NCBI RefSeq assembly: GCF_000424985.1
Contig: NZ_AUKX01000006.1
Span: forward strand, 82,755-146,754
Length of the DNA stretch: 64,000 bases
Origin: Arenibacter latericius DSM 15913
Lineage (GTDB): Bacteria; Bacteroidota; Bacteroidia; Flavobacteriales; Flavobacteriaceae
Direction of reading: 5' to 3'
Part shown: piece after piece, positions 1 through 64,000 of the stretch
Position numbering within the stretch: the stretch's first letter is position 1
How the letters are laid out: every line of letters begins with the position of its first letter
Program-made: the position numbers and the translations under genes
Notes under the pieces: model-generated
Told to the model about the DNA's origin: nothing
Database searches by the model: none
What the model saw: the letters and a program-made list of their open reading frames with translations, nothing else

Positions 1-188
1 GGACCATTCATGAAGTTTCTATTTAAAGTTTGTTAGAAAGTAGTATGTAGGAATTAAATTAAATTGTTCAGGGGAATGGATTCTAAGTGTAAATTAATAG
101 ATAAATGTTTTATATTGGGTGGTTTTAATTAGAACCAAGCTTATTGAATTTTAACCACATTCAGCTATCACCATAGAAATCAATATTT

Positions 189-500
189 ATGAATGAAGTA
201 AATACAAATAACAGCCAAAATTCTAATGGACAAACCATTATTGTAAATCAAAAAACCGAATCTAATGGGTTGGGAACAGCGGGTTTTGTACTATCTATTA
301 TAGCTCTTGTTGCTGGATGTTTGCCATTTGTAGGGTGGACTGTTTGGTTTTTAGGATTGTTGTTTTCTTTTATAGGAGTTTTTAAACGACCAAGAGGACT
401 TGCTATCGCCGGCTTGGTTATTTCTTTGATAGGATTTTTCCTTTTCCTATTTGTGTTTTCAACCTTGGCTTTGTTCGGAGCACTTGCAGAAGGAATTTAG
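189..500 (+). CDS. Small DUF4190-like membrane protein
   Basis: A 103-residue protein with an Asn/Gln-rich soluble N-terminus of about 26 residues followed by hydrophobic segments at about 28-46, 50-65 and 70-95. The small-residue-rich first helix (GLGTAGFVLSIIALV) and the second one starting GLAIAGLVISLIG are the pattern of DUF4190-type small inner-membrane proteins, whose function is unknown. It stands alone and converges on the phosphatase gene 31 bp to its right. No enzyme motif is visible. The family call is moderate; that it is a real membrane protein is likely. Confidence 0.6.
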   Translation: MNEVNTNNSQNSNGQTIIVNQKTESNGLGTAGFVLSIIALVAGCLPFVGWTVWFLGLLFSFIGVFKRPRGLAIAGLVISLIGFFLFLFVFSTLALFGALAEGI

Positions 501-531
501 GGGTTGAGTAAATTTATATTTTATAGGTGGT

Positions 532-1107
532 TTAAAAAGAGTAAGTGAACCTTAAAGAGTAATTATCCTTATATCTAGAAAAGCCAAGATCAACTCGTTT
601 CTTTTGATGTGGTTTTGTAAATAAGTAGGTGCTTCCAATTCCGATAGCCGCACCGGCAAATACATCCCAAAAGTCGTGAAATCCATCTGGCCCCTCAGTT
701 CTACTTACTGCAACTATAGTAGCAAGTAGATAGGCGGGGATACCATAGTTCCACCCATACCTTCGTTGAATAAAGGAGGCTCCGGAAAAGGCAGATGAGG
801 TATGGCCAGAGGGGAACGAGTCATATAGGTCTCTACCCTCGGGTCTTTTCTTTTTAGTCAATTCTTTTAAGGAGTAAGTGAGGGCTAGGGTAGTAGCATA
901 GGAGAAAGCTAGTTTTTTTGTCCCTTGATAATCTTTATGAACTAAAGTCATTATTCCCGCACTGAGAGGTAACGCCAATTGAAGTACATCTCCAGTGTCT
1001 TCTAACACATATTCCCATTTTTCATGCCCCCCTTCTGTATCCTGCGCAACCCCAACACTACTTAATAATAGAAAAGCCCATAATAGGGTAGTAGCAGTGA
1101 ATTTCAT
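532..1107 (-). CDS. PAP2-family membrane/periplasmic phosphatase
   Basis: A 191-residue protein with a cleavable-looking signal peptide ending near residue 21 (GVAQ) and the three PAP2 phosphatase motifs: K81-x6-R88-P89, P99-S-G-H102, and a third motif with S135-R136, H144 and D148. Such enzymes hydrolyse lipid phosphates or other phosphomonoesters, with the two histidines as catalytic residues. The third motif has seven residues between Arg and His instead of the usual five (SRTEGPDGFHDFWD), a small departure from the consensus. Substrate cannot be told; undecaprenyl-pyrophosphate or phosphatidylglycerol-phosphate phosphatase are possibilities. Confidence 0.85.
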   Translation of the reverse strand: MKFTATTLLWAFLLLSSVGVAQDTEGGHEKWEYVLEDTGDVLQLALPLSAGIMTLVHKDYQGTKKLAFSYATTLALTYSLKELTKKKRPEGRDLYDSFPSGHTSSAFSGASFIQRRYGWNYGIPAYLLATIVAVSRTEGPDGFHDFWDVFAGAAIGIGSTYLFTKPHQKKRVDLGFSRYKDNYSLRFTYSF

Positions 1108-1367
1108 TTGGCGCTGTTTGTATAAGTAAGTTAATGAAAATATGTGGTGTATAAAAAATATACAGCTAGGACCTTAAGGTTTGGATAAAGTAATGTTTAG
1201 GTTTACATGGGTTTATTTCGTAACTTTAAATATAGCCCCTAATGAAACGGAAAGCTAGCTACTTCCCTTTTTTGACGTCCCCCGTCGATGGAGAATTATT
1301 ATTAAATCAACCCCGCCCCTTCATCTTGTATTTGTGAATTTAATAGTCTTCATCTAATAGTTACGCT

Positions 1368-2108
1368 ATGGCACCACCATTCATTCTTATCGTCTTAATT
1401 GTTTTATTTTTCTTATCTGGGATCCGAATTGTATATGAATATAAGCGGGCCCTAAAATTTAGGTTCGGGAGGTATGTGAATACCTTGCAACCGGGATTTA
1501 GGTGGATTATTCCTATAGTAGAGACCATTCAGGTGGTAGATATCCGGGTAATTACTATCAATATAATTTCCCAAGAAGTAATGACCGAAGATAATGTGCC
1601 CTGTAGTATAGATGGAGTGGTGTTTTTTAGGATAAATAGTCCAGAAAAAGCTGTTTTAGAAGTAGAGGAATTCCGTTTTGCCATCACCCAATTATCCCAG
1701 GCTGCTTTAAGGGATGTCTGTGGGAAAGTGGAATTGGATACTATCTTATCTAAAAGGGAGGAGATGGGAAAAAATATAAAGGCTATTGTGGAGTTGGAAA
1801 CCAAGGAATGGGGAATAGAAATTATAGATGTTAAAATAAAAGACATCCAATTGCCCGAAAATATGAAACGTATGATGGCTAACCAGGCCGAGGCGGAACG
1901 CTCTAGAAGGGCTAGGATTATCCTAGCATTGGCAGAAGAACAGGCTGCTGGAAAATTGCTAGAAGCCGGGAAACTTATAGATCAGTCTCCATCAGCAATT
2001 AAATTAAGACTCTATCAGACCCTTTCTAATATAGCGGCAGAGAAAAATTCTACCATTCTCTTTCCTTTCCCAGAAGAGATGATGCCTAGGAACCCTAAAA
2101 GTAAATAA
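1368..2108 (+). CDS. Slipin / stomatin-like SPFH-domain membrane protein
   Basis: A 246-residue protein with an N-terminal membrane segment at about 3-20, then an SPFH (band 7) domain beginning YEYKRALKFRFGRY with the characteristic LQPGFRWIIP turn, and a C-terminal helical part rich in Ala/Glu (NQAEAERSRRARI). This layout and length match slipin-type stomatins, which oligomerise at the membrane and are thought to organise membrane microdomains. Slipins often sit beside an NfeD protease partner, but none is present here. Convergent with the gene at 2165-3274. The family call is secure; the cellular role is not known. Confidence 0.85.
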   Translation: MAPPFILIVLIVLFFLSGIRIVYEYKRALKFRFGRYVNTLQPGFRWIIPIVETIQVVDIRVITINIISQEVMTEDNVPCSIDGVVFFRINSPEKAVLEVEEFRFAITQLSQAALRDVCGKVELDTILSKREEMGKNIKAIVELETKEWGIEIIDVKIKDIQLPENMKRMMANQAEAERSRRARIILALAEEQAAGKLLEAGKLIDQSPSAIKLRLYQTLSNIAAEKNSTILFPFPEEMMPRNPKSK

Positions 2109-2164
2109 TGGAATTTTATGCCATTGTTCGCTAAGCTGGACTTATGTTTCTAGACTCCATAAAA

Positions 2165-3274
2165 CTACACTCTTAAAAATACCTTTTGTTTATATAAGAA
2201 GTATAGAAACCACACTTTTACTGCAAGTAAGCATAATATCATAACTACGCCACCATAAGGTTCTCCTATGAGTTGATTTAGCCATTGGAACAAGGAGTTT
2301 GTAGTGTATTTCCAATCTATAAATTTATCGGACATATAGATCAGGATAGAATTCATGCCTATTATCTTAAAGATAAACGCCCATTTCTTATATCCTTTTA
2401 TATCAATTATATAGTAGAAAAGTGCCATTAACAGGCTACTTATTCCTCCACACTGTAAAACAAAAGAGCTAGTCCAAAGGTTTTTGTTAATAGGGAATAC
2501 TAAATTCCATATTTGCGCAGCTATAATTAGAGTTACTCCAATTATGACTAAACGAAGCGCTGTAGCTTTATTTTTATCGGGAGTAGTGGCCTTTAAAAGA
2601 TTCCCTACATAAATTCCCAAAAGAGCGGTAGAGATCGCAGGAATGGTAGCGAAAATACCTTCTGGATCGTGAATGCCTTTGTACAGTTTTCCGGGCATAA
2701 GCAACCTATCTAAATAGGAGACAAAATTACCTTCCATAGTAAGGTCTCCCATTGGAAAACCGGGTGCAGAATTAAATAGCAACAGAAACCAATATCCTAT
2801 AAGTAGCCCAAAAAACCAAAAAATTTGAGCTCGCTGTTTACTGTAGAGATAAATAATATTCGCAAACATATAGGCAAGTCCAATACGACCTAATACACTG
2901 CCAAAGCGAATCTCTTCTATGGGGCGTAGTTGTAGTCCATTGTTGTAAACAATACCTAAGAGCACTAAAACAATTCCTCGTTTAATTACTTTAATCAATA
3001 AATCTTTTTTGCTTGCTCCCCTTTCTAACTGCTTGCCAATAGAGTAAGGGGTTGCTACTCCTGCTAGAAATAGGAAAAGCGGAAAAATTATATCGTAAAA
3101 GGAAAATCCGTGCCATTGTGGGTGATGGAATTGATGTGATAATTCATTCCAAAATGGGGAATGGGTAATATCTGCCATACGGTGGAATATTGCATCGGCT
3201 CCAATAATCCAAAACATATCAAAACCCCTTAGGGCATCTAAAGAGTAAAGGCGTTGGGTAATAGGTGATTTCAC
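2165..3274 (-). CDS. DUF5009 / heparan-glucosaminide N-acetyltransferase-like membrane protein
   Basis: A 369-residue multi-pass membrane protein. It opens with RLYSLDALRGFDMFWIIGAD, the signature start of the bacterial relatives of heparan-alpha-glucosaminide N-acetyltransferase (acyltransferase-like, DUF5009/DUF1624), and has a conserved FYDIIFPLFLFLAG segment near residue 60. About ten hydrophobic helices follow. Members are thought to move acyl groups across or at the inner membrane onto sugars; the acceptor is unknown. It is a single leftward gene divergent from tonB. Confidence 0.8.
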   Translation of the reverse strand: MKSPITQRLYSLDALRGFDMFWIIGADAIFHRMADITHSPFWNELSHQFHHPQWHGFSFYDIIFPLFLFLAGVATPYSIGKQLERGASKKDLLIKVIKRGIVLVLLGIVYNNGLQLRPIEEIRFGSVLGRIGLAYMFANIIYLYSKQRAQIFWFFGLLIGYWFLLLFNSAPGFPMGDLTMEGNFVSYLDRLLMPGKLYKGIHDPEGIFATIPAISTALLGIYVGNLLKATTPDKNKATALRLVIIGVTLIIAAQIWNLVFPINKNLWTSSFVLQCGGISSLLMALFYYIIDIKGYKKWAFIFKIIGMNSILIYMSDKFIDWKYTTNSLFQWLNQLIGEPYGGVVMILCLLAVKVWFLYFLYKQKVFLRV

Positions 3275-3416
3275 AGTTTGTATTGGTTTGGTTGGTGTGT
3301 AAATATGGTTGTGTCATTAAAGATATACTTTTTTTGAAATAATTAAAGCGAACTGATAATTATCATATGAAAGGTGGGATTTTATGGTGAAATTAATGAT
3401 ATAAAATTCTTGGGCC

Positions 3417-4142
3417 ATGAAACTTAAAAAGAACCCCAAAGCAGATTTGAACAAAAAAAGCGGACTTTTTTTTGTTATCGGGCTTGTATTGGTTCTTTTT
3501 GTAGTTTGGAGAGCCCTAGAATTACGCAGTTACCCAAACGAGAAAGAATCCATAGAAATATTTACTGTTGTCGATGATATTGATGAGGTAGTACCAATTA
3601 CAGAAACGCTTAAGTTGCCGCCACCGCCTGCACCTCCTGCCGCTCCAGAAATTATTGAGGTTGTAGAAAACGTAGCTGAGATAGAAGAGACCGTTATCCA
3701 AAGTACGGAGATTAATCAAGAAACGGTGGTGGAAGAAGCGACCCTAAAAGTGGAAGATGTTGTTGTGGTTGAAGAAGAGGAGGAAGATGTGGAAGTACCA
3801 TTCGCAGTAATAGAGAATGTGCCGGTATTCCCTGGATGTACTGGTCAAAATAATGAAGCATTAAAAGCATGTTTCCAAAAGAAAATTCAGGAACACATTC
3901 AAAAGCACTTCACCTATCCAGATGTTGCAGTAGAGTTGGGGATAGAAGGTAGGGTGTATGTGCAATTTATTATTGATAATACTGGAGAGATTATTCAAAT
4001 AAAAACTAGGGGCCCAGATAAGTTGTTAGAAAAAGAGGCCAATAGAATTATAGCTGCATTGCCACAGATGGTACCAGGGAAACAACGCGGAAGATCCGTT
4101 AAGGTATCATATATTATTCCCATAACTTTTAGACTACAATAA
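3417..4142 (+). CDS. TonB-family energy transducer
   Basis: A 241-residue protein with one N-terminal transmembrane helix (about 17-32), a proline-rich patch (PPPPAPPAAPE, near 63-73), a long acidic Val/Glu linker, and a C-terminal TonB domain (about 150-241) containing GIEGRVYVQFIIDNTGEI and ending VSYIIPITFRLQ. TonB proteins transmit proton-motive force from ExbB/ExbD to outer-membrane receptors such as the SusC protein in this window. The Glu/Val-rich linker is unusually acidic compared with the Pro/Lys linkers of proteobacterial TonB, but such linkers are common in Bacteroidota. No exbBD genes are adjacent. Confidence 0.88.
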   Translation: MKLKKNPKADLNKKSGLFFVIGLVLVLFVVWRALELRSYPNEKESIEIFTVVDDIDEVVPITETLKLPPPPAPPAAPEIIEVVENVAEIEETVIQSTEINQETVVEEATLKVEDVVVVEEEEEDVEVPFAVIENVPVFPGCTGQNNEALKACFQKKIQEHIQKHFTYPDVAVELGIEGRVYVQFIIDNTGEIIQIKTRGPDKLLEKEANRIIAALPQMVPGKQRGRSVKVSYIIPITFRLQ

Positions 4143-4275
4143 TAAAAATATACGGTTTGGATAGTTTTATGTAAAACCTGCAGAAAAGGTTTTCCCTTAC
4201 GGCATCATTAATAGGCTGATCTTTTTGTAATTTTACGGCCTGATATAAGACTAAGTCTTTATTAAAAGTGGATAC

Positions 4276-6636
4276 ATGGAAAAGATGTTGCCTTTACAAC
4301 ATATCATCAGCTTTAATAAGTTGTTGCAGCAATATGAGGATATAGCCAAAGGTTCAGATGAATATTTGGCCAAAAGGGCTAGGTATATTATAGATAAGCA
4401 AGCGCCATTCCCAGAACTTAGAGCAGGTTTTACTGAATTATCTCTTTTGGAAAAACATAAAGAGATAATAGATTTGTTGTTACAGGATTCTTTTTCTCCC
4501 TTGTTGTCTGATAACGAGATTAAGACAGCATCCTTGCCCTATAGCGATATCATCTTTAATGCTAGTAATCGGTTTAATCGTATTTTAGAGGCTGCAGGTC
4601 CAGATTATAAACCTAAGATAACTAATCTAGAGCAAGGAGTTGACTATATTATGGCCTGTGTGGTTATCCTTAATTATTATTATGGTTTTAAACTCGATTT
4701 TAAGCGAATTTTTTTCTATAATATACCGGACGCCCAAGGAGTAATGCGTCATTATCGAATTTTGTATAATGCAGAATTTATGGAAATAATTCCCAACGGC
4801 ACTCCCTTGGAGATTACTCAGGATGATGTTGATGAATTATTGGTAAATATAGACGACTTAGCACTTTGGAAGCAGAAAATACCTCCCAATAGCTTTATAA
4901 GCAAAGGCTTTGTAATTTCAAATATGTTTGATGTTACTGCCGAGCATGTTATCTCTGAAATTAAATCGAACTTAATAGTTTGGGATTATAATAGTGGAAA
5001 CAATTTCTTGAAAGAGGTTGAGGAATCCTTTAAATCCCTTTTCGGTCTCTCTGGATTGAGGTTAGGATTTGTAAAGTACAATGCTAAACTACAGCAATTT
5101 GAAAGTGCTTTTTATGAAGGGATAAAAAGCTATCTTTTAAAGAAGAACAACTTAGAAAAATGTAATACCTCGCTGTGTTTAGAAGCCTATGATAAATTGT
5201 TGGAGCAGAATAGCATGTTCGTAATTTCCGATGTGGAAAAAGAATATATACGTACCGAAGGAAAGGCACCATTTAAAAATTTATACGATCAAAATATTAA
5301 AAGTGCATTGTTTGCACCTATTGCAAAAAAAGGTAAACTAATTGGAGTTTTAGAACTGGTTTCCGATAAAGCAAATGACCTTAATAGTATAAATGGACAA
5401 AAGTTAGAGGATATAATGCCCTATATTGTATCTGCCGCACTGCGCTCTATGGAGGAGGAAGAAAATTTAATAGACGCGGTAATTCAGAACGAATGTACCT
5501 CGGTGCACCCATCAGTATCTTGGAGATTTGAGGAAGAGGCCAAACGCTTTATTAAAGAGAAATATTTAGGGAACGAGCCCTCCTTTAGGGAAATTGTTTT
5601 TAATGATGTGCATCCATTATATGGGCAAATAGATATTAGGAATTCTTCCCAAATAAGGAATGAAGCTATACAGCGTGATCTAACAATCCAACTGTCTGAA
5701 ATTAAAAATGTACTAACTAAGGTATTGGAGAGTCATAAACTCCCTATTTATGAGGAGCTTATCTTTAGGGTGAATAACTATTTGGCCGATATAAAAGATT
5801 CGCTTCATAGTACTAGTGAACAGGATATTTTTGATTTTGTTACCAAAAATATAAATCCTGTATTTGAGTATTTGTCTAATTCTGATGATGAGATAAAGAA
5901 GCGCATATCTTTATATAACTCACATATTGATTTGAGCACTGGGACGTATTATGATCATCGTCGTAATTATGATGAGAGCGTTACTTTTATTAATAAAAAG
6001 TTGGCTGGAGTTTTAGATAAAAGTCAGGAACAGGCCCAGAAAATGTTTCCTCATTATTTTGAGCGCTATAAAACCGATGGCATAGAACACAATATGTATA
6101 TTGGAAGTGCTATATCTGCAGAAAAGAATTTTGCCCCAATATTCCTAAGTAATTTGCGTTTATGGCAGTTGCAAATGATGTGCGAATTGGAAAACGCCCA
6201 TTATAGGTGTAAGCCAGAATTGAAGGTAAAATTGGATGTGGCTTCATTGATTCTGGTGTATAACACCTCACTGTCTATTAGGTTTAGAATGGATGAAAAA
6301 CGTTTTGATGTGGATGGTACCTATAACGCCCGTTATGAAATTATAAAAAAACGTATAGACAAATCTTTTATAAAAGGTACTCAAGAAAGGCTAACACAAT
6401 CGGGAAAGCTGGTAATCGTATACGCTCAAAAGCGAGATGAGTCGGAATATCTTAGGTATATAAACTTTCTACGTTCAAAAGGCTATTTTAATTCCGACAT
6501 TGAGATTGTGGAACTAGAAGGATTGCAAGGTGTATCTGGACTAAAAGCTATCCGTGCCGGGATTTTGTACCGAACAGAGAAGAAAAGCGATAAAACCTAT
6601 ACCTATCAAGACCTAATGAACGAACTTAAAGCATAA
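4276..6636 (+). CDS. Large GAF-domain protein of unknown function
   Basis: A 786-residue soluble protein without signal peptide or membrane helix. A GAF-like region lies at about 241-400: the motif LFAPIAKKGKLIGVLELVS is the typical GAF core strand pair. The N-terminal 240 residues and the C-terminal half show no domain I recognise. No histidine kinase, GGDEF or DNA-binding motif follows the GAF region, so the output is unknown. The last 120 residues carry many Lys and Arg. It starts 133 bp after tonB and converges on the HD-domain gene. Confidence 0.7.
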   Translation: MEKMLPLQHIISFNKLLQQYEDIAKGSDEYLAKRARYIIDKQAPFPELRAGFTELSLLEKHKEIIDLLLQDSFSPLLSDNEIKTASLPYSDIIFNASNRFNRILEAAGPDYKPKITNLEQGVDYIMACVVILNYYYGFKLDFKRIFFYNIPDAQGVMRHYRILYNAEFMEIIPNGTPLEITQDDVDELLVNIDDLALWKQKIPPNSFISKGFVISNMFDVTAEHVISEIKSNLIVWDYNSGNNFLKEVEESFKSLFGLSGLRLGFVKYNAKLQQFESAFYEGIKSYLLKKNNLEKCNTSLCLEAYDKLLEQNSMFVISDVEKEYIRTEGKAPFKNLYDQNIKSALFAPIAKKGKLIGVLELVSDKANDLNSINGQKLEDIMPYIVSAALRSMEEEENLIDAVIQNECTSVHPSVSWRFEEEAKRFIKEKYLGNEPSFREIVFNDVHPLYGQIDIRNSSQIRNEAIQRDLTIQLSEIKNVLTKVLESHKLPIYEELIFRVNNYLADIKDSLHSTSEQDIFDFVTKNINPVFEYLSNSDDEIKKRISLYNSHIDLSTGTYYDHRRNYDESVTFINKKLAGVLDKSQEQAQKMFPHYFERYKTDGIEHNMYIGSAISAEKNFAPIFLSNLRLWQLQMMCELENAHYRCKPELKVKLDVASLILVYNTSLSIRFRMDEKRFDVDGTYNARYEIIKKRIDKSFIKGTQERLTQSGKLVIVYAQKRDESEYLRYINFLRSKGYFNSDIEIVELEGLQGVSGLKAIRAGILYRTEKKSDKTYTYQDLMNELKA

Positions 6637-6648
6637 TCTTCTCCTAGA

Positions 6649-7833
6649 TTATAGTAAAGACATATGGTAATTAAAGGATATAAAGAAAGCAACCACAGAT
6701 AAGATCATCCCAATCATAAAAATAGTATAGGTCCATCTTAGTAATTTGTATTTCCTGTCTAATACCAAACCTAAAAAGTATAGATCTTTGGTAAGGGAGT
6801 TGTATACGTAGTCTTGGTCTTTAATCATTTCCTGAATGGCCCATTCAAAATCTTGAAGCTCCATCTTATGGAAATTTCCAAAAAATAATAGGTTTACCTT
6901 TTTTTGTTTTACATCTTCCTTGGTGAATTCTCCTCTAGTGATATTGGGTCTTGTGGCCATAATAGACATAATCATAGATACCACGCTAAAGAGAATAAAG
7001 ATAGATGTTGGATAGATAAGAAACTCGTTCTTAGGACTATCCATTTTTGGAATTAGGTTGGTAAGTAAAAGAGAGATGATGATTGCATTTACAGAAAGAA
7101 GAATGTTGGCTTTTGTGTCGGCTATATCACTTAATTTTAAATGATTTTGCATAGCAACTCGAAACATAGTTTGAATGCCTCGTTCGGGGCTTTCATTTTT
7201 TAATTTAACTTTTAACTTCTCTTTGCTAGCTGTACGTTTATGCTTAGCCTCCCTTTTAATCAGTTTATTAAGATTCTTAGTTTTAGTTTCTTGCCACTGC
7301 TTTTTTGCATGGCCAGTATAAAATCTATGCTCCTTACCCAACATCTTTATGTTTTCTTGGTCCCACTCTTGGGGGGTGAATTCAGCAATTCCAAGAAGGA
7401 ATAGTTCTTCCCTAAGTAATTCAGACGTTTCTGCATAATTACTGCTTCCCAGATGGGAAGTGTCTGCGTCTTTAATTATATCTTCGGATAAGTTGGTAGG
7501 AGTATGGTGCCTATTGGTGGCCATAATGAGCTGTTGCACCTGTTGAATATCATGAGAGGAATAGTTCTTTTCAGCAAGAAATTTGGATGCAATGGCAGCG
7601 CTTTTCTTTTCGTGATTTTCATAACCTTGGGTATATCCCGTGTCATGTAACCAAGCAGCCAAAGTAATTATTTCGTTTTCTTTTTCATCCAAATCATAAG
7701 CTTCCAATAATTCTTTAGTAATTTTGACTACTCTTTGGGTGTGGCGAAGATTATGGTATAAATAGTTGGCATTTAGTTGTGTTGTCAATAACTCAACAAC
7801 AAAATCTTCGGTATCTTTAATTATATCTGGCAT
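6649..7833 (-). CDS. HD-domain phosphohydrolase fused to a Pycsar-effector-like (PycTM) membrane domain
   Basis: A 394-residue two-part protein. Residues about 25-150 form an HD phosphohydrolase domain with the metal ligands visible as H in NLRHTQRV, HD in AAWLHDTGY and D in IKDADTSHLG. Residues about 225-394 match the membrane domain known as DUF5706 or Pycsar effector (PycTM): a HLKLSDIADTKANILLSVNA start, paired helices at about 245-265 and 272-293, and a third near 368-390. In Pycsar defence, PycTM responds to cCMP or cUMP made by a neighbouring cyclase; there is no cyclase gene here. Whether this stand-alone fusion has a defence or a housekeeping role is open. Confidence 0.78.
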   Translation of the reverse strand: MPDIIKDTEDFVVELLTTQLNANYLYHNLRHTQRVVKITKELLEAYDLDEKENEIITLAAWLHDTGYTQGYENHEKKSAAIASKFLAEKNYSSHDIQQVQQLIMATNRHHTPTNLSEDIIKDADTSHLGSSNYAETSELLREELFLLGIAEFTPQEWDQENIKMLGKEHRFYTGHAKKQWQETKTKNLNKLIKREAKHKRTASKEKLKVKLKNESPERGIQTMFRVAMQNHLKLSDIADTKANILLSVNAIIISLLLTNLIPKMDSPKNEFLIYPTSIFILFSVVSMIMSIMATRPNITRGEFTKEDVKQKKVNLLFFGNFHKMELQDFEWAIQEMIKDQDYVYNSLTKDLYFLGLVLDRKYKLLRWTYTIFMIGMILSVVAFFISFNYHMSLL

Positions 7834-7886
7834 TCGTTATTTTTATAACTCACAAATTACAAAATTAAATTATCTATTTTATTTCG

Positions 7887-10800
7887 ATGAACAAACTTAT
7901 TTCAGTTTTCAGCTTGTTGTTATTTTTTTCGAGTTGCGCAACTTACGAATCAAAGTATAGCTTAGATAATAAGGATGTTAGGGATGTGCCTACCAACAAG
8001 GAAATTGCTCATACGTTCTATTTAATCGGAGATGCGGGATTGTCACCAATGGAGGGAATGAATCCTGCCCTTAAAACGTTTAAGACCAAGTTAAATAAGG
8101 CATCTAAAAATAGTACCGCTATTTTTTTAGGAGATAATATTTATCCTGCTGGGCTACCAGACCCTGACGAATCTAAACAAGCTTATTTGGAAGCTATAAA
8201 TCATTTGGATGCGCAGTTAGCGTCCTTATCCGAATTTAAGGGGAATTCTATTTTTATCCCAGGAAATCACGATTGGTATAGCGATGGATTAAAAGGCTTG
8301 GAAAGACAGCAAGATTACATCCAAGAAAAGTTGGATAGTAAAGATGTGTTTTTCCCGGAGGATGGTTGTCCTATAGAAAAAATAGATATAGATGATAATA
8401 TTGTACTAATCGCTATTGACTCGGAGTGGTATCTTACCAATTGGGATAGGCACCCTACAATAAACGATGAGTGTGAGATAAAGGATAGAGAGACATTCTT
8501 TGAGGAAATAGAAAGTCTAATCAAAAAAAATAGGGGAAAGACTACCCTATTGGCACTCCACCATCCTTTGTTTACATATGGTTCTCACGGAGGACAATTT
8601 TCCTTTAAAGAAAATTTGAATCCCGCAGGAAAGGGCTTCCCCTTTCCTATTTTAAGCTCTATTTTTAATCTGTTAAGAAAAACAAGTGGGGCTTCTATTA
8701 CAGACCTGCAGAATAAACGGTATCGAGAACTGAAAAATCGACTGATTACTTTGGCGCAATTTTCAGATAAAGTGATTTTAGCTTCTGGTCATGAACATTC
8801 CCTTCAGTATATTGTTGAGGATAACACTCCCCAGATTGTAAGTGGTTCTGGAGCTAAAGAAGGTACCACAAGATTATTGAATGGCTCTATGTTTTCTACG
8901 GGAAGAATGGGTTTTGCACAATTGATAGTATATGTAGACGGCTCCTCTGAGGTAAAGTATTATGGAGTTGGTCAAAATAATGAAGCAGAATTTCTTTTTG
9001 CCACACAAGTGTTGCCACCAGATAGGAATAAAGACTATATATTTCATAGTGTAGATTTTCCGAAGGAAGTAAAGGCATCGGTTTATACTGAAGATGAAAT
9101 CGATAAAAATGGATTTTTTAAAACTGTTTGGGGTGACCGCTACCGAAAGTATTATGCCATTGAAGTTACTGCTCCCACTATAAATTTAGACACCCTGTAT
9201 GGGGGAGTAAAACCGGTTAGAAAAGGAGGGGGAAACCAATCTAAATCGTTGCGATTAGCCGATAGTTCTGGAAAAGAATATGTGATGAGGGCTGTTAAAA
9301 AAAGTGCTGAGGTATATCTACAAGCGATGGCCTTTAAGGAGAAGTATGTGATGGGTGAGTTTAAGGATACCTATACTGAAGGCTTATTAATGGATTTTTA
9401 TACGGGTGCCTTCCCCTACGGTCTTCTTACCGTGAGTACACTTTCCAATGCAGTAGATGTGTATCATCCCATCCCTACATTGTACTATATTCCTAAGCAA
9501 TCTGCCTTGGAGGAGTTTAATGAGGAATTTGGTGGTGAACTTTACATGCTAGAAGAGCATGTAGGTGATGGGCATGGAGAAAAGGAGAACTTTGGTTATG
9601 CCAATAAGATTGAAAGTACTACGGATATGCTAGATAAGATTAGACGTGATGAAAAGTATGAAGTAGATACCGATAGATACTTAAGAGCACGTTTGTTTGA
9701 TATGGTCTTAGGGGATTGGGACAGGCATGATGATCAATGGCGTTGGGGAGAAGTTAAAGATAAGAAATCAGGAAAGATTATTTTTAAAGCAATTCCTAGA
9801 GATCGTGATCAAGTGTATTCCATTTGGGGAGATGGAGCCCTAATGGGCGTGGCGACCAGAATAATACCAGGCCTAAAAATGATGGAGGGATTTAATAATG
9901 ATATTAGAAATATTGAAGCCTTTAATAAAAGTGCTTATGCGCTAGATATGACATTGTTGTCTCAAACAACAAAGGTAGATTGGGAACGGCAAGTAGCAAT
10001 TATTCAAGAAAACCTTACTCCAGAAATTATAGACGAAGCGTTTACAAATATTCCTAAAGAAGTTTTGGACGATGATATATTAAATCTTAAAAGCATTCTT
10101 TTATCACGAATACAAAACTTATCTAAGAATGCAGATGATTATTATAAATACCTCAATAAGTTCGTTATCATAAAAGGTACCGACAAGGATGATTGGTTCG
10201 AAATTAATAACCTGTCCAAAAATGAAGTTGAAATTAAAGCTTATCGCAATATAAAAGGTGAAAAGGAAAAATTGTTTTTTCAAAAGACCTTCAATAGAGA
10301 TATAACAAAGGAAATATGGGTGTATGGGCTAGATGATACCGATATTTTTGAAGTTCGTGGCAGTAATAATAATCGGATTAAGGTTCGACTTATCGGCGGT
10401 CAAAATAATGATACCTACGATATATCCGGAGGAAGAAATATCTGGATTTATGACTATAAGACTAAAAAGAATACGGTAGATAAGATTGATGTAGCTAAGC
10501 TTAGGCTTACGAACGATTATGAAACCAACACCTTTATACCCTTAAAAACAAGGAACAGTACCCAACAATTTATACCTACAATAGGGTATAATCCTGATGA
10601 TGGTGTTAAGCTTGGCGTTAGTGCTACAAATACCTTTTATGGATTTAGAAAGAATCCTTTTACTCATCAACAAAATTTTAACGCTGCTTATTATTTTGCT
10701 ACTAATGGGTTTGAATTTGGCTATAATGGCGAGTTTGCCCATGTCTTTAATAATTGGAACTTAGAGTTGGCTGCCCGTTTTACTAGTCCTAACTTCAGTA

Positions 10801-11597
10801 TTAATTTCTTTGGAATTGGCAACGAAACCGAGAATTTTGATGACACCTTAGGGATGGATTATAACAGGGTAAGAATAGAACAATTTAGATTTTCCCCCTC
10901 TTTGGTATGGCGTGGACATTTGGGGGCAAAATTTATGGCAGGTCTTTCCCTAGAAAGTTTGGAAGTAGAAGAAACGGTAGATAGGTTTGTAAATACTTTT
11001 TATCAAGCTAATGGAGAGGAGAATAGAAACAGTTTTCTGGGAGTGAATGCAGCTTATTCCTTTGAGAGTCTAGACAATAATGCTTTTCCAACTATGGGAA
11101 TGTCTACTGAGCTGCTTGTTGGATATAAGACTAGTTTAGCGAATAGAGATCAACATTACGCCTATATTGTCCCTAGTCTAGCTTTTAATTATAAGTTAGT
11201 GGCAGATGGAAGATTGGTCTTGGCAACCAAATGGAAGGCGCATTTTAATCTGGGTGAGGAATATGAGTTTTATCAAGCTGCTAGCTTAGGTGGAACTGAT
11301 GGCCTTAGAGGATATAGAAATCAGCGATTTACTGGAAAAACCAGTTATTATCAAAATACCGATCTAAGATATAGTCTAAAAGAATTAAAGACAGGATTGC
11401 TACCTGTTACTATAGGTGTTTATGGTGGATTTGATTATGGTAGAGTTTGGACCTCAGGTGAAAACTCAGATTTATGGCATACCTCTTATGGGGGAGGTTT
11501 TTTCTTTAATGGAGTTGATGTGCTAACAGCAAGACTCGCCCTATTTGCCTCAGAAGAAGGAGGCCGATTCACATTTGGAGTAGGTTTTGGATTTTAA
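7887..11597 (+). CDS. Metallophosphoesterase with kinase-like middle region and outer-membrane beta-barrel
   Basis: A 1236-residue protein with a lipoprotein-type signal (Cys17 in FFSSC). Residues 45-350 are a calcineurin-like phosphoesterase: GDAG (48-51), GDNIYP (82-87), GNHDW (126-130), LHHPLF and GHEHS. Residues about 440-650 look like an atypical kinase of the HipA/Fam20C/CotH kind: a Gly-rich stretch, YVMRAVKK (465-472), GDWDRHDDQW (609-618) and IPRDRDQ (636-642). From about 895 to the C-terminus it is a surface-antigen/BamA-like 16-strand-type barrel ending GVGFGF. The phosphoesterase and barrel fusion is known in Bacteroidota; the kinase-like reading is my inference. Substrate unknown. 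Divergent from the HD-PycTM gene with 53 bp between starts. Confidence 0.8.
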   Translation: MNKLISVFSLLLFFSSCATYESKYSLDNKDVRDVPTNKEIAHTFYLIGDAGLSPMEGMNPALKTFKTKLNKASKNSTAIFLGDNIYPAGLPDPDESKQAYLEAINHLDAQLASLSEFKGNSIFIPGNHDWYSDGLKGLERQQDYIQEKLDSKDVFFPEDGCPIEKIDIDDNIVLIAIDSEWYLTNWDRHPTINDECEIKDRETFFEEIESLIKKNRGKTTLLALHHPLFTYGSHGGQFSFKENLNPAGKGFPFPILSSIFNLLRKTSGASITDLQNKRYRELKNRLITLAQFSDKVILASGHEHSLQYIVEDNTPQIVSGSGAKEGTTRLLNGSMFSTGRMGFAQLIVYVDGSSEVKYYGVGQNNEAEFLFATQVLPPDRNKDYIFHSVDFPKEVKASVYTEDEIDKNGFFKTVWGDRYRKYYAIEVTAPTINLDTLYGGVKPVRKGGGNQSKSLRLADSSGKEYVMRAVKKSAEVYLQAMAFKEKYVMGEFKDTYTEGLLMDFYTGAFPYGLLTVSTLSNAVDVYHPIPTLYYIPKQSALEEFNEEFGGELYMLEEHVGDGHGEKENFGYANKIESTTDMLDKIRRDEKYEVDTDRYLRARLFDMVLGDWDRHDDQWRWGEVKDKKSGKIIFKAIPRDRDQVYSIWGDGALMGVATRIIPGLKMMEGFNNDIRNIEAFNKSAYALDMTLLSQTTKVDWERQVAIIQENLTPEIIDEAFTNIPKEVLDDDILNLKSILLSRIQNLSKNADDYYKYLNKFVIIKGTDKDDWFEINNLSKNEVEIKAYRNIKGEKEKLFFQKTFNRDITKEIWVYGLDDTDIFEVRGSNNNRIKVRLIGGQNNDTYDISGGRNIWIYDYKTKKNTVDKIDVAKLRLTNDYETNTFIPLKTRNSTQQFIPTIGYNPDDGVKLGVSATNTFYGFRKNPFTHQQNFNAAYYFATNGFEFGYNGEFAHVFNNWNLELAARFTSPNFSINFFGIGNETENFDDTLGMDYNRVRIEQFRFSPSLVWRGHLGAKFMAGLSLESLEVEETVDRFVNTFYQANGEENRNSFLGVNAAYSFESLDNNAFPTMGMSTELLVGYKTSLANRDQHYAYIVPSLAFNYKLVADGRLVLATKWKAHFNLGEEYEFYQAASLGGTDGLRGYRNQRFTGKTSYYQNTDLRYSLKELKTGLLPVTIGVYGGFDYGRVWTSGENSDLWHTSYGGGFFFNGVDVLTARLALFASEEGGRFTFGVGFGF

Positions 11598-11621
11598 TAG
11601 GGTTGAATGTTGAAGGTGTTT

Positions 11622-11676
11622 AAATAAGGGTGATAAAAATATATTAATGACCTAGTATATTTTTATCACCTTATTT
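11622..11676. terminator. Bidirectional terminator hairpin between convergent genes
   Basis: A 21-bp stem with one bulged G: left arm 11622-11643, right arm 11656-11676, 12-nt loop. Arms read AAATAAGG/TGATAAAAATATA and the complement. It lies between the convergent ends of the barrel protein and the haloperoxidase-like gene, and both flanks are A/T-rich, as expected for a terminator that serves both strands. Confidence 0.75.
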
Positions 11677-11712
11677 ATAGATAAAGGACTACGCCTGATT
11701 GATTATTAAAGG

Positions 11713-13077
11713 TTATTGTTTATTTGATGCAAGTTCATTGGGCTTGGTCATAGATAGTTTGTCCACAACAAAATTCCCTAAATCTTTACCTTGCTTAATC
11801 CCTAATTCAATGGCGCTCCTGTAGTGTATTCCTCCGTACAATCTACTCATAGCGGCTTCTTCTGCCGCATGCTTAAATGAATTAAAGCTTCTAATGGGGA
11901 GTCCATACGGTACTTCAGTATCATCATCAAATGAAAAATCATCTCCGAAGATTTCGGTTAGTGCAATGGACGCAGCTCCTGAAACAACAGAGTGACCACT
12001 GGTGTACTCTGGAAATGGAGGTGTTTGCAATATTGGTAGCCAATTCTCATCTAAATATTGATTGATTAACGTTTCTGGACGGATGAGATTGCTACGGTAT
12101 TTTTCATCCCAACAACTGATAAAAGCATCGGCAATGGCAATTGAGGTTTTAGTATAAGCATATATAGTTTTAGCAAAATCCGACTCTGCTTTCTTGCTTG
12201 CAATTTTAGTAATACCCATCCAATGTGCCCCAGGAGATATTTTCTTGGTCGCAAACATCAGATGCCCCCTTGTAACCGATACATAGGGATTGCAATCCCA
12301 AAATTTTGCCATTGCAATTTCCTCGGAATCGTCACCTTTTGCGGTTATCTCTTTGCTAATTTCATATACCTCCACAACTTCTTTGTAAAATTCCGAATCC
12401 TTTTCCATAGAGAATGGTGGTGGAGAAGAAGGAGTGAACTGATTGGCGGAGTCCAACACAAAGGGCCTAATCTTACCCCAGTGAGGCTCAATTCCGTCCA
12501 TATAACCAGGCGGGGTAGGTTGCCATCGGGAAGGGTCGTCTGTATCTACCGTAAATTTTTGCATGGTCCGTGTCTGATTGTAATTGTCCTTACTCATCCA
12601 CTGGGCAATATGCTCGCTTACTTGAAGTCCATAATCCTTTGAAGCATTAAATAATTTAGGGTTCTTCTTATTCCATTTTTGATACAGGCTGTCCCTAAAG
12701 GTTACGAGGGTCTCTTCTGAAAAAATCAACCTTCTTCCCAGCTCCATATGGGCTATTAAAGCAGACAGTTCGTAATTTATAGTTGCTTCTGCTGCGGGTT
12801 GGGGAATAGGGGTTAAGTCGGTTACTTGTCCTGCTAAAGAGGTATAGTCCTCGTTGTTGAGTGCCATAATCTCGTAAGCAGCAATATTTGGATACGCAAA
12901 GATTCTACTGGCCACTGGCGGAGAGAAGATATCGTGTACCATAATGTCTGTTACCTTCTGTATAGACTGATGTAGGTCTTCGGTGCTTACTATTATAGGT
13001 TCAGAATTATCATTACAGCCAAGGAGGTAAAATACTATAATAATATAAGTAAGTTTTTTCATAGATATATTTTTCAA
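11713..13077 (-). CDS. Vanadium-dependent haloperoxidase-like (PAP2 superfamily) lipoprotein
   Basis: A 454-residue protein with a lipoprotein signal (LLGC, Cys21; an alternative Met6 start gives the same lipobox). The vanadate/phosphate-binding motifs of the PAP2 and vanadium haloperoxidase superfamily are all present: K326-x6-R333-P334, T359-S-G-H362, and S411-R412-x5-H418. The position normally holding the Asp of SRx5Hx3D is Ala here (SRLYGGIHYRSA), as I recall for many bacterial haloperoxidase-like proteins. Members either oxidise halides with peroxide or act as phosphatases; motif reading cannot separate the two. Divergent from the symporter gene; neighbour of the SusCD locus. Confidence 0.82.
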   Translation of the reverse strand: MKNISMKKLTYIIIVFYLLGCNDNSEPIIVSTEDLHQSIQKVTDIMVHDIFSPPVASRIFAYPNIAAYEIMALNNEDYTSLAGQVTDLTPIPQPAAEATINYELSALIAHMELGRRLIFSEETLVTFRDSLYQKWNKKNPKLFNASKDYGLQVSEHIAQWMSKDNYNQTRTMQKFTVDTDDPSRWQPTPPGYMDGIEPHWGKIRPFVLDSANQFTPSSPPPFSMEKDSEFYKEVVEVYEISKEITAKGDDSEEIAMAKFWDCNPYVSVTRGHLMFATKKISPGAHWMGITKIASKKAESDFAKTIYAYTKTSIAIADAFISCWDEKYRSNLIRPETLINQYLDENWLPILQTPPFPEYTSGHSVVSGAASIALTEIFGDDFSFDDDTEVPYGLPIRSFNSFKHAAEEAAMSRLYGGIHYRSAIELGIKQGKDLGNFVVDKLSMTKPNELASNKQ

Positions 13078-13416
13078 CTAGTTCTCTTGGGTAGCAATAT
13101 TGTATTAGGTTATAAATTTAGGATGATTAAAATCTACCCAACCTAGCCTATCAAAAATACATCATTTTTATAAATAATGACCACTGTAGATTTTGGAGGT
13201 AGATTTATCAAGTACAACTAATGAATTATATATACTTGTGTTCTCTCTTTTATGCATCAGCAATTCTTTCTATTATACTTGCTTATCTAGTTCAAACAGG
13301 TTAATGATGATAGCTATTATTTTAAATTAAATGGAGATAAAATCTGGAAAGCCCCTTATTATTTCTAAATAATCCAATATATTTAGCCCTATCAATCCAA
13401 TTAACTCTTATTTACC
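13078..13416. promoter_or_regulatory. Divergent intergenic region with a repeated GTAGATTT motif
   Basis: This 339-bp AT-rich gap separates the haloperoxidase-like gene (left) from the symporter gene (right) and must contain both promoters. It holds a 9-bp inverted repeat, AAAATCTAC at 13129-13137 and GTAGATTTT at 13186-13194, plus a third copy GGTAGATTT at 13198-13206. Such spaced copies could be operator sites shared by the two genes. No consensus TAnnTTTG box was found on either strand by eye. A 27-codon reading frame inside it is listed separately. Confidence 0.3.
13221..13304 (+). CDS. Possible 27-residue single-helix membrane peptide
   Basis: ATG at 13221 and TAA at 13302 enclose 27 codons whose product is almost entirely hydrophobic (MNYIYLCSLFYASAILSIIL and a short tail ending VQTG). 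The composition is that of a single transmembrane helix. It stands 112 bp before the symporter start on the same strand. AT-rich intergenic DNA readily gives hydrophobic codons by chance, so this is only a candidate. Confidence 0.2.
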   Translation: MNYIYLCSLFYASAILSIILAYLVQTG

Positions 13417-15069
13417 ATGTTAGGAATAATTTCTTTTGTAGGCTTTACATTACTGGTAGCCATAATAGCTTATTTGGCAACAAGAAAAACAGATGAAACT
13501 TCCTCTGATGGTTATTTTTTAGGAGGTAGAAGCCTTACTGCTGGGGTGATTGCAGGTTCCTTGCTATTAACCAACCTTTCTACAGAACAAATTGTTGGGC
13601 TTAATGGAAGTGCCTATACCGACGGATTATCGGTTATGGCTTGGGAGACTTTGGCAGCTATTGCTATGGTGGTTACTGCAATATTTTTATTACCTAGGTA
13701 TTTAAAAGGCGGACTAACGACCATTCCACAGTTTTTGGCAAAACGTTTTGATGTAACCACTAAGACAATTACTTCGGGCTTGTTTCTAACAGGTTATGTG
13801 GTGGTATTGTTGCCTGTGATTCTTTATTCAGGTTCTGTCGCTATTAGTGGGATGTTTGATTTGCCGGGACTTTTAGGAGTTTCAGACAGAACTGCTTTAA
13901 TAATCTGTATTTGGGGGATTGGGGTTATTGGATCTATTTATGCAGTTTTTGGAGGATTAAAAGCCGTTGCGGTTTCCGATAGTATTAATGCAATTGGACT
14001 TTTAACTGGGGGACTTTTGATTCCTATTTTTGGTTTGATGGCAATCGGGGACGGTAATGTATTTGCAGGGTTAGAAAATTTGATGACCACTAATGCAGAT
14101 CGGTTCGATTCTACGGGTGAACCCGGACAAGAAGTGCCTTTCTCTACCATTTTTACTGGAATGATGTTGGTGCAGCTCTTCTATTGGGGAACCAATCAAC
14201 AGATTATTCAACGTGCCTTGGCAGCCAAGAACTTGGCAGAAGGACAGAAAGGATTGTTATTAGCTTCTTTTCTAAAAATATTAGGACCTTTAATTTTAGT
14301 GCTTCCTGGAATGATTGCTTACCATTATTTTGATGGTAGCCTTGCTTCTAGTGATCTTGCCTACCCAGAATTGGTTAGGGCCGTACTTCCAAAACCAATG
14401 GTTGGTTTTTTTGCCGCTGTACTTTTTGGAGCAATTTTAAGTTCGTTTAATAGTGTGCTTAATAGTTCTGTAACGCTTTTCGGAATAGATATCTACAAAC
14501 AGCACATTAATCCAGAGGCTCAAGAGCGGACTATTGTTAAATACGGAAAGGTATTTGGAATTTGTTTAGCACTAGCAGCTATGTTTATTGCACCGATGAT
14601 TGCAAATGCAGGAAGTTTATTCAATTACTTGCAAGAAATAAACGGTATCTACAGTATACCTATATTCACTATTATAGTAGTGGGATATTTAACGAAAAGA
14701 GTACCTGCAATTGCAGCTAAAATTGGAATTTTTTCAGGTTCTATCCTTTATATTATCAGTCAATTTTTCCTTAAAGACCATTTTGTAGATAAAGCTTTGG
14801 TAGCGGCGGAAGAAGCAGGTATTACAGATGCCGCGGCGCTAAAATTGATAGAGGCCGATGCGTATCCCCATTATTTACATATTATGGCAATCTTATTCCT
14901 ATTAAATGCTGGAATAATGTTGATTATCGGAAAACTATACCCTAGAAAAGAGGCCTTTAAATTGGAGTATACCAACCAAGTTTCTATTGAGCCTTATAAA
15001 TATGTTTATCAGGTAGGGTTAGCTATCTGCGCAATTGTTATTGGAATCTATATCTATTTTGCAAAATAA
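13417..15069 (+). CDS. Solute:sodium symporter (SSS family)
   Basis: A 550-residue polytopic inner-membrane protein of the sodium:solute symporter family, sugar-type branch. Visible hallmarks are the early GYFLGGRSLTAGVIAGSLL followed by NLSTEQIVGLNGSAY, the FGGLKAVAVSDSINAIGLL segment in the middle, and YWGTNQQIIQRALAAKNLAEG near residue 255. It probably imports a sugar or related small solute using the sodium gradient. Its place between the haloperoxidase-like gene and the SusCD transcription unit suggests that it may carry the solute released in the periplasm by that locus, which is an inference from context. Convergent with the VCBS gene at 15107. Confidence 0.87.
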   Translation: MLGIISFVGFTLLVAIIAYLATRKTDETSSDGYFLGGRSLTAGVIAGSLLLTNLSTEQIVGLNGSAYTDGLSVMAWETLAAIAMVVTAIFLLPRYLKGGLTTIPQFLAKRFDVTTKTITSGLFLTGYVVVLLPVILYSGSVAISGMFDLPGLLGVSDRTALIICIWGIGVIGSIYAVFGGLKAVAVSDSINAIGLLTGGLLIPIFGLMAIGDGNVFAGLENLMTTNADRFDSTGEPGQEVPFSTIFTGMMLVQLFYWGTNQQIIQRALAAKNLAEGQKGLLLASFLKILGPLILVLPGMIAYHYFDGSLASSDLAYPELVRAVLPKPMVGFFAAVLFGAILSSFNSVLNSSVTLFGIDIYKQHINPEAQERTIVKYGKVFGICLALAAMFIAPMIANAGSLFNYLQEINGIYSIPIFTIIVVGYLTKRVPAIAAKIGIFSGSILYIISQFFLKDHFVDKALVAAEEAGITDAAALKLIEADAYPHYLHIMAILFLLNAGIMLIIGKLYPRKEAFKLEYTNQVSIEPYKYVYQVGLAICAIVIGIYIYFAK

Positions 15070-15106
15070 AAGTTTCTATGTGCACATTTTGGCTAACCTC
15101 CCCTTG

Positions 15107-18100
15107 TTAGGGTAAATACCACTCTAAGGTATAGGCTTTGCCATTATTAGAAATCACTAAATATTTATTGTTGGCTATTTTCTCTATTCTACGAACGCTT
15201 AATCCTTTAGGGAGGTTCAGGTTTTTATAGGTAGTGTATGTCTCGTTATTAAAATTGGTGAGCACGCCTCCAGAGTTAGCAAGACTGTTCCCTAGCTCGT
15301 TAACATAACCCAAATAGTTGCCCACAAAGAATAGTGCGGGGGAAGACAAATCCTCATCTAAATGAAACCCTTCAATTGTACTCATTTGCGCCTCTTTAGG
15401 GAGTGGGGATCCTGTAAATCCATTTCCTGAGTTCATATATACCATAGACCTAAGTTCCTTAATATGCTTAATCTCTAGGATGTCTGATTCCTTTTTTCCA
15501 GTTAGATCCTCAATATTTTTGATTTTAGAAAAATCGGAATAGCTTAAGAATTTTTTTTGAAGCATGGGTAATTGCCGCATAAGTTGATCCTTGGAGGCAA
15601 AGGGAACAGGATTGCCAAAGTAATCATAGAAAATAATGGGGTCCGATTGTTCGTTACCGTCATAATCATCTATATAGAGTTTTACTGGATGGTCTTCGGA
15701 AGCTTTCCATTTAAAGTTAAGCCCTGCATTCCCTGCAATGATATCTAGATAGCCGTTCCCGTCTAAATCGGCAAGTAGGATAGAATTCCACATTCCTGTG
15801 GTGTTCTGCAGTCCTAGCTCTTCTGTGCGATTAGTAAAACTAGAATCTCCGTTGTTAATTAGCACAGTAATAGGCATCCAATCCCCAACCATAATTAAAT
15901 CTAAATGCCCATCGTTATTCAGATCTGCCCATTGGCTGTCGGTATTCATTCCGTAGGCACCACTGTCTACTATTTCAAAATTGTTTTTCCCAGTATTTTT
16001 AAGGATTAGGCTTATTGGTGAAAGTCCATAACCTCCGGGTATAGATCTAGAACCAATAAAAAGATCCATGTATCCATCTTGGTTAAAATCTCCTGCTGCA
16101 ATACTCCCTCCATTTGTCCTTGGCAAAGCTGCTTTTAGTCGTTCAAAATTCCCTTTACCATCGTTAATGTACACGCGGTCTTCAAGGTAGGTGTCTCCTT
16201 CCGGAACGTCGTTACCTCCGCTCATTACATATAGATCCAAATCGCCATCATTATCTAGGTCAAATGCTACGGCATCTACATCTTCAAAAGTTTTATCGCT
16301 CTCAAAAGTAGCTCTAAAAGAGGTGGTATAAGTGCCATCAGGTTGTTGAAGGAATAAAGTGGCGGACTGATATTTTGCTCCTCCAATGAATATATCATCT
16401 AGGCCATCAGAATTAAAATCGGCCACCACTACCGCAGGGCCTTCCTCTGATAACTTTTCTGGCATTAAAGGTTCCAGTTCATAATCATAATAAACATTCT
16501 CAAAATGGATATAAGGAAATTCTTCAACTACAAACTCCGACTTTTTTTCTTGCTCTTTTAGGGGTAGCGATGCGGAACTATCCCGTTTAATTATATGATA
16601 TTGACCCGATGTTGGTTCTGTCACTATTTGGCGCAACCCATCGGGCCAAATAATGGAAATTGAATCTATTGTAGCGGCGATACCCAATCCAAAATGGAGC
16701 TTATGTGAGGAGGAAGATTGAAACCCCCTAGTGGTAATCAGTTCCTTAAAGAAGAGTTGCTCTTTGGAATGTACCGTTACCTTGGATCCGATAGTTACTG
16801 GGTATTCTTTGTTGCCAATTAATTGTACCCCAATCCAATTATTTTCAGGGCCGCTAACGGTTTTATTTTCCAGGATAAAGGATTTTTCATTAAGATTGTT
16901 CACTACTAAATCCATATCTCCATCATTATCTAAATCTGCTGTGGCAGAGCCGTTAGAGTATGAGGGGGCGAATCCGGCTTCCTCGGCATATCTGTCAAAC
17001 TCAAAATTCCCTTTGTTATGGAAGATAACATTAGGAATCTTTAAGGAAGGCATGGTCTCTATTAGTTTTTGCTCCGCTTCTAAGGATTGGTTTTGATTGT
17101 ATTGACTAAAATTAGTACTGCTTAGATAATTTATATAGTCTAAGTCATTGGGGCGTTTATAGATGCCATTTGTAATAAAGATATCCTTAAGTCCGTCATT
17201 ATCAAAATCTTCCAACAGAACAGACCAGCTCCAATCCGTAGCATGAGTTTCGGTCATCAAAGCAATGTCAGAAAAGGAGTTGTTATCTTGGTTAAGTTGA
17301 AAATGGTTACGAGCATACTGGGTCCCAAAACCAAAATTTTCTTTTATTTTACTCACCTTGTCCGAATCTTCGCCACCAGATTTCAAAAAGATATTGTGTT
17401 GGTTAGGCATCATATCTAAGGAAAAGATATCCTGTCTACCATTGTTGTACATATCCCCCACATCTACTCCCATGGTAAATCTACTAGTGTGATCTAATAA
17501 CTCTTCTCCAACCTCCTTAAAGGTTTTGTCGCCTTGGTTGAGGTATATATAGTCGTTTTCATGGAAATCGTTTCCTACATAAATATCTATCCAACCATCT
17601 TGGTTTATATCAGTTGCGATTAATGCAAGTCCGTATCCCAAAGGACTACTATAAATTCCTGCACTTTCCGTTACATCTACAAAGGATAGCGTTCCTGTTT
17701 CTAGTTTGTTTTCAAATAATCGATCTCCTGCCAAGGAATCTACTTCCATTCTTTTATTAACCTTACCATAGCTTCTATTGCTGTGAATGGAGTGATTCAT
17801 AAGATACATGTCTAAATCCCCATCCCTATCGTAATCAAAGAAAGCTACTTGGGTAGAGAATCCCGAGAAATTTAGTCCTACACTTTCAGATACTTCAGTA
17901 AAGGTGTTATCTCCATTGTTGAGGTACAGTAAATTATGTGCCTTTAGATCCTTATAATTCCCCACTTTAGATACATAGATGTCTAGGAAGCCATCATTAT
18001 TTACATCAGCCATTGTAGCCCCAGTAGACCAGGTGGAATCCATTTTTATGTTTGCAGATTGGGTAATATCTTTAAATTTAAGATCACCGAGGTTTAAGTA

Positions 18101-18376
18101 GAGTCTGTCCGGTGCCTGATTGGCAGTAAAATATAGATCATCTAAACCATCGTTGTTAATATCCCCTATGGCCACACCGCCACCATTGTAATAATAGAGA
18201 TACTCTAAAATGTTTAAGCTGTCTTTTAAATTCAACTGATTGATAAAATCCAAGCCACTGATGCTCTCGGGAACTGGCTCAAAATATATGGGGGCTTTAG
18301 TTATGGAATCCTCACTTTTTTTACAACCAAGGAAAAGTAAGGTGAAAGCCAATATAGAAAGAAGATTTTTTATCAT
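15107..18376 (-). CDS. FG-GAP/VCBS-repeat ASPIC/UnbV lipoprotein (paralogue 1)
   Basis: A 1089-residue lipoprotein (LLFLGC, Cys18). It contains about a dozen Asp-rich FG-GAP/VCBS loops of the form D-x-N-x-D-G-x-x-D (for example GDINNDGLDDLYF and DYDRDGDLDMY) that bind calcium and build beta-propeller blades. An ASPIC/UnbV domain sits at about 505-590 (IGSKVTVHS, TTRGFQSSSSHKLHFGLG). The early motif YYNGGGVAIGDINNDGL is shared with the two paralogues upstream. It starts 9 bp after paralogue 2 ends, so it is the last gene of the SusC-to-VCBS transcription unit. Such proteins are surface or periplasmic; the ligand is not known. Confidence 0.85.
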   Translation of the reverse strand: MIKNLLSILAFTLLFLGCKKSEDSITKAPIYFEPVPESISGLDFINQLNLKDSLNILEYLYYYNGGGVAIGDINNDGLDDLYFTANQAPDRLYLNLGDLKFKDITQSANIKMDSTWSTGATMADVNNDGFLDIYVSKVGNYKDLKAHNLLYLNNGDNTFTEVSESVGLNFSGFSTQVAFFDYDRDGDLDMYLMNHSIHSNRSYGKVNKRMEVDSLAGDRLFENKLETGTLSFVDVTESAGIYSSPLGYGLALIATDINQDGWIDIYVGNDFHENDYIYLNQGDKTFKEVGEELLDHTSRFTMGVDVGDMYNNGRQDIFSLDMMPNQHNIFLKSGGEDSDKVSKIKENFGFGTQYARNHFQLNQDNNSFSDIALMTETHATDWSWSVLLEDFDNDGLKDIFITNGIYKRPNDLDYINYLSSTNFSQYNQNQSLEAEQKLIETMPSLKIPNVIFHNKGNFEFDRYAEEAGFAPSYSNGSATADLDNDGDMDLVVNNLNEKSFILENKTVSGPENNWIGVQLIGNKEYPVTIGSKVTVHSKEQLFFKELITTRGFQSSSSHKLHFGLGIAATIDSISIIWPDGLRQIVTEPTSGQYHIIKRDSSASLPLKEQEKKSEFVVEEFPYIHFENVYYDYELEPLMPEKLSEEGPAVVVADFNSDGLDDIFIGGAKYQSATLFLQQPDGTYTTSFRATFESDKTFEDVDAVAFDLDNDGDLDLYVMSGGNDVPEGDTYLEDRVYINDGKGNFERLKAALPRTNGGSIAAGDFNQDGYMDLFIGSRSIPGGYGLSPISLILKNTGKNNFEIVDSGAYGMNTDSQWADLNNDGHLDLIMVGDWMPITVLINNGDSSFTNRTEELGLQNTTGMWNSILLADLDGNGYLDIIAGNAGLNFKWKASEDHPVKLYIDDYDGNEQSDPIIFYDYFGNPVPFASKDQLMRQLPMLQKKFLSYSDFSKIKNIEDLTGKKESDILEIKHIKELRSMVYMNSGNGFTGSPLPKEAQMSTIEGFHLDEDLSSPALFFVGNYLGYVNELGNSLANSGGVLTNFNNETYTTYKNLNLPKGLSVRRIEKIANNKYLVISNNGKAYTLEWYLP

Positions 18377-18385
18377 GATTTAATC

Positions 18386-21300
18386 CTAAAATTTAAACAC
18401 ATCAATTGAATCGTTGTTTTTAGTCACGATTAAATATCGTTCCATTACTTCCATATCTCTAATTTCCCCATCCAAGAAGAGGCCGCGACCATCTCTGTGG
18501 TATTTAAATTGGTGATCGCCCAAATTTTCCAAATATATCCCATAGGAAGCATCGTATCTTCCCAGCTCTGGCTTTACGCCGTATAAATTTCCACCCATTA
18601 CAATATCTACATCTCCATCCTGGTCATAGTCGTGTGCATGTATGGCATAGATAGGAGAGAACTGCGCCTCTATGGGAAGCTCTACCACTTTGAAATTGAA
18701 ATTGCCTTCATTTATTAAAACAATGGAGGATAAGGTATTGGCCTCTAACTTTAAGGCGCCTTGTAATTCCTCCTCTGTGAATATTTCGGTAATACTAGCA
18801 TCTTTAAAGGATTCGTAGTTAGGGAATTTCTTTTTAAGGTCCTTTAATTGCTCAATTAAATTGTGTCTCAAATTGTAAGGGTAGTGTTTTCCATTTTTAG
18901 CGGTAAAGGTCATAACTGGGTCGCTAAATCCGTTTTGGTCAAAATCTTTAACAAATAAATTTATAGGTTTTTCTGCACTAGCTCTAAACCTAGAATTTAA
19001 TCCATGATTGCCAACTATTAAGTCTAGGTCCCCATCATTATCTAAATCTACGGCATGTATTACATTCCACCATCCTTTTAATTGGGACAGCGGGTTATCT
19101 TTTTTACGAACTAATTTCCCTTCTTTATTGAGGAATATTTCTATTCCCATAAACTCTCCAATAACAATAAGCTCCAGAGTTCCATCTCCATTTAAATCTT
19201 CAAATTTGGCATCGGTGATCATTCCTATATCAATAAGTTCAGGAGCCACTTCTTTAGTAACGTCCTCAAAGATTCCTTTGCCATTGTTTCTCAAAATAAA
19301 TCCCGACCCAGGTAGGCCGTACTGTCCGGGGACCGACCTTTCACCTACTAATAAATCTAGATCCCCATCCATGTCTAAATCTGCGGCGATGACTATGGAG
19401 GTACTATGGGTTCCTGTTACCGTGGGTAAATGTTGATCAGAGAGGGTAAAATTCCCCTTTCCATCATTAATATAGAGTCGGTCTTTTAAATAACTGGAAA
19501 ATTGAGAAAATTCTACTCCACCGCTACAGATATATAGGTCTAGGTCCCCATCATTATCTGCATCAAAAAAGAGCATTCCAGCATCTTCGTATTCGGTATC
19601 ATTTATAAAATCGGTGCCTTCTGCGGCAACAAATTTATCACCCTTTCCAAGCAATAAGGTTCCTGGGCTGCCTTTTGATCCGCCAATATAAATATCGTCC
19701 ACTCCATCATTATTAACATCGGCAATAGCCATTTTTGGACCCTGGGTGCTTAGCATGTGGGGTATTAGTCGGTCCCGATCAAAGTCCACAAATCGGTTCT
19801 CTTTATGTTTGTATTCTATTTTTAAATCGGAACGTACAAATATAGGCCTTGGTGTTGGAATAGATTCTAAAACAGGAGGGTGCCCGTCTTTCTCGTGTAA
19901 TGTTATAGTTTGGTTGACCGGAATTTCCTTTAATTCTGTAACTTTTCCTGAAGGCCAGGTAACCTGTAAAGCTACAGGGAGGCTATCCTTTAGTCCAAAG
20001 TTAGGCCTTAGATCTACACTAGATTGGAACCCTCGTATGGGTTGTTGCTCCAAATATTGATTCCCCGATTTTGAAGTGAGTTTTAATTTGGCTCCTATGG
20101 CGTGCGCATTTTTATTTTCGCCTTTGAGGATAACTTTTAAATAATTATGGTTCGTCTGCGAATCAGCATTGTTTCTATAAATAAACGAGGGCATATTTAC
20201 GTTGTTTACCACTAAATCTAAGTCCCCGTCATTATCCAAATCCCCATAGGCGGCTCCGTTAGAAAAACTTAAGGTGTTTAGGCCGGAGTTCCATTCTCTA
20301 GTGAATTTAAGATTACCCAAGTTTTTAAAAGCGTGATTCTCTACCATATTGGAAGGAATGATGTCTATCAATTTATTATAATCTACTTTATTATTGGCCA
20401 CGATGGATTGTATTACTGCCTCACTGGAAACGTACTGTAAATAATCTTGGTTAGTGAGGTCTTTGTATATTCCGTTGGCAACAAAAAGGTCTTTCTGGCC
20501 ATCATTGTCCATATCAAAAAGTAAGGCACCCCAGCTCCAATCAGAGGCTTCTACGCCGCTTAATCTACCAATCTCACTGAAGGTGTCATTACCATTATTC
20601 AGTTGTAGCATATTGCGGGTGAACTGATGATAATAATCGTTCCTTAAATTCAGTTGATATTTGTTCCAATCCTCAAAGGTGGTAACCGTCTTTAACCGCG
20701 AGTATTCTGAGGGCAGCATCTCGGTGACAAATATATCGTTTAACCCATCGTTATTAATATCCGCCATATCTGCTCCCATGGAGGCACCACTAATAGATTT
20801 AATCTGTTCTGTAAGGACCTCCTTAAAGGTGCCGTCTTGTTGGTTGATATATAAATAGTCCCGTTCAAAGAAATCGTTGGAAACAAAAATGTCTTCCCAG
20901 CCATCGTTATTTACATCTCCAACGGTAACTCCTAAGCCAAAACCAATTATACTACCGTAAATTCCTGCTTCTTCGGTAACATCTACAAAAGTACCTCCAT
21001 CGTTTCTTAGGAGTTTATCTCCGCCTAGCACGTCGCGTTCATATCTTTCGTTCCGTTGTAGATTAAAACTCCCTATAGATCTATAGGAGTTATTAAGTAA
21101 GTACACATCTAGATCCCCGTCCTTATCGTAATCAAAAAAAGAAGCGTGAGTGGAAAATCCTTGGTCGTCTAAACCATATTCTGCTGCCGCTTCGGTAAAG
21201 GTAAGATCACCATTATTTATAAAGAGTTCGTTTTGCTTATTATCTCCTGCAATATCGCCAGAATTACATACGTAAATATCCAAATGACCATCCCCATTAA

Positions 21301-21685
21301 TATCTACCATGGTAACTCCAGTGGACCACGCTTTTTGTCCGGCTACCCCTGCTATTTCAGTAATATCTTCGAACTGAAAATTCCCCTTATTTAAATAAAG
21401 TTTGTTTCCGGTAAGATTGGCGGTAAAATAAATGTCCAATAATCCATCATTATTAATATCGCCAATAGCTACTCCGCCTCCATTATAGAAATTACGGTAC
21501 CTATATACATTAAACTCTTGGTCGTAACTAAGGTCATTTTCAAAGTTGATTCCTGTATGGGTGCTATCCATTAATTGAAAGAGGGGGGTTGTATCGGTAC
21601 TGGGGCTATTTGTTCTGGAACAGGACAATATAAACATTCCCACACATAATAAGTATATATAGACCTTCATTCGCATAATCATCAT
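18386..21685 (-). CDS. FG-GAP/VCBS-repeat ASPIC/UnbV lipoprotein (paralogue 2)
   Basis: A 1099-residue lipoprotein (FILSC; Met6 is an alternative start with the same lipobox). About fourteen calcium-loop FG-GAP repeats are visible (GDINNDGLLD, DINGDGHLD, DYDKDGDLD and so on), plus an ASPIC/UnbV domain (IGAKLKLTS, IRGFQSSVDLRPNFGL) near 510-590. The N-terminal block YRNFYNGGGVAIGDINNDGL is identical in kind to paralogue 3, to which it looks closer than to paralogue 1. Its ATG overlaps the stop of the small lipoprotein gene (TAATG), indicating translational coupling. The role is presumably at the cell surface with the SusCD pair. Confidence 0.85.
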   Translation of the reverse strand: MMIMRMKVYIYLLCVGMFILSCSRTNSPSTDTTPLFQLMDSTHTGINFENDLSYDQEFNVYRYRNFYNGGGVAIGDINNDGLLDIYFTANLTGNKLYLNKGNFQFEDITEIAGVAGQKAWSTGVTMVDINGDGHLDIYVCNSGDIAGDNKQNELFINNGDLTFTEAAAEYGLDDQGFSTHASFFDYDKDGDLDVYLLNNSYRSIGSFNLQRNERYERDVLGGDKLLRNDGGTFVDVTEEAGIYGSIIGFGLGVTVGDVNNDGWEDIFVSNDFFERDYLYINQQDGTFKEVLTEQIKSISGASMGADMADINNDGLNDIFVTEMLPSEYSRLKTVTTFEDWNKYQLNLRNDYYHQFTRNMLQLNNGNDTFSEIGRLSGVEASDWSWGALLFDMDNDGQKDLFVANGIYKDLTNQDYLQYVSSEAVIQSIVANNKVDYNKLIDIIPSNMVENHAFKNLGNLKFTREWNSGLNTLSFSNGAAYGDLDNDGDLDLVVNNVNMPSFIYRNNADSQTNHNYLKVILKGENKNAHAIGAKLKLTSKSGNQYLEQQPIRGFQSSVDLRPNFGLKDSLPVALQVTWPSGKVTELKEIPVNQTITLHEKDGHPPVLESIPTPRPIFVRSDLKIEYKHKENRFVDFDRDRLIPHMLSTQGPKMAIADVNNDGVDDIYIGGSKGSPGTLLLGKGDKFVAAEGTDFINDTEYEDAGMLFFDADNDGDLDLYICSGGVEFSQFSSYLKDRLYINDGKGNFTLSDQHLPTVTGTHSTSIVIAADLDMDGDLDLLVGERSVPGQYGLPGSGFILRNNGKGIFEDVTKEVAPELIDIGMITDAKFEDLNGDGTLELIVIGEFMGIEIFLNKEGKLVRKKDNPLSQLKGWWNVIHAVDLDNDGDLDLIVGNHGLNSRFRASAEKPINLFVKDFDQNGFSDPVMTFTAKNGKHYPYNLRHNLIEQLKDLKKKFPNYESFKDASITEIFTEEELQGALKLEANTLSSIVLINEGNFNFKVVELPIEAQFSPIYAIHAHDYDQDGDVDIVMGGNLYGVKPELGRYDASYGIYLENLGDHQFKYHRDGRGLFLDGEIRDMEVMERYLIVTKNNDSIDVFKF

Positions 21686-22278
21686 TAATTATATTTTTTT
21701 GGGTATTTCAGCCTAAGATCCTCAATTTTTACCACAACATCCTTATCATCTTTAGCATAAGTCATTATTTGCCGATTCCCATCGATCTTAACGAAAGCTG
21801 ACTTTTCTGTTTGATCTGACTTCACTGCTATAAAATCATTCCCAGGGAACCATTTTATTAAGGTATCCTGCACAATAGGCAATAGTTTTTGGGCCGATAG
21901 TTGGGAGTTCCAAGGAGACCATGCGGTGTATGAAAACGACATATCCATTCCTATCATGGTGTTTTGTTCATCAAAAGCACCATAGAACAATAATGTTATG
22001 GCAGATGTGGATTCCTGTTCTGCTGTCATTGGAAGTTGGTACTTTACCGAATTATTATTGGGACCGTGGGTTACTGTCCCTTTCTGGTTTAGCTGCCAAC
22101 AACGCTTAAAAAAGTCGGCTTTCTTATCTCCCAAGGTCATTCCAAAGATAAGGCTATCCTTCAGTATGTTCTTTTTTGCCTCCTCGTTTAACATTTGAGA
22201 ATATTTGGATTCACATCCAACAAGACCTAATGTTAATGATGAGATGATAAATACTATTATTAATCTAGGGTACTTCAT
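21685..22278 (-). CDS. Small lipoprotein of unknown function in the SusCD/VCBS operon
   Basis: About 197 residues from the chosen start; an ATG five codons upstream at 22293 would lengthen it and increase the overlap with paralogue 3. The N-terminus is a lipoprotein signal ending LGLVGC. After the lipid anchor comes a mixed alpha/beta domain with no motif I recognise (GMTLGDKKADFF, IDGNRQIMTYAKDDKDVVVKI). It overlaps the genes on both sides, so it is co-translated with two VCBS proteins and probably works with them. I cannot assign a function. Confidence 0.65.
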   Translation of the reverse strand: MKYPRLIIVFIISSLTLGLVGCESKYSQMLNEEAKKNILKDSLIFGMTLGDKKADFFKRCWQLNQKGTVTHGPNNNSVKYQLPMTAEQESTSAITLLFYGAFDEQNTMIGMDMSFSYTAWSPWNSQLSAQKLLPIVQDTLIKWFPGNDFIAVKSDQTEKSAFVKIDGNRQIMTYAKDDKDVVVKIEDLRLKYPKKYN

Positions 22279-25200
22279 GGAAAAGTAGGTCATTATTGTT
22301 TATTGCTGTCAGTAATAGTTGTTTTTCCTTATATGGGATTAATTGAAATCCTCGTATTTGTCCTGGTATTCCTAGGGGTTTTACATCTCCGAAACCAAAA
22401 TCATTTTCTTCTTTACTTTGCCCAATTACCATCCAACCCTTAGATGCATCTAATCTACCAAATTGAGGTTTTACTAGATATTGATTCCCTCCCAAAAGTA
22501 TATCCATTACACCATCTTTATTAATATCCATAACCGCTATGGCACTAACATTTGAGTATTGTATTTCTGGCGGCAATTCCTTTTGGATAAAATGATCTCC
22601 GTTATTTAAAAATAAGCTAGAAGCCGTAACTTGAAGGTCAAGCTTATAGGCCTTATCTAAATGCTCTTTCTCAAAAATATCGGTCATGGTAGCTTTAGCA
22701 TAATCCTTATAGAAAAGTAATTTGTTTTTCAACTCCGGCAATTGTGCAATAAGTTCATCCCTATCTACAATTGGATAGTAGTTGTCGTTTAATTTATGGC
22801 AAATGATCTGTTCGGCAAAACCATTACGATCAAAATCATTTAAATATAATCTGGTGCCGGGTTTGTAAAAAGAATTTTGGCCAATATTACCTGCCAAAAT
22901 ATCCTTTTTTCCGTTTCCGTTTATATCGGCAATTTTTAAGGTAGACCACATGCCTGTGGTGTTAGAGAGGCCGTAGGATGCAGTCTGATCAATGAATTTA
23001 CCCTCTTCATTAATAAAGATTTTTATGGGCATCCATTCTCCCACTACTATTAGGTCTTGCCATCCGTCTTGGTTAATATCTACCCAGGCGGCATCGGTAA
23101 CCATTCCTATATTTTCTAGTTCTGGAGCGTTGTATAAAGCATATTTATTTTGGCCCAAGTTTTCTAAGATGTAACTCGTTACAGGACTTCCATAGGTTTG
23201 TGGATTAAATCTTCCACCGATAAAGAGATCCAAATCCCCATCATTATCAATATCCACAGCCTGTACTGTGGAGGTGCTTAAGGGGAGTGTAAAGGGTAGT
23301 GGAGTAGGTGAGATAGTAAAATTACCATTTCCATCATTTATATATAAGCGATCGTTTAAAGCCCAATCGTAGGTAGAGAATGCCTTTCCACCGCTACTAA
23401 CATATAGATCTAAATCCCCATCATTATCACTGTCAAAAAATAGGGCATAGGTATCCTCCGAGCTTTTATGAGGCAAAAAGGGTTCTTTAATTTCTGTATA
23501 GCCAGAAGAGTTTGGAATGGAGAGAAAAAGACTTCCAGGTTGATTTTTAGCACCTCCTATATACACATCTATAACACCATCCCCATTAATGTCAGCCGTC
23601 GCCATAGCGGGACCTTCATTATTAAACATTTGTGGTAAAAGTCTTTCCCTATTAAAATCTACATAGTTATTTTCCTTGTGGGTGAAATTGAAGAGGGGCT
23701 GAATAGGATGTAGAGAGTTAGAGTTTTGGAATTTTTTAACAGCTACGCCCAGGTTACCTAAATCGGGCTCCAAAAATGTATAGGTTTTGTTGGAGTCTAG
23801 ATTAACCTCTTTTGAGGTAGCTCCATTAGGCCAAATTATTTTTAGACTGTCTATAATATCATGTGATCCCATCCCAAAGTGAACGCCATGATTTACGGAA
23901 CTCTGAAACCCCCTTGATGGAAAGTTCTCTGCCATATCTCTTTTGTCATCTCCGTAATATATAATGGCTTTGGCTCCTATGGCCTTGGTGTTTTTTGTGT
24001 TGGATTTAAAGTTGATGTACACACTTTTATGGGTAGTGGTATCCGTTTTGTTTTCATAGATAAACGCAGGCATATTTACATTGTTGACTACTAAGTCCAA
24101 ATCTCCGTCGTTATCTAAGTCTGCATAGGCACTTCCATTGCTGAAACTAGGGGTTCCTAGTCCTAAGCTATCCGTATTATTAATGAACCTAAAATCGCCC
24201 TTGTTAATAAATGCCGCATTAGGTACCGCTTGTGACGGCATTAGGTCAATCAGCTTCATGATTACCTCCTCTTCGGTCTTCATCATGTTCTTTACCTTCT
24301 CCTCATTAGCCATATAGGTAAGATAGTCTCTGTCCAATAAATCCTTGTAAATGCCATTGCCAATAAAAATATCGCGTAGTCCGTCATTATCCATATCGAA
24401 TATTAAGGAAGCCCAACTCCAATCTGTTGCAGATACCCCAGCGTATCTTCCAATCTCATAAAATCCGTCTTCACCCATATTCCTTTGCAGTACATTTCTT
24501 GGGAATTGATTAGCATAACCTTGTTTTACCATTAAGCTGTATTTGTCCCAAGAATCGTAAATAGCTTTGGTACGTTGTCTTTCTATGGTAGAAGGAAGCA
24601 TTTCTGTAACCATTATATCGGGCATTAGGTCATTGTTAAGGTCGCCAGCATCTGCGCCCATAGATCCCATGGAAAAAGAGGAGATATATTCTTCTGCTAC
24701 TTCATCAAATCCTCCTTTTTGGTTGTTGAGGTAAAGATAATCGCGTTCAAAAAAATCATTGGAAATAAATAGGTCCGGCCAAGAATCCCCGTTAAAGTCG
24801 CTCAGCGTAATTCCCAAGCCAAATCCAATACCACTTGTATATATTCCTGCTTCTGAAGAGATGTCTACAAATTTACCGTTATCGTTTCTTAAAAGTTTAT
24901 TTCCAGTAGCGCTGGGTATATTGCGTTGATCTTTGATTAAATCGAAGGCTCCCACCGATTTTATGGAATTATTTAAAATATAACAATCTAAATCACCGTC
25001 TTTATCAAAATCAAAAAAAGCGGCATGTACGGAAAGCCCTTCTATGTCTAGCCCATATTCTGCGGACATTTCGGTAAAGGTGAGGTCTCCATTATTGATA
25101 AAAAGTTCATTATGCCTATTGGCTCCCCCAGGCTTTCCTGATTTACAGACATACAGATCTAGTAGACCATCATTATTAATGTCTACAAAGGTTGCTCCTG

Positions 25201-25546
25201 TAGACCATACGTCTTTACAGGCTACCCCGGCCAAATCTGTAATATCCGCAAACTCCCAATTGCCCTTATTTAGATAGAGTTTGTTGTCTACCATATTTCC
25301 AGTGAAGTAGATGTCTGGTAGGCCATCGTTATTTATATCGCCAATAGCTACGCCACCCCCATTGTAAAAATTGCGATAAGTATATGGGTTAAAATCTTCT
25401 GTATAGGTGAGTTCGTTTTGGAAATTTATTCCAGAATTAGTCCGCAACTCAAATAAGGGGGAATTTATATTACTTGGAACTTCCTTTTCCTGAGTACAGG
25501 AAAGTAGGAAAATAAAGTAGAGGGGAATTAAAAAGTAACATTTCAT
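22265..25546 (-). CDS. FG-GAP/VCBS-repeat ASPIC/UnbV lipoprotein (paralogue 3)
   Basis: A 1093-residue lipoprotein (FLLSC, Cys17) with about fourteen Asp-rich FG-GAP/VCBS loops and an ASPIC/UnbV domain (IGAKAIIYYGDDK, PSRGFQSSVNHGVHFGMG). Several loops are degraded, for example DFNGDSWPD and DLNNDLMPD. The block YRNFYNGGGVAIGDINNDGL occurs near residue 55. It is the first of three paralogues downstream of susD, separated from it by a terminator-like hairpin. Tandem duplication followed by divergence is the simplest origin. Ligand unknown; association with SusCD suggests a role in substrate capture or processing at the surface. Confidence 0.85.
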   Translation of the reverse strand: MKCYFLIPLYFIFLLSCTQEKEVPSNINSPLFELRTNSGINFQNELTYTEDFNPYTYRNFYNGGGVAIGDINNDGLPDIYFTGNMVDNKLYLNKGNWEFADITDLAGVACKDVWSTGATFVDINNDGLLDLYVCKSGKPGGANRHNELFINNGDLTFTEMSAEYGLDIEGLSVHAAFFDFDKDGDLDCYILNNSIKSVGAFDLIKDQRNIPSATGNKLLRNDNGKFVDISSEAGIYTSGIGFGLGITLSDFNGDSWPDLFISNDFFERDYLYLNNQKGGFDEVAEEYISSFSMGSMGADAGDLNNDLMPDIMVTEMLPSTIERQRTKAIYDSWDKYSLMVKQGYANQFPRNVLQRNMGEDGFYEIGRYAGVSATDWSWASLIFDMDNDGLRDIFIGNGIYKDLLDRDYLTYMANEEKVKNMMKTEEEVIMKLIDLMPSQAVPNAAFINKGDFRFINNTDSLGLGTPSFSNGSAYADLDNDGDLDLVVNNVNMPAFIYENKTDTTTHKSVYINFKSNTKNTKAIGAKAIIYYGDDKRDMAENFPSRGFQSSVNHGVHFGMGSHDIIDSLKIIWPNGATSKEVNLDSNKTYTFLEPDLGNLGVAVKKFQNSNSLHPIQPLFNFTHKENNYVDFNRERLLPQMFNNEGPAMATADINGDGVIDVYIGGAKNQPGSLFLSIPNSSGYTEIKEPFLPHKSSEDTYALFFDSDNDGDLDLYVSSGGKAFSTYDWALNDRLYINDGNGNFTISPTPLPFTLPLSTSTVQAVDIDNDGDLDLFIGGRFNPQTYGSPVTSYILENLGQNKYALYNAPELENIGMVTDAAWVDINQDGWQDLIVVGEWMPIKIFINEEGKFIDQTASYGLSNTTGMWSTLKIADINGNGKKDILAGNIGQNSFYKPGTRLYLNDFDRNGFAEQIICHKLNDNYYPIVDRDELIAQLPELKNKLLFYKDYAKATMTDIFEKEHLDKAYKLDLQVTASSLFLNNGDHFIQKELPPEIQYSNVSAIAVMDINKDGVMDILLGGNQYLVKPQFGRLDASKGWMVIGQSKEENDFGFGDVKPLGIPGQIRGFQLIPYKEKQLLLTAINNNDLLFHEVP

Positions 25547-25561
25547 TCTAGTGGTAAAATT

Positions 25562-25593
25562 AAAAGAGGGTTACCCGAAGATACCCCTCTTTT
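25562..25593 (-). terminator. Hairpin with U-rich tail between susD and the VCBS genes
   Basis: On the leftward transcript a 9-bp stem (AAAAGAGGG/CCCTCTTTT, arms 25585-25593 and 25562-25570) with a 14-nt loop is followed by TTTTAATTTTA. This is a plausible intrinsic terminator placed just after susD. Because the VCBS genes continue on the same strand only a few bases later, it may act as a partial terminator that lowers their expression relative to SusC and SusD. Confidence 0.6.
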
Positions 25594-25613
25594 TAATATA
25601 AACAGCTTTAGGA

Positions 25614-27212
25614 TTAATATCCCGGATTCTGCGTTAAAGTACCGTTACTGGCATCAATTTGTGGTTGTGGGATTGGGAATAGTTTTTTGTGAGGGTCACT
25701 ATTTGTTTTTTCCCACCATGGATCATTAAATTTCCCGAAGCGTATTAAATCCTGCCTTCTAGTAGTTTCCATAAACATTTCACGTCCACGTTCTTCCAAA
25801 AAGTTATCGGCGTTTAATCCAGCAAGTGGGGCTAATCCTGCTCTAGCTCTAATAGTATTTACATCTGCTTCTGCCAAAGACCAGTTATTTGCTGCTCTTG
25901 CTCTTCCTTCCGCTCTGATTAAATAAAGGTCACCAAGTCGAACAATAGGCATATCATTATCTTGGTCGTCCCTACCGAAGAGTCTAAAACTAAACTTTCC
26001 TAGACGTGCACCACCTTTACGGGAGGCATTAGGTTCCAATTCATCAATATCTGGTGTATAGTTTAATTCTAACTGACCATCGGTGGCAGCATAATCTAAA
26101 ATTGCCGATCCATTATAATCAAACTGAGGACCTACAATAAAGTTTGCTTTTTTTCTAGCATCATTATCGTCATAAGAATTGTAAAAATCTTCTAGTGCAG
26201 AATACCCGTTCCATGGCTGTGACACCAAATTCCAAGTAAATTGACTAGAATAATGCAAGGTCATATGTGCAAAATTCATTCCTCCACCAGTAACACCATC
26301 ATAAGCAATAGACCAGATAATTTCTGGGTTGTTTTGGTTGTTTGGAGCAAAGACTGCTGCATACCCTTCTAAGGTTTCGGGATCGGAATCTACCGCAGGT
26401 CTTTTTCCAGGGTTGGGAACGCTACAGCCAACACCGCAAAGTACATAGCCAGAATTGTCTATTACATAAGAGGCCGCATTAGCTGCTTCGGTATATCTTG
26501 GTGTCCCAGTATATACTTCTGCATTTAAATATAATTTAGCTAAAATACCTAATGCTGCATACTGGTTAACTCGATAAGGATTTACGTCTGTAGTCAATGG
26601 GCTATTAGTTAGGTCCATGGAGGCACTTACAGAGGAAACACCAAGCGCACTTAGTAATTCGCTTTCTACAAAGGCAAATACTTGTGCACGGCTAGATTGT
26701 GGAGCATCCTGCCCTGGGGTGGTAACTAGTTTTACTCTACCATAGGTGTCTAATAATCTGTAGTAAAAGAATGCTCTTAATACTTTAATCTGTGCTTTCT
26801 GATTGGCATCTAAGCTAGTTTGCAAAAGATCGTTACAAGCTGCTATAGCTCCATACTGAGAGGTCCAAGTGTCATTGATTGGTCCGTTTGATGGGCCAAA
26901 GGTATGTCGGTGCATATCTATCCAGATACCTCCATCATACCAATCTCCTCCTTTTTGTGTTACGGCCACTTCATCAGAAGAAACAGATTGGATCGCCCAA
27001 TAACCACCACTAGATGCGCTACCGTCCCTTAATTTGCTGTAGGCCACACTAAGGGCGTCATTTCCGCCATTGCCACCGCCATCAAAAGCAGTGCTAGGTT
27101 CGTCTATACTGACAGGGCGGTCAATTGCTCCGATTAAATCTTCTTCTAAGTCCGTACAGGACCAAAATAGGAGACCGCCACATAGGAATAATGCTTTATA
27201 GATATTTTTCAT
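25614..27212 (-). CDS. SusD/RagB-family nutrient-binding outer-membrane lipoprotein
   Basis: A 532-residue lipoprotein (LLFWSC, Cys19). The SusD fold is recognised by the TPR-like N-terminal half (WTSQYGAIAACNDLLQ, VLRAFFYYRLLDTYG) and the C-terminal signature with RLGDLYLIRAEGRARAANN, VNTIRARAGL and a terminal PIPQPQIDASNGTLTQNPGY. SusD proteins cap a SusC barrel and bind the incoming glycan or other nutrient. The gene follows susC after 10 bp. Substrate class cannot be read from the sequence. Confidence 0.94.
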   Translation of the reverse strand: MKNIYKALFLCGGLLFWSCTDLEEDLIGAIDRPVSIDEPSTAFDGGGNGGNDALSVAYSKLRDGSASSGGYWAIQSVSSDEVAVTQKGGDWYDGGIWIDMHRHTFGPSNGPINDTWTSQYGAIAACNDLLQTSLDANQKAQIKVLRAFFYYRLLDTYGRVKLVTTPGQDAPQSSRAQVFAFVESELLSALGVSSVSASMDLTNSPLTTDVNPYRVNQYAALGILAKLYLNAEVYTGTPRYTEAANAASYVIDNSGYVLCGVGCSVPNPGKRPAVDSDPETLEGYAAVFAPNNQNNPEIIWSIAYDGVTGGGMNFAHMTLHYSSQFTWNLVSQPWNGYSALEDFYNSYDDNDARKKANFIVGPQFDYNGSAILDYAATDGQLELNYTPDIDELEPNASRKGGARLGKFSFRLFGRDDQDNDMPIVRLGDLYLIRAEGRARAANNWSLAEADVNTIRARAGLAPLAGLNADNFLEERGREMFMETTRRQDLIRFGKFNDPWWEKTNSDPHKKLFPIPQPQIDASNGTLTQNPGY

Positions 27213-27222
27213 TGTGAGTCTT

Positions 27223-30186
27223 TTAAAAGTTTATGTTCAGTCCCAATGTATAGGTTCGGGAGGAAAAATAGTTGTTTCTACGATCAATACCGGGAATAAG
27301 AGGGTCATAGCTTGTTCCTGGGAAACCTCCGTTATCAATGGTACCAGCATCCTGTAACGCTGGTTCCGGGTCAGAACCTGTATAGTTGGTTATGGTAAAT
27401 AAGTTTTGCCCACTAGCGGTTACGCGTATTCCTTTAATATAGTTGTTTTCCTTAAGATTAAAGGTGTAGCCTAAGGAAAGGTTGTCTAGTTTAAAGAAAT
27501 CTGCTTTTTCCACATATAGAGAGCTGAATTTTGCATTGGTGATTTCTGGATTTGCCAATTCGGTATTTACAAAGTTATAGGAACCCTGACTTCCTACGCG
27601 AGGCTCGTAAAATGCTCTGTAAGTGTTTATAAGGCTATGTCCAAACGCCCCTCTGAAGAAAGCATTTACATCCCAATTTCCAAATTGTAGTTGGTTGGTC
27701 CAACCCAACTCAAAATCGGGAGTTCCTTTTCCTAGTACTTTAAAATCTCCGTCAGGATCCAAGGCGTTATTTTGGTTGGTAAGTAATTGTCCGTCATTGT
27801 TGATATCTACAAATTGCTGACTTCCATCCACTACTTCTCCGCTAAATACCGGGCCCCAAATCTGACCTATTTCTTCCCCTTCTTTAATACGAATCATATC
27901 CGTATCATTCTGACCAGGGGCTCCTAGAGAACCTCTCATCTCTTGTGGGGTAAGATATTCTTTAAGTATGGTTTTATTTCGTGAAACTATGATACCAGCA
28001 TTATATTTTAACTTCTCATTTCGCAGGATATCATAATTTAATGCAATTTCAAATCCACTAGAGCGCAGTTTTCCTGCGTTTTCTACACGTCTTCCAGTAG
28101 GGTAAATGGTAACATCCACATCTCTTTCAAGGATAAAATCACTCACATCCCTAGAATAAATATCTATGGTACTAGATAGTCTGTCCATTTTAAATTCTAC
28201 ACCAAAATTGGTTTCTGCTTTCTCCTCCCATTTAAGGTCTGGGTTGGCGTCTGTACTCTGGTTGCTACTTAGCTTACCATCTGCAGGGGTATACAAAGCC
28301 CTAGACAACCCATTAGAAGCAGGTAGTGCACCAGTTACACCATAACCTACTCTTACCTTTAAGAGATCTACATTGTTAAGTTCCAAATAGTGATTAAGGT
28401 CTGCACCAAGTCCTACAGCCGGAAAGTTCGCCCATCTGTTGTTTTCACCAAATTTGGTAGAACCTTCCCGTCTTAGGGAAGCGTTTAAAAAAATGGCGTT
28501 GTCATAAGTTGCGTTAATCCTTCCAAAGAACGCAATAATACGATCGTCAGGAGAAGCATCACTACTAGCGTTTATGAATCCCGCATTTGCTAAATCTTGT
28601 GACCACTCCAGGGCATTGATGTATTCTATATCGTTATTTGGGAAATCGCCCATTTCCAGAAAGTAATTGTACTGATTTTGCTGTTGCCACGAATACCCTC
28701 CTGTAAGCGAAAAATCTATCAGTCCAATACTCTGGTTATAGGTACTGTATAGTTCAAATAATTTGAAATCCCTGTTTTCCGTATAAAGTCTAGCTCTACC
28801 TTTTCGGTTAGGGCTAGTAGCATTACCTCTAAAATGGGAAGTTGTTCTATAATAGTCCTGATTAGTTAGTTTATTGGTCTGTTGTGAAATAAGAGCGTTT
28901 ACTTCCCAATTATCTAGGATATCATAGTTGAAGTTAGCACTATAGGTAAACTCATTTTTATCTCCTGTATTGGTGTTCTGATTTACGATGGAGAGTGGGT
29001 TAAAACTATCGAAGAGTCCTAATGTTTCAAAATACCCACCAAAAGTAGGGGAGTCAAATTGAAATGGAGAATCCTTTCCAAATACTGGAGCGGTAGGGTT
29101 ATACAGCAAGGCATAACGCAATGCTTCCTCATAACTAAATTCACTTTTTCTATTGGTAAAAGAAATATTGAAATCAATTTTTAACTTGTCGTTAAACGTT
29201 AGGGTAGATATACTTCCTCTAGTGTTAAATTGTTTAAAACCAGATTCTCTCAATATACCTTGTGCATCTCTAAAGTTTCCAGAAAACCTATAGCGAGTAT
29301 TTCCGTCCCCTCCAGAAATAGAAACATTGTTCACTTTTGTGCTTCCATCTATAGTTACTAGGTCTAACCAATCATTTCTACTTCCCAAATCTACACCCCC
29401 AGAGGCTACAAATTCATCTGCAGTCATTACATCTACATGGTTTGCTATAGTAGATAAGGCAAGTGACCCACTATAATCTACACTAACACCGCCAGGTGTT
29501 CCTTTTTTTGTAGTCACTAGAATTACCCCACTAGAACCTCTTGTTCCGTAGATAGCTGCGGCAGAACCGTCTTTTAAAACGTTGATGCTTTCAATATCAT
29601 TTGGATCCACGTTGTTTAAGGAGGCACCAACTACACCGTCTATTACAATAAGTGGTGAGGAGTTAGCCCCTACTGAAGAAATACCTCGAAGTCTAATTAC
29701 AGCATCTTTATTGGGATTACCTCCTTTGTTGTAGATACTTAAGCCGGCAACTTTACCCTGTAATAATTGGGAAGCATCGTTAACCGTTCCTTGGTTAAAG
29801 TCTTCATTACTAACTACGGTTACAGCAGAGGTAATTTCCTTTCTTGTCTGAGATCCATATCCGGTTACTACCACTTCATCCAATGCTTGAGCATCTTCGG
29901 TAAGAACAATATCTATGTTAGTTCTACCATCCAGAGATACTTCTAAAGGTTGATATCCAATATAGCTAATAAGCAAAATGGCGTTACTTTCTACATTGGA
30001 TAAGGTAAATAATCCATCAAAATCTGTTTGTGCGCCATTTGTAGTACCTTTTACCACAACGCTGGCACCAGGTAAGGGTCCAGAAGCATCAGATACCGTA
30101 CCTGATACCTCTTGTGCTACTGCCATTCCGAAGCATAAAAAAACTCCAAAAAGCAAAAAGCTCTTTCTAAGAAATCTGATTTTCAT
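27223..30186 (-). CDS. SusC/RagA-family TonB-dependent outer-membrane transporter
   Basis: A 987-residue receptor: signal peptide to about residue 24, a carboxypeptidase-like beta-sandwich (VSGTVSDASGPLPGASVVVKG, about 27-110), the SusC TonB-box region (LDEVVVTGYG), a plug domain with VIDGVVGASLNNVDPNDIES and VLKDGSAAAIYGTRGSSGVI, then a 22-strand-type barrel ending TLGLNINF. It imports oligomers or other bulky nutrients across the outer membrane with energy from TonB. First gene of the leftward unit that includes SusD, three VCBS lipoproteins and a small lipoprotein; divergent from the LacI gene, which may regulate it. Confidence 0.95.
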   Translation of the reverse strand: MKIRFLRKSFLLFGVFLCFGMAVAQEVSGTVSDASGPLPGASVVVKGTTNGAQTDFDGLFTLSNVESNAILLISYIGYQPLEVSLDGRTNIDIVLTEDAQALDEVVVTGYGSQTRKEITSAVTVVSNEDFNQGTVNDASQLLQGKVAGLSIYNKGGNPNKDAVIRLRGISSVGANSSPLIVIDGVVGASLNNVDPNDIESINVLKDGSAAAIYGTRGSSGVILVTTKKGTPGGVSVDYSGSLALSTIANHVDVMTADEFVASGGVDLGSRNDWLDLVTIDGSTKVNNVSISGGDGNTRYRFSGNFRDAQGILRESGFKQFNTRGSISTLTFNDKLKIDFNISFTNRKSEFSYEEALRYALLYNPTAPVFGKDSPFQFDSPTFGGYFETLGLFDSFNPLSIVNQNTNTGDKNEFTYSANFNYDILDNWEVNALISQQTNKLTNQDYYRTTSHFRGNATSPNRKGRARLYTENRDFKLFELYSTYNQSIGLIDFSLTGGYSWQQQNQYNYFLEMGDFPNNDIEYINALEWSQDLANAGFINASSDASPDDRIIAFFGRINATYDNAIFLNASLRREGSTKFGENNRWANFPAVGLGADLNHYLELNNVDLLKVRVGYGVTGALPASNGLSRALYTPADGKLSSNQSTDANPDLKWEEKAETNFGVEFKMDRLSSTIDIYSRDVSDFILERDVDVTIYPTGRRVENAGKLRSSGFEIALNYDILRNEKLKYNAGIIVSRNKTILKEYLTPQEMRGSLGAPGQNDTDMIRIKEGEEIGQIWGPVFSGEVVDGSQQFVDINNDGQLLTNQNNALDPDGDFKVLGKGTPDFELGWTNQLQFGNWDVNAFFRGAFGHSLINTYRAFYEPRVGSQGSYNFVNTELANPEITNAKFSSLYVEKADFFKLDNLSLGYTFNLKENNYIKGIRVTASGQNLFTITNYTGSDPEPALQDAGTIDNGGFPGTSYDPLIPGIDRRNNYFSSRTYTLGLNINF

Positions 30187-30545
30187 AAATAATTGGTGTT
30201 AGTTGAGTTATTTAAAATATTAAAATTCCGTTAATATTTTTAGCTTGGCGCCAACGCTGTTAACGAAAACGTCTTTGTAAAATAAAACTATAATTGCTTA
30301 ATAGTTGTCAATATATCACATTTTTAGTATGTAATCCTAATTATTAATCAATAAAAAACAGTGATATTTATTATTTTCTATGCAAATGTAATTTTTTTAA
30401 GCATATGTTGTATTTGCAATTTACGATATTTTTTTTGCCTACCCTTCTTCTTGCTATAAGGTAATAATAGGTTGCAGAGGGCTTAATTTTCTTTTTTAGT
30501 ATTATCTTTCAATCCTATTACCGATAACAAGGAAAAAACTGGAAT
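30187..30545. promoter_or_regulatory. Divergent susC-lacI control region with palindromes
   Basis: This 359-bp gap carries the promoters of susC (left) and the LacI gene (right). A perfect 10-bp palindrome TTGGCGCCAA lies at 30245-30254, and a near-palindrome with a central CG, GAAAACGTCTTTG, at 30265-30277; LacI-family operators usually have a central CG, so these are candidate binding sites. They lie 59-91 bp upstream of the susC start, inside its likely 5' leader. The remainder is very AT-rich. No terminator or small gene is evident. Confidence 0.4.
30383..30390 (-). promoter_or_regulatory. Candidate -7 box for susC
   Basis: TACATTTG on the minus strand matches the Bacteroidota -7 consensus TAnnTTTG. 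A TTG lies upstream at 30417-30419 but the 26-nt spacing is longer than usual. If used, the susC transcript has a leader of nearly 190 nt containing the palindromes at 30245-30277. Confidence 0.3.
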
Positions 30546-31571
30546 TTGAAAAGAAAAATTACACTGAAACACATTGCGAGAGAATTAGGAGTTTCTATTT
30601 CTACCGTATCCAAAGCGTTGAAAAACAGTGAGGAAATTGGGGCTGAAACAAAAGGAAGAATCCAGGCTTATGCCAAATTGCATAACTACAAGCCCAATAA
30701 TATAGCCATTAGTTTAAAGAACAAAAGAACTAAAAATATTGGAGTTATTATTCCTGATATTGTTCATCATTTTTTTACTACTGTTTTTAGAGGGATAGAG
30801 AACTATGCTAATGCTAAGGGCTATAATGTAATTGTATGTCTTTCCGATGAATCTTTTGATAAGGAAGTCATAAATATGGAGTTATTGGCAAACGGGAGTA
30901 TAGATGGATTTATTATGGCGTTATCTGCAGGCACGCAACAGAAAGGCGATTATAATCACTTAAAAGAAGTTACAGATCAGGGTATACCCTTGGTATTGTT
31001 TGATAGGGTTGCAGATGAGATTAACTGTGATAAAGTAGTCATAAACGATAGGGAAGGAGCATACAAAGCAGTTACAAAGTTTATTAAAGATGGCAGGAAA
31101 AAAATAGCCTTGATTACAACCGATGAGCATTATAGTGTAAGTAGAGATCGTGCAGCAGGTTATAAACAAGCGTTATTAGATCATAATCTTGAGTATGATG
31201 AGGGCTTAATCCTTAAGTTTCCAACTATGGAAATAGATGAAAAAGCCATTGAGGACTTTTTTAATAAAACTGAGGTAGATGCAGTGCTAAGCGTAAATGA
31301 AATTTTTGCCATAGCTAGTATGCGTTTTGTTCAAGCCAAAGGTCTGCAAATTCCGGAAGACATCTCCTTTATTGGTTTTACAGACGGAATATTATCTAAA
31401 TATGCTACTCCCGGACTTACTGCAGTAGCACAGCATGGAGAAAAAATGGGAGAAATTGCAGCCCAATTGCTTATAGAAAAAATTGAAGTAGAGGTAGAGG
31501 AGGAAATTTATGTTACAAGAATGTTAGAGCCTACTCTAATAGAACGGGGATCCACTAGAAATAATAAATAG
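30546..31571 (+). CDS. LacI-family transcriptional regulator
   Basis: A 341-residue LacI/GalR regulator. The N-terminal helix-turn-helix is clear (TLKHIARELGVSISTVSKAL, about 5-24), followed by the hinge helix YKPNNIAISLKNKRTKNIGV and a periplasmic-binding-protein-like sensor domain (GVIIPDIVHHFFTTVFRGIE; GFTDGILSKYATPGLTAVAQ). The start used is TTG at 30546; the reading begins directly with MKRKITLKHIA, the normal start of the family, and no in-frame ATG precedes it. It lies divergent from susC and 10 bp upstream of the beta-phosphoglucomutase gene, so a sugar phosphate or oligosaccharide effector and local targets are likely. Confidence 0.93.
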   Translation: MKRKITLKHIARELGVSISTVSKALKNSEEIGAETKGRIQAYAKLHNYKPNNIAISLKNKRTKNIGVIIPDIVHHFFTTVFRGIENYANAKGYNVIVCLSDESFDKEVINMELLANGSIDGFIMALSAGTQQKGDYNHLKEVTDQGIPLVLFDRVADEINCDKVVINDREGAYKAVTKFIKDGRKKIALITTDEHYSVSRDRAAGYKQALLDHNLEYDEGLILKFPTMEIDEKAIEDFFNKTEVDAVLSVNEIFAIASMRFVQAKGLQIPEDISFIGFTDGILSKYATPGLTAVAQHGEKMGEIAAQLLIEKIEVEVEEEIYVTRMLEPTLIERGSTRNNK

Positions 31572-31580
31572 AAAGTTGGA

Positions 31581-32243
31581 ATGAGGAAAGCAGGATTCAT
31601 TTTTGATCTGGACGGCGTAATTGTAGATACTGCCAAATACCATTATTTGGCTTGGAGGAAATTGGCCAATGAATTGGGGTTCGAATTCACGAAGGAACAA
31701 AATGAAATGTTTAAAGGGGTGAGTCGCAAGAGATGTTTAGAAATTCTTTTGGACATTGGGGGAGTAACGGCAACGACTGAACAGTTTAATAGGTGGTTGG
31801 TAGAAAAGAATGAAGATTACCTTTCCTATATTGAAAAGATGGATGAATCAGAAATCTTACCAGATGTGAATAGGGTGTTGTCTTACCTAAAGTCTAAAGA
31901 CATACCTATCTCATTGGGATCTGCAAGTAAAAATGCGATTCCCATATTGGAGAAGGTTAAACTGACAGATTATTTTGATACGGTGGTAGATGGAAATCAC
32001 GTAACCAAAGCCAAGCCAGATCCAGAAGTTTTTTTAATAGCGGCAAAACAACTCGGAGTTCTTGCCCATAATTGTGTTGTTTTTGAAGATGCAATTGCGG
32101 GAATAGAAGCTGCAAATAATGCAAATATGGTTAGCATCGGAATAGGAGATGTCCAAGTTCTTACTGAGGCAGATTATGTTTTTAATAATTTCACAGAAAT
32201 GGATGCTTCATTTCTAGATAGACTTATTGGGAAAGTGAATTAA
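31581..32243 (+). CDS. pgmB: Beta-phosphoglucomutase
   Basis: A 220-residue HAD-superfamily enzyme. It has the nucleophile motif FDLDGVIVDT (Asp8, Asp10), the cap-domain KGVSRKRCLEIL typical of beta-PGM, the second motif GSASKN, the Lys motif KAKPDPEVF and the metal-binding VFEDAIAGIEAA. The enzyme converts beta-glucose 1-phosphate to glucose 6-phosphate. Beta-glucose 1-phosphate normally comes from a GH65 maltose- or trehalose-type phosphorylase encoded next door; no such gene is in the window. Probably co-transcribed with the LacI gene. Confidence 0.88.
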   Translation: MRKAGFIFDLDGVIVDTAKYHYLAWRKLANELGFEFTKEQNEMFKGVSRKRCLEILLDIGGVTATTEQFNRWLVEKNEDYLSYIEKMDESEILPDVNRVLSYLKSKDIPISLGSASKNAIPILEKVKLTDYFDTVVDGNHVTKAKPDPEVFLIAAKQLGVLAHNCVVFEDAIAGIEAANNANMVSIGIGDVQVLTEADYVFNNFTEMDASFLDRLIGKVN

Positions 32244-32359
32244 ATATTAGATTTACCTATCCCAATGATTATCCATTTCAATAAAATCTCACTAGGATAT
32301 TTATTGTTAAGAAATGAAAAGGGTATTTCTCTAAATGCATCACCAAAACTAAACAGTAT

Positions 32360-34159
32360 ATGACCAATACCAAGAAAAATGAAGGAGGGAAGCTAGTGGT
32401 ATACCAAGTTTTCACTAGGTTATTTGGAAACACCAACACTACAAATAAGCCGTGGGGAACCATCGAAGAAAATGGGGTGGGTAAATTGGCCGATTTTACC
32501 AAAAAAGCACTAGAAGAGATTAAGGATTTAGGAGTTACCCATATTTGGTATACCGGTATTCCTCATCACGCTCTAATTGGTGATTATACGGCTTACGGCA
32601 TCTCCAATGACGATCCCGATATTGTAAAGGGTAGAGCGGGATCGCCGTATGCAGTAAAGGATTATTACAGTGTAAATCCAGATTTAGCGAAAGATCCTAG
32701 TAAAAGGGAATCTGAATTTAAGGCTCTAGTGAAAAGGAGTCACGCCGCAGGTTTAAAGGTAATAATAGATTTGGTGCCCAATCATGTGGCCCGAAAATAT
32801 GAGGGAAGGAATAACCCCAAGGGGGTGGTAGATTTTGGTGCCAATGATAATAGAGAAGTAGATTACGATAAGCACAACAATTTTTATTACAATCCACATG
32901 AGGTGTTTAAACTCCCAGAATGGCGTAATGGATACCTGCCGTTAGGAGGTGAACAATATGATATGGGTGAGGGAAAATTTGTGGAAGATCCCGCAAAGTG
33001 GACCGGTAACGGATCCAGATTATCACAACCCGATTTTAATGATTGGTATGAGACTGTAAAAATTAATTATGGTATTCGTCCCGATGGTACTAGGGATTTT
33101 GATTCTCTTCCGGAAGACTATCATCAAAAGCATTATTCCGATCACTTTGCCTTTTGGAAAGATAAAGAAGTGCCCGACTCTTGGATTAAGTTCAGAGATA
33201 TTGCACTGTATTGGTTAGAATTGGGGGTAGATGGATTTAGGTATGATATGGCCGAAATGGTGCCAGTAGAATTTTGGAGCTTTCTAAATTCTACGATAAA
33301 AATGAATAACCCCGAGGCCTTTCTAATGGCCGAGGTTTACCAACCCCATCTTAATAGGGATTATATTTTTAAGGGGAAGATGGATTATCTCTATGATAAA
33401 GTGGAATTTTATGATGGTTTAATTCCGATTATGCAAGGTTATGGATGGACAGACCATATTCCAGTGGTGCAAAAAGGTGTGCTAGATATTGAACACCATA
33501 TGCTTCATTTTTTGGAGAACCATGATGAAGTGCGGATTTCAAGCCCTGAGTTTTTGGGTAATGCCGAAAAAGCAAAGCCTGGGATGGTAGTATCTGCAAC
33601 TATTGGAACCTCGCCAACAATGATCTATTTTGGTCAGGAAGTAGGGGAGCCAGCCGTAGAAAACCCTGGATTTGGATCTCCTGGGCGTACCTCTATATTC
33701 GATTATGTGGGAGTGCCCCACTTGCAACGATGGGTAAACAATAAAAAGTTTGACGGCGGACAATTATCTACTCAAGAAAAAAACCTTAGGGAATTTTATA
33801 AAAGTCTATTGAATTTCACTATAAATAGTAGCGCTTTAATGGGGGAATATAGGGAAATCCACTTTTATAACCGGGACCATACTGAATACTATAATTATCG
33901 GGTGTTGTCCTACGTTCGATGGTCTAAAAATGAAAAACTAATTATTATCGCTAATTTTGACGCCCATGACGGTTTTGGTTTTGAGCTAAAACTCCCCGAG
34001 GATGTTATTAGGGAATGGGAACTACAAAATGGAGTTTATCAACTACGAGACCAGTTGTCAGGTTCAATAGAAAAGTCCTTGAATGTTCATAATGGTGTTG
34101 GGGAAGTTAGAATAGATTTACAGCCATTGGAATCGTTTATTTTAAGATTAGAAAAATAG
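32360..34159 (+). CDS. Intracellular GH13 alpha-amylase-family enzyme
   Basis: A 599-residue GH13 enzyme with no signal peptide, hence cytoplasmic. Conserved regions are visible: region I DLVPNH (137-142), region II GVDGFRYD with nucleophile Asp296, region III MAEVY with acid/base Glu325, and region IV LENHDE with Asp389. A C-terminal beta domain follows from about 490. It probably hydrolyses or rearranges alpha-glucosidic oligosaccharides. It follows pgmB after 117 bp and precedes the glycerophosphodiesterase by 12 bp. Subfamily and product are not determinable by eye. Confidence 0.85.
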   Translation: MTNTKKNEGGKLVVYQVFTRLFGNTNTTNKPWGTIEENGVGKLADFTKKALEEIKDLGVTHIWYTGIPHHALIGDYTAYGISNDDPDIVKGRAGSPYAVKDYYSVNPDLAKDPSKRESEFKALVKRSHAAGLKVIIDLVPNHVARKYEGRNNPKGVVDFGANDNREVDYDKHNNFYYNPHEVFKLPEWRNGYLPLGGEQYDMGEGKFVEDPAKWTGNGSRLSQPDFNDWYETVKINYGIRPDGTRDFDSLPEDYHQKHYSDHFAFWKDKEVPDSWIKFRDIALYWLELGVDGFRYDMAEMVPVEFWSFLNSTIKMNNPEAFLMAEVYQPHLNRDYIFKGKMDYLYDKVEFYDGLIPIMQGYGWTDHIPVVQKGVLDIEHHMLHFLENHDEVRISSPEFLGNAEKAKPGMVVSATIGTSPTMIYFGQEVGEPAVENPGFGSPGRTSIFDYVGVPHLQRWVNNKKFDGGQLSTQEKNLREFYKSLLNFTINSSALMGEYREIHFYNRDHTEYYNYRVLSYVRWSKNEKLIIIANFDAHDGFGFELKLPEDVIREWELQNGVYQLRDQLSGSIEKSLNVHNGVGEVRIDLQPLESFILRLEK

Positions 34160-34171
34160 AATCATACATAT

Positions 34172-34924
34172 ATGAAGTCATTAAAAACATTCGGATTTTT
34201 CTTTGTCGTATTATTGATCTTAAGTTGTGAAAATATGAATACACCATTGGTAATTGGACATAGAGGAGCTATGGGCCACGAAACCGAAAACACTTTAGCC
34301 TCCATTCAAAAAGCATTGGATTTAGAGGTAGATATGATTGAAATAGATGTTTTTAAAATTAGAAGTGGAGAAATAGTGGTGTTTCATGATGGTAATGTGG
34401 AAAAACTTACAGACGGGACAGGAAAAATTGAAGGCTACAATTATAATGAGCTACAAGAACTAACACTAGAGGGAAACCATAAGATTCCCACCTTGCAGGA
34501 GGTCATTAATCTGATAGATAAAAAAGCCCATTTAAATATAGAGTTGAAGGGAGCTAACACTGCAGATAGAGTAAACTTTATAATTAATTACTACGTAAAG
34601 GAAAAGGGATGGCCACTTGATAAGTTCTTGATTTCTAGTTTTAAATGGGAGGAATTAAAGCGAATGAGGGCATTAAATCCGCAGATAGGCATAGCTATAT
34701 TAACAGATAAAGATCCCTTACAGGCAATTTCTATTGCCGAGGATTTAAAGGCCATAGCTATAAACCCGTATTATAAAACCCTGACCTTAGAGAATGTAGA
34801 TAAAATACAAAAGGCAGGCTTTAAAGTATATCCTTACACTATAAATGAAAAAGAGGATATAAAATCCATGAAACAAATGGGAGTAGATGGTATTATTACC
34901 AATTATCCCGAACGCATAAAATAA
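34172..34924 (+). CDS. Glycerophosphodiester phosphodiesterase (lipoprotein)
   Basis: A 250-residue lipoprotein (LILSC, Cys19). The GDPD signature is complete: IGHRGAMGHETENT with the catalytic His, EIDVFKIRSGEIVVFHD with metal-binding Glu/Asp and the second His, and IELKGA further on. It hydrolyses glycerophosphodiesters to glycerol 3-phosphate and an alcohol, probably in the periplasm. The gene overlaps the next one by one base (ATAATG). The convergent glpF and glpK genes just beyond handle glycerol, so this stretch is glycerol-salvage themed. Confidence 0.9.
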   Translation: MKSLKTFGFFFVVLLILSCENMNTPLVIGHRGAMGHETENTLASIQKALDLEVDMIEIDVFKIRSGEIVVFHDGNVEKLTDGTGKIEGYNYNELQELTLEGNHKIPTLQEVINLIDKKAHLNIELKGANTADRVNFIINYYVKEKGWPLDKFLISSFKWEELKRMRALNPQIGIAILTDKDPLQAISIAEDLKAIAINPYYKTLTLENVDKIQKAGFKVYPYTINEKEDIKSMKQMGVDGIITNYPERIK

Positions 34925-36219
34925 TGTACGACGTACTTATATTGGGAGGAGGAGCAGCCGGATTTTACGCTGCAATTCATATAGCAGAGGCAGATCCAAA
35001 ATTAAAGGTGGCCATTATTGAAAGGGGTAAGGATGTTTTGGGGAAAGTAAAAATTTCTGGTGGAGGTCGATGTAATGTTACTCATGCCGAGTTTGACCCT
35101 AGGGAGCTGGTTAGATTTTATCCCCGAGGGGAAAAGGAATTGTTGGGGCCCTTTCATTCTTATTGTAGCGGAGATACCGTTGCATTCTTTGAAGAAAGAG
35201 GCATCGCATTAAAAATAGAGCCAGACGGACGTATGTTTCCCACTACCAATTCTTCCCAAACTATTATAGATTGCCTAGTAAATGAAACCGATAGATTGGG
35301 AGTTAAAGTTTTTAGGAATAGTTCCGTATCAGGTATTACCAAGGTTCTTGAGGATGAAAATAAAGAATTAATCAGTTGGAATGTCCAAACCATAAGAGGA
35401 ACTTATAATACAAGAAACCTCTTGGTAAGTACAGGAAGTAATCCTAAAATATGGGGGATGCTACAAAAACTAGGACACACCATTGTTCCGCCTGTTCCCT
35501 CTCTGTTTACTTTTAATATTAAAGACGATAGAATTTCAGGAATCTCAGGAGTAAGTACTCAAGCCAGGATAAATATTATTCCTAGTAAGGGTCATCTAGA
35601 GAAGTTTCATGCAGCGCTAAAAAAATACAGCTTACAGCTTTCTGATTTGGAAACAGAAGGTCCTTTATTGATTACCCATTGGGGGATGAGTGGACCTGGG
35701 ATTTTGAGGCTATCTGCTTGGGGAGCCTTATTTTTAAATGAATTAGATTATAAATTTACTATACGAGTAAATTGGTTGCCTAGTTATCACGAAGGGGCAG
35801 TAATGGATAAACTACAACAGGTAAAAGAGATAGAAGGCAAGAAAACGGTGCTCCGCACCAAATGTTTTGATCTTCCCAAAAGACTGTGGAGTAGCTTGGT
35901 TAAAGCTTCCGGAATAACAGAAGCCCATAAATGGGCCGACATTACCAAAACCCAATTGCAAGACTTGGCTAAGGAATTAACGGAATGTCAATTTCAAGTA
36001 AATGGCAAAAGTACTTTTAAGGAGGAATTTGTTACCGCAGGCGGAATTGACCTCAAGGAAATAAATTTTAAAACCTATGAAAGTAAATTACTCCCCAACC
36101 TGTATTTTGCTGGGGAAATTATCAACGTAGACGCTATTACTGGCGGCTTTAACTTTCAAAATGCCTGGACAGGAGCCTATATTGCAGCCCAAGGAATTGT
36201 GAAAAACAGCAAGTCTTAG
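34924..36219 (+). CDS. HI0933/BaiN-type FAD-dependent oxidoreductase
   Basis: A 431-residue flavoprotein. The FAD-binding dinucleotide motif is at the N-terminus (LILGGGAAGFYAAIHIAE), followed by the family signature VKISGGGRCNVTH, and C-terminal FAD contacts FVTAGGIDLKEI and GEIINVDAITGGFNFQNAWTGAY. This is the HI0933 (YhiN, BaiN-like) family, soluble flavoproteins of mostly unknown substrate. One-base overlap with the preceding gene implies coupled translation; a four-base overlap at its end with the glpF stop is convergent. No functional connection to glycerol metabolism is evident. Confidence 0.87.
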   Translation: MYDVLILGGGAAGFYAAIHIAEADPKLKVAIIERGKDVLGKVKISGGGRCNVTHAEFDPRELVRFYPRGEKELLGPFHSYCSGDTVAFFEERGIALKIEPDGRMFPTTNSSQTIIDCLVNETDRLGVKVFRNSSVSGITKVLEDENKELISWNVQTIRGTYNTRNLLVSTGSNPKIWGMLQKLGHTIVPPVPSLFTFNIKDDRISGISGVSTQARINIIPSKGHLEKFHAALKKYSLQLSDLETEGPLLITHWGMSGPGILRLSAWGALFLNELDYKFTIRVNWLPSYHEGAVMDKLQQVKEIEGKKTVLRTKCFDLPKRLWSSLVKASGITEAHKWADITKTQLQDLAKELTECQFQVNGKSTFKEEFVTAGGIDLKEINFKTYESKLLPNLYFAGEIINVDAITGGFNFQNAWTGAYIAAQGIVKNSKS

Positions 36220-36944
36220 TTTAAAGCTAACATTAAAAGCCCTGCTAGTATAGCTCCTAATATTGGGCCAACTACCGGAATATACGAGTAGCCCCAGTCG
36301 TTTCCTCCCTTGTTTTTCATTGGAATAAGAGCGTGTACAATTCGCGGGCCTAGGTCTCTAGCTGGGTTTATGGCATACCCAGTGGTGCCACCAAGGGAAA
36401 GGCCAATAGACCATACCAAAAACGCAACAGGCAGTGCGCCTAAAGATCCTAGTCCTATTGCTGTGCCCGTCTCTACAATGGTAGCATCGGTAAAATAGAG
36501 TACTACAAATACTAGGGCAAATGTGCCTACTACCTCACTGAAAAAATTAGATATGGGATTTCTAATCGCAGGAGCTGTACAAAAGACAGCCCTCTTTAGT
36601 TCTTTATTTTCTGTAGCATCAAAATGATCTTTATATACTAACCATACGATAAATGCACCCAACATGGCTCCTAAAAATTGGGCTAACGTATAGGAGGGTA
36701 CCAAGGCCCAGCTAAATTTTCCGGCTACTGCCAAACCAATACTTACTGCGGGGTTTAGGTGAGCACCGCTATAGGGGGCAGCAACTACGACCCCTACAAA
36801 TACGGCTAGTCCCCAAGCAGTGGTAATTACCATCCACCCAAGGTCGTTAGATTTCGTTTTTTCAAGAACAACATTGGCAACTACACCTCCACCAAGTAGA
36901 ATAAGAAAGAAGGTGCCAATAACTTCGGCAATAAATGGACTCAT
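36216..36944 (-). CDS. glpF: Aquaglyceroporin / glycerol uptake facilitator
   Basis: A 242-residue six-helix channel of the MIP family. Both NPA motifs are present (GAHLNPAVSIGLA, near 60-70, and GYAINPARDLGPR, near 195). The D after the second NPA-R fits the aquaglyceroporin branch. It lies 18 bp downstream of glpK on the same strand, the standard glycerol uptake pairing: GlpF lets glycerol in and GlpK traps it as glycerol 3-phosphate. Confidence 0.92.
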   Translation of the reverse strand: MSPFIAEVIGTFFLILLGGGVVANVVLEKTKSNDLGWMVITTAWGLAVFVGVVVAAPYSGAHLNPAVSIGLAVAGKFSWALVPSYTLAQFLGAMLGAFIVWLVYKDHFDATENKELKRAVFCTAPAIRNPISNFFSEVVGTFALVFVVLYFTDATIVETGTAIGLGSLGALPVAFLVWSIGLSLGGTTGYAINPARDLGPRIVHALIPMKNKGGNDWGYSYIPVVGPILGAILAGLLMLALN

Positions 36945-36962
36945 ATAAGGTTGGTTTATTAT

Positions 36963-38462
36963 TTAAGAATTTTGATCGGACCAGAATTGTACAGCTTTTA
37001 CGGCTCTATACCAGCCCTTAATGTTTTTATCAATCTCTTCACGCTCTTTACTAGGCTCAAAATTGGCATCCGTCTGCCATATTTCCTGAATTTCTTCTAA
37101 ACTTTCCCAAAAGCCCACGGCTAGTCCTGCAAGGTAAGCGGCTCCCATAACGGTAGTTTCTACTACTTTGGGGCGTACGGTAGCTGTATTTAGTACATCG
37201 GACTGAAACTGCATTAGCATTTTGTTTACAGTAGCTCCACCATCTACACGTAATTCTTTTATTTCTATATTGGAGTCGGCTTCCATTGCTTTTAGCACAT
37301 CCATGGTTTGAAAAGCGATAGATTCTATAGCAGCTCTTGCTATATGTGCATCAGTACTGCCCCGGGTGAGGCCAAAAATGGTGCCTTGAGCATGCTGATC
37401 CCAATGAGGAGCGCCCAATCCTGCAAATGCAGGAACAAAATATACCCCATCTGTGCTCTCTACAGATTCGGCTAGAACCTCTACGTCAGATGACTTCTTA
37501 ATAATCTTTAAGCCGTCCCTAAGCCATTGTACTACGGCGCCAGCTATAAAAATACTCCCTTCTAGAGCGTATTGCGTCTTTCCGTTGATTTTCCAAGCAA
37601 TGGTGGTTAGGAGGTTATTTTCGGAAACAATAGGTTTTTCTCCTATGTTCATCAACATAAAGCAACCCGTGCCATAGGTGTTTTTTACCATACCCGGTTT
37701 GGTGCACATTTGTCCAAATAAAGCGGCCTGCTGATCCCCTGCAATTCCAGCAATAGGAATTTTACAAGCGAAAAAATTAGGGTTAGTAAGGCCGTAAACT
37801 TCGCTAGACTGTTTTACCTGTGGAAGCATTGACTTTGGAATGGTGAACAAGTCTAGTAGCTCTTGGTCCCACTCTAAGGTATTTATATTAAATAGTAAGG
37901 ATCTAGAAGCGTTAGTGACATCAGTGATGTGTAATTCTCCTTTGGTCATATTCCAAATTAACCAAGAATCTATGGTCCCCAATAATAAATCACCGGCCTC
38001 AGCTTTTTCTCTTGCGCCTTCAACATTATCCAATATCCATTTTACCTTGGTGCCAGAAAAATAGGAATCTATAACTAATCCTGTTTTTTCACGGATCATT
38101 TGTGATTTCCCTTCCTTCTTTAATTGGTCACAGTAACCTGAGGTTCGCTTATCTTGCCATACAATTGCATTGTATATAGGTTGACCACTATTTTTGTCCC
38201 ATACTACTACAGTCTCTCGTTGGTTAGTGATGCCAATTGCAGCAATATCGGTACCGTAGATGCCCTTTTTAGAAGTTGCTTCGGCTGCCATGCCTGCTTG
38301 TGAAGACCATATCTCAATAGGATCATGCTCTACCCAACCGGGCTTTGGGAAATATTGGGTGAATTCTTTTTGAGCAACAGAAACTATGTCGCCCTTTTTG
38401 TTAAAAACAATTGCGCGAGAACTTGTAGTCCCTTGGTCTAATGCCAAAATGTAATTTGCCAT
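36963..38462 (-). CDS. glpK: Glycerol kinase
   Basis: A 499-residue FGGY-family kinase of normal length for GlpK. The N-terminus [16 protein letters not shown] is the glycerol-kinase phosphate loop; substrate residues are seen in [11 protein letters not shown] and the C-terminal motif [18 protein letters not shown]. It phosphorylates glycerol using ATP. It is the first gene of a glpKF pair; no glpD or regulator gene is next to it. Upstream lies a 316-bp gap. Confidence 0.96.
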
Positions 38463-38778
38463 ATTGAAGTGTTCTTTTTTTATAAAGGGTTTAAGATAAT
38501 AAATTAAGTATTCAATCTTAAAAAGTCTTCATTATAATTTAAAATAGGGGAAACAATCAATACTATCGTGCTATCCGAGAAACAGCTATTCTCTAGATTT
38601 AAATGGGTGGGGTGCTAGATCTCTTAATCGTTTTTTGGTCTGTGGGCCTTTTATTTAATTAAAATGGTGAGAGCTAATTTTTCAACAATTGAAGTGTTAG
38701 GATATAGATTAGCTTTAGCTGAAATTGGAATTCTTGGGCCTGCCCATAGGAGGGACTCAATACTTAAAACTGAAAGGC
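38463..38778. other. 316-bp intergenic region upstream of glpK and downstream of tspO
   Basis: AT-rich sequence that should contain the glpK promoter and the tspO terminator. I see no TAnnTTTG box on the minus strand, no stable hairpin and no convincing small gene. One rightward 48-codon frame starting at 38664 runs into the antisense of tspO and is probably chance. Confidence 0.4.
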
Positions 38779-39252
38779 TTAATTTAATTCCCAAATTTTG
38801 TAGTTTAGAATAGCGGCAAAACAAACCCATAGTAAGTAGGGTATCATGAGATAAGCGGAAGTCTTATTTACTATTTTAAACCACTTAATAGTAAAAATTA
38901 ATAAGACCAAAAGAGTAAGGATAATTAGTAAGGCTCCAAAGATATTTTGAAATCCAAAAAATACGATGCTCCACAGGGCATTGAATAAAAGTTGTATCCC
39001 AAAATGATATAGGGCGGTTTTTACCCAGATATGATAAAACCCTTTCGCCCATACTAAACCAACGGCAATGCCCATTAAAATATAAAGAAGGGTCCATACA
39101 GGTGCGAAAATCCAACTAGGAGGATTAAACCAAGGTTTGTTAAGTTGTAAATACCAATCGTTTACCGAACTTTGCGTGGCAAAACTAGATAGAAATCCGA
39201 CCAAAAGGCAAATTGCTACGGAAATTGCGATATAGGTATATTGCTTTTTCAA
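38779..39252 (-). CDS. tspO: TspO/MBR-family membrane protein
   Basis: A 157-residue five-helix membrane protein. The conserved aromatic-rich motifs of TspO are visible: WYLQLNKPWFNPPSWIFAPV, WTLLYILMGIAVGLVW and NALWSIVFFGFQN. TspO proteins bind porphyrins and sterol-like ligands and are linked to stress responses. The gene is divergent from mvaD, 95 bp apart, but nothing suggests shared function. Confidence 0.92.
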   Translation of the reverse strand: MKKQYTYIAISVAICLLVGFLSSFATQSSVNDWYLQLNKPWFNPPSWIFAPVWTLLYILMGIAVGLVWAKGFYHIWVKTALYHFGIQLLFNALWSIVFFGFQNIFGALLIILTLLVLLIFTIKWFKIVNKTSAYLMIPYLLWVCFAAILNYKIWELN

Positions 39253-39322
39253 AAACTGGCAGTTATTCCCCCTAAAGTAGGAATTTATTTTAACAGCAAC
39301 TAGGGCAAACCCCCTTAAAAGC

Positions 39323-39330
39323 TATCTTTG
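39323..39330 (+). promoter_or_regulatory. Candidate -7 box for mvaD
   Basis: TATCTTTG, a match to TAnnTTTG, ends 17 bp before the mvaD ATG at 39348. No TTG is found at the usual -33 distance. The same octamer precedes the pseudouridine synthase gene. Confidence 0.45.
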
Positions 39331-39347
39331 TACAAATTTTTAGCATT

Positions 39348-40430
39348 ATGAGGGAAAAAGACTTTGTTGCGGGGAAATATTCTGCCTCCGTTATAGATGG
39401 AAAGGTAACTTATAAATCTCCTAGTAATATTGCCTTGGTGAAATACTGGGGAAAAAAAGATAATCAGGTGCCAGCAAATCCTTCTGTTAGTTTTACACTG
39501 GATTCTTGTGCTACCACTACCAGCCTTACTTATTCTAAGTTGGAAGAACCAGGAAAGGATTTTTCTTTCGAATTGCTATTTGAAGGGAAGCCTAAGCCAG
39601 ATTTTAAACCCAAAATCCAGACGTTTTTTACTAGAATATCCAATTATTTGCCATTTTTAAAGTCCTATCATTTTGTTATAGAGACTTCTAATTCCTTTCC
39701 TCACAGTAGCGGGATAGCCTCATCTGCAAGTGGAATGTCTGCACTAGCATTATGTTTAATGTATATAGAGAATCAGTTAGATCCAGCAATGGAAGAGGAT
39801 TATTTTAATGCGAAAGCCTCATTTTTGGCCAGATTGGGATCTGGGAGTGCAGCAAGGAGTATTAAAGGACCTATAATGCAATGGGGTCACCACCAAGATA
39901 CAGAGGGTAGTTCGGATTTTTATGCCATAAACTATCCTTATAAAGTGCATGAAGTATTTAATAATTACCAGGATACTATTTTGTTGGTAGACAAAGGACA
40001 GAAGCAGGTAAGTAGTACCGTTGGTCATAACCTTATGCACGGCCACCCCTTTGCTGAACAACGTTTTAAACAGGCACATGATAATCTATCTAAATTGCAG
40101 AGGATTTTTGCCGAAGGCGATCTTCCAAATTTTATAAAGGTGGTAGAGAGTGAAGCCTTAACGCTACACGCCATGATGATGAGCAGTTTACCGTATTTTA
40201 TGTTGATGAAGCCGAATACTTTGGAAATTATCAATAAAATATGGGAATTTAGGGCAGAAAGTAAGTCGCACCTCTGCTTTACTTTAGATGCAGGGGCAAA
40301 CGTACATGTGTTGTACCCAGAGTCAGAAAAAGATTTGGTATTGCAGTTTATTAAGGATGAGTTGGTTGCATATTGTGAAAACGGGCAGTATCTTTGCGAC
40401 CAAATCGGGAATGGTGCGGTTGAAATTTAA
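39348..40430 (+). CDS. mvaD: Diphosphomevalonate decarboxylase
   Basis: A 360-residue GHMP-fold enzyme. Diagnostic motifs are IALVKYWGKKDNQVPANPS near residue 30, the ATP loop SSGIASSASGMSALAL near 125, and LARLGSGSAARSI near 165. It converts mevalonate 5-diphosphate to isopentenyl diphosphate with ATP. Together with the GHMP kinase downstream it marks the mevalonate route to isoprenoids, which is typical of Flavobacteriia and not of Bacteroides. Confidence 0.93.
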   Translation: MREKDFVAGKYSASVIDGKVTYKSPSNIALVKYWGKKDNQVPANPSVSFTLDSCATTTSLTYSKLEEPGKDFSFELLFEGKPKPDFKPKIQTFFTRISNYLPFLKSYHFVIETSNSFPHSSGIASSASGMSALALCLMYIENQLDPAMEEDYFNAKASFLARLGSGSAARSIKGPIMQWGHHQDTEGSSDFYAINYPYKVHEVFNNYQDTILLVDKGQKQVSSTVGHNLMHGHPFAEQRFKQAHDNLSKLQRIFAEGDLPNFIKVVESEALTLHAMMMSSLPYFMLMKPNTLEIINKIWEFRAESKSHLCFTLDAGANVHVLYPESEKDLVLQFIKDELVAYCENGQYLCDQIGNGAVEI

Positions 40431-40438
40431 AGGAGTGA

Positions 40439-40533
40439 TATAATTAAAATGGTGAAGCTATAAGTAGGTGTGACTTGTCTGCCTAAGGGATAGTAGCTTG
40501 CTATCAATTATCGATTCTTCAATTTTAATTATA
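40439..40533. repeat. Long inverted repeat in the mvaD - mevalonate kinase gap
   Basis: TATAATTAAAAT (40439-40450) is perfectly complementary to ATTTTAATTATA (40522-40533), and inside these arms TGAAG (40453-40457) matches CTTCA (40517-40521). A 17-bp interrupted stem thus closes about 60 nt in the 125-bp gap between the two genes. It could be a structured RNA element or a weak terminator; AT-rich arms leave chance as an option. Confidence 0.35.
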
Positions 40534-40555
40534 AAATAATTAGTAACTTAATAGA

Positions 40556-41494
40556 ATGAAAGGACCACTATTTTACTCTAAAATTCTGCTATTTGGGGAG
40601 TATGGAATTATTAAAGATTCCAAAGGACTTTCCATACCCTATAATTTCTTTAAAGGTGCCTTAATATCATCGAATAAGGACACGGAACAAGCTAAGAAAT
40701 CTAATGCCAGTCTTAAAGCTTTTGCTTCTTATTTAGAGGAAATGCAAAAGGATAATGCGTCCTTAGTGAGTTTTGATCTAGAGGCCTTGAAGGAGGATCT
40801 TGATAACGGAATGTATTTTGACAGTTCTATTCCGCAAGGGTACGGAGTTGGGAGTAGTGGTGCATTAGTAGCTGCTATTTACGATAAATACGGGATAGAT
40901 AAGATTACGGTCTTAGAAAATCTTACCAGAGAGAAATTATTGAAATTGAAAACTATTTTCGGTAAAATGGAATCCTTTTTTCATGGCAATTCCTCTGGAT
41001 TAGATCCTTTAAACAGTTATTTAAGTCTTCCTATTTTAATAAATTCTAAGGACAATATAGAGTCTACCAGTATTCCTTCCCAAAACCTCGATGGTAAAGG
41101 AGCTGTTTTCTTGTTAGATAGTGGCAGTATTGGAGAGACCGCTCCCATGGTAAATCTTTTTATGGAGCAAATGAAGCAAGAAGGGTTTAGGGCCATGTTA
41201 AAGAATCAGTTTATTAAACATACCGATGCCTGTGTAGAGGATTTTATTACCGGTAATATTAAAAGCCTCTTTGGAAACTTAAAACAGTTGTCTAATGTAG
41301 TCTTGGATAATTTTAAGCCTATGATTCCTGTAGAATTCCATAATCTTTGGAAACAAGGAATAGAGAGTAATGATTACTATCTAAAATTATGTGGTTCTGG
41401 TGGTGGTGGTTACATCCTAGGGTTTACAGAGGACATCGATAAAGCCAAAAAAGCACTAAAAAATTATAATTTAGAAGTAGTTTATAACTTCTAA
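40556..41494 (+). CDS. GHMP-family mevalonate kinase
   Basis: A 312-residue GHMP kinase. Motif 1 is at the N-terminus (KILLFGEYGIIKDSKGLSIP), the ATP-binding loop is IPQGYGVGSSGALVAAI (about 94-110), a catalytic-region motif FFHGNSSGLDPLNSY follows, and motif 3 is KLCGSGGGGYILGF near the end. Position between mvaD and a prenyltransferase supports mevalonate kinase, which makes mevalonate 5-phosphate. Phosphomevalonate kinase is the other option; the GNSSGLDP motif fits mevalonate kinase better. It is preceded by a long inverted repeat. Confidence 0.82.
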   Translation: MKGPLFYSKILLFGEYGIIKDSKGLSIPYNFFKGALISSNKDTEQAKKSNASLKAFASYLEEMQKDNASLVSFDLEALKEDLDNGMYFDSSIPQGYGVGSSGALVAAIYDKYGIDKITVLENLTREKLLKLKTIFGKMESFFHGNSSGLDPLNSYLSLPILINSKDNIESTSIPSQNLDGKGAVFLLDSGSIGETAPMVNLFMEQMKQEGFRAMLKNQFIKHTDACVEDFITGNIKSLFGNLKQLSNVVLDNFKPMIPVEFHNLWKQGIESNDYYLKLCGSGGGGYILGFTEDIDKAKKALKNYNLEVVYNF

Positions 41495-41505
41495 GAATCC
41501 AAACT

Positions 41506-42414
41506 ATGTTTAGTAGACAAAATAAGCTCTTACTTTTAAAGTTTTTGAGCTTGTTTTCGGTTATTCGAGGGTATAATATCCTGATAATAGTTCTAGCACA
41601 ATACCTGGCATCTATTTATATTCTTGCGCCAGATTTGCCTTTAAGAGAGGTGCTCCTAGATTTAAACCTCTTTGTTATAGTGGTTGTTTCTGCTCTAGTA
41701 ATTGCAGGCGGTTATATTATTAATAACTTCTATGATGCGGAAAAGGATCTTATTAATAAGCCTAGGAAGAGCATGTTAGATCGGTTGGTAAGTCAGCGTA
41801 CCAAGCTTACTACCTACTTTGTGCTAAATTTTATTTCTGTTTTTTTAGCAAGTTATGTGTCTTTCAGGGCAGTTTTGTTTTTCTCTGCTTATATTTTTGG
41901 AATTTGGTTTTATTCTCATAAACTAAAAAAGGTGGCTTTTTTAGGGAATTTTGTTTCAGCTACCTTGGCCATTACTCCGTTTTTTGCCGTTTTTGTTTAC
42001 TATAAAAATTTTGACACGGTTATTTTTGTACACGCTCTATTTTTGTTTTTGTTGATTATAACTAGGGAGTTCATTAAAGATCTTGAGAATATTGCAGGAG
42101 ATTTGGCCCAGAATTATAAGACCATACCTATTCTTTATGGGGTTTCCTTCTCTAAAGTCTGCATTACAATCCTTATGGTGCTTACCTTAGTACCTTCGTT
42201 TATGTTGATAGAATATTTTGATATAGGTTATATGTATCTGTATTTTATAAGCTGTATCTTTTTTCAGATCGGATTTTTAATATTATTGATGAAAGCCAAT
42301 AGCAAAAAGCACTACGTTTGGCTTCATGCTATTTTAAAATTGATTATCCTTACCGGGGTGTTCAGTATTTTGTTAATCGATATTGATCTTGTTTTAAATA
42401 GAATTCTTCACTAA
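41506..42414 (+). CDS. UbiA-family prenyltransferase (geranylgeranylglycerol-phosphate type)
   Basis: A 302-residue membrane prenyltransferase with about eight helices. Both Asp-rich motifs of the UbiA family are present: NNFYDAEKDLINKPRK (NxxxDxxxD, near 75-90) and DLENIAGDLAQNYKTIP (second DxxxD, near 190). They bind the Mg-diphosphate of an isoprenoid donor. Its place 12 bp after a mevalonate-pathway kinase fits use of the isoprenoid made there. Flavobacterial relatives are commonly annotated as geranylgeranylglycerol-phosphate synthases; the acceptor is not provable from sequence. Confidence 0.82.
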   Translation: MFSRQNKLLLLKFLSLFSVIRGYNILIIVLAQYLASIYILAPDLPLREVLLDLNLFVIVVVSALVIAGGYIINNFYDAEKDLINKPRKSMLDRLVSQRTKLTTYFVLNFISVFLASYVSFRAVLFFSAYIFGIWFYSHKLKKVAFLGNFVSATLAITPFFAVFVYYKNFDTVIFVHALFLFLLIITREFIKDLENIAGDLAQNYKTIPILYGVSFSKVCITILMVLTLVPSFMLIEYFDIGYMYLYFISCIFFQIGFLILLMKANSKKHYVWLHAILKLIILTGVFSILLIDIDLVLNRILH

Positions 42415-42459
42415 TAACGAATTAGCCATTCTTTCTCACAATCATCCAATAACCTTTGT

Positions 42460-42467
42460 TATCTTTG
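42460..42467 (+). promoter_or_regulatory. Candidate -7 box for the pseudouridine synthase gene
   Basis: TATCTTTG, matching TAnnTTTG, ends 17 bp before the ATG at 42485. Spacing to the start and the octamer itself are the same as at mvaD, which strengthens both calls. Confidence 0.45.
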
Positions 42468-42484
42468 CCTCAAATTAATTAAGT

Positions 42485-43327
42485 ATGAGTAGGTCAAGTT
42501 CAAATGGCGATAAGAAGGCATCAGGAAGACAAGGTGGAAATTTTCGCAAGAAAAGTTACGCTAGAGGTAATGCGCCAATAAAGAAAAAAGATGAACCGAA
42601 GGCACCATCCGATCCCAATGTAATGAGATTAAATCGGTATGTAGCCAATTCTGGAGTGTGTTCGCGTAGAGATGCAGATATCTTTATAAAAGCGGGTAGT
42701 GTTACGGTAAACGGAAAGCCGGTCACTGAAATGGGATTCAAAGTAAAACTTACCGATGAGGTGAAGTTTGATGGACGTTTATTAAATCCCGAAAAAAGAG
42801 AGTATGTACTTCTTAACAAGCCTAAAGATTTTGTAACCTCTACAAAAGATGTGTATGGTAGGAGAGCAGTTTCTTCTCTAATTTCCCAAGCTTCTAAAGC
42901 TAAACTTACCCCAATCGGGAAAATGGATAAAACCACTACTGGCTTATTGTTGTTTACCAATGACGGGGAGATGACAAAGCGTCTTACTAAGCCTAAAAAC
43001 GGACTTAGGAAAATATACCATGTAGAGCTTAATAAAAACCTTAGAGGAGAAGACCTTAAGAAAATTAAGGAGGGCATAATGGTAGATGATAAAGTAGTTA
43101 AGGTAGATGACATTAGCTTTATTGATAATTCTCCTAAGCGAGAAATTGGAATTGAGCTGAGAAGTACCCGAAGTAAAATTGTACAACGTATTTTTGAAAC
43201 CTTGGAATATGAGGTTGTGAAAATGGACCGAGTTGTCTATGCCGGACTCACTAAAAAGGATTTGCCAAGAGGACATTGGCGATACCTTACCAAGCAAGAG
43301 GTTATTAATCTAGGAATGATTAAATAA
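42485..43327 (+). CDS. RsuA/RluB-family rRNA pseudouridine synthase
   Basis: A 280-residue protein. Residues 1-45 form a basic, disordered, Gly/Lys/Arg-rich extension; an S4 RNA-binding domain follows (RLNRYVANSGVCSRRDADIF, about 48-110), then the pseudouridine synthase domain with the catalytic Asp in IGKMDKTTTGLLLFTNDGE. The usual G-R-L-D is G-K-M-D here, but the Asp is kept. It isomerises uridine in 23S or 16S rRNA. It ends with a strong terminator. Confidence 0.9.
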   Translation: MSRSSSNGDKKASGRQGGNFRKKSYARGNAPIKKKDEPKAPSDPNVMRLNRYVANSGVCSRRDADIFIKAGSVTVNGKPVTEMGFKVKLTDEVKFDGRLLNPEKREYVLLNKPKDFVTSTKDVYGRRAVSSLISQASKAKLTPIGKMDKTTTGLLLFTNDGEMTKRLTKPKNGLRKIYHVELNKNLRGEDLKKIKEGIMVDDKVVKVDDISFIDNSPKREIGIELRSTRSKIVQRIFETLEYEVVKMDRVVYAGLTKKDLPRGHWRYLTKQEVINLGMIK

Positions 43328-43345
43328 TTTTATTTCAACAATATA

Positions 43346-43380
43346 AAATGCCCTTTGGAGAATTGCTCCAAAGGGCATTT
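43346..43380 (+). terminator. Intrinsic terminator of the pseudouridine synthase gene
   Basis: Perfect 15-bp stem AAATGCCCTTTGGAG (43346-43360) / CTCCAAAGGGCATTT (43366-43380) with the 5-nt loop AATTG, followed by TTGTTTTC. It ends transcription 19 bp after the stop codon. Confidence 0.92.
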
Positions 43381-43456
43381 TTGTTTTCTTCAATCCTTTT
43401 TCTTCCCATCATTTATTATAAGTTGCTGTAAAGAAATAATTACATATCTTGCCGCC

Positions 43457-44023
43457 ATGAGAAAGCTTCTTTTAATTTTATTGGCAGTACCGCTCCAAAT
43501 GATGGCGCAGGAGGTGCCTGGATCTGTTCAGTTTTGGAATACTTTAACTACGCATTGTGGCAAAGCCTATGAAGGGGAGATTGTTGCCGGAGGAAAGGAA
43601 GGCGATGGCTTTACAGGTGAAAAATTGGTGATGCATGTTCGTGCATGTGGGGAAAAGGAGATTAGGATTCCATTTTTCGTAGGTGAAGACAAATCTCGGA
43701 CCTGGGTGCTTACCATGGGGGAGGATAATTTAATTCTCTTAAAACACGACCATAGATTAAAAGACGGTTCCGATGATGAGGTAACTATGTATGGTGGACT
43801 TAGTCCAAACACAGGATTGGCAGGGATTCAGTTTTTTCCAGCAGACCAATTCACTTCAGACCTAATTTCCTATGCTTCTAATAATGTGTGGTGGATTACT
43901 GTAGACGATACCTCTTTTACCTATAATCTTCGTAGAGTAGGTTCGGATAGATTTTTTTCGGTGAAGTTCGATCTTACTAAAGAAGTGGCCACACCAGGTG
44001 CTCCTTGGGGTAGTGAGAATTAA
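43457..44023 (+). CDS. Secreted protein of unknown function
   Basis: A 188-residue protein from the ATG at 43457; the frame is open further upstream, but that part covers the terminator hairpin and lacks a signal, whereas this start gives a clean signal peptide (MRKLLLILLAVPLQMMAQ). The mature protein has two Cys (TTHCGKAYEG, HVRACGEKE) that could form a disulphide, and no recognised domain. It appears to be a periplasmic or secreted beta-rich protein (ITVDDTSFTYNLRRVGSDRFFSV is part of the strand pattern). I cannot name a function. Confidence 0.65.
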   Translation: MRKLLLILLAVPLQMMAQEVPGSVQFWNTLTTHCGKAYEGEIVAGGKEGDGFTGEKLVMHVRACGEKEIRIPFFVGEDKSRTWVLTMGEDNLILLKHDHRLKDGSDDEVTMYGGLSPNTGLAGIQFFPADQFTSDLISYASNNVWWITVDDTSFTYNLRRVGSDRFFSVKFDLTKEVATPGAPWGSEN

Positions 44024-44174
44024 TTATAGGTAGGAAGTTGATCCAAATACCCACCTAAGTTCATTTTCTAGTTAAGCGGGTGCAACTGCATATTACCAAA
44101 GCATTTTCCTAGACCGAATAAATTTCGATATCTTGTTTGTTCACTACGGACAATCAATAATGAGTTTAGGAAGG

Positions 44175-44861
44175 ATGAAAGAAACATTTGCTGCTAAAAT
44201 TATTAGTTTTAATAAAGAACTCAATTTTTCTAAGGAACTGTATAAAGGAATACAGGTATTAAATCCTTTTAAGGATAATGCCGAAATCTTAGATATTATG
44301 GATTCCTTCTACCGTAAATTCTATAACGATACTAATAAAAGAAAATTAATTGTTGGTATTAACCCTGGTAGATTAGGTGCCGGTGTCACTGGCATTCCAT
44401 TTACAGATACTAAGAGGCTGACGGAAATTTGTAACATTTCCATAGATTCCGTTAGCAGCCATGAACCCTCCTCTGTTTTTGTATATGAAGTAATAGAGGC
44501 ATATGGGGGCGTAGAACGGTTTTACGGGGACTTCTTCATTAATTCAATGTCACCCCTAGGTTTTATTCAGCAAAACACCAAAGGGAACTGGGTGAACTGC
44601 AATTACTACGATTATCCGCAGTTGTTTGAGCAAACTAAGCCATTTATTATATCGAACTTAAAAAAACAGATTGCAATGGGAGTCGATACTTCTAATTGTA
44701 TTGTGCTAGGTAAGAAAAACGCCAAATATTTGAAATCTATCAATACCAAAGAAAAGCTTTTTGATTCTATTACAGTCTTAGACCATCCCCGCTATATTGT
44801 ACAGTACAAATCCAAAGAAAAGGATAAGTATCTCACCGAATACTTAAAGGCATTGAGTTAA
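44175..44861 (+). CDS. SMUG2-like uracil-DNA glycosylase family protein
   Basis: About 228 residues from the ATG at 44175 (ATGs at 44133 and 44160 are in frame; the later one starts the conserved part MKETFAAKIISFNKEL). The motif LIVGINPGRLGAGVTGIPF is the UDG-superfamily active-site GINPGR loop of the SMUG2 branch (formerly DUF4918), and VLDHPRYIVQYK supplies the second, DNA-inserting motif with His-Pro. Members excise uracil or related damaged bases. Single gene that converges on the arg operon. Confidence 0.78.
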   Translation: MKETFAAKIISFNKELNFSKELYKGIQVLNPFKDNAEILDIMDSFYRKFYNDTNKRKLIVGINPGRLGAGVTGIPFTDTKRLTEICNISIDSVSSHEPSSVFVYEVIEAYGGVERFYGDFFINSMSPLGFIQQNTKGNWVNCNYYDYPQLFEQTKPFIISNLKKQIAMGVDTSNCIVLGKKNAKYLKSINTKEKLFDSITVLDHPRYIVQYKSKEKDKYLTEYLKALS

Positions 44862-44940
44862 CATTCCTGTTGGTTATTTTCAATACTTGGGAAGAATGCT
44901 ATGTTGTTAAATATAAAAATGATCTTAATGCTAATAACAA

Positions 44941-44969
44941 TTATCCCCCTCTGTAATGGAGGGGGATAA
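44941..44969. terminator. Bidirectional terminator at the end of the arg operon
   Basis: Perfect 11-bp stem TTATCCCCCTC (44941-44951) / GAGGGGGATAA (44959-44969) with a 7-nt loop. It lies between argH (ending leftward at 44993) and the SMUG2-like gene. AT-rich tails flank both sides. Confidence 0.8.
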
Positions 44970-44992
44970 GTTAAAATATATTAGGAGGTACA

Positions 44993-46273
44993 CTAAGCAA
45001 TCCGCTCCATCTTTTTTTGGATCTCTGCTAGGCACAAATTTCCTAGGCTTCCCTTGTGGGTGTGTTTTATATCCCGTTTTGGAGTAAAGGTCCCTTCATT
45101 AATTTCTTTCCCCATTTTTTTATAGGCATCTCTAAACGGGACTCCGCTCAATACCAGCTCATTTAAAGTGTCTACGCTGAATAGATAATCGTATTTAGGA
45201 TCTTCTAAAATAGCGTTGTTTACTCTTATCTCGCGTAAGCTGAAGGTAAGGATCTCTAAACAGGCTTTAAGATCTTGAATGGCTGGTACAATCACTTCTT
45301 TTACCAATTGTAAATCTCTATGATAGCCGCTGGGTAGGTTATTAGTTATTAGGATTAATTGATTAGGTACTGCCTGTAGTTTGTTACACTTACCTCGTAC
45401 AAGTTCAAAAACATCTGGATTCTTCTTATGAGGCATAATACTACTTCCTGTAGTAAGTTCATCTGGGAAGGAAATGAAATCGAAATTCTGACTCATGTAC
45501 AGGCAAATATCCATCGCCATTTTAGATAAGGTAGCGGCAACATTACTCATTCCGAATGCTGCTGCTTTCTCTACTTTACCACGTCCCATTTGAGCGGCCA
45601 CAACATTGTACTTCATGGTTTCGAAGCCCATTTCCTCTGTAGTGAAATCACGGTCAATTGGGAAAGAACTTCCATATCCTGCTGCACTACCTAACGGATT
45701 CTGATCTGCCACCTTGTAGGCGGCATCTATGAAGTACAAATCGTCTACCAAACTTTCTGCATAAGCAGAAAACCACAGCCCAAAAGAAGAAGGCATTGCA
45801 ATCTGTAAGTGGGTATAACCAGGTAATAAAACGGATTTATATTTATCGGCTAAGTTTATAAGTAGATCAAAAAGAACTTTTACCTCACTTTTTATTTCTG
45901 CAAGTTCGTTTTTAAGATAGAGGTGCATGGCAACTAAAACCTGATCGTTCCTAGATCTTGCCGTATGTATCTTTTTACCGGTATCGCCCAATTTTTTGGT
46001 TAGGACATATTCAATTTTGGAATGCATATCCTCAAAATTGTCTTCTATAACAAATTTCCCCTTCTCAATAGTTTTTGCGATATTATCTAACTCCTTTACT
46101 AAATCCTGGGTTTCATTTGGCGTAATTAGGCCAATTTTACCCAGCATCTTGGCATGTGCCTTAGAGGCGATTACATCATACTTTGCTAAGAGCAGATCTA
46201 ATTCTCTGTCGTTTCCTACTGTAAAATGATCAATTTTTTTATCCGTGCTAAAGCCTTTGTCCCAAAGTTTCAT
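44993..46273 (-). CDS. argH: Argininosuccinate lyase
   Basis: A 426-residue member of the fumarase/aspartase superfamily. The signature loop GSSIMPHKKNPDVFELVRGK (GSxxMxxKxN) is near residue 265; the catalytic-region motifs HTARSRNDQVLVA and GYTHLQIAMPSSFG are present. It splits argininosuccinate into arginine and fumarate, the last step of the pathway. Last gene of the arg operon, about 80 bp after argE; slightly shorter than the 460-residue E. coli enzyme. Confidence 0.96.
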   Translation of the reverse strand: MKLWDKGFSTDKKIDHFTVGNDRELDLLLAKYDVIASKAHAKMLGKIGLITPNETQDLVKELDNIAKTIEKGKFVIEDNFEDMHSKIEYVLTKKLGDTGKKIHTARSRNDQVLVAMHLYLKNELAEIKSEVKVLFDLLINLADKYKSVLLPGYTHLQIAMPSSFGLWFSAYAESLVDDLYFIDAAYKVADQNPLGSAAGYGSSFPIDRDFTTEEMGFETMKYNVVAAQMGRGKVEKAAAFGMSNVAATLSKMAMDICLYMSQNFDFISFPDELTTGSSIMPHKKNPDVFELVRGKCNKLQAVPNQLILITNNLPSGYHRDLQLVKEVIVPAIQDLKACLEILTFSLREIRVNNAILEDPKYDYLFSVDTLNELVLSGVPFRDAYKKMGKEINEGTFTPKRDIKHTHKGSLGNLCLAEIQKKMERIA

Positions 46274-46351
46274 TTTCTATATGTTTTTATTTCCCAATAA
46301 GAGGGAATATGGTTTGTTGTTGTTAATATCTATCAATCTTTGCTTAATTGA

Positions 46352-47422
46352 CTATTTATTCAACAGAAATCCTTCTAATATTTTGATGTACAAGTCAACT
46401 CCTTCTTCAATTTCGCTAAGATAAATAAATTCGTCTGCAGAATGAGAACGCGTACTATCTCCAGGCCCTAATTTTAAAGACTGGCAATATAAACATGCCT
46501 GATCCGATAGGGTAGGAGAGCCATAGGTTTCTCTGCCAAGTGCTATACCTGATTGTACCAAAGGGTGTTCCTTGGCTATAGAGGATGAGTTTAGACGTAA
46601 GGACCGCGGTTCCATCTCGCAAGGGGCTTCTTGGGCTAGAATGTCTGCAATTTCCTGATTGCTATAACGGTCGTTTACCCGTACATCAATAACTAAATCT
46701 ACATGACCAGGGACAACATTGTGTTGATTGCCGGCTTTTAGTTGAGTTACCGTAAGTTTTACTTCACCTAATGCTTCAGAAACTTTAGGGAATTTATAAT
46801 CTTTAAACCATTGCAATACCTCAATAGTATTGTAAATAGCATTGTTGTTGTTAGGATGTGCCGCGTGCGAAGGCGTACCACTCACTTTTCCGTCGAAAAC
46901 TACCAGTCCTTTCTCGGCAATGGCCAATTGCATTAATGTAGGCTCCCCAACTATAGCAACGTCAATTTTAGGAAGAAGGGGTAACATACTGTTTAGTCCA
47001 TTTGGGCCCGAACTTTCCTCTTCTGCAGAAGCCACTATAATAATATTATGGCTTAAGTTTTCTTTGTCATAAAAATAGGTGAAAGTAGCCAGGAGAGATA
47101 CTAGGCATCCTCCCGCATCATTGCTTCCCAATCCATAGAGTTTCCCGTCTTCTACATGTGGATGAAAGGGGTCTTTGGTATAAGATGAATTGGGTTTAAC
47201 AGTATCATGATGCGAGTTTAATAAGAGGTTTGGCTTATTAGCATCATAGTGTTTGTTAAAGGCGTATACGTTATTTTTCTCCCTTTTAAATGGGATGTTG
47301 AAATCGCTCAACCATTTTTCAATGGTATCCGCGGTTTTATCTTCTTCGGAAGAGAAGGACTGAATACTGATCAATTGATGAAGTAATTCAATAGCTTTTT
47401 CCGTTCGTTGTTTCTGATCCAT
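46352..47422 (-). CDS. argE: M20-family N-acylornithine/N-acylcitrulline deacylase (ArgE)
   Basis: A 356-residue M20 metallopeptidase. Metal ligands and catalytic residues are visible: NSHHDTVK (His, Asp), LGSNDAGG (bridging Asp), ASAEEESSG (catalytic Glu pair), and SRSHSADEF (last His). In organisms with ArgF' the substrate is N-acetyl- or N-succinyl-L-citrulline instead of N-acetylornithine, because carbamoylation comes first. It lies 6 bp downstream of argB in the operon. Confidence 0.9.
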   Translation of the reverse strand: MDQKQRTEKAIELLHQLISIQSFSSEEDKTADTIEKWLSDFNIPFKREKNNVYAFNKHYDANKPNLLLNSHHDTVKPNSSYTKDPFHPHVEDGKLYGLGSNDAGGCLVSLLATFTYFYDKENLSHNIIIVASAEEESSGPNGLNSMLPLLPKIDVAIVGEPTLMQLAIAEKGLVVFDGKVSGTPSHAAHPNNNNAIYNTIEVLQWFKDYKFPKVSEALGEVKLTVTQLKAGNQHNVVPGHVDLVIDVRVNDRYSNQEIADILAQEAPCEMEPRSLRLNSSSIAKEHPLVQSGIALGRETYGSPTLSDQACLYCQSLKLGPGDSTRSHSADEFIYLSEIEEGVDLYIKILEGFLLNK

Positions 47423-47428
47423 AATAAT

Positions 47429-48208
47429 TTATAAGGTAATTGTGGTATACAAAGTTGCGTTGGGAGCTAACATGCTAATATTTCCAATGCAAACCTTGCC
47501 TACGTTTTTATGAAGCGCATGAAAGCAATTTTCCAATTTGGGTAGCATGCCATCCGCTATAATTTTCTTTTCTAATAATTCTTGATAGTTGCCTGGCTCC
47601 AAGTGTTTTACTACGGAGTCTTCGTCTGCTATATCAAACAATACCCCTTTCTTTTCAAAGCAATAATATAAGGTGGTGTCAAAGGCGTCACTCATCCCAA
47701 TAGCTACTTCTGAAGCAATGGTATCTGCATTAGTGTTTAATAATTGCCCCTCTTTATTGTGGGTGATTGCGCAGAATACCGGAGTAAAATCCGCTTGCAG
47801 TAATTGATAAATAGCAAGGGTGTTTACTTCTTCTACATCACCAGCAAAACCGTAATCTATATCTTTTACTGGGCGTTTTACAGCTCTGATGGTATTGCCA
47901 TCGGCACCGCTTAATCCTATTGCATTGGTGTCGCGAGCTTGTAATTGGGCTACGATATTTTTATTGGCTAGGCCGCCATATACCATAGTGATAACCTTTA
48001 AACCTTCGGCATCCGTAATTCGGCGTCCTCCAATCATTTTGGATTCTACTCCTAGTTTGTTAGCTATTTGAGTAGCTAATTTACCTCCTCCATGGACCAA
48101 TATTTTTGGGCCTTCCATGGTGGAAAAGGCATCTAAGAATTTATGGAGTTCTGCTTCGTTCTCTATTACGTTGCCTCCAATTTTCACTATGGATAACTTC
48201 TTTTTCAT
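47429..48208 (-). CDS. argB: N-acylglutamate kinase (ArgB)
   Basis: A 259-residue amino-acid kinase. ATP-binding Gly loop VKIGGNVIE and substrate loop VHGGGKLATQIANKLG are at the N-terminus, and GLSGADGNTIRAVKRP matches the N-acetylglutamate kinase signature. It phosphorylates N-acetyl- or N-succinylglutamate. The extended N-terminal helix that gives arginine feedback inhibition in hexameric NAGKs is absent, so feedback by arginine on this enzyme is less likely (inference). Between argF' and argE. Confidence 0.93.
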   Translation of the reverse strand: MKKKLSIVKIGGNVIENEAELHKFLDAFSTMEGPKILVHGGGKLATQIANKLGVESKMIGGRRITDAEGLKVITMVYGGLANKNIVAQLQARDTNAIGLSGADGNTIRAVKRPVKDIDYGFAGDVEEVNTLAIYQLLQADFTPVFCAITHNKEGQLLNTNADTIASEVAIGMSDAFDTTLYYCFEKKGVLFDIADEDSVVKHLEPGNYQELLEKKIIADGMLPKLENCFHALHKNVGKVCIGNISMLAPNATLYTTITL

Positions 48209-48291
48209 AAGCCCTAATTAGTCGCTCCTATTCGGAGAAATTGATATATCTTATTTCCTTTAGCCTTTCATTAGGCATCGGAATATGCAGA

Positions 48292-49236
48292 TTACTTGTC
48301 TAAACTATGTAAAACCTTTTTTAGCACTATTTGTGCGGCATAGGTCCTGTTGTTGGCTTGTTCTATCACTAAGGATTGTTCCCCATCTAATACTTCGTCT
48401 GCTACTACTACGTTTCGTCTAACTGGTAAACAGTGCATAAACTTGGCTTTTCCCAATTTTTTTTCGGTCATAGTCCAGTTTTTATCCTGATTTAATACCT
48501 TCCCGTAGTCCTGGTAATTGCTCCAGTTTTTCACGTATACAAAATCGGCATCTTCTAAAGCCTTGTCTTGGTCGTATTCAATTTTTGTATCCTTGGTGAT
48601 TTCGGGGTTTAAATCGTACCCCTTAGGATGAGTAATTACAAAATCTGCATCTTGTAATTGCATCATCTCTATAAAAGAATTTGCTACAGCATGCGGTAGC
48701 GCTTTCGGATGCGGAGCCCATGAAAGAACTACCTTGGGTTTTTTCTTGGTATTATTTTCGGAGAGCGTAATGGCGTCTGCTAATGCCTGTAACGGGTGCC
48801 CAATGGAGCTTTCCATATTAATTACAGGTATACCAGCATATTTTTTAAAATTATTAAGTACTACCTCGGCCTCATCTTGTTCCTTGTCGGTTAAGGAGGC
48901 AAAAGCTCGTATACCTACAACATCACAATACTGTGCTACTACTTTAGCGGCTTCCTTAATGTGTTCGGATGTGCCTTGGTCCATAATAGTGCCATCTTCA
49001 TACTCTAAGGCCCAGCCCTCACTACCAAAATTCATAACTATAACTTCCATTCCAAGGTTCATTGCCGCCTTTTGAGTGCTAAGGCGGGTTCTTAGGCTAT
49101 TATTAAAAAATAATAGGCAAATGGTTTTGCCCGCACCTAATGTTTTGTATTGCATAGGAGCAGCTTTTAAGGATTTTGCTTCTTCTACCCATTGGGGAAG
49201 CGAGTCAATGTCTTGTAAGGATAAATAATGTTGCAT
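48292..49236 (-). CDS. argF': N-acetyl/N-succinylornithine carbamoyltransferase
   Basis: A 314-residue transcarbamylase. The carbamoyl-phosphate motif S47-L-R-T-R51 and the HPLQALAD motif are present. The FNNSLRTRLSTQKAAMNLG and HCLPVRRNVVVADEV blocks belong to the acylornithine branch and not to classical ArgF. The residue I align with the published specificity switch (Glu in the acetyl-specific Xanthomonas enzyme, Pro90 in the succinyl-specific Bacteroides enzyme) is Ser90 in MDQGTSEHIK. It makes N-acylcitrulline. Four bp separate it from proB. Confidence 0.9.
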   Translation of the reverse strand: MQHYLSLQDIDSLPQWVEEAKSLKAAPMQYKTLGAGKTICLLFFNNSLRTRLSTQKAAMNLGMEVIVMNFGSEGWALEYEDGTIMDQGTSEHIKEAAKVVAQYCDVVGIRAFASLTDKEQDEAEVVLNNFKKYAGIPVINMESSIGHPLQALADAITLSENNTKKKPKVVLSWAPHPKALPHAVANSFIEMMQLQDADFVITHPKGYDLNPEITKDTKIEYDQDKALEDADFVYVKNWSNYQDYGKVLNQDKNWTMTEKKLGKAKFMHCLPVRRNVVVADEVLDGEQSLVIEQANNRTYAAQIVLKKVLHSLDK

Positions 49237-49240
49237 GTTT

Positions 49241-50002
49241 TTATTTTATTGTGGTAAAGGCAATTTTATTTTCTAAAGCGTTAATTATAAAATTTTCCTG
49301 GATGCCGTTTACTATCCAGGTTTCTATATTTGCGTTTTGTGCAATGGTGGCTGCTTCTATCTTAGATTGCATTCCTCCGGTTCCGTGCGAGGATTTGGAG
49401 TTGCTGATCTCCTTTTCTAAAGATGCCAAGCTTTGGACTTGCGTTATAGTTTTGGGATCGTTGGTTTCTATAGACTCCTTAGTGTAAATACCATTAGTAT
49501 TGGTGGCAATAATCAATAAGTCTGCATTGATTAGAGCCGCAGTAAGAGCGGCAAGTTTATCATTGTCACCAAATTTTATCTCATCAGTTGCCACGGTATC
49601 ATTCTCGTTAATAATTGGGATAAAATTATTAGCAACTAGGACGTTTATGGTATTACGAATATTTTCTTTGGATACTTGTTTTTCAAAATCGGAATAAGAC
49701 AATAGGCATTGGGAAGTAAACAATCCTAATTCTCTGAAATTTTCTTGAAAAATTCGCATTAGATGGGGTTGTCCAATGGAGGCCAAAGCTTGTTTAACCG
49801 TTATTTCTTCCCCATTATGCTCCAGTTTTACAAATTGTTTTGCTGCTGCAATAGCACCTGAACTTACTATTATAAATTCGTATTGGTCATTCAGTTTAGC
49901 AATTTGTCGGCCAATATCCTCAATTTTTCCTCGTGATATATGATCGGTTTCCTTGGTGAGGGTATTAGATCCTATTTTTAATAATATTCTTTTTCGTTTC
50001 AT
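49241..50002 (-). CDS. proB: Glutamate 5-kinase, short form
   Basis: About 253 residues from the ATG at 50002; an in-frame ATG at 50029 would add nine residues before the conserved MKRKRILLKIGSNTLT. Amino-acid kinase fold with the ProB signature NENDTVATDEIKFGDNDKLA and the C-terminal GTGGMQSKIEAA. It makes glutamyl 5-phosphate, the first proline step. It lacks the C-terminal PUA domain of the 367-residue E. coli enzyme. It is embedded in an arginine operon, and the next proline enzyme, ProA, is not encoded in the window. Confidence 0.93.
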   Translation of the reverse strand: MKRKRILLKIGSNTLTKETDHISRGKIEDIGRQIAKLNDQYEFIIVSSGAIAAAKQFVKLEHNGEEITVKQALASIGQPHLMRIFQENFRELGLFTSQCLLSYSDFEKQVSKENIRNTINVLVANNFIPIINENDTVATDEIKFGDNDKLAALTAALINADLLIIATNTNGIYTKESIETNDPKTITQVQSLASLEKEISNSKSSHGTGGMQSKIEAATIAQNANIETWIVNGIQENFIINALENKIAFTTIK

Positions 50003-50043
50003 TTTCCTTGCTTTAACCGATTTGTCCAAAGTACTCTGGTGAC

Positions 50044-50076
50044 GTACAGGTCATTTTGCTCCCCTATGACCTGTAC
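50044..50076. repeat. Inverted repeat in the argD-proB gap
   Basis: GTACAGGTCAT (50044-50054) and ATGACCTGTAC (50066-50076) form a perfect 11-bp stem with an 11-nt loop, starting 5 bp after the argD stop. On the operon strand no U-run follows, so it is not a normal terminator; an mRNA-stabilising or processing hairpin is possible. Confidence 0.6.
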
Positions 50077-50080
50077 TTTA

Positions 50081-51208
50081 TTACTCTAACTCTTTTTTAA
50101 GAGCATCGAAAAATTGATCTAGATTTTCCTTGGTTATATTCAATGCCGGTAATATTCTTAATACATGTTTGTTATTGGCACCACCGGTAAACATATGCTG
50201 GTTGTAAATTAATTTCTTTCTCAGTTCGCCTACCTCAAAATCGAACTCTAGCCCCAACATAAGTCCCATTCCTTTTACCTGTTTTACTTGAGGTATAGTA
50301 GCTGCTTTTAATTTAAAATATTCAAAGAGTTCAGCTGAGTTTTCTATGAGATTTTCTTTTTCAATCACCTCTAAAACAGCTAGCCCTGCAGCACATGCCA
50401 AATGATTTCCTCCAAAAGTGGTACCCAAAAGTCCGTAAGATGCTTTTATGCTATCATGAATCAACACCCCACCTATAGGAAAACCATTCCCCATTCCTTT
50501 AGCTACGGTAATAATATCTGGTTTAATATTAAAGTGTTGGAAAGCAAAGAACTTACCACTCCTTCCATATCCACATTGCACTTCGTCTGCAATCAGGATA
50601 ACCTCATACTCCTTACATAGTTTAGCAACATTCTCATAGAAGTCTGGTGAAGGCATATCTAAACCACCAACTCCTTGAATTGTTTCTATGATTACGGCAC
50701 AGACGTCTTTTTTACTAATCTCGCTGATAAAAGCTTGTAGGTCATTAAAAGGAAGAATGCTTACCTTTTGTTGTTTGTTGATAGGGGCATTAATTTTTTC
50801 ATTATCGGTAACAGCTACCGCCGCTGAGGTTCTACCGTGAAATCCATTTTTAAAGGAAATTACACGCGATTTTCCGTTTTGGAAGGAAGCTAGTTTTAAA
50901 GCATTTTCATTCGCTTCTGCTCCAGAATTACAAAGGAACAGATTGTAGTCTTCACAATTGGAAAGTTTACCCAATTTGCTAGCCAACTCCTCCTGAATAG
51001 GGTTTTGGATGGCATTACTATAAAAACCAATTTTCTCTAACTGATCTTTTAATCGGTTTACGTAGGTGGGATGGGAGTGCCCTATAGAAATTACAGCGTG
51101 ACCTCCATAAAAATCTAAGTAATCTTGGCCTTTGTCATCGGTAACCACGATTCCCTTTGCTGATACGGGGGTTACATCGTAAAGTGGATATACGTCAAAT
51201 AAATTCAT
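50081..51208 (-). CDS. argD: Acylornithine aminotransferase (ArgD)
   Basis: A 375-residue class-III PLP aminotransferase. The signature ADEVQCGYGRSGKFFAFQH precedes the PLP lysine in ITVAKGMGNGFPIGG; the phosphate-binding NSGAEANENALKLA is near residue 97. It transaminates N-acylglutamate semialdehyde to N-acylornithine with glutamate. Ornithine aminotransferase is a close relative, but the operon context argues for the biosynthetic role. It lies between proC and proB, with hairpin-bearing gaps on both sides. Confidence 0.92.
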   Translation of the reverse strand: MNLFDVYPLYDVTPVSAKGIVVTDDKGQDYLDFYGGHAVISIGHSHPTYVNRLKDQLEKIGFYSNAIQNPIQEELASKLGKLSNCEDYNLFLCNSGAEANENALKLASFQNGKSRVISFKNGFHGRTSAAVAVTDNEKINAPINKQQKVSILPFNDLQAFISEISKKDVCAVIIETIQGVGGLDMPSPDFYENVAKLCKEYEVILIADEVQCGYGRSGKFFAFQHFNIKPDIITVAKGMGNGFPIGGVLIHDSIKASYGLLGTTFGGNHLACAAGLAVLEVIEKENLIENSAELFEYFKLKAATIPQVKQVKGMGLMLGLEFDFEVGELRKKLIYNQHMFTGGANNKHVLRILPALNITKENLDQFFDALKKELE

Positions 51209-51229
51209 CTGTTATAATTCTTTTTTTGG

Positions 51230-51253
51230 CTCTTAAAGGCTAGCCTTTAAGAG
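51230..51253. repeat. 24-bp perfect palindrome in the proC-argD gap
   Basis: CTCTTAAAGGC (51230-51240) and GCCTTTAAGAG (51243-51253) with TA between them form one uninterrupted palindrome. Only 14 bp separate it from the proC ATG side end (51268). On the operon strand it is followed by an A-run, so it does not look like an intrinsic terminator for this operon. Confidence 0.6.
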
Positions 51254-51267
51254 AAATTAGTAAAGGG

Positions 51268-52062
51268 CTATTCCTTTTTAATTTCGTTTATTTTATCAAA
51301 AGATGCTAAGATCCCCCTAATTAAGGAAGAGCTCAGACCTTGGTGTTCCATTTCGTTAAGTCCAGATATGGTACATCCCTTTGGGGTGGTTACCTTATCT
51401 ATTTCGTGTTCTGGATGGCTTTCCGATTCTATTAATAAGTTTGCAGCTCCGTTACAAGTGTGCATCGCTAATTCTTGAGCCTCTTTAGCATCAAACCCTA
51501 GTTGGATTGCGCCTTGAGTGGTGGCGCGTATCATACGCATCCAAAAGGCGATTCCACTAGCGCAGATAACCGTAGCAGCTTGCATTTGTTGTTCAGGAAT
51601 TTGTAGGGAATGCCCCATTCTGTTGAAAATAGCTTTAGCTAGCTCTATACGTTTAAGCCCCTTTTCATTGCTACATATACAGGTCATGGATTTTCCCACT
51701 GAAATAGCGGTATTGGGCATAGCTCTAATAATATAGTTATCGGACCCAATAACTTCTTCCATTTTAGCAATACTAAATCCAGTTATGGTAGAGATAATCA
51801 CATGCTTGTCTGTAAGAAGGTCTTTTACCTCATTCAAAATTTTTGTGAATTGTCCCGGCTGAACGGTAAAAATTAAAATGTCGGACTTGCTTACTGCCTC
51901 TCTATTGTCGGAGGTGGTGCTTACAATACCATATTCTTCCAACTCTTTAAGATCGCCCAAATTTCTTTTGGTGAGGACCATGGAGGTAGCGCCATTAGTG
52001 CTCAAAATACCTTCGGCAATGGACATCCCTAAATTTCCGGCCCCTATAATGGCTATTTTCAT
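51268..52062 (-). CDS. proC: Pyrroline-5-carboxylate reductase
   Basis: A 264-residue Rossmann-fold reductase with the dinucleotide loop IIGAGNLGMSIAEGI and the MPNTAISVGKSMT motif. The C-terminal signature TTPKGCTISGLNEMEHQGL corresponds to the ProC pattern, although the central SGSGPA motif reads ASGIAF here. It reduces pyrroline-5-carboxylate to proline. Its presence in the arg operon, next to argC and argD, couples proline with arginine supply. Hairpin-bearing gaps flank it. Confidence 0.88.
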   Translation of the reverse strand: MKIAIIGAGNLGMSIAEGILSTNGATSMVLTKRNLGDLKELEEYGIVSTTSDNREAVSKSDILIFTVQPGQFTKILNEVKDLLTDKHVIISTITGFSIAKMEEVIGSDNYIIRAMPNTAISVGKSMTCICSNEKGLKRIELAKAIFNRMGHSLQIPEQQMQAATVICASGIAFWMRMIRATTQGAIQLGFDAKEAQELAMHTCNGAANLLIESESHPEHEIDKVTTPKGCTISGLNEMEHQGLSSSLIRGILASFDKINEIKKE

Positions 52063-52134
52063 TTCCTTAATGTTTAATTACCGATTTGGACTATTATGTA
52101 AAAGCCCATTTCGGAAAAGTTTGATGGTTATTAG

Positions 52135-52171
52135 TGGAGCTCATTTTTGCTGTTGACAAGAATGAGCTCCA
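52135..52171. repeat. Inverted repeat in the argC-proC gap
   Basis: TGGAGCTCATT (52135-52145) and AATGAGCTCCA (52161-52171) form a perfect 11-bp stem with a 15-nt loop, in the 124-bp gap after argC. No U-run follows on the operon strand. Third of three similar-sized intercistronic repeats in this operon. Confidence 0.6.
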
Positions 52172-52186
52172 TGGTTTTTATGTTGA

Positions 52187-53161
52187 CTAAAAGACACCTG
52201 CTTTCAATTGTAAGCCTGCATTCTCTTCCAGGCCAAAAGCCAAATTCATGTTTTGCACTGCCTGTCCCGATGCTCCTTTTAAGAGGTTATCTATGGCAGA
52301 GGTAATTAATAAGGTATTATTGTGCTTATGCAAATGAATGTGACATTGGTTGGTGTTCACCACTTGTTTTAGGTTGAGGTCTTCTTCGGTAACCTGAGTA
52401 AATACCGCATCCTTATAAAAATCATAATACAAGGAATAAGCTTCTTCTAGGCTTCCTTTAAATTCAGTATAAGCAGTTGCCAAAATACCTCTGGTGAAGT
52501 TCCCTCTATTGGGCAGAAAGAATAATTCTCCTGTTTCTTTTTGTAGGCTTTGCAAACTTTCTTTTATCTCCCCTAGGTGTTGGTGAGTAAAGGGCTTGTA
52601 CCAGGAAACATTATTGTTTCTCCAACTGTAATGAGCAGTAGGAGAAAGGCTTGCCCCCGCACCAGTACTGCCAGTAACAGCATTTATATGTACTGGGTTA
52701 TTCAATAGGTTTGCCTTTGCTAAGGGTAGTAAAGCCAGTTGTATACCGGTAGCAAAACACCCAGGATTGGCAATATAATTTGCAGATTTAATTTCTTCTT
52801 TCTTTAGTTCTGGCAACCCATATACAAAGTTTTTACCATCAAAAAGAGCATCTGCAGCCAACCTAAAGTCGTTGCTTAGATCTATAATCTTGGTAGCCTT
52901 AGAAAATGGGTTTTCCTCTAAGAACTTAGTAGAATTACCATGCCCTAGGCATAGGAATACCACATCTACATCTGGATTTACGGTGCCTGTAAATTTTAGA
53001 TCTGTTGTCCCTAGCAGGTCGGGATGGGCAGTCGTAATCTTTTTGTTAGCCCTAGTGGTGCTATAGACAAAGTCTATTTTGGCATTAGGGTGGTTTAAAA
53101 GTATTCTAATAAGTTCGCCGCCTGTATATCCGGATCCCCCTATGATTCCTACTTTAATCAT
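52187..53161 (-). CDS. argC: N-acyl-gamma-glutamyl-phosphate reductase
   Basis: A 324-residue dehydrogenase with the NADP loop VGIIGGSGYTGGELIRIL at the N-terminus and the catalytic Cys in YIANPGCFATGIQLALLPLA (near residue 134). The Xaa-His motif region (HQHLGEI) is present. It reduces N-acylglutamyl phosphate to the semialdehyde. Its start overlaps the end of argG by 8 bp, so the two are translationally coupled. Confidence 0.95.
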   Translation of the reverse strand: MIKVGIIGGSGYTGGELIRILLNHPNAKIDFVYSTTRANKKITTAHPDLLGTTDLKFTGTVNPDVDVVFLCLGHGNSTKFLEENPFSKATKIIDLSNDFRLAADALFDGKNFVYGLPELKKEEIKSANYIANPGCFATGIQLALLPLAKANLLNNPVHINAVTGSTGAGASLSPTAHYSWRNNNVSWYKPFTHQHLGEIKESLQSLQKETGELFFLPNRGNFTRGILATAYTEFKGSLEEAYSLYYDFYKDAVFTQVTEEDLNLKQVVNTNQCHIHLHKHNNTLLITSAIDNLLKGASGQAVQNMNLAFGLEENAGLQLKAGVF

Positions 53162-54353
53162 CTTGTTGATTTACATGATTGTATATTTTTCCAGGGTTGG
53201 AAAGAATTTTTATGAATCCTTTAGCGTCGTCAGCTGTCCAACCTTCATTCATTTCTCCATAGCTACCAAATGAAGCATTCATCAGATCGTGAGGAGAAGA
53301 TATTCCGTCTAATTCAAATCGATACGGGTGGAGGCTTACAAAAACATCTCCTGATACATTTCTTTGGGTATCGGTAAGGAATGCTTCAATGTTACGCATT
53401 ACCTCGTCCATATAGTTGCCTTCGTGTAAGAGCATTCCATAAAAGCTTGCTTGTTGTTCTTTTTGGTACTGCTGCCATTTGCTAAGGGTGTGTTTTTCTA
53501 GTAAATGGTGTGCCTTTATGATGATTAATGATGCAGGAGCTTCAAAACCTACTCTCCCTTTAATACCAATAATAGTATCGCCAACATGGATATCTCTACC
53601 AATAGCATATTTGGAGGCTAAGGCTTCCAATTTTACAATATTGTTTACTGGAGTGTCCGTATCCCCATCCAAAGCAATTAGCTCTCCCTTATGGAAAGTT
53701 AATTTAATTTGGGTAGGCTCTGTTTCCTGTAATTGACTTGGGAAGGCATGGTCTGGTAAAGGTTTATGGGAGGTTAGTGTTTCGTCTCCACCAACAGAAG
53801 TTCCCCATAGTCCTTTATTGATAGAATATTTTGCTTTTTCCCATGGATAATCTACGCCATTCTTTTTTAGATATTCTATTTCTACCTCTCTAGATAGCTT
53901 ATTATCCCTTATAGGAGTAATAATTTCTATTTCGGGAGCTATAATCTGGAAGATCATATCAAACCTCACCTGATCATTACCAGCGCCTGTACTACCGTGT
54001 GCAATATAATTGGCACCTATTTTTTTGGCGTAGTTTACTATTTCAATGGCTTGTACAATTCGTTCTGCGCTTACAGAAAGAGGATAGGTGTTATTTTTTA
54101 AAACATTACCAAATATTAAGTATTTAACTACTTTTTCATAAAACGTTTGTACGGCGTCTATAGAGGTATAGCTAGTAGCGCCAAGCTCTAAGGCTTTTTT
54201 ATGGATTTGCTCTATTTCTTCTTGTGGGAATCCGCCGGTATTAACGCTAACGGCATGTACTTCAAACCCTTTTTCTTTAGATAGGTATTTTGCGCAATAA
54301 GAGGTATCTAATCCTCCGCTATAGGCCAAAACTAATTTTTTCATTTTACTCAT
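53154..54353 (-). CDS. argG: Argininosuccinate synthase
   Basis: A 399-residue ATP-pyrophosphatase-type enzyme. The ATP loop LAYSGGLDTSYCAKYL is at the N-terminus; ANYIAHGSTGAGNDQVRFD is the citrulline/aspartate-binding signature. It joins citrulline and aspartate to form argininosuccinate. An ATG at 54344 (MKKLVLAYSGG) is the more usual start; the longer one adds three residues. First pathway gene after the GNAT gene, 36 bp downstream. Confidence 0.95.
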   Translation of the reverse strand: MSKMKKLVLAYSGGLDTSYCAKYLSKEKGFEVHAVSVNTGGFPQEEIEQIHKKALELGATSYTSIDAVQTFYEKVVKYLIFGNVLKNNTYPLSVSAERIVQAIEIVNYAKKIGANYIAHGSTGAGNDQVRFDMIFQIIAPEIEIITPIRDNKLSREVEIEYLKKNGVDYPWEKAKYSINKGLWGTSVGGDETLTSHKPLPDHAFPSQLQETEPTQIKLTFHKGELIALDGDTDTPVNNIVKLEALASKYAIGRDIHVGDTIIGIKGRVGFEAPASLIIIKAHHLLEKHTLSKWQQYQKEQQASFYGMLLHEGNYMDEVMRNIEAFLTDTQRNVSGDVFVSLHPYRFELDGISSPHDLMNASFGSYGEMNEGWTADDAKGFIKILSNPGKIYNHVNQQDD

Positions 54354-54389
54354 TTATATAGTTATTGGGAAGGCGATGTATGCGATCCC

Positions 54390-55010
54390 TTATTTCGTTT
54401 TCTTACTTAGGAATAGGCTTTCTTTTATGCTTTTTAGCCTTTTAAAAGCCTTAGAATTTACTTTTTCTATGCTGCTAGATTTTGTTTTTATGGCAGGGTC
54501 ATATAACATCCCAGTACATAGACACATTTTTTGCTCCGTTCTGGTCAGAATATCGAAGTTCTTACAGGTTTGGCAACCTTTCCAAAATTCGGGATCTGTG
54601 GTAAGCTCCGAAAAGGTGACAGGTTTATAGCCCAATTCGTAATTCATTTTCATTACAGCTAAACCGGTAGTGATACCAAAAATCTTAGCATCTGGAAACT
54701 TAGATCTAGAAAGATTGAAAATTTCTTTTTTTATTCTTTTGGCTAATCCTTGATTTCTATAATCCGGGTGTACTATAAGCCCAGAATTAGCGACAAATTT
54801 CTCGTGTCCCCAAACTTCGATATAACAGAAACCGGCAAACTTATCACCATCTAATGCGATGACTGCATTTCCGTTACGAAGTCTTTTTTCTATATATTCG
54901 GGAGTACGTTTTGCAATCCCTGTGCCCCTAACTTTGGCCGATTCTGCTATAGTATCACAGATGATCTCGGCATATTTAAAATGGGAGTCGTTAGCAATAA
55001 CAATCTTCAT
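54390..55010 (-). CDS. GNAT acyltransferase with a C-terminal four-cysteine motif, first gene of the arg operon
   Basis: A 206-residue GNAT protein starting at the ATG at 55010. An upstream in-frame ATG at 55082 would lie inside a hairpin region after the leader peptide and adds 24 non-conserved residues. The acyl-CoA loop is VHPDYRNQGLAKRI (80-93). Near the C-terminus, after the GNAT core, are Cys146, Cys149, Cys163 and Cys165 (GCQTC and KMCLCTGM), a CxxC...CxC pattern that suggests a bound metal. The operon has no argA or argJ, so this is a good candidate for the N-acyl-(acetyl or succinyl)glutamate synthase of the pathway; this is inferred from context. Confidence 0.78.
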   Translation of the reverse strand: MKIVIANDSHFKYAEIICDTIAESAKVRGTGIAKRTPEYIEKRLRNGNAVIALDGDKFAGFCYIEVWGHEKFVANSGLIVHPDYRNQGLAKRIKKEIFNLSRSKFPDAKIFGITTGLAVMKMNYELGYKPVTFSELTTDPEFWKGCQTCKNFDILTRTEQKMCLCTGMLYDPAIKTKSSSIEKVNSKAFKRLKSIKESLFLSKKTK

Positions 55011-55058
55011 TGAATGTTGCTTTAAATTAGAAATAATATTTTGATGTTTTTTGAGAGC

Positions 55059-55080
55059 GGAAATGGACTCACCTATTTCC
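55059..55080 (-). other. RNA hairpin in the arg leader, 5' of the GNAT gene
   Basis: On the transcript GGAAAT (55080-55075) pairs with ATTTCC (55064-55059), and GG with CC inside, with one bulged A and a 5-nt loop. The ATGG of the left side can alternatively pair with CCAT at 55092-55089, so two structures exclude each other. It is followed by an A-run, not a U-run, so it is not a classical terminator. Confidence 0.45.
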
Positions 55081-55097
55081 ATAACAGAATGGCACCC

Positions 55098-55181
55098 TTA
55101 CGGGCGACGACGTGTAGGCGTAAATGAATAAGCAAGGTTAGTAACCTCGTTATAATTTAATATGTGTGTAGTTTTATTCAT
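55098..55181 (-). CDS. Probable arginine(-proline) leader peptide of the arg/pro operon
   Basis: A 27-codon frame, ATG at 55181-55179 and TAA at 55100-55098, whose product ends TPTRRRP. Three consecutive arginine codons (CGT CGT CGC) and a proline codon stand right before the stop. The stop codon is in the loop of a small CGCCC/GGGTG hairpin (GTAA loop). A TAnnTTTG box lies 9 bp upstream. It precedes an operon whose products make arginine and proline. End-product codons just before the stop are the mark of ribosome-mediated attenuation leaders. No database support was possible. Confidence 0.72.
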   Translation of the reverse strand: MNKTTHILNYNEVTNLAYSFTPTRRRP

Positions 55182-55190
55182 TGCTGATAT

Positions 55191-55198
55191 CAAAAGTA
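55191..55198 (-). promoter_or_regulatory. Candidate -7 box of the arg/pro operon
   Basis: TACTTTTG on the minus strand matches TAnnTTTG and stands 9 bp upstream of the leader-peptide ATG. No TTG is found at the usual -33 distance. If used, the transcript begins only a few bases before the leader start codon. Confidence 0.5.
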
Positions 55199-55208
55199 CA
55201 AATAAATT

Positions 55209-56591
55209 TTATTCATGACATTTCTGAGATGAATTTTTATGAAATAGTTGATTTTTATTTTGTAATCTGATTATTTCATAAATCATAAAGGTGTAAACTG
55301 CAAAATACTCAAGGATCAATAGTAAACTACTTTCTTTATAAGCGGCATTGGTGTAGGTAAAATAACTTAAAAAGATAGTGAAGGACCATAATAATGGAAA
55401 TCTAAATTTGGTGAACAAACAAAGTACTACCAAAAAAATAATGTACCAAGGATGGACGGTAGCAGATAAAAAATAATAGAGACTAAGAATCCATAACATG
55501 GAAGTTATTAGACTATCTGTGTTCTTGTTATTCCTAATAAAAGTAATTAAGCCTACCCAAATAATAATTATTATAGGAACGATTTTGCCATATGTTTTAA
55601 TCAATTCCCAAGGTTTGGCATCCCACTGGGTGCTAATAGATTTAACTAGATTATAAAACCCTGCATTAAATTCAAAATTAGAGAACCAAAGACCTATGGT
55701 CTGAGAATAATTCGTGATAAATTCTGGTGCATAGAAGGGAAGTGCCAGTGAAAGTGTAACTCCGCCTACCAGCGTATAGAATACCATACTTTTCTTTATT
55801 CCAAAGTATTTTAGAAAAATTGGCAGAAACATTAAAGGGATAAGCTTTATAGAAATTGATAGGGAGTAAATTACCGCAGCTAATTGCCATTTGTTTTGAT
55901 TTAGTAGGTAGAGTGAGCATACGAAAAAGAACAACATCACTCCTTCAAAATGAAGATTGCCTGTAAGTTCTAAAATAACTAGTGGATTTAAAAAATACCA
56001 AAATATAAGGTGAGTAGATTTATTGAGCTTACGAAGCAACTTTCTTCCAAAATAAAGGATACCTAAATCTGCGAGAATTATAGTAATTCGCATTATTACT
56101 ATACTGCCCAAAGCGCTATGCCCTGTTAGTAAGGATGATAATGCAAAAAGTAGTTGGTTTAATGGCGGATAATTACTGAAATTAGACCTGCTTAAATCAC
56201 CCATTCCAATATATAACTCCATGGCAATGGGTACTTTACGATGGAGATCCATGATAATATCTTTGGGTAAATGTAAGTAGGGGTTAATGCCATTGATAAT
56301 CAGTTGGCCATCCCAAATAAAACGATAAAAATCTTGTGACAGAGTGGGAGTGGAAAAAAGGAAAATTATCCTGAATAAGATGCCAGAAACAATTAGAAAA
56401 GAAAAATTCCATTTCTCAAATTGAACCAGTTTATAGCATAAAAAGAATAGCGCCGAATATAGGGAGATCAGCTTTATAAAATCTGTCCGTGGCAAATGAT
56501 ATCCTATAGTGTAATAGATTAGAAGGGAGGTAAATACCATTATAATTGGAAGGCGGTGAAGTCTCCAATAAGAAATGGCTTTATCTATCAT
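55209..56591 (-). CDS. Polyprenol-phosphate-mannose-type GT-C glycosyltransferase
   Basis: A 460-residue membrane protein with about 11-12 helices. The first extracytoplasmic loop carries LSQDFYRFIWDGQLIINGIN with the Asp typical of GT-C enzymes (GT87/MptB-like) that use a polyprenyl-phosphate sugar. The neighbouring GT2 enzyme of the dolichol-phosphate-mannose-synthase type would supply such a donor, so the genes may act in one envelope-glycan pathway (inference). Its stop overlaps nothing; the arg leader promoter lies within 18 bp of its end. The acceptor is unknown. Confidence 0.7.
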   Translation of the reverse strand: MIDKAISYWRLHRLPIIMVFTSLLIYYTIGYHLPRTDFIKLISLYSALFFLCYKLVQFEKWNFSFLIVSGILFRIIFLFSTPTLSQDFYRFIWDGQLIINGINPYLHLPKDIIMDLHRKVPIAMELYIGMGDLSRSNFSNYPPLNQLLFALSSLLTGHSALGSIVIMRITIILADLGILYFGRKLLRKLNKSTHLIFWYFLNPLVILELTGNLHFEGVMLFFFVCSLYLLNQNKWQLAAVIYSLSISIKLIPLMFLPIFLKYFGIKKSMVFYTLVGGVTLSLALPFYAPEFITNYSQTIGLWFSNFEFNAGFYNLVKSISTQWDAKPWELIKTYGKIVPIIIIIWVGLITFIRNNKNTDSLITSMLWILSLYYFLSATVHPWYIIFLVVLCLFTKFRFPLLWSFTIFLSYFTYTNAAYKESSLLLILEYFAVYTFMIYEIIRLQNKNQLFHKNSSQKCHE

Positions 56592-56751
56592 AGGGATATA
56601 AAATGTTAATGGTATTGGTTGACGATGGTATGGTCTTATTCCAAATTTAAATCAAATATAATTAAATAGGTGTAGGAGGATACTTAGAATAGGGGAAGTT
56701 GGTAAAAATATCACTTTTGGTGGCCTTCACATAGATTGATTATAAAATAAC

Positions 56752-56781
56752 TCTGGTTCCATAAGGGAATATGGAACCAGA
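56752..56781 (-). terminator. Terminator of the GT2 gene pair
   Basis: Perfect 12-bp stem TCTGGTTCCATA (56752-56763) / TATGGAACCAGA (56770-56781) with loop AGGGAA. On the leftward transcript it is followed by GTTATTTTATAATC. It stands 95 bp after the stop of the gene at 56876. Confidence 0.75.
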
Positions 56782-56875
56782 TATTAAGTTTTTAGATTAC
56801 TGGTAGTATTTTTTTATACACCAAGAAAGGGTTGAATGCTCAGATACGTCCCTGAATTTCTGTCCAAAGTACTAT

Positions 56876-58363
56876 TTACGCCCGTGCTGCAAAAAGGGAT
56901 TTAAAAAATACATATCCAAAACCTAGGAACAGCATAAAATGAAAAGGGAATAGTCCAAAGTCGTTCAAAGGAATAGCACTATACATTCCAAAAAGAAAAT
57001 AGAGCATTAATAGCGCTTCTAAAATCATGTTGGGAGATAGTTTTGTTGTTAGGTATTTATTGCCTTTCCAACTGTCTTTTATGTTATTCAGGTTAAATTT
57101 TGGAGTCCTTACAAATTCACTTCTCTTTCCCATATGACCTTCTAGTACAGCAATAGAATTGTGTAAAGAAAAGCCGAGAGCAACGGAGAAAAAGGTAAAG
57201 AATATCTTTATATAGTCTACAAAACTATTAAAACTGCTGCCTTGTATACTTTTATAGGTAAACCAATAGCATACAAAGAGTATAATGGTACTAAGTATAA
57301 AAAAATTGGTAGCTTCAAAAACCCAACCCAAATGATCATAGGTGTTTTTTATGTACAGCATGGGGATACTTAATAGTGCTACCATAAAGACACAAAGGAA
57401 CATAGAGCTATTTAATAAGTGCATAACTCCGTGGAATTTGGTTTTAAACGAGATATTTTTAGCGCTTACCACACTCCAAACGGTTTTTCTAAAGTTCTCT
57501 GCACCACCTTTGTTCCAACGGAACTGTTGGGAACGGGCGGCACTTATAACAACTGGAAGCTCTGCCGGAGTTTCTACATCTTCTAGATATTTAAATTTCC
57601 AGTTTTTTAGTTGCGCTCGGTAACTTAGGTCTAAATCTTCGGTAAGGGTGTCTCCTTCCCAGTTCCCAGCATCCAAGATGCACTCTTTTCTCCAAATACC
57701 GGCAGTACCGTTAAAGTTGATGAAATGGCCTTTGGCATTTCTGCCTACCTGCTCTAAAGTAAAATGAGCATCTAAAGCGAAAGCCTGAATTTTAGTTAGG
57801 GTAGAGTAATCTCGATTGATATGTCCCCATCGGGTCTGTACTACCCCAATTTCCTCGTCTTTAAAATAGATCACGGTTTTCTTTAACCAATCGCTAGAAG
57901 GAAGAAAATCTGCATCAAAAATGGCAATGAAGTCACCTTTAGCAGTAACAAGCCCCTCTTTTAAGGCGCCTGCTTTAAAACCTTGTCTGTTAGTTCTACG
58001 AATATGTTTTATATCGAGTCCGGTTTCCTGAAGAATTTCAATTTTTTTAGCGGTTTCCAATACAGATACGTCGGTGGAATCGTCTAAAACCTGAATTTCC
58101 AATTTGCTTTTTGGGTATTCTATTTTAGCAATATTGTCTAGTAAGCGTTCCATTACATACTGCTCATTGTAAACTGGCAATTGTATGGTGACAAAAGGGA
58201 TTTCTTTTGGATCTAGTAAATTGTATTTAGGGGCTTCTTTATTTTTTCGCTTTTGTCCTAGATAGTTGACTAATAAATTTAACTGAGCCAAACTATAAAA
58301 GAAAATTAATAATAAGGATATACTGTAAACGGTAATGATAAGGTAAGTAATTGTTATTCCCAT
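56876..58363 (-). CDS. Cellulose-synthase-like GT2 membrane glycosyltransferase
   Basis: A 495-residue processive-type GT2 enzyme. One N-terminal helix is followed by the catalytic domain: VTIQLPVYNEQYVMERLLD, the DxD-type AIFDADFLPS (near 150), the TLTEDLDLSYRAQLKNWK acceptor motif with catalytic Asp, and QQFRWNKGG (Q-x-x-R-W). Three or four membrane helices follow. It makes a glycan or glycolipid from a nucleotide sugar at the inner membrane. It starts 3 bp after the DPM-synthase-like gene, so the two are one unit. Confidence 0.87.
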   Translation of the reverse strand: MGITITYLIITVYSISLLLIFFYSLAQLNLLVNYLGQKRKNKEAPKYNLLDPKEIPFVTIQLPVYNEQYVMERLLDNIAKIEYPKSKLEIQVLDDSTDVSVLETAKKIEILQETGLDIKHIRRTNRQGFKAGALKEGLVTAKGDFIAIFDADFLPSSDWLKKTVIYFKDEEIGVVQTRWGHINRDYSTLTKIQAFALDAHFTLEQVGRNAKGHFINFNGTAGIWRKECILDAGNWEGDTLTEDLDLSYRAQLKNWKFKYLEDVETPAELPVVISAARSQQFRWNKGGAENFRKTVWSVVSAKNISFKTKFHGVMHLLNSSMFLCVFMVALLSIPMLYIKNTYDHLGWVFEATNFFILSTIILFVCYWFTYKSIQGSSFNSFVDYIKIFFTFFSVALGFSLHNSIAVLEGHMGKRSEFVRTPKFNLNNIKDSWKGNKYLTTKLSPNMILEALLMLYFLFGMYSAIPLNDFGLFPFHFMLFLGFGYVFFKSLFAARA

Positions 58364-58366
58364 TTT

Positions 58367-59056
58367 TTATTTTATGCTGTATTTAAATATCCAACCTAGG
58401 ATTTTTGCGCCTGCAAATATAGTGCCTTTTAGCGTTCCTGATACTTTAGAAACCCCAATTCTTTTTTTGTAACGAACTGGTACTTCGGCGTATGTAAAAC
58501 GTCGTTTTATTATTTTTAATTGCATCTCTACTGTCCAGCCGTAAGTTTTATCCTCCATTTCGAGCGCCATTAGCGTTTTGTATTTGATAGCTCGGAACGG
58601 ACCAAGGTCTGTGAAATTAGCTCCAAAAAACCACTTCATCAGCGTGGTAGCAAGGAAGTTGCCAAACACCTGTTGTGGTGTCATAGCGCCATCCTCTCTT
58701 AATTCCTTTACTCTAGAACCTATTACCAAATCCACATTATTTTCCAAAATAGGTTGTATCACTTTTGAAAGTTCCTCTGGATAATCGGAATAGTCTCCAT
58801 CCATAAATACGATAATATCGGGTTGTTTAGATGGCTCGGAGAGATAATTAATTCCTTTAAGACAGGCGTAGCCATAACCTTTTCGGTTTTCCGTGAGAAC
58901 AGTAGCTCCTGCTGACGCTGCATTTTCCGCAGTGGCATCCGTAGAATTGTTATTTACTACGATTACCTCTGAGACTATTTTAGGAATGTCTTTTATTACT
59001 TTGGCAATAGAATCTTCTTCGTTATATGCGGGGATAATTACTTTAATATCCGTCAT
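58367..59056 (-). CDS. GT2 glycosyltransferase, dolichol-phosphate-mannose-synthase type
   Basis: A 229-residue GT2 enzyme with DIKVIIPAYNEEDSIAKVIK at the N-terminus, the DxD motif FMDGDYSDYPEEL (near 85), and RVKELREDGAMTPQQVFGN followed by a short hydrophobic stretch. Such enzymes transfer a sugar from a nucleotide donor to polyprenyl phosphate. Paired with the larger GT2 protein; the GT-C protein further downstream could use its product. First gene of the pair. Confidence 0.88.
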   Translation of the reverse strand: MTDIKVIIPAYNEEDSIAKVIKDIPKIVSEVIVVNNNSTDATAENAASAGATVLTENRKGYGYACLKGINYLSEPSKQPDIIVFMDGDYSDYPEELSKVIQPILENNVDLVIGSRVKELREDGAMTPQQVFGNFLATTLMKWFFGANFTDLGPFRAIKYKTLMALEMEDKTYGWTVEMQLKIIKRRFTYAEVPVRYKKRIGVSKVSGTLKGTIFAGAKILGWIFKYSIK

Positions 59057-59175
59057 TGTATATGTTGAGGGGAGAATTTCGATATTTCTTCAAATTGATT
59101 TTAATAGTTGGTGGCATTGCAGCTTATGAGTAATTATTTAGAATGCACATCGAATTAATAGTTTTATAGCGGTTG

Positions 59176-59183
59176 CAAAGGTA
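59176..59183 (-). promoter_or_regulatory. Candidate -7 box for the GT2 pair
   Basis: TACCTTTG on the minus strand matches TAnnTTTG and lies 119 bp upstream of the start at 59056, just beyond the end of the iron-sulfur protein gene. No -33 TTG at the expected distance. Confidence 0.3.
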
Positions 59184-59192
59184 TCATTAGTT

Positions 59193-60776
59193 TTAGGATT
59201 TTTTGTTTACCAAATCCATTAAGTCTACATCATTGCCCAGAAGTACCTCTGTAGGGTTAATTCTTCCTTCTAAAGGTCCATTTTCCAAATTTAATACTCC
59301 TCTTGGGCAAACAGCAGAACATATTCCACAGCCCACACAGCTAGATCTAACTATATTTTCCCCTTTCTGGGCATAGGCTCTAACATCTATACCTTGTTCA
59401 CAGTAGGTAGAGCAATTTCCGCAAGAAATGCATTGTCCGCCATTTGTAGTAATTCTAAAGCGCGATTTAAATCGTTGAACGAATCCTAGATAGGCAGCAA
59501 GCGGACAGCCAAATCGGCACCATACCCTATTGCCAAAAATAGGGTAAAAACCTGTACCTATCACTCCGGCGAAAATAGCCCCGATTAAGAAGCTATAGGC
59601 ATTCTGAACGCTCTGCGTTTTTATGCCTAATACAGTACTAGACTCTGTAAAAAAGCTGTACAGTGTCATTAGGGTCATCCCTACCGCAAAAACAAGTACC
59701 CCATGGATTAGCCAGCGTTCTATTTTCCAAGAAAATAAGGACTTGCTAGAATGTTGGCGGTAAGGATCGCCCAAGGTTTCCGCTAATCCTCCACAGCCAC
59801 ATACCCATGAGCAATACCATCGCTTCCCAAAAAAATAGACCATTACCGGAACTACAACTAACGTGAGGGCAATGCCCCACACCAAAATAAATAGTCCAAT
59901 TCCTCCACTATTTAATAAGGACCTTAAATTCCATTGGAAAAAGAAATCATAATCCAACGGAAAGATATTCTTAAAATCGTAATAAGGCATTTGGAGTCGC
60001 ACCATAATTTCTGGTATCAGAAAGGCAAAAACAATCTGAAAGAAAAGAACGGAAGTAGTCCTTACCATTTGATAGGTGTTGTGTCTGTATTTAATATACA
60101 TCCGTACTGCCATTACCGTCATTACAACGCTATACATAAAGCCGTAAACAAACCAATGCCCTGCTAGGTTCCCGCTTAACCATAAGCTTAACGGGTCTAA
60201 AGTATAGGTCCAGTTAACTGCATATTCTGGGCGAAAGTAAAGCAACAGATAAAATGAGACTAAGTATATAAAGACCAACCAAGCGATCCATCCTCTATTT
60301 GTTGCTTTTTCATGATAGATGCCGTCATTTTTAATTCCCTTTTTTCCCAATAAAATTACATTGGGAAGAATAAATACTAAGGCTCCTATAATGCCAAGTC
60401 CAAAAGTGAGGAACCACATTAATATTTTATTGTTAACTATAAAACCTTCTCCAGAGGCTTTAGCTAAGGTAGCAGCCATATCGTGAGGACCAACATACAT
60501 TACCTTATTATATTCCTTGTTTTCTCTGTGATGAGCATTAGCATTTTCAAGCGCGGTAGTAATTTTAGAAGACAGTGCGCTTACTCCATTAAAAGATTTG
60601 CCAACTACCGTGTTCTCTAATTCTTGGACAAATATTTCACTCTTTATATTTTGATCTGTGACTACTTTCTTAAGGTTGTCCGTACTCAAAGTAAAGGTAC
60701 CGGTTAATGGCAGTAAGGTGAAGATGCTTAACCCGACTAGAAAAATGAGTAGGCCTATATTTTTTATTGCTTTCAT
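59193..60776 (-). CDS. Membrane 4Fe-4S polyferredoxin (NosR/NapH-like)
   Basis: A 527-residue protein with about six membrane helices. Cys motifs typical of NosR/NapH/CcoG-type electron-transfer proteins are present: CSWVCGCGG near residue 330, CRFGCPLAA, and two ferredoxin clusters at the C-terminus (CISCGNCSTYC and CVGCGICSAVCP). The fourth Cys of the first cluster is followed by Glu and not by the usual Pro. It should carry electrons through or along the membrane. It starts 9 bp after an NAD(P)/FAD oxidoreductase gene, which may feed it electrons from NAD(P)H. Final acceptor unknown. Confidence 0.83.
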   Translation of the reverse strand: MKAIKNIGLLIFLVGLSIFTLLPLTGTFTLSTDNLKKVVTDQNIKSEIFVQELENTVVGKSFNGVSALSSKITTALENANAHHRENKEYNKVMYVGPHDMAATLAKASGEGFIVNNKILMWFLTFGLGIIGALVFILPNVILLGKKGIKNDGIYHEKATNRGWIAWLVFIYLVSFYLLLYFRPEYAVNWTYTLDPLSLWLSGNLAGHWFVYGFMYSVVMTVMAVRMYIKYRHNTYQMVRTTSVLFFQIVFAFLIPEIMVRLQMPYYDFKNIFPLDYDFFFQWNLRSLLNSGGIGLFILVWGIALTLVVVPVMVYFFGKRWYCSWVCGCGGLAETLGDPYRQHSSKSLFSWKIERWLIHGVLVFAVGMTLMTLYSFFTESSTVLGIKTQSVQNAYSFLIGAIFAGVIGTGFYPIFGNRVWCRFGCPLAAYLGFVQRFKSRFRITTNGGQCISCGNCSTYCEQGIDVRAYAQKGENIVRSSCVGCGICSAVCPRGVLNLENGPLEGRINPTEVLLGNDVDLMDLVNKKS

Positions 60777-60785
60777 TATTTTATG

Positions 60786-62132
60786 CTAGGCGTTGCTAAA
60801 AATTCGTTTCCAACTTTTCTTCTTGGGAGTAATGTTGGTGTTAAAGATGCTATTGTAATGTGCTACTATGGATTTTTCATGACGCGAATAAAATTCAGGA
60901 TCAAAATTGGCATCCTTTAAATATTCCATCACGTAATTTATATCCCTTTTTTCAGTTAGCCATCGATCCACTATTTGGTGTCGCATTCTAATTCCAAAAG
61001 TATTAATCCCTAATAATTGTTTATTATCCTTGTGGTAAGCTACGGTAATGCAAATCTTTTCTTTGGGGTGTCTCCAGTGAAAATGTTGTTCATATTCTTT
61101 TTTAGAGACTTCAGGAAAGACCCATCCATAAGTTTGGTATTCTATATCTAGGAATTTCGCCGAGTTAAACCAGTGACCGGGATTGTATGGTGTTTTGCGG
61201 CCACAGATCGTCTGTGCCAATGCTTCTCCCATCATTCTACCTGTATACCAAACTGCTTCTACAGGTCTACGGTTACCTATGGCCTGATGTTGTTCTGCAC
61301 AGTCTCCAATGGCATATATATCTTTAATATTAGTCTCTAAAAATTGGTTTACTAATACACCTTTTCCTAGTGATATTCCAGAGTCTTTTAAAAAGTTGAC
61401 GTTGGGCGAAACCCCTGCAGTTAATCCAACTACATTACATGCTATGGTTTCCCCCTTGTCTGTAGTCACGGCCTTGGCTCTTCCATTCTCATCAGAAATA
61501 ATTTCTACCAAATTGGTATTCAGTTGAAGGTCTATATGATGTTCTCGGATGTGTTCATTAATCATCTGGGACTCCCCTTGTGGTAAAACTATATCCCAAA
61601 AGCTTGCCTCCCGTACCAAAAAGGTAACCGGGATGTCTCTACTGCGGAGCATTTCTGCCATTTCTATTCCTATTAAGCCGCCCCCTACAATTACAGCCCT
61701 TTTGCAAATCTCTTTATTCGGAGCATTTGCTTCTAATAATTCTAGGTCCTGTTTGGAATATAGTCCCTGTACCCCTTTTAAATCTTGTCCTGGCCATCCA
61801 AACATATTGGGTTTAGAGCCTGTAGCGATAATTAATTTATCAAATTTTATTGCTTGCGAATTTTGGAGTAGGAGGGTTTTATTTTCGGTATCTACTTTAT
61901 TTACATAAGCATTAACAAGTTCGATGCGATTTTTCTTCCAAAACCAATTTTCATAAGGCTGAGTGTGCTCAAACTTCATATGTCCCATATACACATACAT
62001 AAGGGCAGTTCGAGAAAAAAAGTAATCGCTTTCAGCCGAAATTACGGTGATTTTCTTGTTAGATAATTTTCGGATATGTCGGGCAGCGGTGATCCCCGCA
62101 ATTCCGTTACCAATAATAACAACGTGTTCCAT
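60786..62132 (-). CDS. NAD(P)/FAD-dependent oxidoreductase (pyridine-nucleotide-disulfide type)
   Basis: A 448-residue flavoprotein with two dinucleotide-binding motifs: FAD loop IIGNGIAGITAARHIRK at the N-terminus and NAD(P) loop AVIVGGGLIGIEMAEMLRS (near 160), plus the second FAD motif DIYAIGDCAEQHQA (near 275). No redox-active CxxxxC is seen, so it resembles nitrite- or rubredoxin-reductase-like enzymes. The last 110 residues extend beyond the standard fold (HFHWRHPKEKICITVAYHKD). Presumed electron donor to the polyferredoxin 9 bp downstream. Confidence 0.85.
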   Translation of the reverse strand: MEHVVIIGNGIAGITAARHIRKLSNKKITVISAESDYFFSRTALMYVYMGHMKFEHTQPYENWFWKKNRIELVNAYVNKVDTENKTLLLQNSQAIKFDKLIIATGSKPNMFGWPGQDLKGVQGLYSKQDLELLEANAPNKEICKRAVIVGGGLIGIEMAEMLRSRDIPVTFLVREASFWDIVLPQGESQMINEHIREHHIDLQLNTNLVEIISDENGRAKAVTTDKGETIACNVVGLTAGVSPNVNFLKDSGISLGKGVLVNQFLETNIKDIYAIGDCAEQHQAIGNRRPVEAVWYTGRMMGEALAQTICGRKTPYNPGHWFNSAKFLDIEYQTYGWVFPEVSKKEYEQHFHWRHPKEKICITVAYHKDNKQLLGINTFGIRMRHQIVDRWLTEKRDINYVMEYLKDANFDPEFYSRHEKSIVAHYNSIFNTNITPKKKSWKRIFSNA

Positions 62133-62225
62133 AGATAAATTGGTTGTGTAGACTAAGTCGGACTTAATTGATAAAACTTAAAGTAACCTATCTAATTTAG
62201 AATAGATTTAATTATAGGTATAACT

Positions 62226-62233
62226 CAAATGTA
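62226..62233 (-). promoter_or_regulatory. Candidate -7 box for the oxidoreductase-polyferredoxin pair
   Basis: TACATTTG on the minus strand matches TAnnTTTG and lies about 94 bp upstream of the start at 62132. No -33 TTG at the expected distance. Confidence 0.3.
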
Positions 62234-62314
62234 CGGATAAAGGAATTAAATGCTTGGAGGTTATATTTTTTAATCAGCCATGAAAATCTTAAATTGAGAC
62301 GTAAATCTTTATGA

Positions 62315-63322
62315 ATGAAACAGTTTTGGGGCTTTATTATGTGTTTGATGATGGTGGCTTGTGTAGACGGCACTCAACAAGAAAAATTGAATGGGGTGAG
62401 TTTTGTGGCTTCTCGCAATCCAGTGACGCAAAAAGATGTAGATGCTGTGCGGGAAATACATGCTAGATGTGCGGCTGTAATGCCTTTTGGATTTATAAGA
62501 GATAAAGATTCCCCGGAAATAATTTTTGATACTTCTAGACAGTGGTTTGGCGAAACCCGTACAGGGGCAAGGCAGTACGTTGATTTGTTGCATGAAAACG
62601 GATTAAAGGTAATGATGAAGCCACAAATATGGATTTCTAGAGGGGAGTTTACTGGAAACTTGAAAATGGATTCGGAACAGAAATGGAAAGCTTTGGAATC
62701 CTCCTATGAGAAATTTATTATAGCCTATGCTTCCCTTGCACAGGAAACCAAAGCCGATGCTTTTTGCATTGGAACGGAGTTGGAGCAATTTGTAAAACAT
62801 CGTCCGGCTTTTTGGATGTCCCTTATAAAAAAGATTAGAGGAGTGTATGGAGGGAAACTTACCTATGCGGCTAACTGGGACGAGTATAACAGAGTTCCTT
62901 TTTGGGAGCAGTTAGATTTTGTTGGAATTGATGCCTACTTCCCCTTATCGGACCAAAAAACACCAACTGTAGCCGAATTGCGACAAGGTTGGCAGAAGCA
63001 TAAGGAGGAGATAAAATCTTTGTCTATGGCTAAGAATAAGCAGGTATTGTTTACGGAATATGGTTATAGAAGTAATAATTACACTGCAAAAAAACCGTGG
63101 TTGGTAGACCATAGTCAGGATGATGTTAATTTAGAAGCCCAAGTTAATGCTACCCAAGCTATTTTTGAGGAGTTTTGGAGCGAAGAATGGTTTGCTGGAG
63201 GCTTTGTTTGGAAATGGTTTATAGATCATGAAAGGTCTGGTGGACCTATGGATAACCGATTTACTCCACAAAACAAACCAGCACAAGAAGTGATTAAAAG
63301 CTTTTACAAAAGAACTTCATAA
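62315..63322 (+). CDS. GH113-like glycosidase lipoprotein
   Basis: A 335-residue protein with lipoprotein signal (MVAC, Cys16). The TIM-barrel shows CIGTELEQF with the putative acid/base Glu155 and LFTEYGYRS with the putative nucleophile Glu248; FVGIDAYFPL and VWKWF are further conserved strands. This is the pattern of GH113 (beta-mannanase-like) enzymes and of their uncharacterised relatives. An alternative ATG at 62311 is out of frame. Monocistronic; substrate cannot be determined by eye. Confidence 0.72.
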   Translation: MKQFWGFIMCLMMVACVDGTQQEKLNGVSFVASRNPVTQKDVDAVREIHARCAAVMPFGFIRDKDSPEIIFDTSRQWFGETRTGARQYVDLLHENGLKVMMKPQIWISRGEFTGNLKMDSEQKWKALESSYEKFIIAYASLAQETKADAFCIGTELEQFVKHRPAFWMSLIKKIRGVYGGKLTYAANWDEYNRVPFWEQLDFVGIDAYFPLSDQKTPTVAELRQGWQKHKEEIKSLSMAKNKQVLFTEYGYRSNNYTAKKPWLVDHSQDDVNLEAQVNATQAIFEEFWSEEWFAGGFVWKWFIDHERSGGPMDNRFTPQNKPAQEVIKSFYKRTS

Positions 63323-63471
63323 GTTGCTATCAGTTTATTAGTGTATTTGGGGACTACCTTACTGTAAAATTGATGTAATTAGATAGAACCGTGATACATA
63401 TTTGTTAATGCCCTCCTAACTTTATAGGAATTCGGCAGAATTTTTGATAACATTTGTTTAAAATCACACTA

Positions 63472-64000
63472 GTGTTGAACAAAAGAACATATCTGCTATT
63501 TTGGATACTTGGTTTATTGGTGCTTTCTGGATTTTCACAAACATCCTTAAAGACAGTCGTTGCGGAGAAAGGAGACGGAATTTATTCCCTTCTTAGAAAA
63601 CAAGGATTGAGTCCGGCAAAGCATTATGGGCATTTTATTGCTCTTAACAAAGATATTTTATGGGATAGTATTCATCTTTTTCAGGGTAGGGAATATGTGC
63701 TGCCACCTGTGGAGGTAGGTTCTGGTGATCGAAAAACTACGACATTAAAAAAAGAGCCTAAGGTGTTAAAGGAGAGTTTGTTTGGAAAAGAACACGCTTT
63801 GGTGACCGTTAAAAGCAACAAATTAAATGGGGCAGTGTATTATTTGGTCTCAGGACACGGAGGTCCAGATCCTGGTGCAGTGGCTTCGTACAAGGGAAAA
63901 ATGATTGCAGAAGATGAGTATGCGTATGATATTACCCTTAGATTGGCCAAAAAGCTGATGAGTCATGGTGCAGAAACTTATATAATAGTCCAAGATCCCA
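63472..64000 (+). CDS. N-acetylmuramoyl-L-alanine amidase, partial at window end
   Basis: Open to the right edge, about 176 residues visible. The start is GTG at 63472 (TTG at 63475 is next); an in-frame TAA at 63448 excludes much longer versions. Signal peptide to about residue 23 (GFSQ), then a LysM-like segment (VVAEKGDGIYSLLRKQGL, NKDILWDSIHLFQGREYVLP), then the Amidase_3 core YLVSGHGGPDPGAV with the first zinc His and EDEYAYDITLRLAKKL with the zinc Glu. It cleaves the peptide from MurNAc in peptidoglycan, most likely at cell division. The remainder lies outside the window. Confidence 0.85.
   Translation, partial: MLNKRTYLLFWILGLLVLSGFSQTSLKTVVAEKGDGIYSLLRKQGLSPAKHYGHFIALNKDILWDSIHLFQGREYVLPPVEVGSGDRKTTTLKKEPKVLKESLFGKEHALVTVKSNKLNGAVYYLVSGHGGPDPGAVASYKGKMIAEDEYAYDITLRLAKKLMSHGAETYIIVQDP

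Follow-up and report, generated by a model that had tools for sequence, protein, structure and literature searches.

The arginine operon and the short frame in front of it

We analysed a 64,000-nt stretch of the Arenibacter latericius DSM 15913 genome, referred to here as the window. Its minus strand carries an amino acid operon headed by a GNAT gene, which we take to be probably an N-acylglutamate synthase, followed by argG, argC and further genes down to argH (Table 1). A sequence-only reading of the same DNA had described this operon as making exactly arginine and proline. The arginine part of that description was borne out; no proA was seen between argH and GNAT in the window, which leaves the operon with arginine synthesis and just a portion of the proline pathway.

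Upstream of GNAT, the box TACTTTTG, which we take to be a TAnnTTTG-type promoter, is followed after 9 nt by an ATG at 55181, a frame of 27 codons and a TAA at 55100-55098. The frame ends with Thr-Pro-Thr-Arg-Arg-Arg-Pro (ACG CCT ACA CGT CGT CGC CCG, then TAA), and 87 nt lie between its stop and the GNAT ATG at 55010. Box, frame and Arg-Arg-Arg-Pro ending had all been pointed out in the earlier reading and can be read directly in the sequence. A longer GNAT start at 55082 (MEIGESIS) was considered as the N-terminus or as a conserved second frame. Its ATG occurs in 49 of 79 relatives and is open and in frame with GNAT in just five of the 79, which makes it unlikely.

Table 1 Features of the leader region and the operon behind it, with the basis of each assignment.
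Feature	Position	Strand	Basis
Promoter-like box TACTTTTG	55191..55198	-	Sequence; 9 nt 5' of leader ATG
Leader peptide frame MNKTTHILNYNEVTNLAYSFTPTRRRP and stop	55098..55181	-	Sequence; kept in 79/80 relative loci
Arg run CGT CGT CGC, proposed stalling site	55104..55112	-	Sequence; Arg enrichment in relatives
Hairpin H1 CGCCC-GUAA-GGGUG, stop codon within loop	55093..55106	-	Alignments, covariation
U-rich spacer, H1 to H2	55081..55092	-	58% T, 89 sequences
Hairpin H2 GGAAAU-AGGUGAGUCC-AUUUCC, core GGUGNGUCC	55059..55080	-	Covariation, core conservation
GNAT, operon gene 1	54390..55010	-	Family models; start 55010 by conservation
argG, argininosuccinate synthase	53154..54353	-	Family models
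argC	52187..53161	-	Family model
proC	51268..52062	-	Family model
argD-like transaminase	50081..51208	-	Best family model below its cut-off
proB, glutamate 5-kinase	49241..50029	-	Family model
Acetylornithine-type carbamoyltransferase	48292..49236	-	Family model 287.5 bits, cut-off 288
argB	47429..48208	-	Family model
argE/dapE-family deacylase	46352..47422	-	Family models, below cut-offs
argH	44993..46273	-	Family model

Using the GNAT protein as query, we collected 80 loci of close relatives. The best match came from Arenibacter certesii (98% identity), and others came from Maribacter, Zobellia, Muricauda/Flagellimonas, Cellulophaga, Eudoraea and more. Loss of the frame in close relatives with the same operon, raised in the sequence-only reading as a point that would speak against it, was not seen. 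A short ATG frame at the same distance and ending in Arg-Pro was present in 79 of the 80 loci; the remaining locus (L080), with just 123 nt of upstream DNA, lacks this region and was dropped from all analyses. The ending was Arg-Arg-Pro in 77 of the 80 loci and Arg-Arg-Arg-Pro in 73. An alignment of the window with the 79 loci (80 regions) revealed conservation of TTTGTACnTTTG, the ATG, the frame end and a block GGAAATAGGTGAGTCCATTTCC. The 27-codon Arg-Arg-Arg-Pro frame is not a chance occurrence. The whole 181-nt leader did not stand out in folding energy (z -1.20; 28 of 200 shuffles reached an equally low value), and the window's leader peptide had no Pfam match at E up to 1.

Arginine codons in the leaders and the place of ArgR

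We analysed peptide composition in 139 family sequences, of which one was dropped and the rest reduced to 74 non-redundant sequences, counting the 15 codons before the terminal Arg-Arg-Pro in all three frames. Arg made up 15.7% of the in-frame codons versus 4.5% and 3.2% in the other frames, and stop codons were at 0.0% in frame versus 4.5% and 5.7%. Across the 74 leader frames, 142 of 174 Arg codons were CGT or CGC. In 13 window genes between 44993 and 60776, the commonest Arg codon was AGA (48 of 121). Given the CGT/CGC preference, the leader may read one tRNA-Arg isoacceptor.

Beyond the family, we drew 198 genomes of the class, 70 of which had GNAT, and examined 300 nt upstream of the gene in all 64 that lie outside Flavobacteriaceae. 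For each amino acid, we took the highest count within the final 12 codons of any short frame and compared it with dinucleotide shuffles. Arg reached 2.88 versus 1.60 in shuffles, with a z of 12.5 that overstates independence because related genomes were counted separately. At least four Arg codons were found in 20 loci versus 1.9 in shuffles, and at least five Arg and Pro codons together in 35 versus 2.6. Examples of such leaders end in ..FTRPNRPSRRPHGGIC, ..LLFVLPVRPVFYIRR and ..SVARRPFSRRPARV directly before the stop and use AGG, AGA and CGN codons. An Arg-rich leader at the head of the arginine operon, as originally proposed, is kept in close relatives and recurs with other Arg codons in other families.

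The leader might also sense proline, which would match the mixed operon and was part of the earlier proposal; we consider this possible but doubtful. Outside the family, Pro alone among the remaining amino acids was enriched (1.77 versus 1.41 in shuffles, z 3.7; all others z ≤ 1.2), and leaders such as ..APVRPFSPRRRP were found among the relatives. Within the family, however, Pro before the terminal Arg-Arg-Pro was as frequent in frame (10.5%) as in another frame (10.0%; 5.2% in the third), so proline sensing is unsupported there. Moreover, the last Pro codon belongs to hairpin H1 (see below), proA is not part of the operon, and proC was missing in only four of 60 loci fetched from the family, too few for comparison.

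Arginine synthesis is usually taught as being under the control of the repressor ArgR. With the ArgR family model (PF01316), none of 62 class genomes, the window's genome included, scored above the cut-off, and the window's genome had no match. The same model matched nine of 14 control genomes, Bacteroides ihuae among them, eight over the cut-off. In the class draw, nine of 198 genomes were over the cut-off, eight strongly and one marginally (G165, which carries the leader element). Five of the eight strong argR genes lie directly before GNAT, where 31-100 nt separate the argR stop from the GNAT match. Four of these five argR-headed loci fell below the Arg+Pro threshold; the fifth (L254) reached it via a frame in a repeat-like stretch behind argR, and no convincing leader was seen in any of the five. 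The apparent exclusion between ArgR and leader was not significant with five loci (Fisher p 0.12). Notably, the leader seems to take the position expected for ArgR.

Two hairpins at the leader end and their distribution

We aligned the leader ends in two sets. A1 held 69 sequences, without identical copies and without L030 and L070, in which the motif is absent. A2 held 89 of 90 more diverse sequences (L177 was not recovered by covariance model R1) and was aligned to a model that holds the H1/H2 structure, which somewhat favours that structure. The 5' arm of H1 consists of the last Arg and Pro codons of the leader, and the stop codon sits in its GUAA loop, in agreement with the GNRA-type loop described before. 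The inner four pairs of H1 are kept in nearly all of the 89 sequences. One pair shows double changes, from C-G to A-U in three sequences, the others are mostly invariant, and the outermost pair is missing in 21 of 87. In H2, all six outer pairs show changes on both sides across the 89 sequences, with an inner GG/CC around UGNGU in which three of the 89 have A-U in place of G-C at one pair; 83 show the core GGTGNGTCC without deviation. Taking H1 and H2 together, 96.8% of 1153 cells were paired, and 95 double-change cells were counted versus 20.5 in shuffles (0 of 500 reaching this number), with slid controls giving at most 21. H1 and H2 are conserved structures, H2 by strong covariation.

The sequence-only reading had also drawn two mutually exclusive pairings, CCAT with ATGG or GGAAAT with ATTTCC. 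Both can be drawn in the window, and the second, the stem of H2, is kept by covariation, but the first did not hold up: it pairs in 78.3% of cells, and 34 of 500 shuffles reached its covariation score. No conserved antiterminator partner and no covarying rival helix was found in the alignments of Flavobacteriaceae leaders. As for the statement that no U-run follows, a long run is indeed absent, but the 10-15 nt between H1 and H2 are U-rich (58% T over 89 sequences), with a run of at least four T in 42 of the 89. A terminator scan listed H1 as terminator-like, one of two such sites in the region versus 0.6 in shuffles. With a stem of 4-5 pairs and an interrupted U-tract, H1 is at best a weak terminator.

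Among divergent loci, 59 could be anchored (L121, which has no anchor, was left out of these positions). The leader stop lies at its usual place in the H1 loop in 48 of them and later in 11, of which about three, by a rough measure, reach into H2. Rfam gave no match at gathering score in the window and four sub-threshold matches around the leader, with E of 1.4 or more. We also considered whether the H2 loop might pair with the 16S rRNA 3' end, and dropped the idea, as such a helix needs a bulge and meets the inner G-C to A-U change. The H2 core suggests a partner.

We then searched 299 Flavobacteriaceae genomes with R1, built from the leader end, and found matches in 177. The own genome of the window gave one strong match; a second (E 5.9) was judged by its score to be chance. 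We fetched 60 loci, the lower-scoring among the listed R1 matches, and in all 60 the element is followed, at a distance of 38-97 nt, by the start of the GNAT match and then by argG and argC. From the 122 non-matching genomes, 20 were searched for GNAT, and 18 of them lacked it (E 1e-10). The missing GNAT in these 18 suggests that many Flavobacteriaceae have lost the arginine operon and are arginine auxotrophs.

Eight genomes of the family with GNAT but without an R1 match were inspected. L177 and L181 carry the element after all, and L183 has the leader and H1 with a different H2. In three genomes of genus g2 (L178, L179 and L180), another conserved short frame, MNK[TI]SLHITSLSRT..SPEVR, lies about 330 nt upstream of GNAT, and nothing leader-like was seen upstream of GNAT in two further g2 genomes. 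The g2 frame stands behind TACTTTTG, has two CGG Arg codons and is possibly a diverged leader. Since GNAT is present in genus g2 while H1/H2 and ArgR are both missing, neither is essential, and other control, perhaps by a short frame of its own, must serve there. A broader model, R2, matched 18 of 246 genomes of the order, 16 of them in the family; the two outside were taken as chance. Weak outside-family matches (L086, L087, L197 and L198) showed by eye neither an Arg leader nor the operon, and L198 has the look of a terminator close to a tRNA-like stretch. Within the family and the order of G038, searches returned only the same three GNAT genomes. As far as tested, H1/H2 is a Flavobacteriaceae element that is absent from genus g2.

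Outside the family, hairpins at the frame end were scored in 34 of the 35 Arg+Pro loci, leaving out L254. The score was 9.1 versus 5.2 in shuffles (0 of 200 as high), and a hairpin was present in 25 of the 34. Terminator-like sites occurred in six of the 64 regions versus 0.75 in shuffles, and only two of the six, L231/L268 and L241/L269, are strong and lie between leader and gene. Strong terminator evidence is thus confined to two genera of one small non-Flavobacteriaceae family. Their leaders are MTTILLNLRSPRRQPNTAG and MKQVLLNYRSLRRRPYAAG, preceded by TACATTTG. Behind the leader, L268 and L269 have an 11-12 bp terminator with a U run, and its 5' arm can pair with the leader end (-14.9 and -19.2 kcal/mol). 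In the classical logic, a ribosome stalled at the Arg codons would free the leader end to pair with the terminator arm. Both loci also have a second conserved short frame, ..HFE[SQ]IQSI.DMLNYT, between the leader terminator and GNAT.

Hairpins with loops like CCUAYGYGG were observed 60-130 nt before GNAT, behind Arg leaders of other families (L201, L203, L219, L221, L224, L233, L242, L243 and others), and are perhaps a counterpart of H2. With one definition of these hairpins, a YNNGY loop, seven of the 64 outside-family regions had a hit versus 0.5 in shuffles, a lead only, as this definition was made after viewing the sequences.

Proposed read-out of the leader and relation to known systems

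These data describe a real and conserved Arg leader peptide, which in one family comes with a new RNA element and which has relatives throughout the class. We interpret it, with a probability of roughly 0.7, as an arginine-sensing leader peptide, that is, a ribosome-mediated attenuator of the arginine operon in bacteria without detected ArgR. The core of this interpretation holds because the frame is kept, Arg is enriched in it, the operon behind it is constant, and ArgR was not above cut-off.

From the sequences we infer a course that runs from translation and stalling, through the direction of the response and H1 as the switch, to a transcriptional read-out and a role for H2. A ribosome would start on the leader soon after transcription onset. 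With ample Arg-tRNA, it would reach the stop codon and leave, H1 would fold, and transcription would terminate or be impeded in the U-rich spacer that follows H1. With Arg-tRNA short, the ribosome would stall on the CGU/CGC run and cover the 5' arm of H1. Since H1 overlaps the Arg codons, a stalled ribosome must exclude it, and the polymerase would proceed into GNAT-argG. H2 would be an additional conserved module where RNA polymerase or a protein probably makes contact. Several features make a transcriptional read-out probable: H1 has a high GC content and shares sequence with the Arg codons, a U-rich spacer comes after it, and the relatives L268 and L269 have a true terminator.

A wider reading would give H2 a dedicated partner, which could be RNA polymerase, a Nus-type factor or some new protein that binds RNA. 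Arg leader and H2 would then act as a two-part switch, other lineages would have equivalents of the hairpin after their Arg leaders, and the whole would form a class-wide RNA system where ArgR stands elsewhere. We consider this reading rather unlikely.

The main rival to a transcriptional read-out through an H1 terminator is Rho. The same Arg leader would act in that case through a stalled ribosome that shields a Rho loading region at the leader end; ribosome release at the stop would expose this region, and Rho would end transcription before GNAT. In 60 divergent loci, C exceeds G in the leader (21.7% versus 13.8%) and G is very scarce (5.3%) between H2 and GNAT, long U runs are missing from Flavobacteriaceae leaders, and Salmonella speF offers a precedent for an Arg-codon leader with Rho (PMC6386406). 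However, this composition is only suggestive and comes from 60 of 139 available family loci, and Rho does not require the fixed core and stem of H2. We therefore regard a Rho-dependent read-out as unlikely.

Translational control, in which the leader ribosome alters access to the GNAT start, appears less likely still. The short and fairly constant distance from the element to GNAT (38-97 nt, 60 loci) would suit it, but the GNAT start lies outside H2, and the alignment showed no conserved pairing with that start. Least probable is a structured RNA without a meaningful peptide, in which Arg-Arg-Pro would be incidental coding of the H1 arm CGYCGCCC and H2 a small riboswitch or a binding site. In its favour, conservation is higher in H1 and H2 than in the remaining leader, and the H2 core is near-invariant, but Arg is enriched and in-frame stops are absent upstream of H1, and Arg leaders outside the family use other codons.

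The proposed attenuator resembles and departs from several known systems. Classical attenuators (trp, his, leu, thr and pheA leaders) consist of a short frame with end-product codons near its stop. The leaders described here share with them these codons, the overlapping hairpin and the matching amino acid operon behind, and L268/L269 alone also share the terminator and antiterminator. They differ in that arginine is sensed and in that Flavobacteriaceae have H1, a U-rich spacer and H2 and no clear terminator/antiterminator. ArgR has the same task and takes the leader's place in five class loci; it is a DNA-binding protein, in contrast to a leader, and the window's genome has none above cut-off.

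In the Salmonella speF leader, consecutive Arg codons of orf34 sense arginine by ribosome pausing (PMC6386406), as we propose for the present frame. There are differences: orf34 controls ornithine decarboxylase rather than arginine synthesis, has 34 codons, a 5' UTR of about 515 nt and its own peptide core, and acts via Rho, RNase G and access to the speF start. The orf34 (DUF2618) core HIRRT..HIMM, as given in PMC6386406, is absent from the window peptide, and the gene behind the latter is GNAT, not speF. Within the same family, Flavobacterium psychrophilum is reported to show strong clues for leader-peptide attenuation before amino acid operons; pheA and hisG are among those named in the accessible part of PMC9723704, and arginine is not named there. 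The accessible parts of PMC8632094 and PMC7366714 contain no description of the leader/H1/H2 element. In one open library, covered by listings and a few passages, we found no description of an arginine leader for a Bacteroidota arginine operon, and one may exist in print.

If the proposal is true, a large part of a bacterial class would sense arginine via a ribosome on a leader peptide, which would explain arginine regulation in genomes without detectable ArgR. It would also provide an example of one operon whose upstream position is taken either by a repressor gene or by an RNA leader, and would offer a conserved hairpin, H2, as the site of a putative partner.
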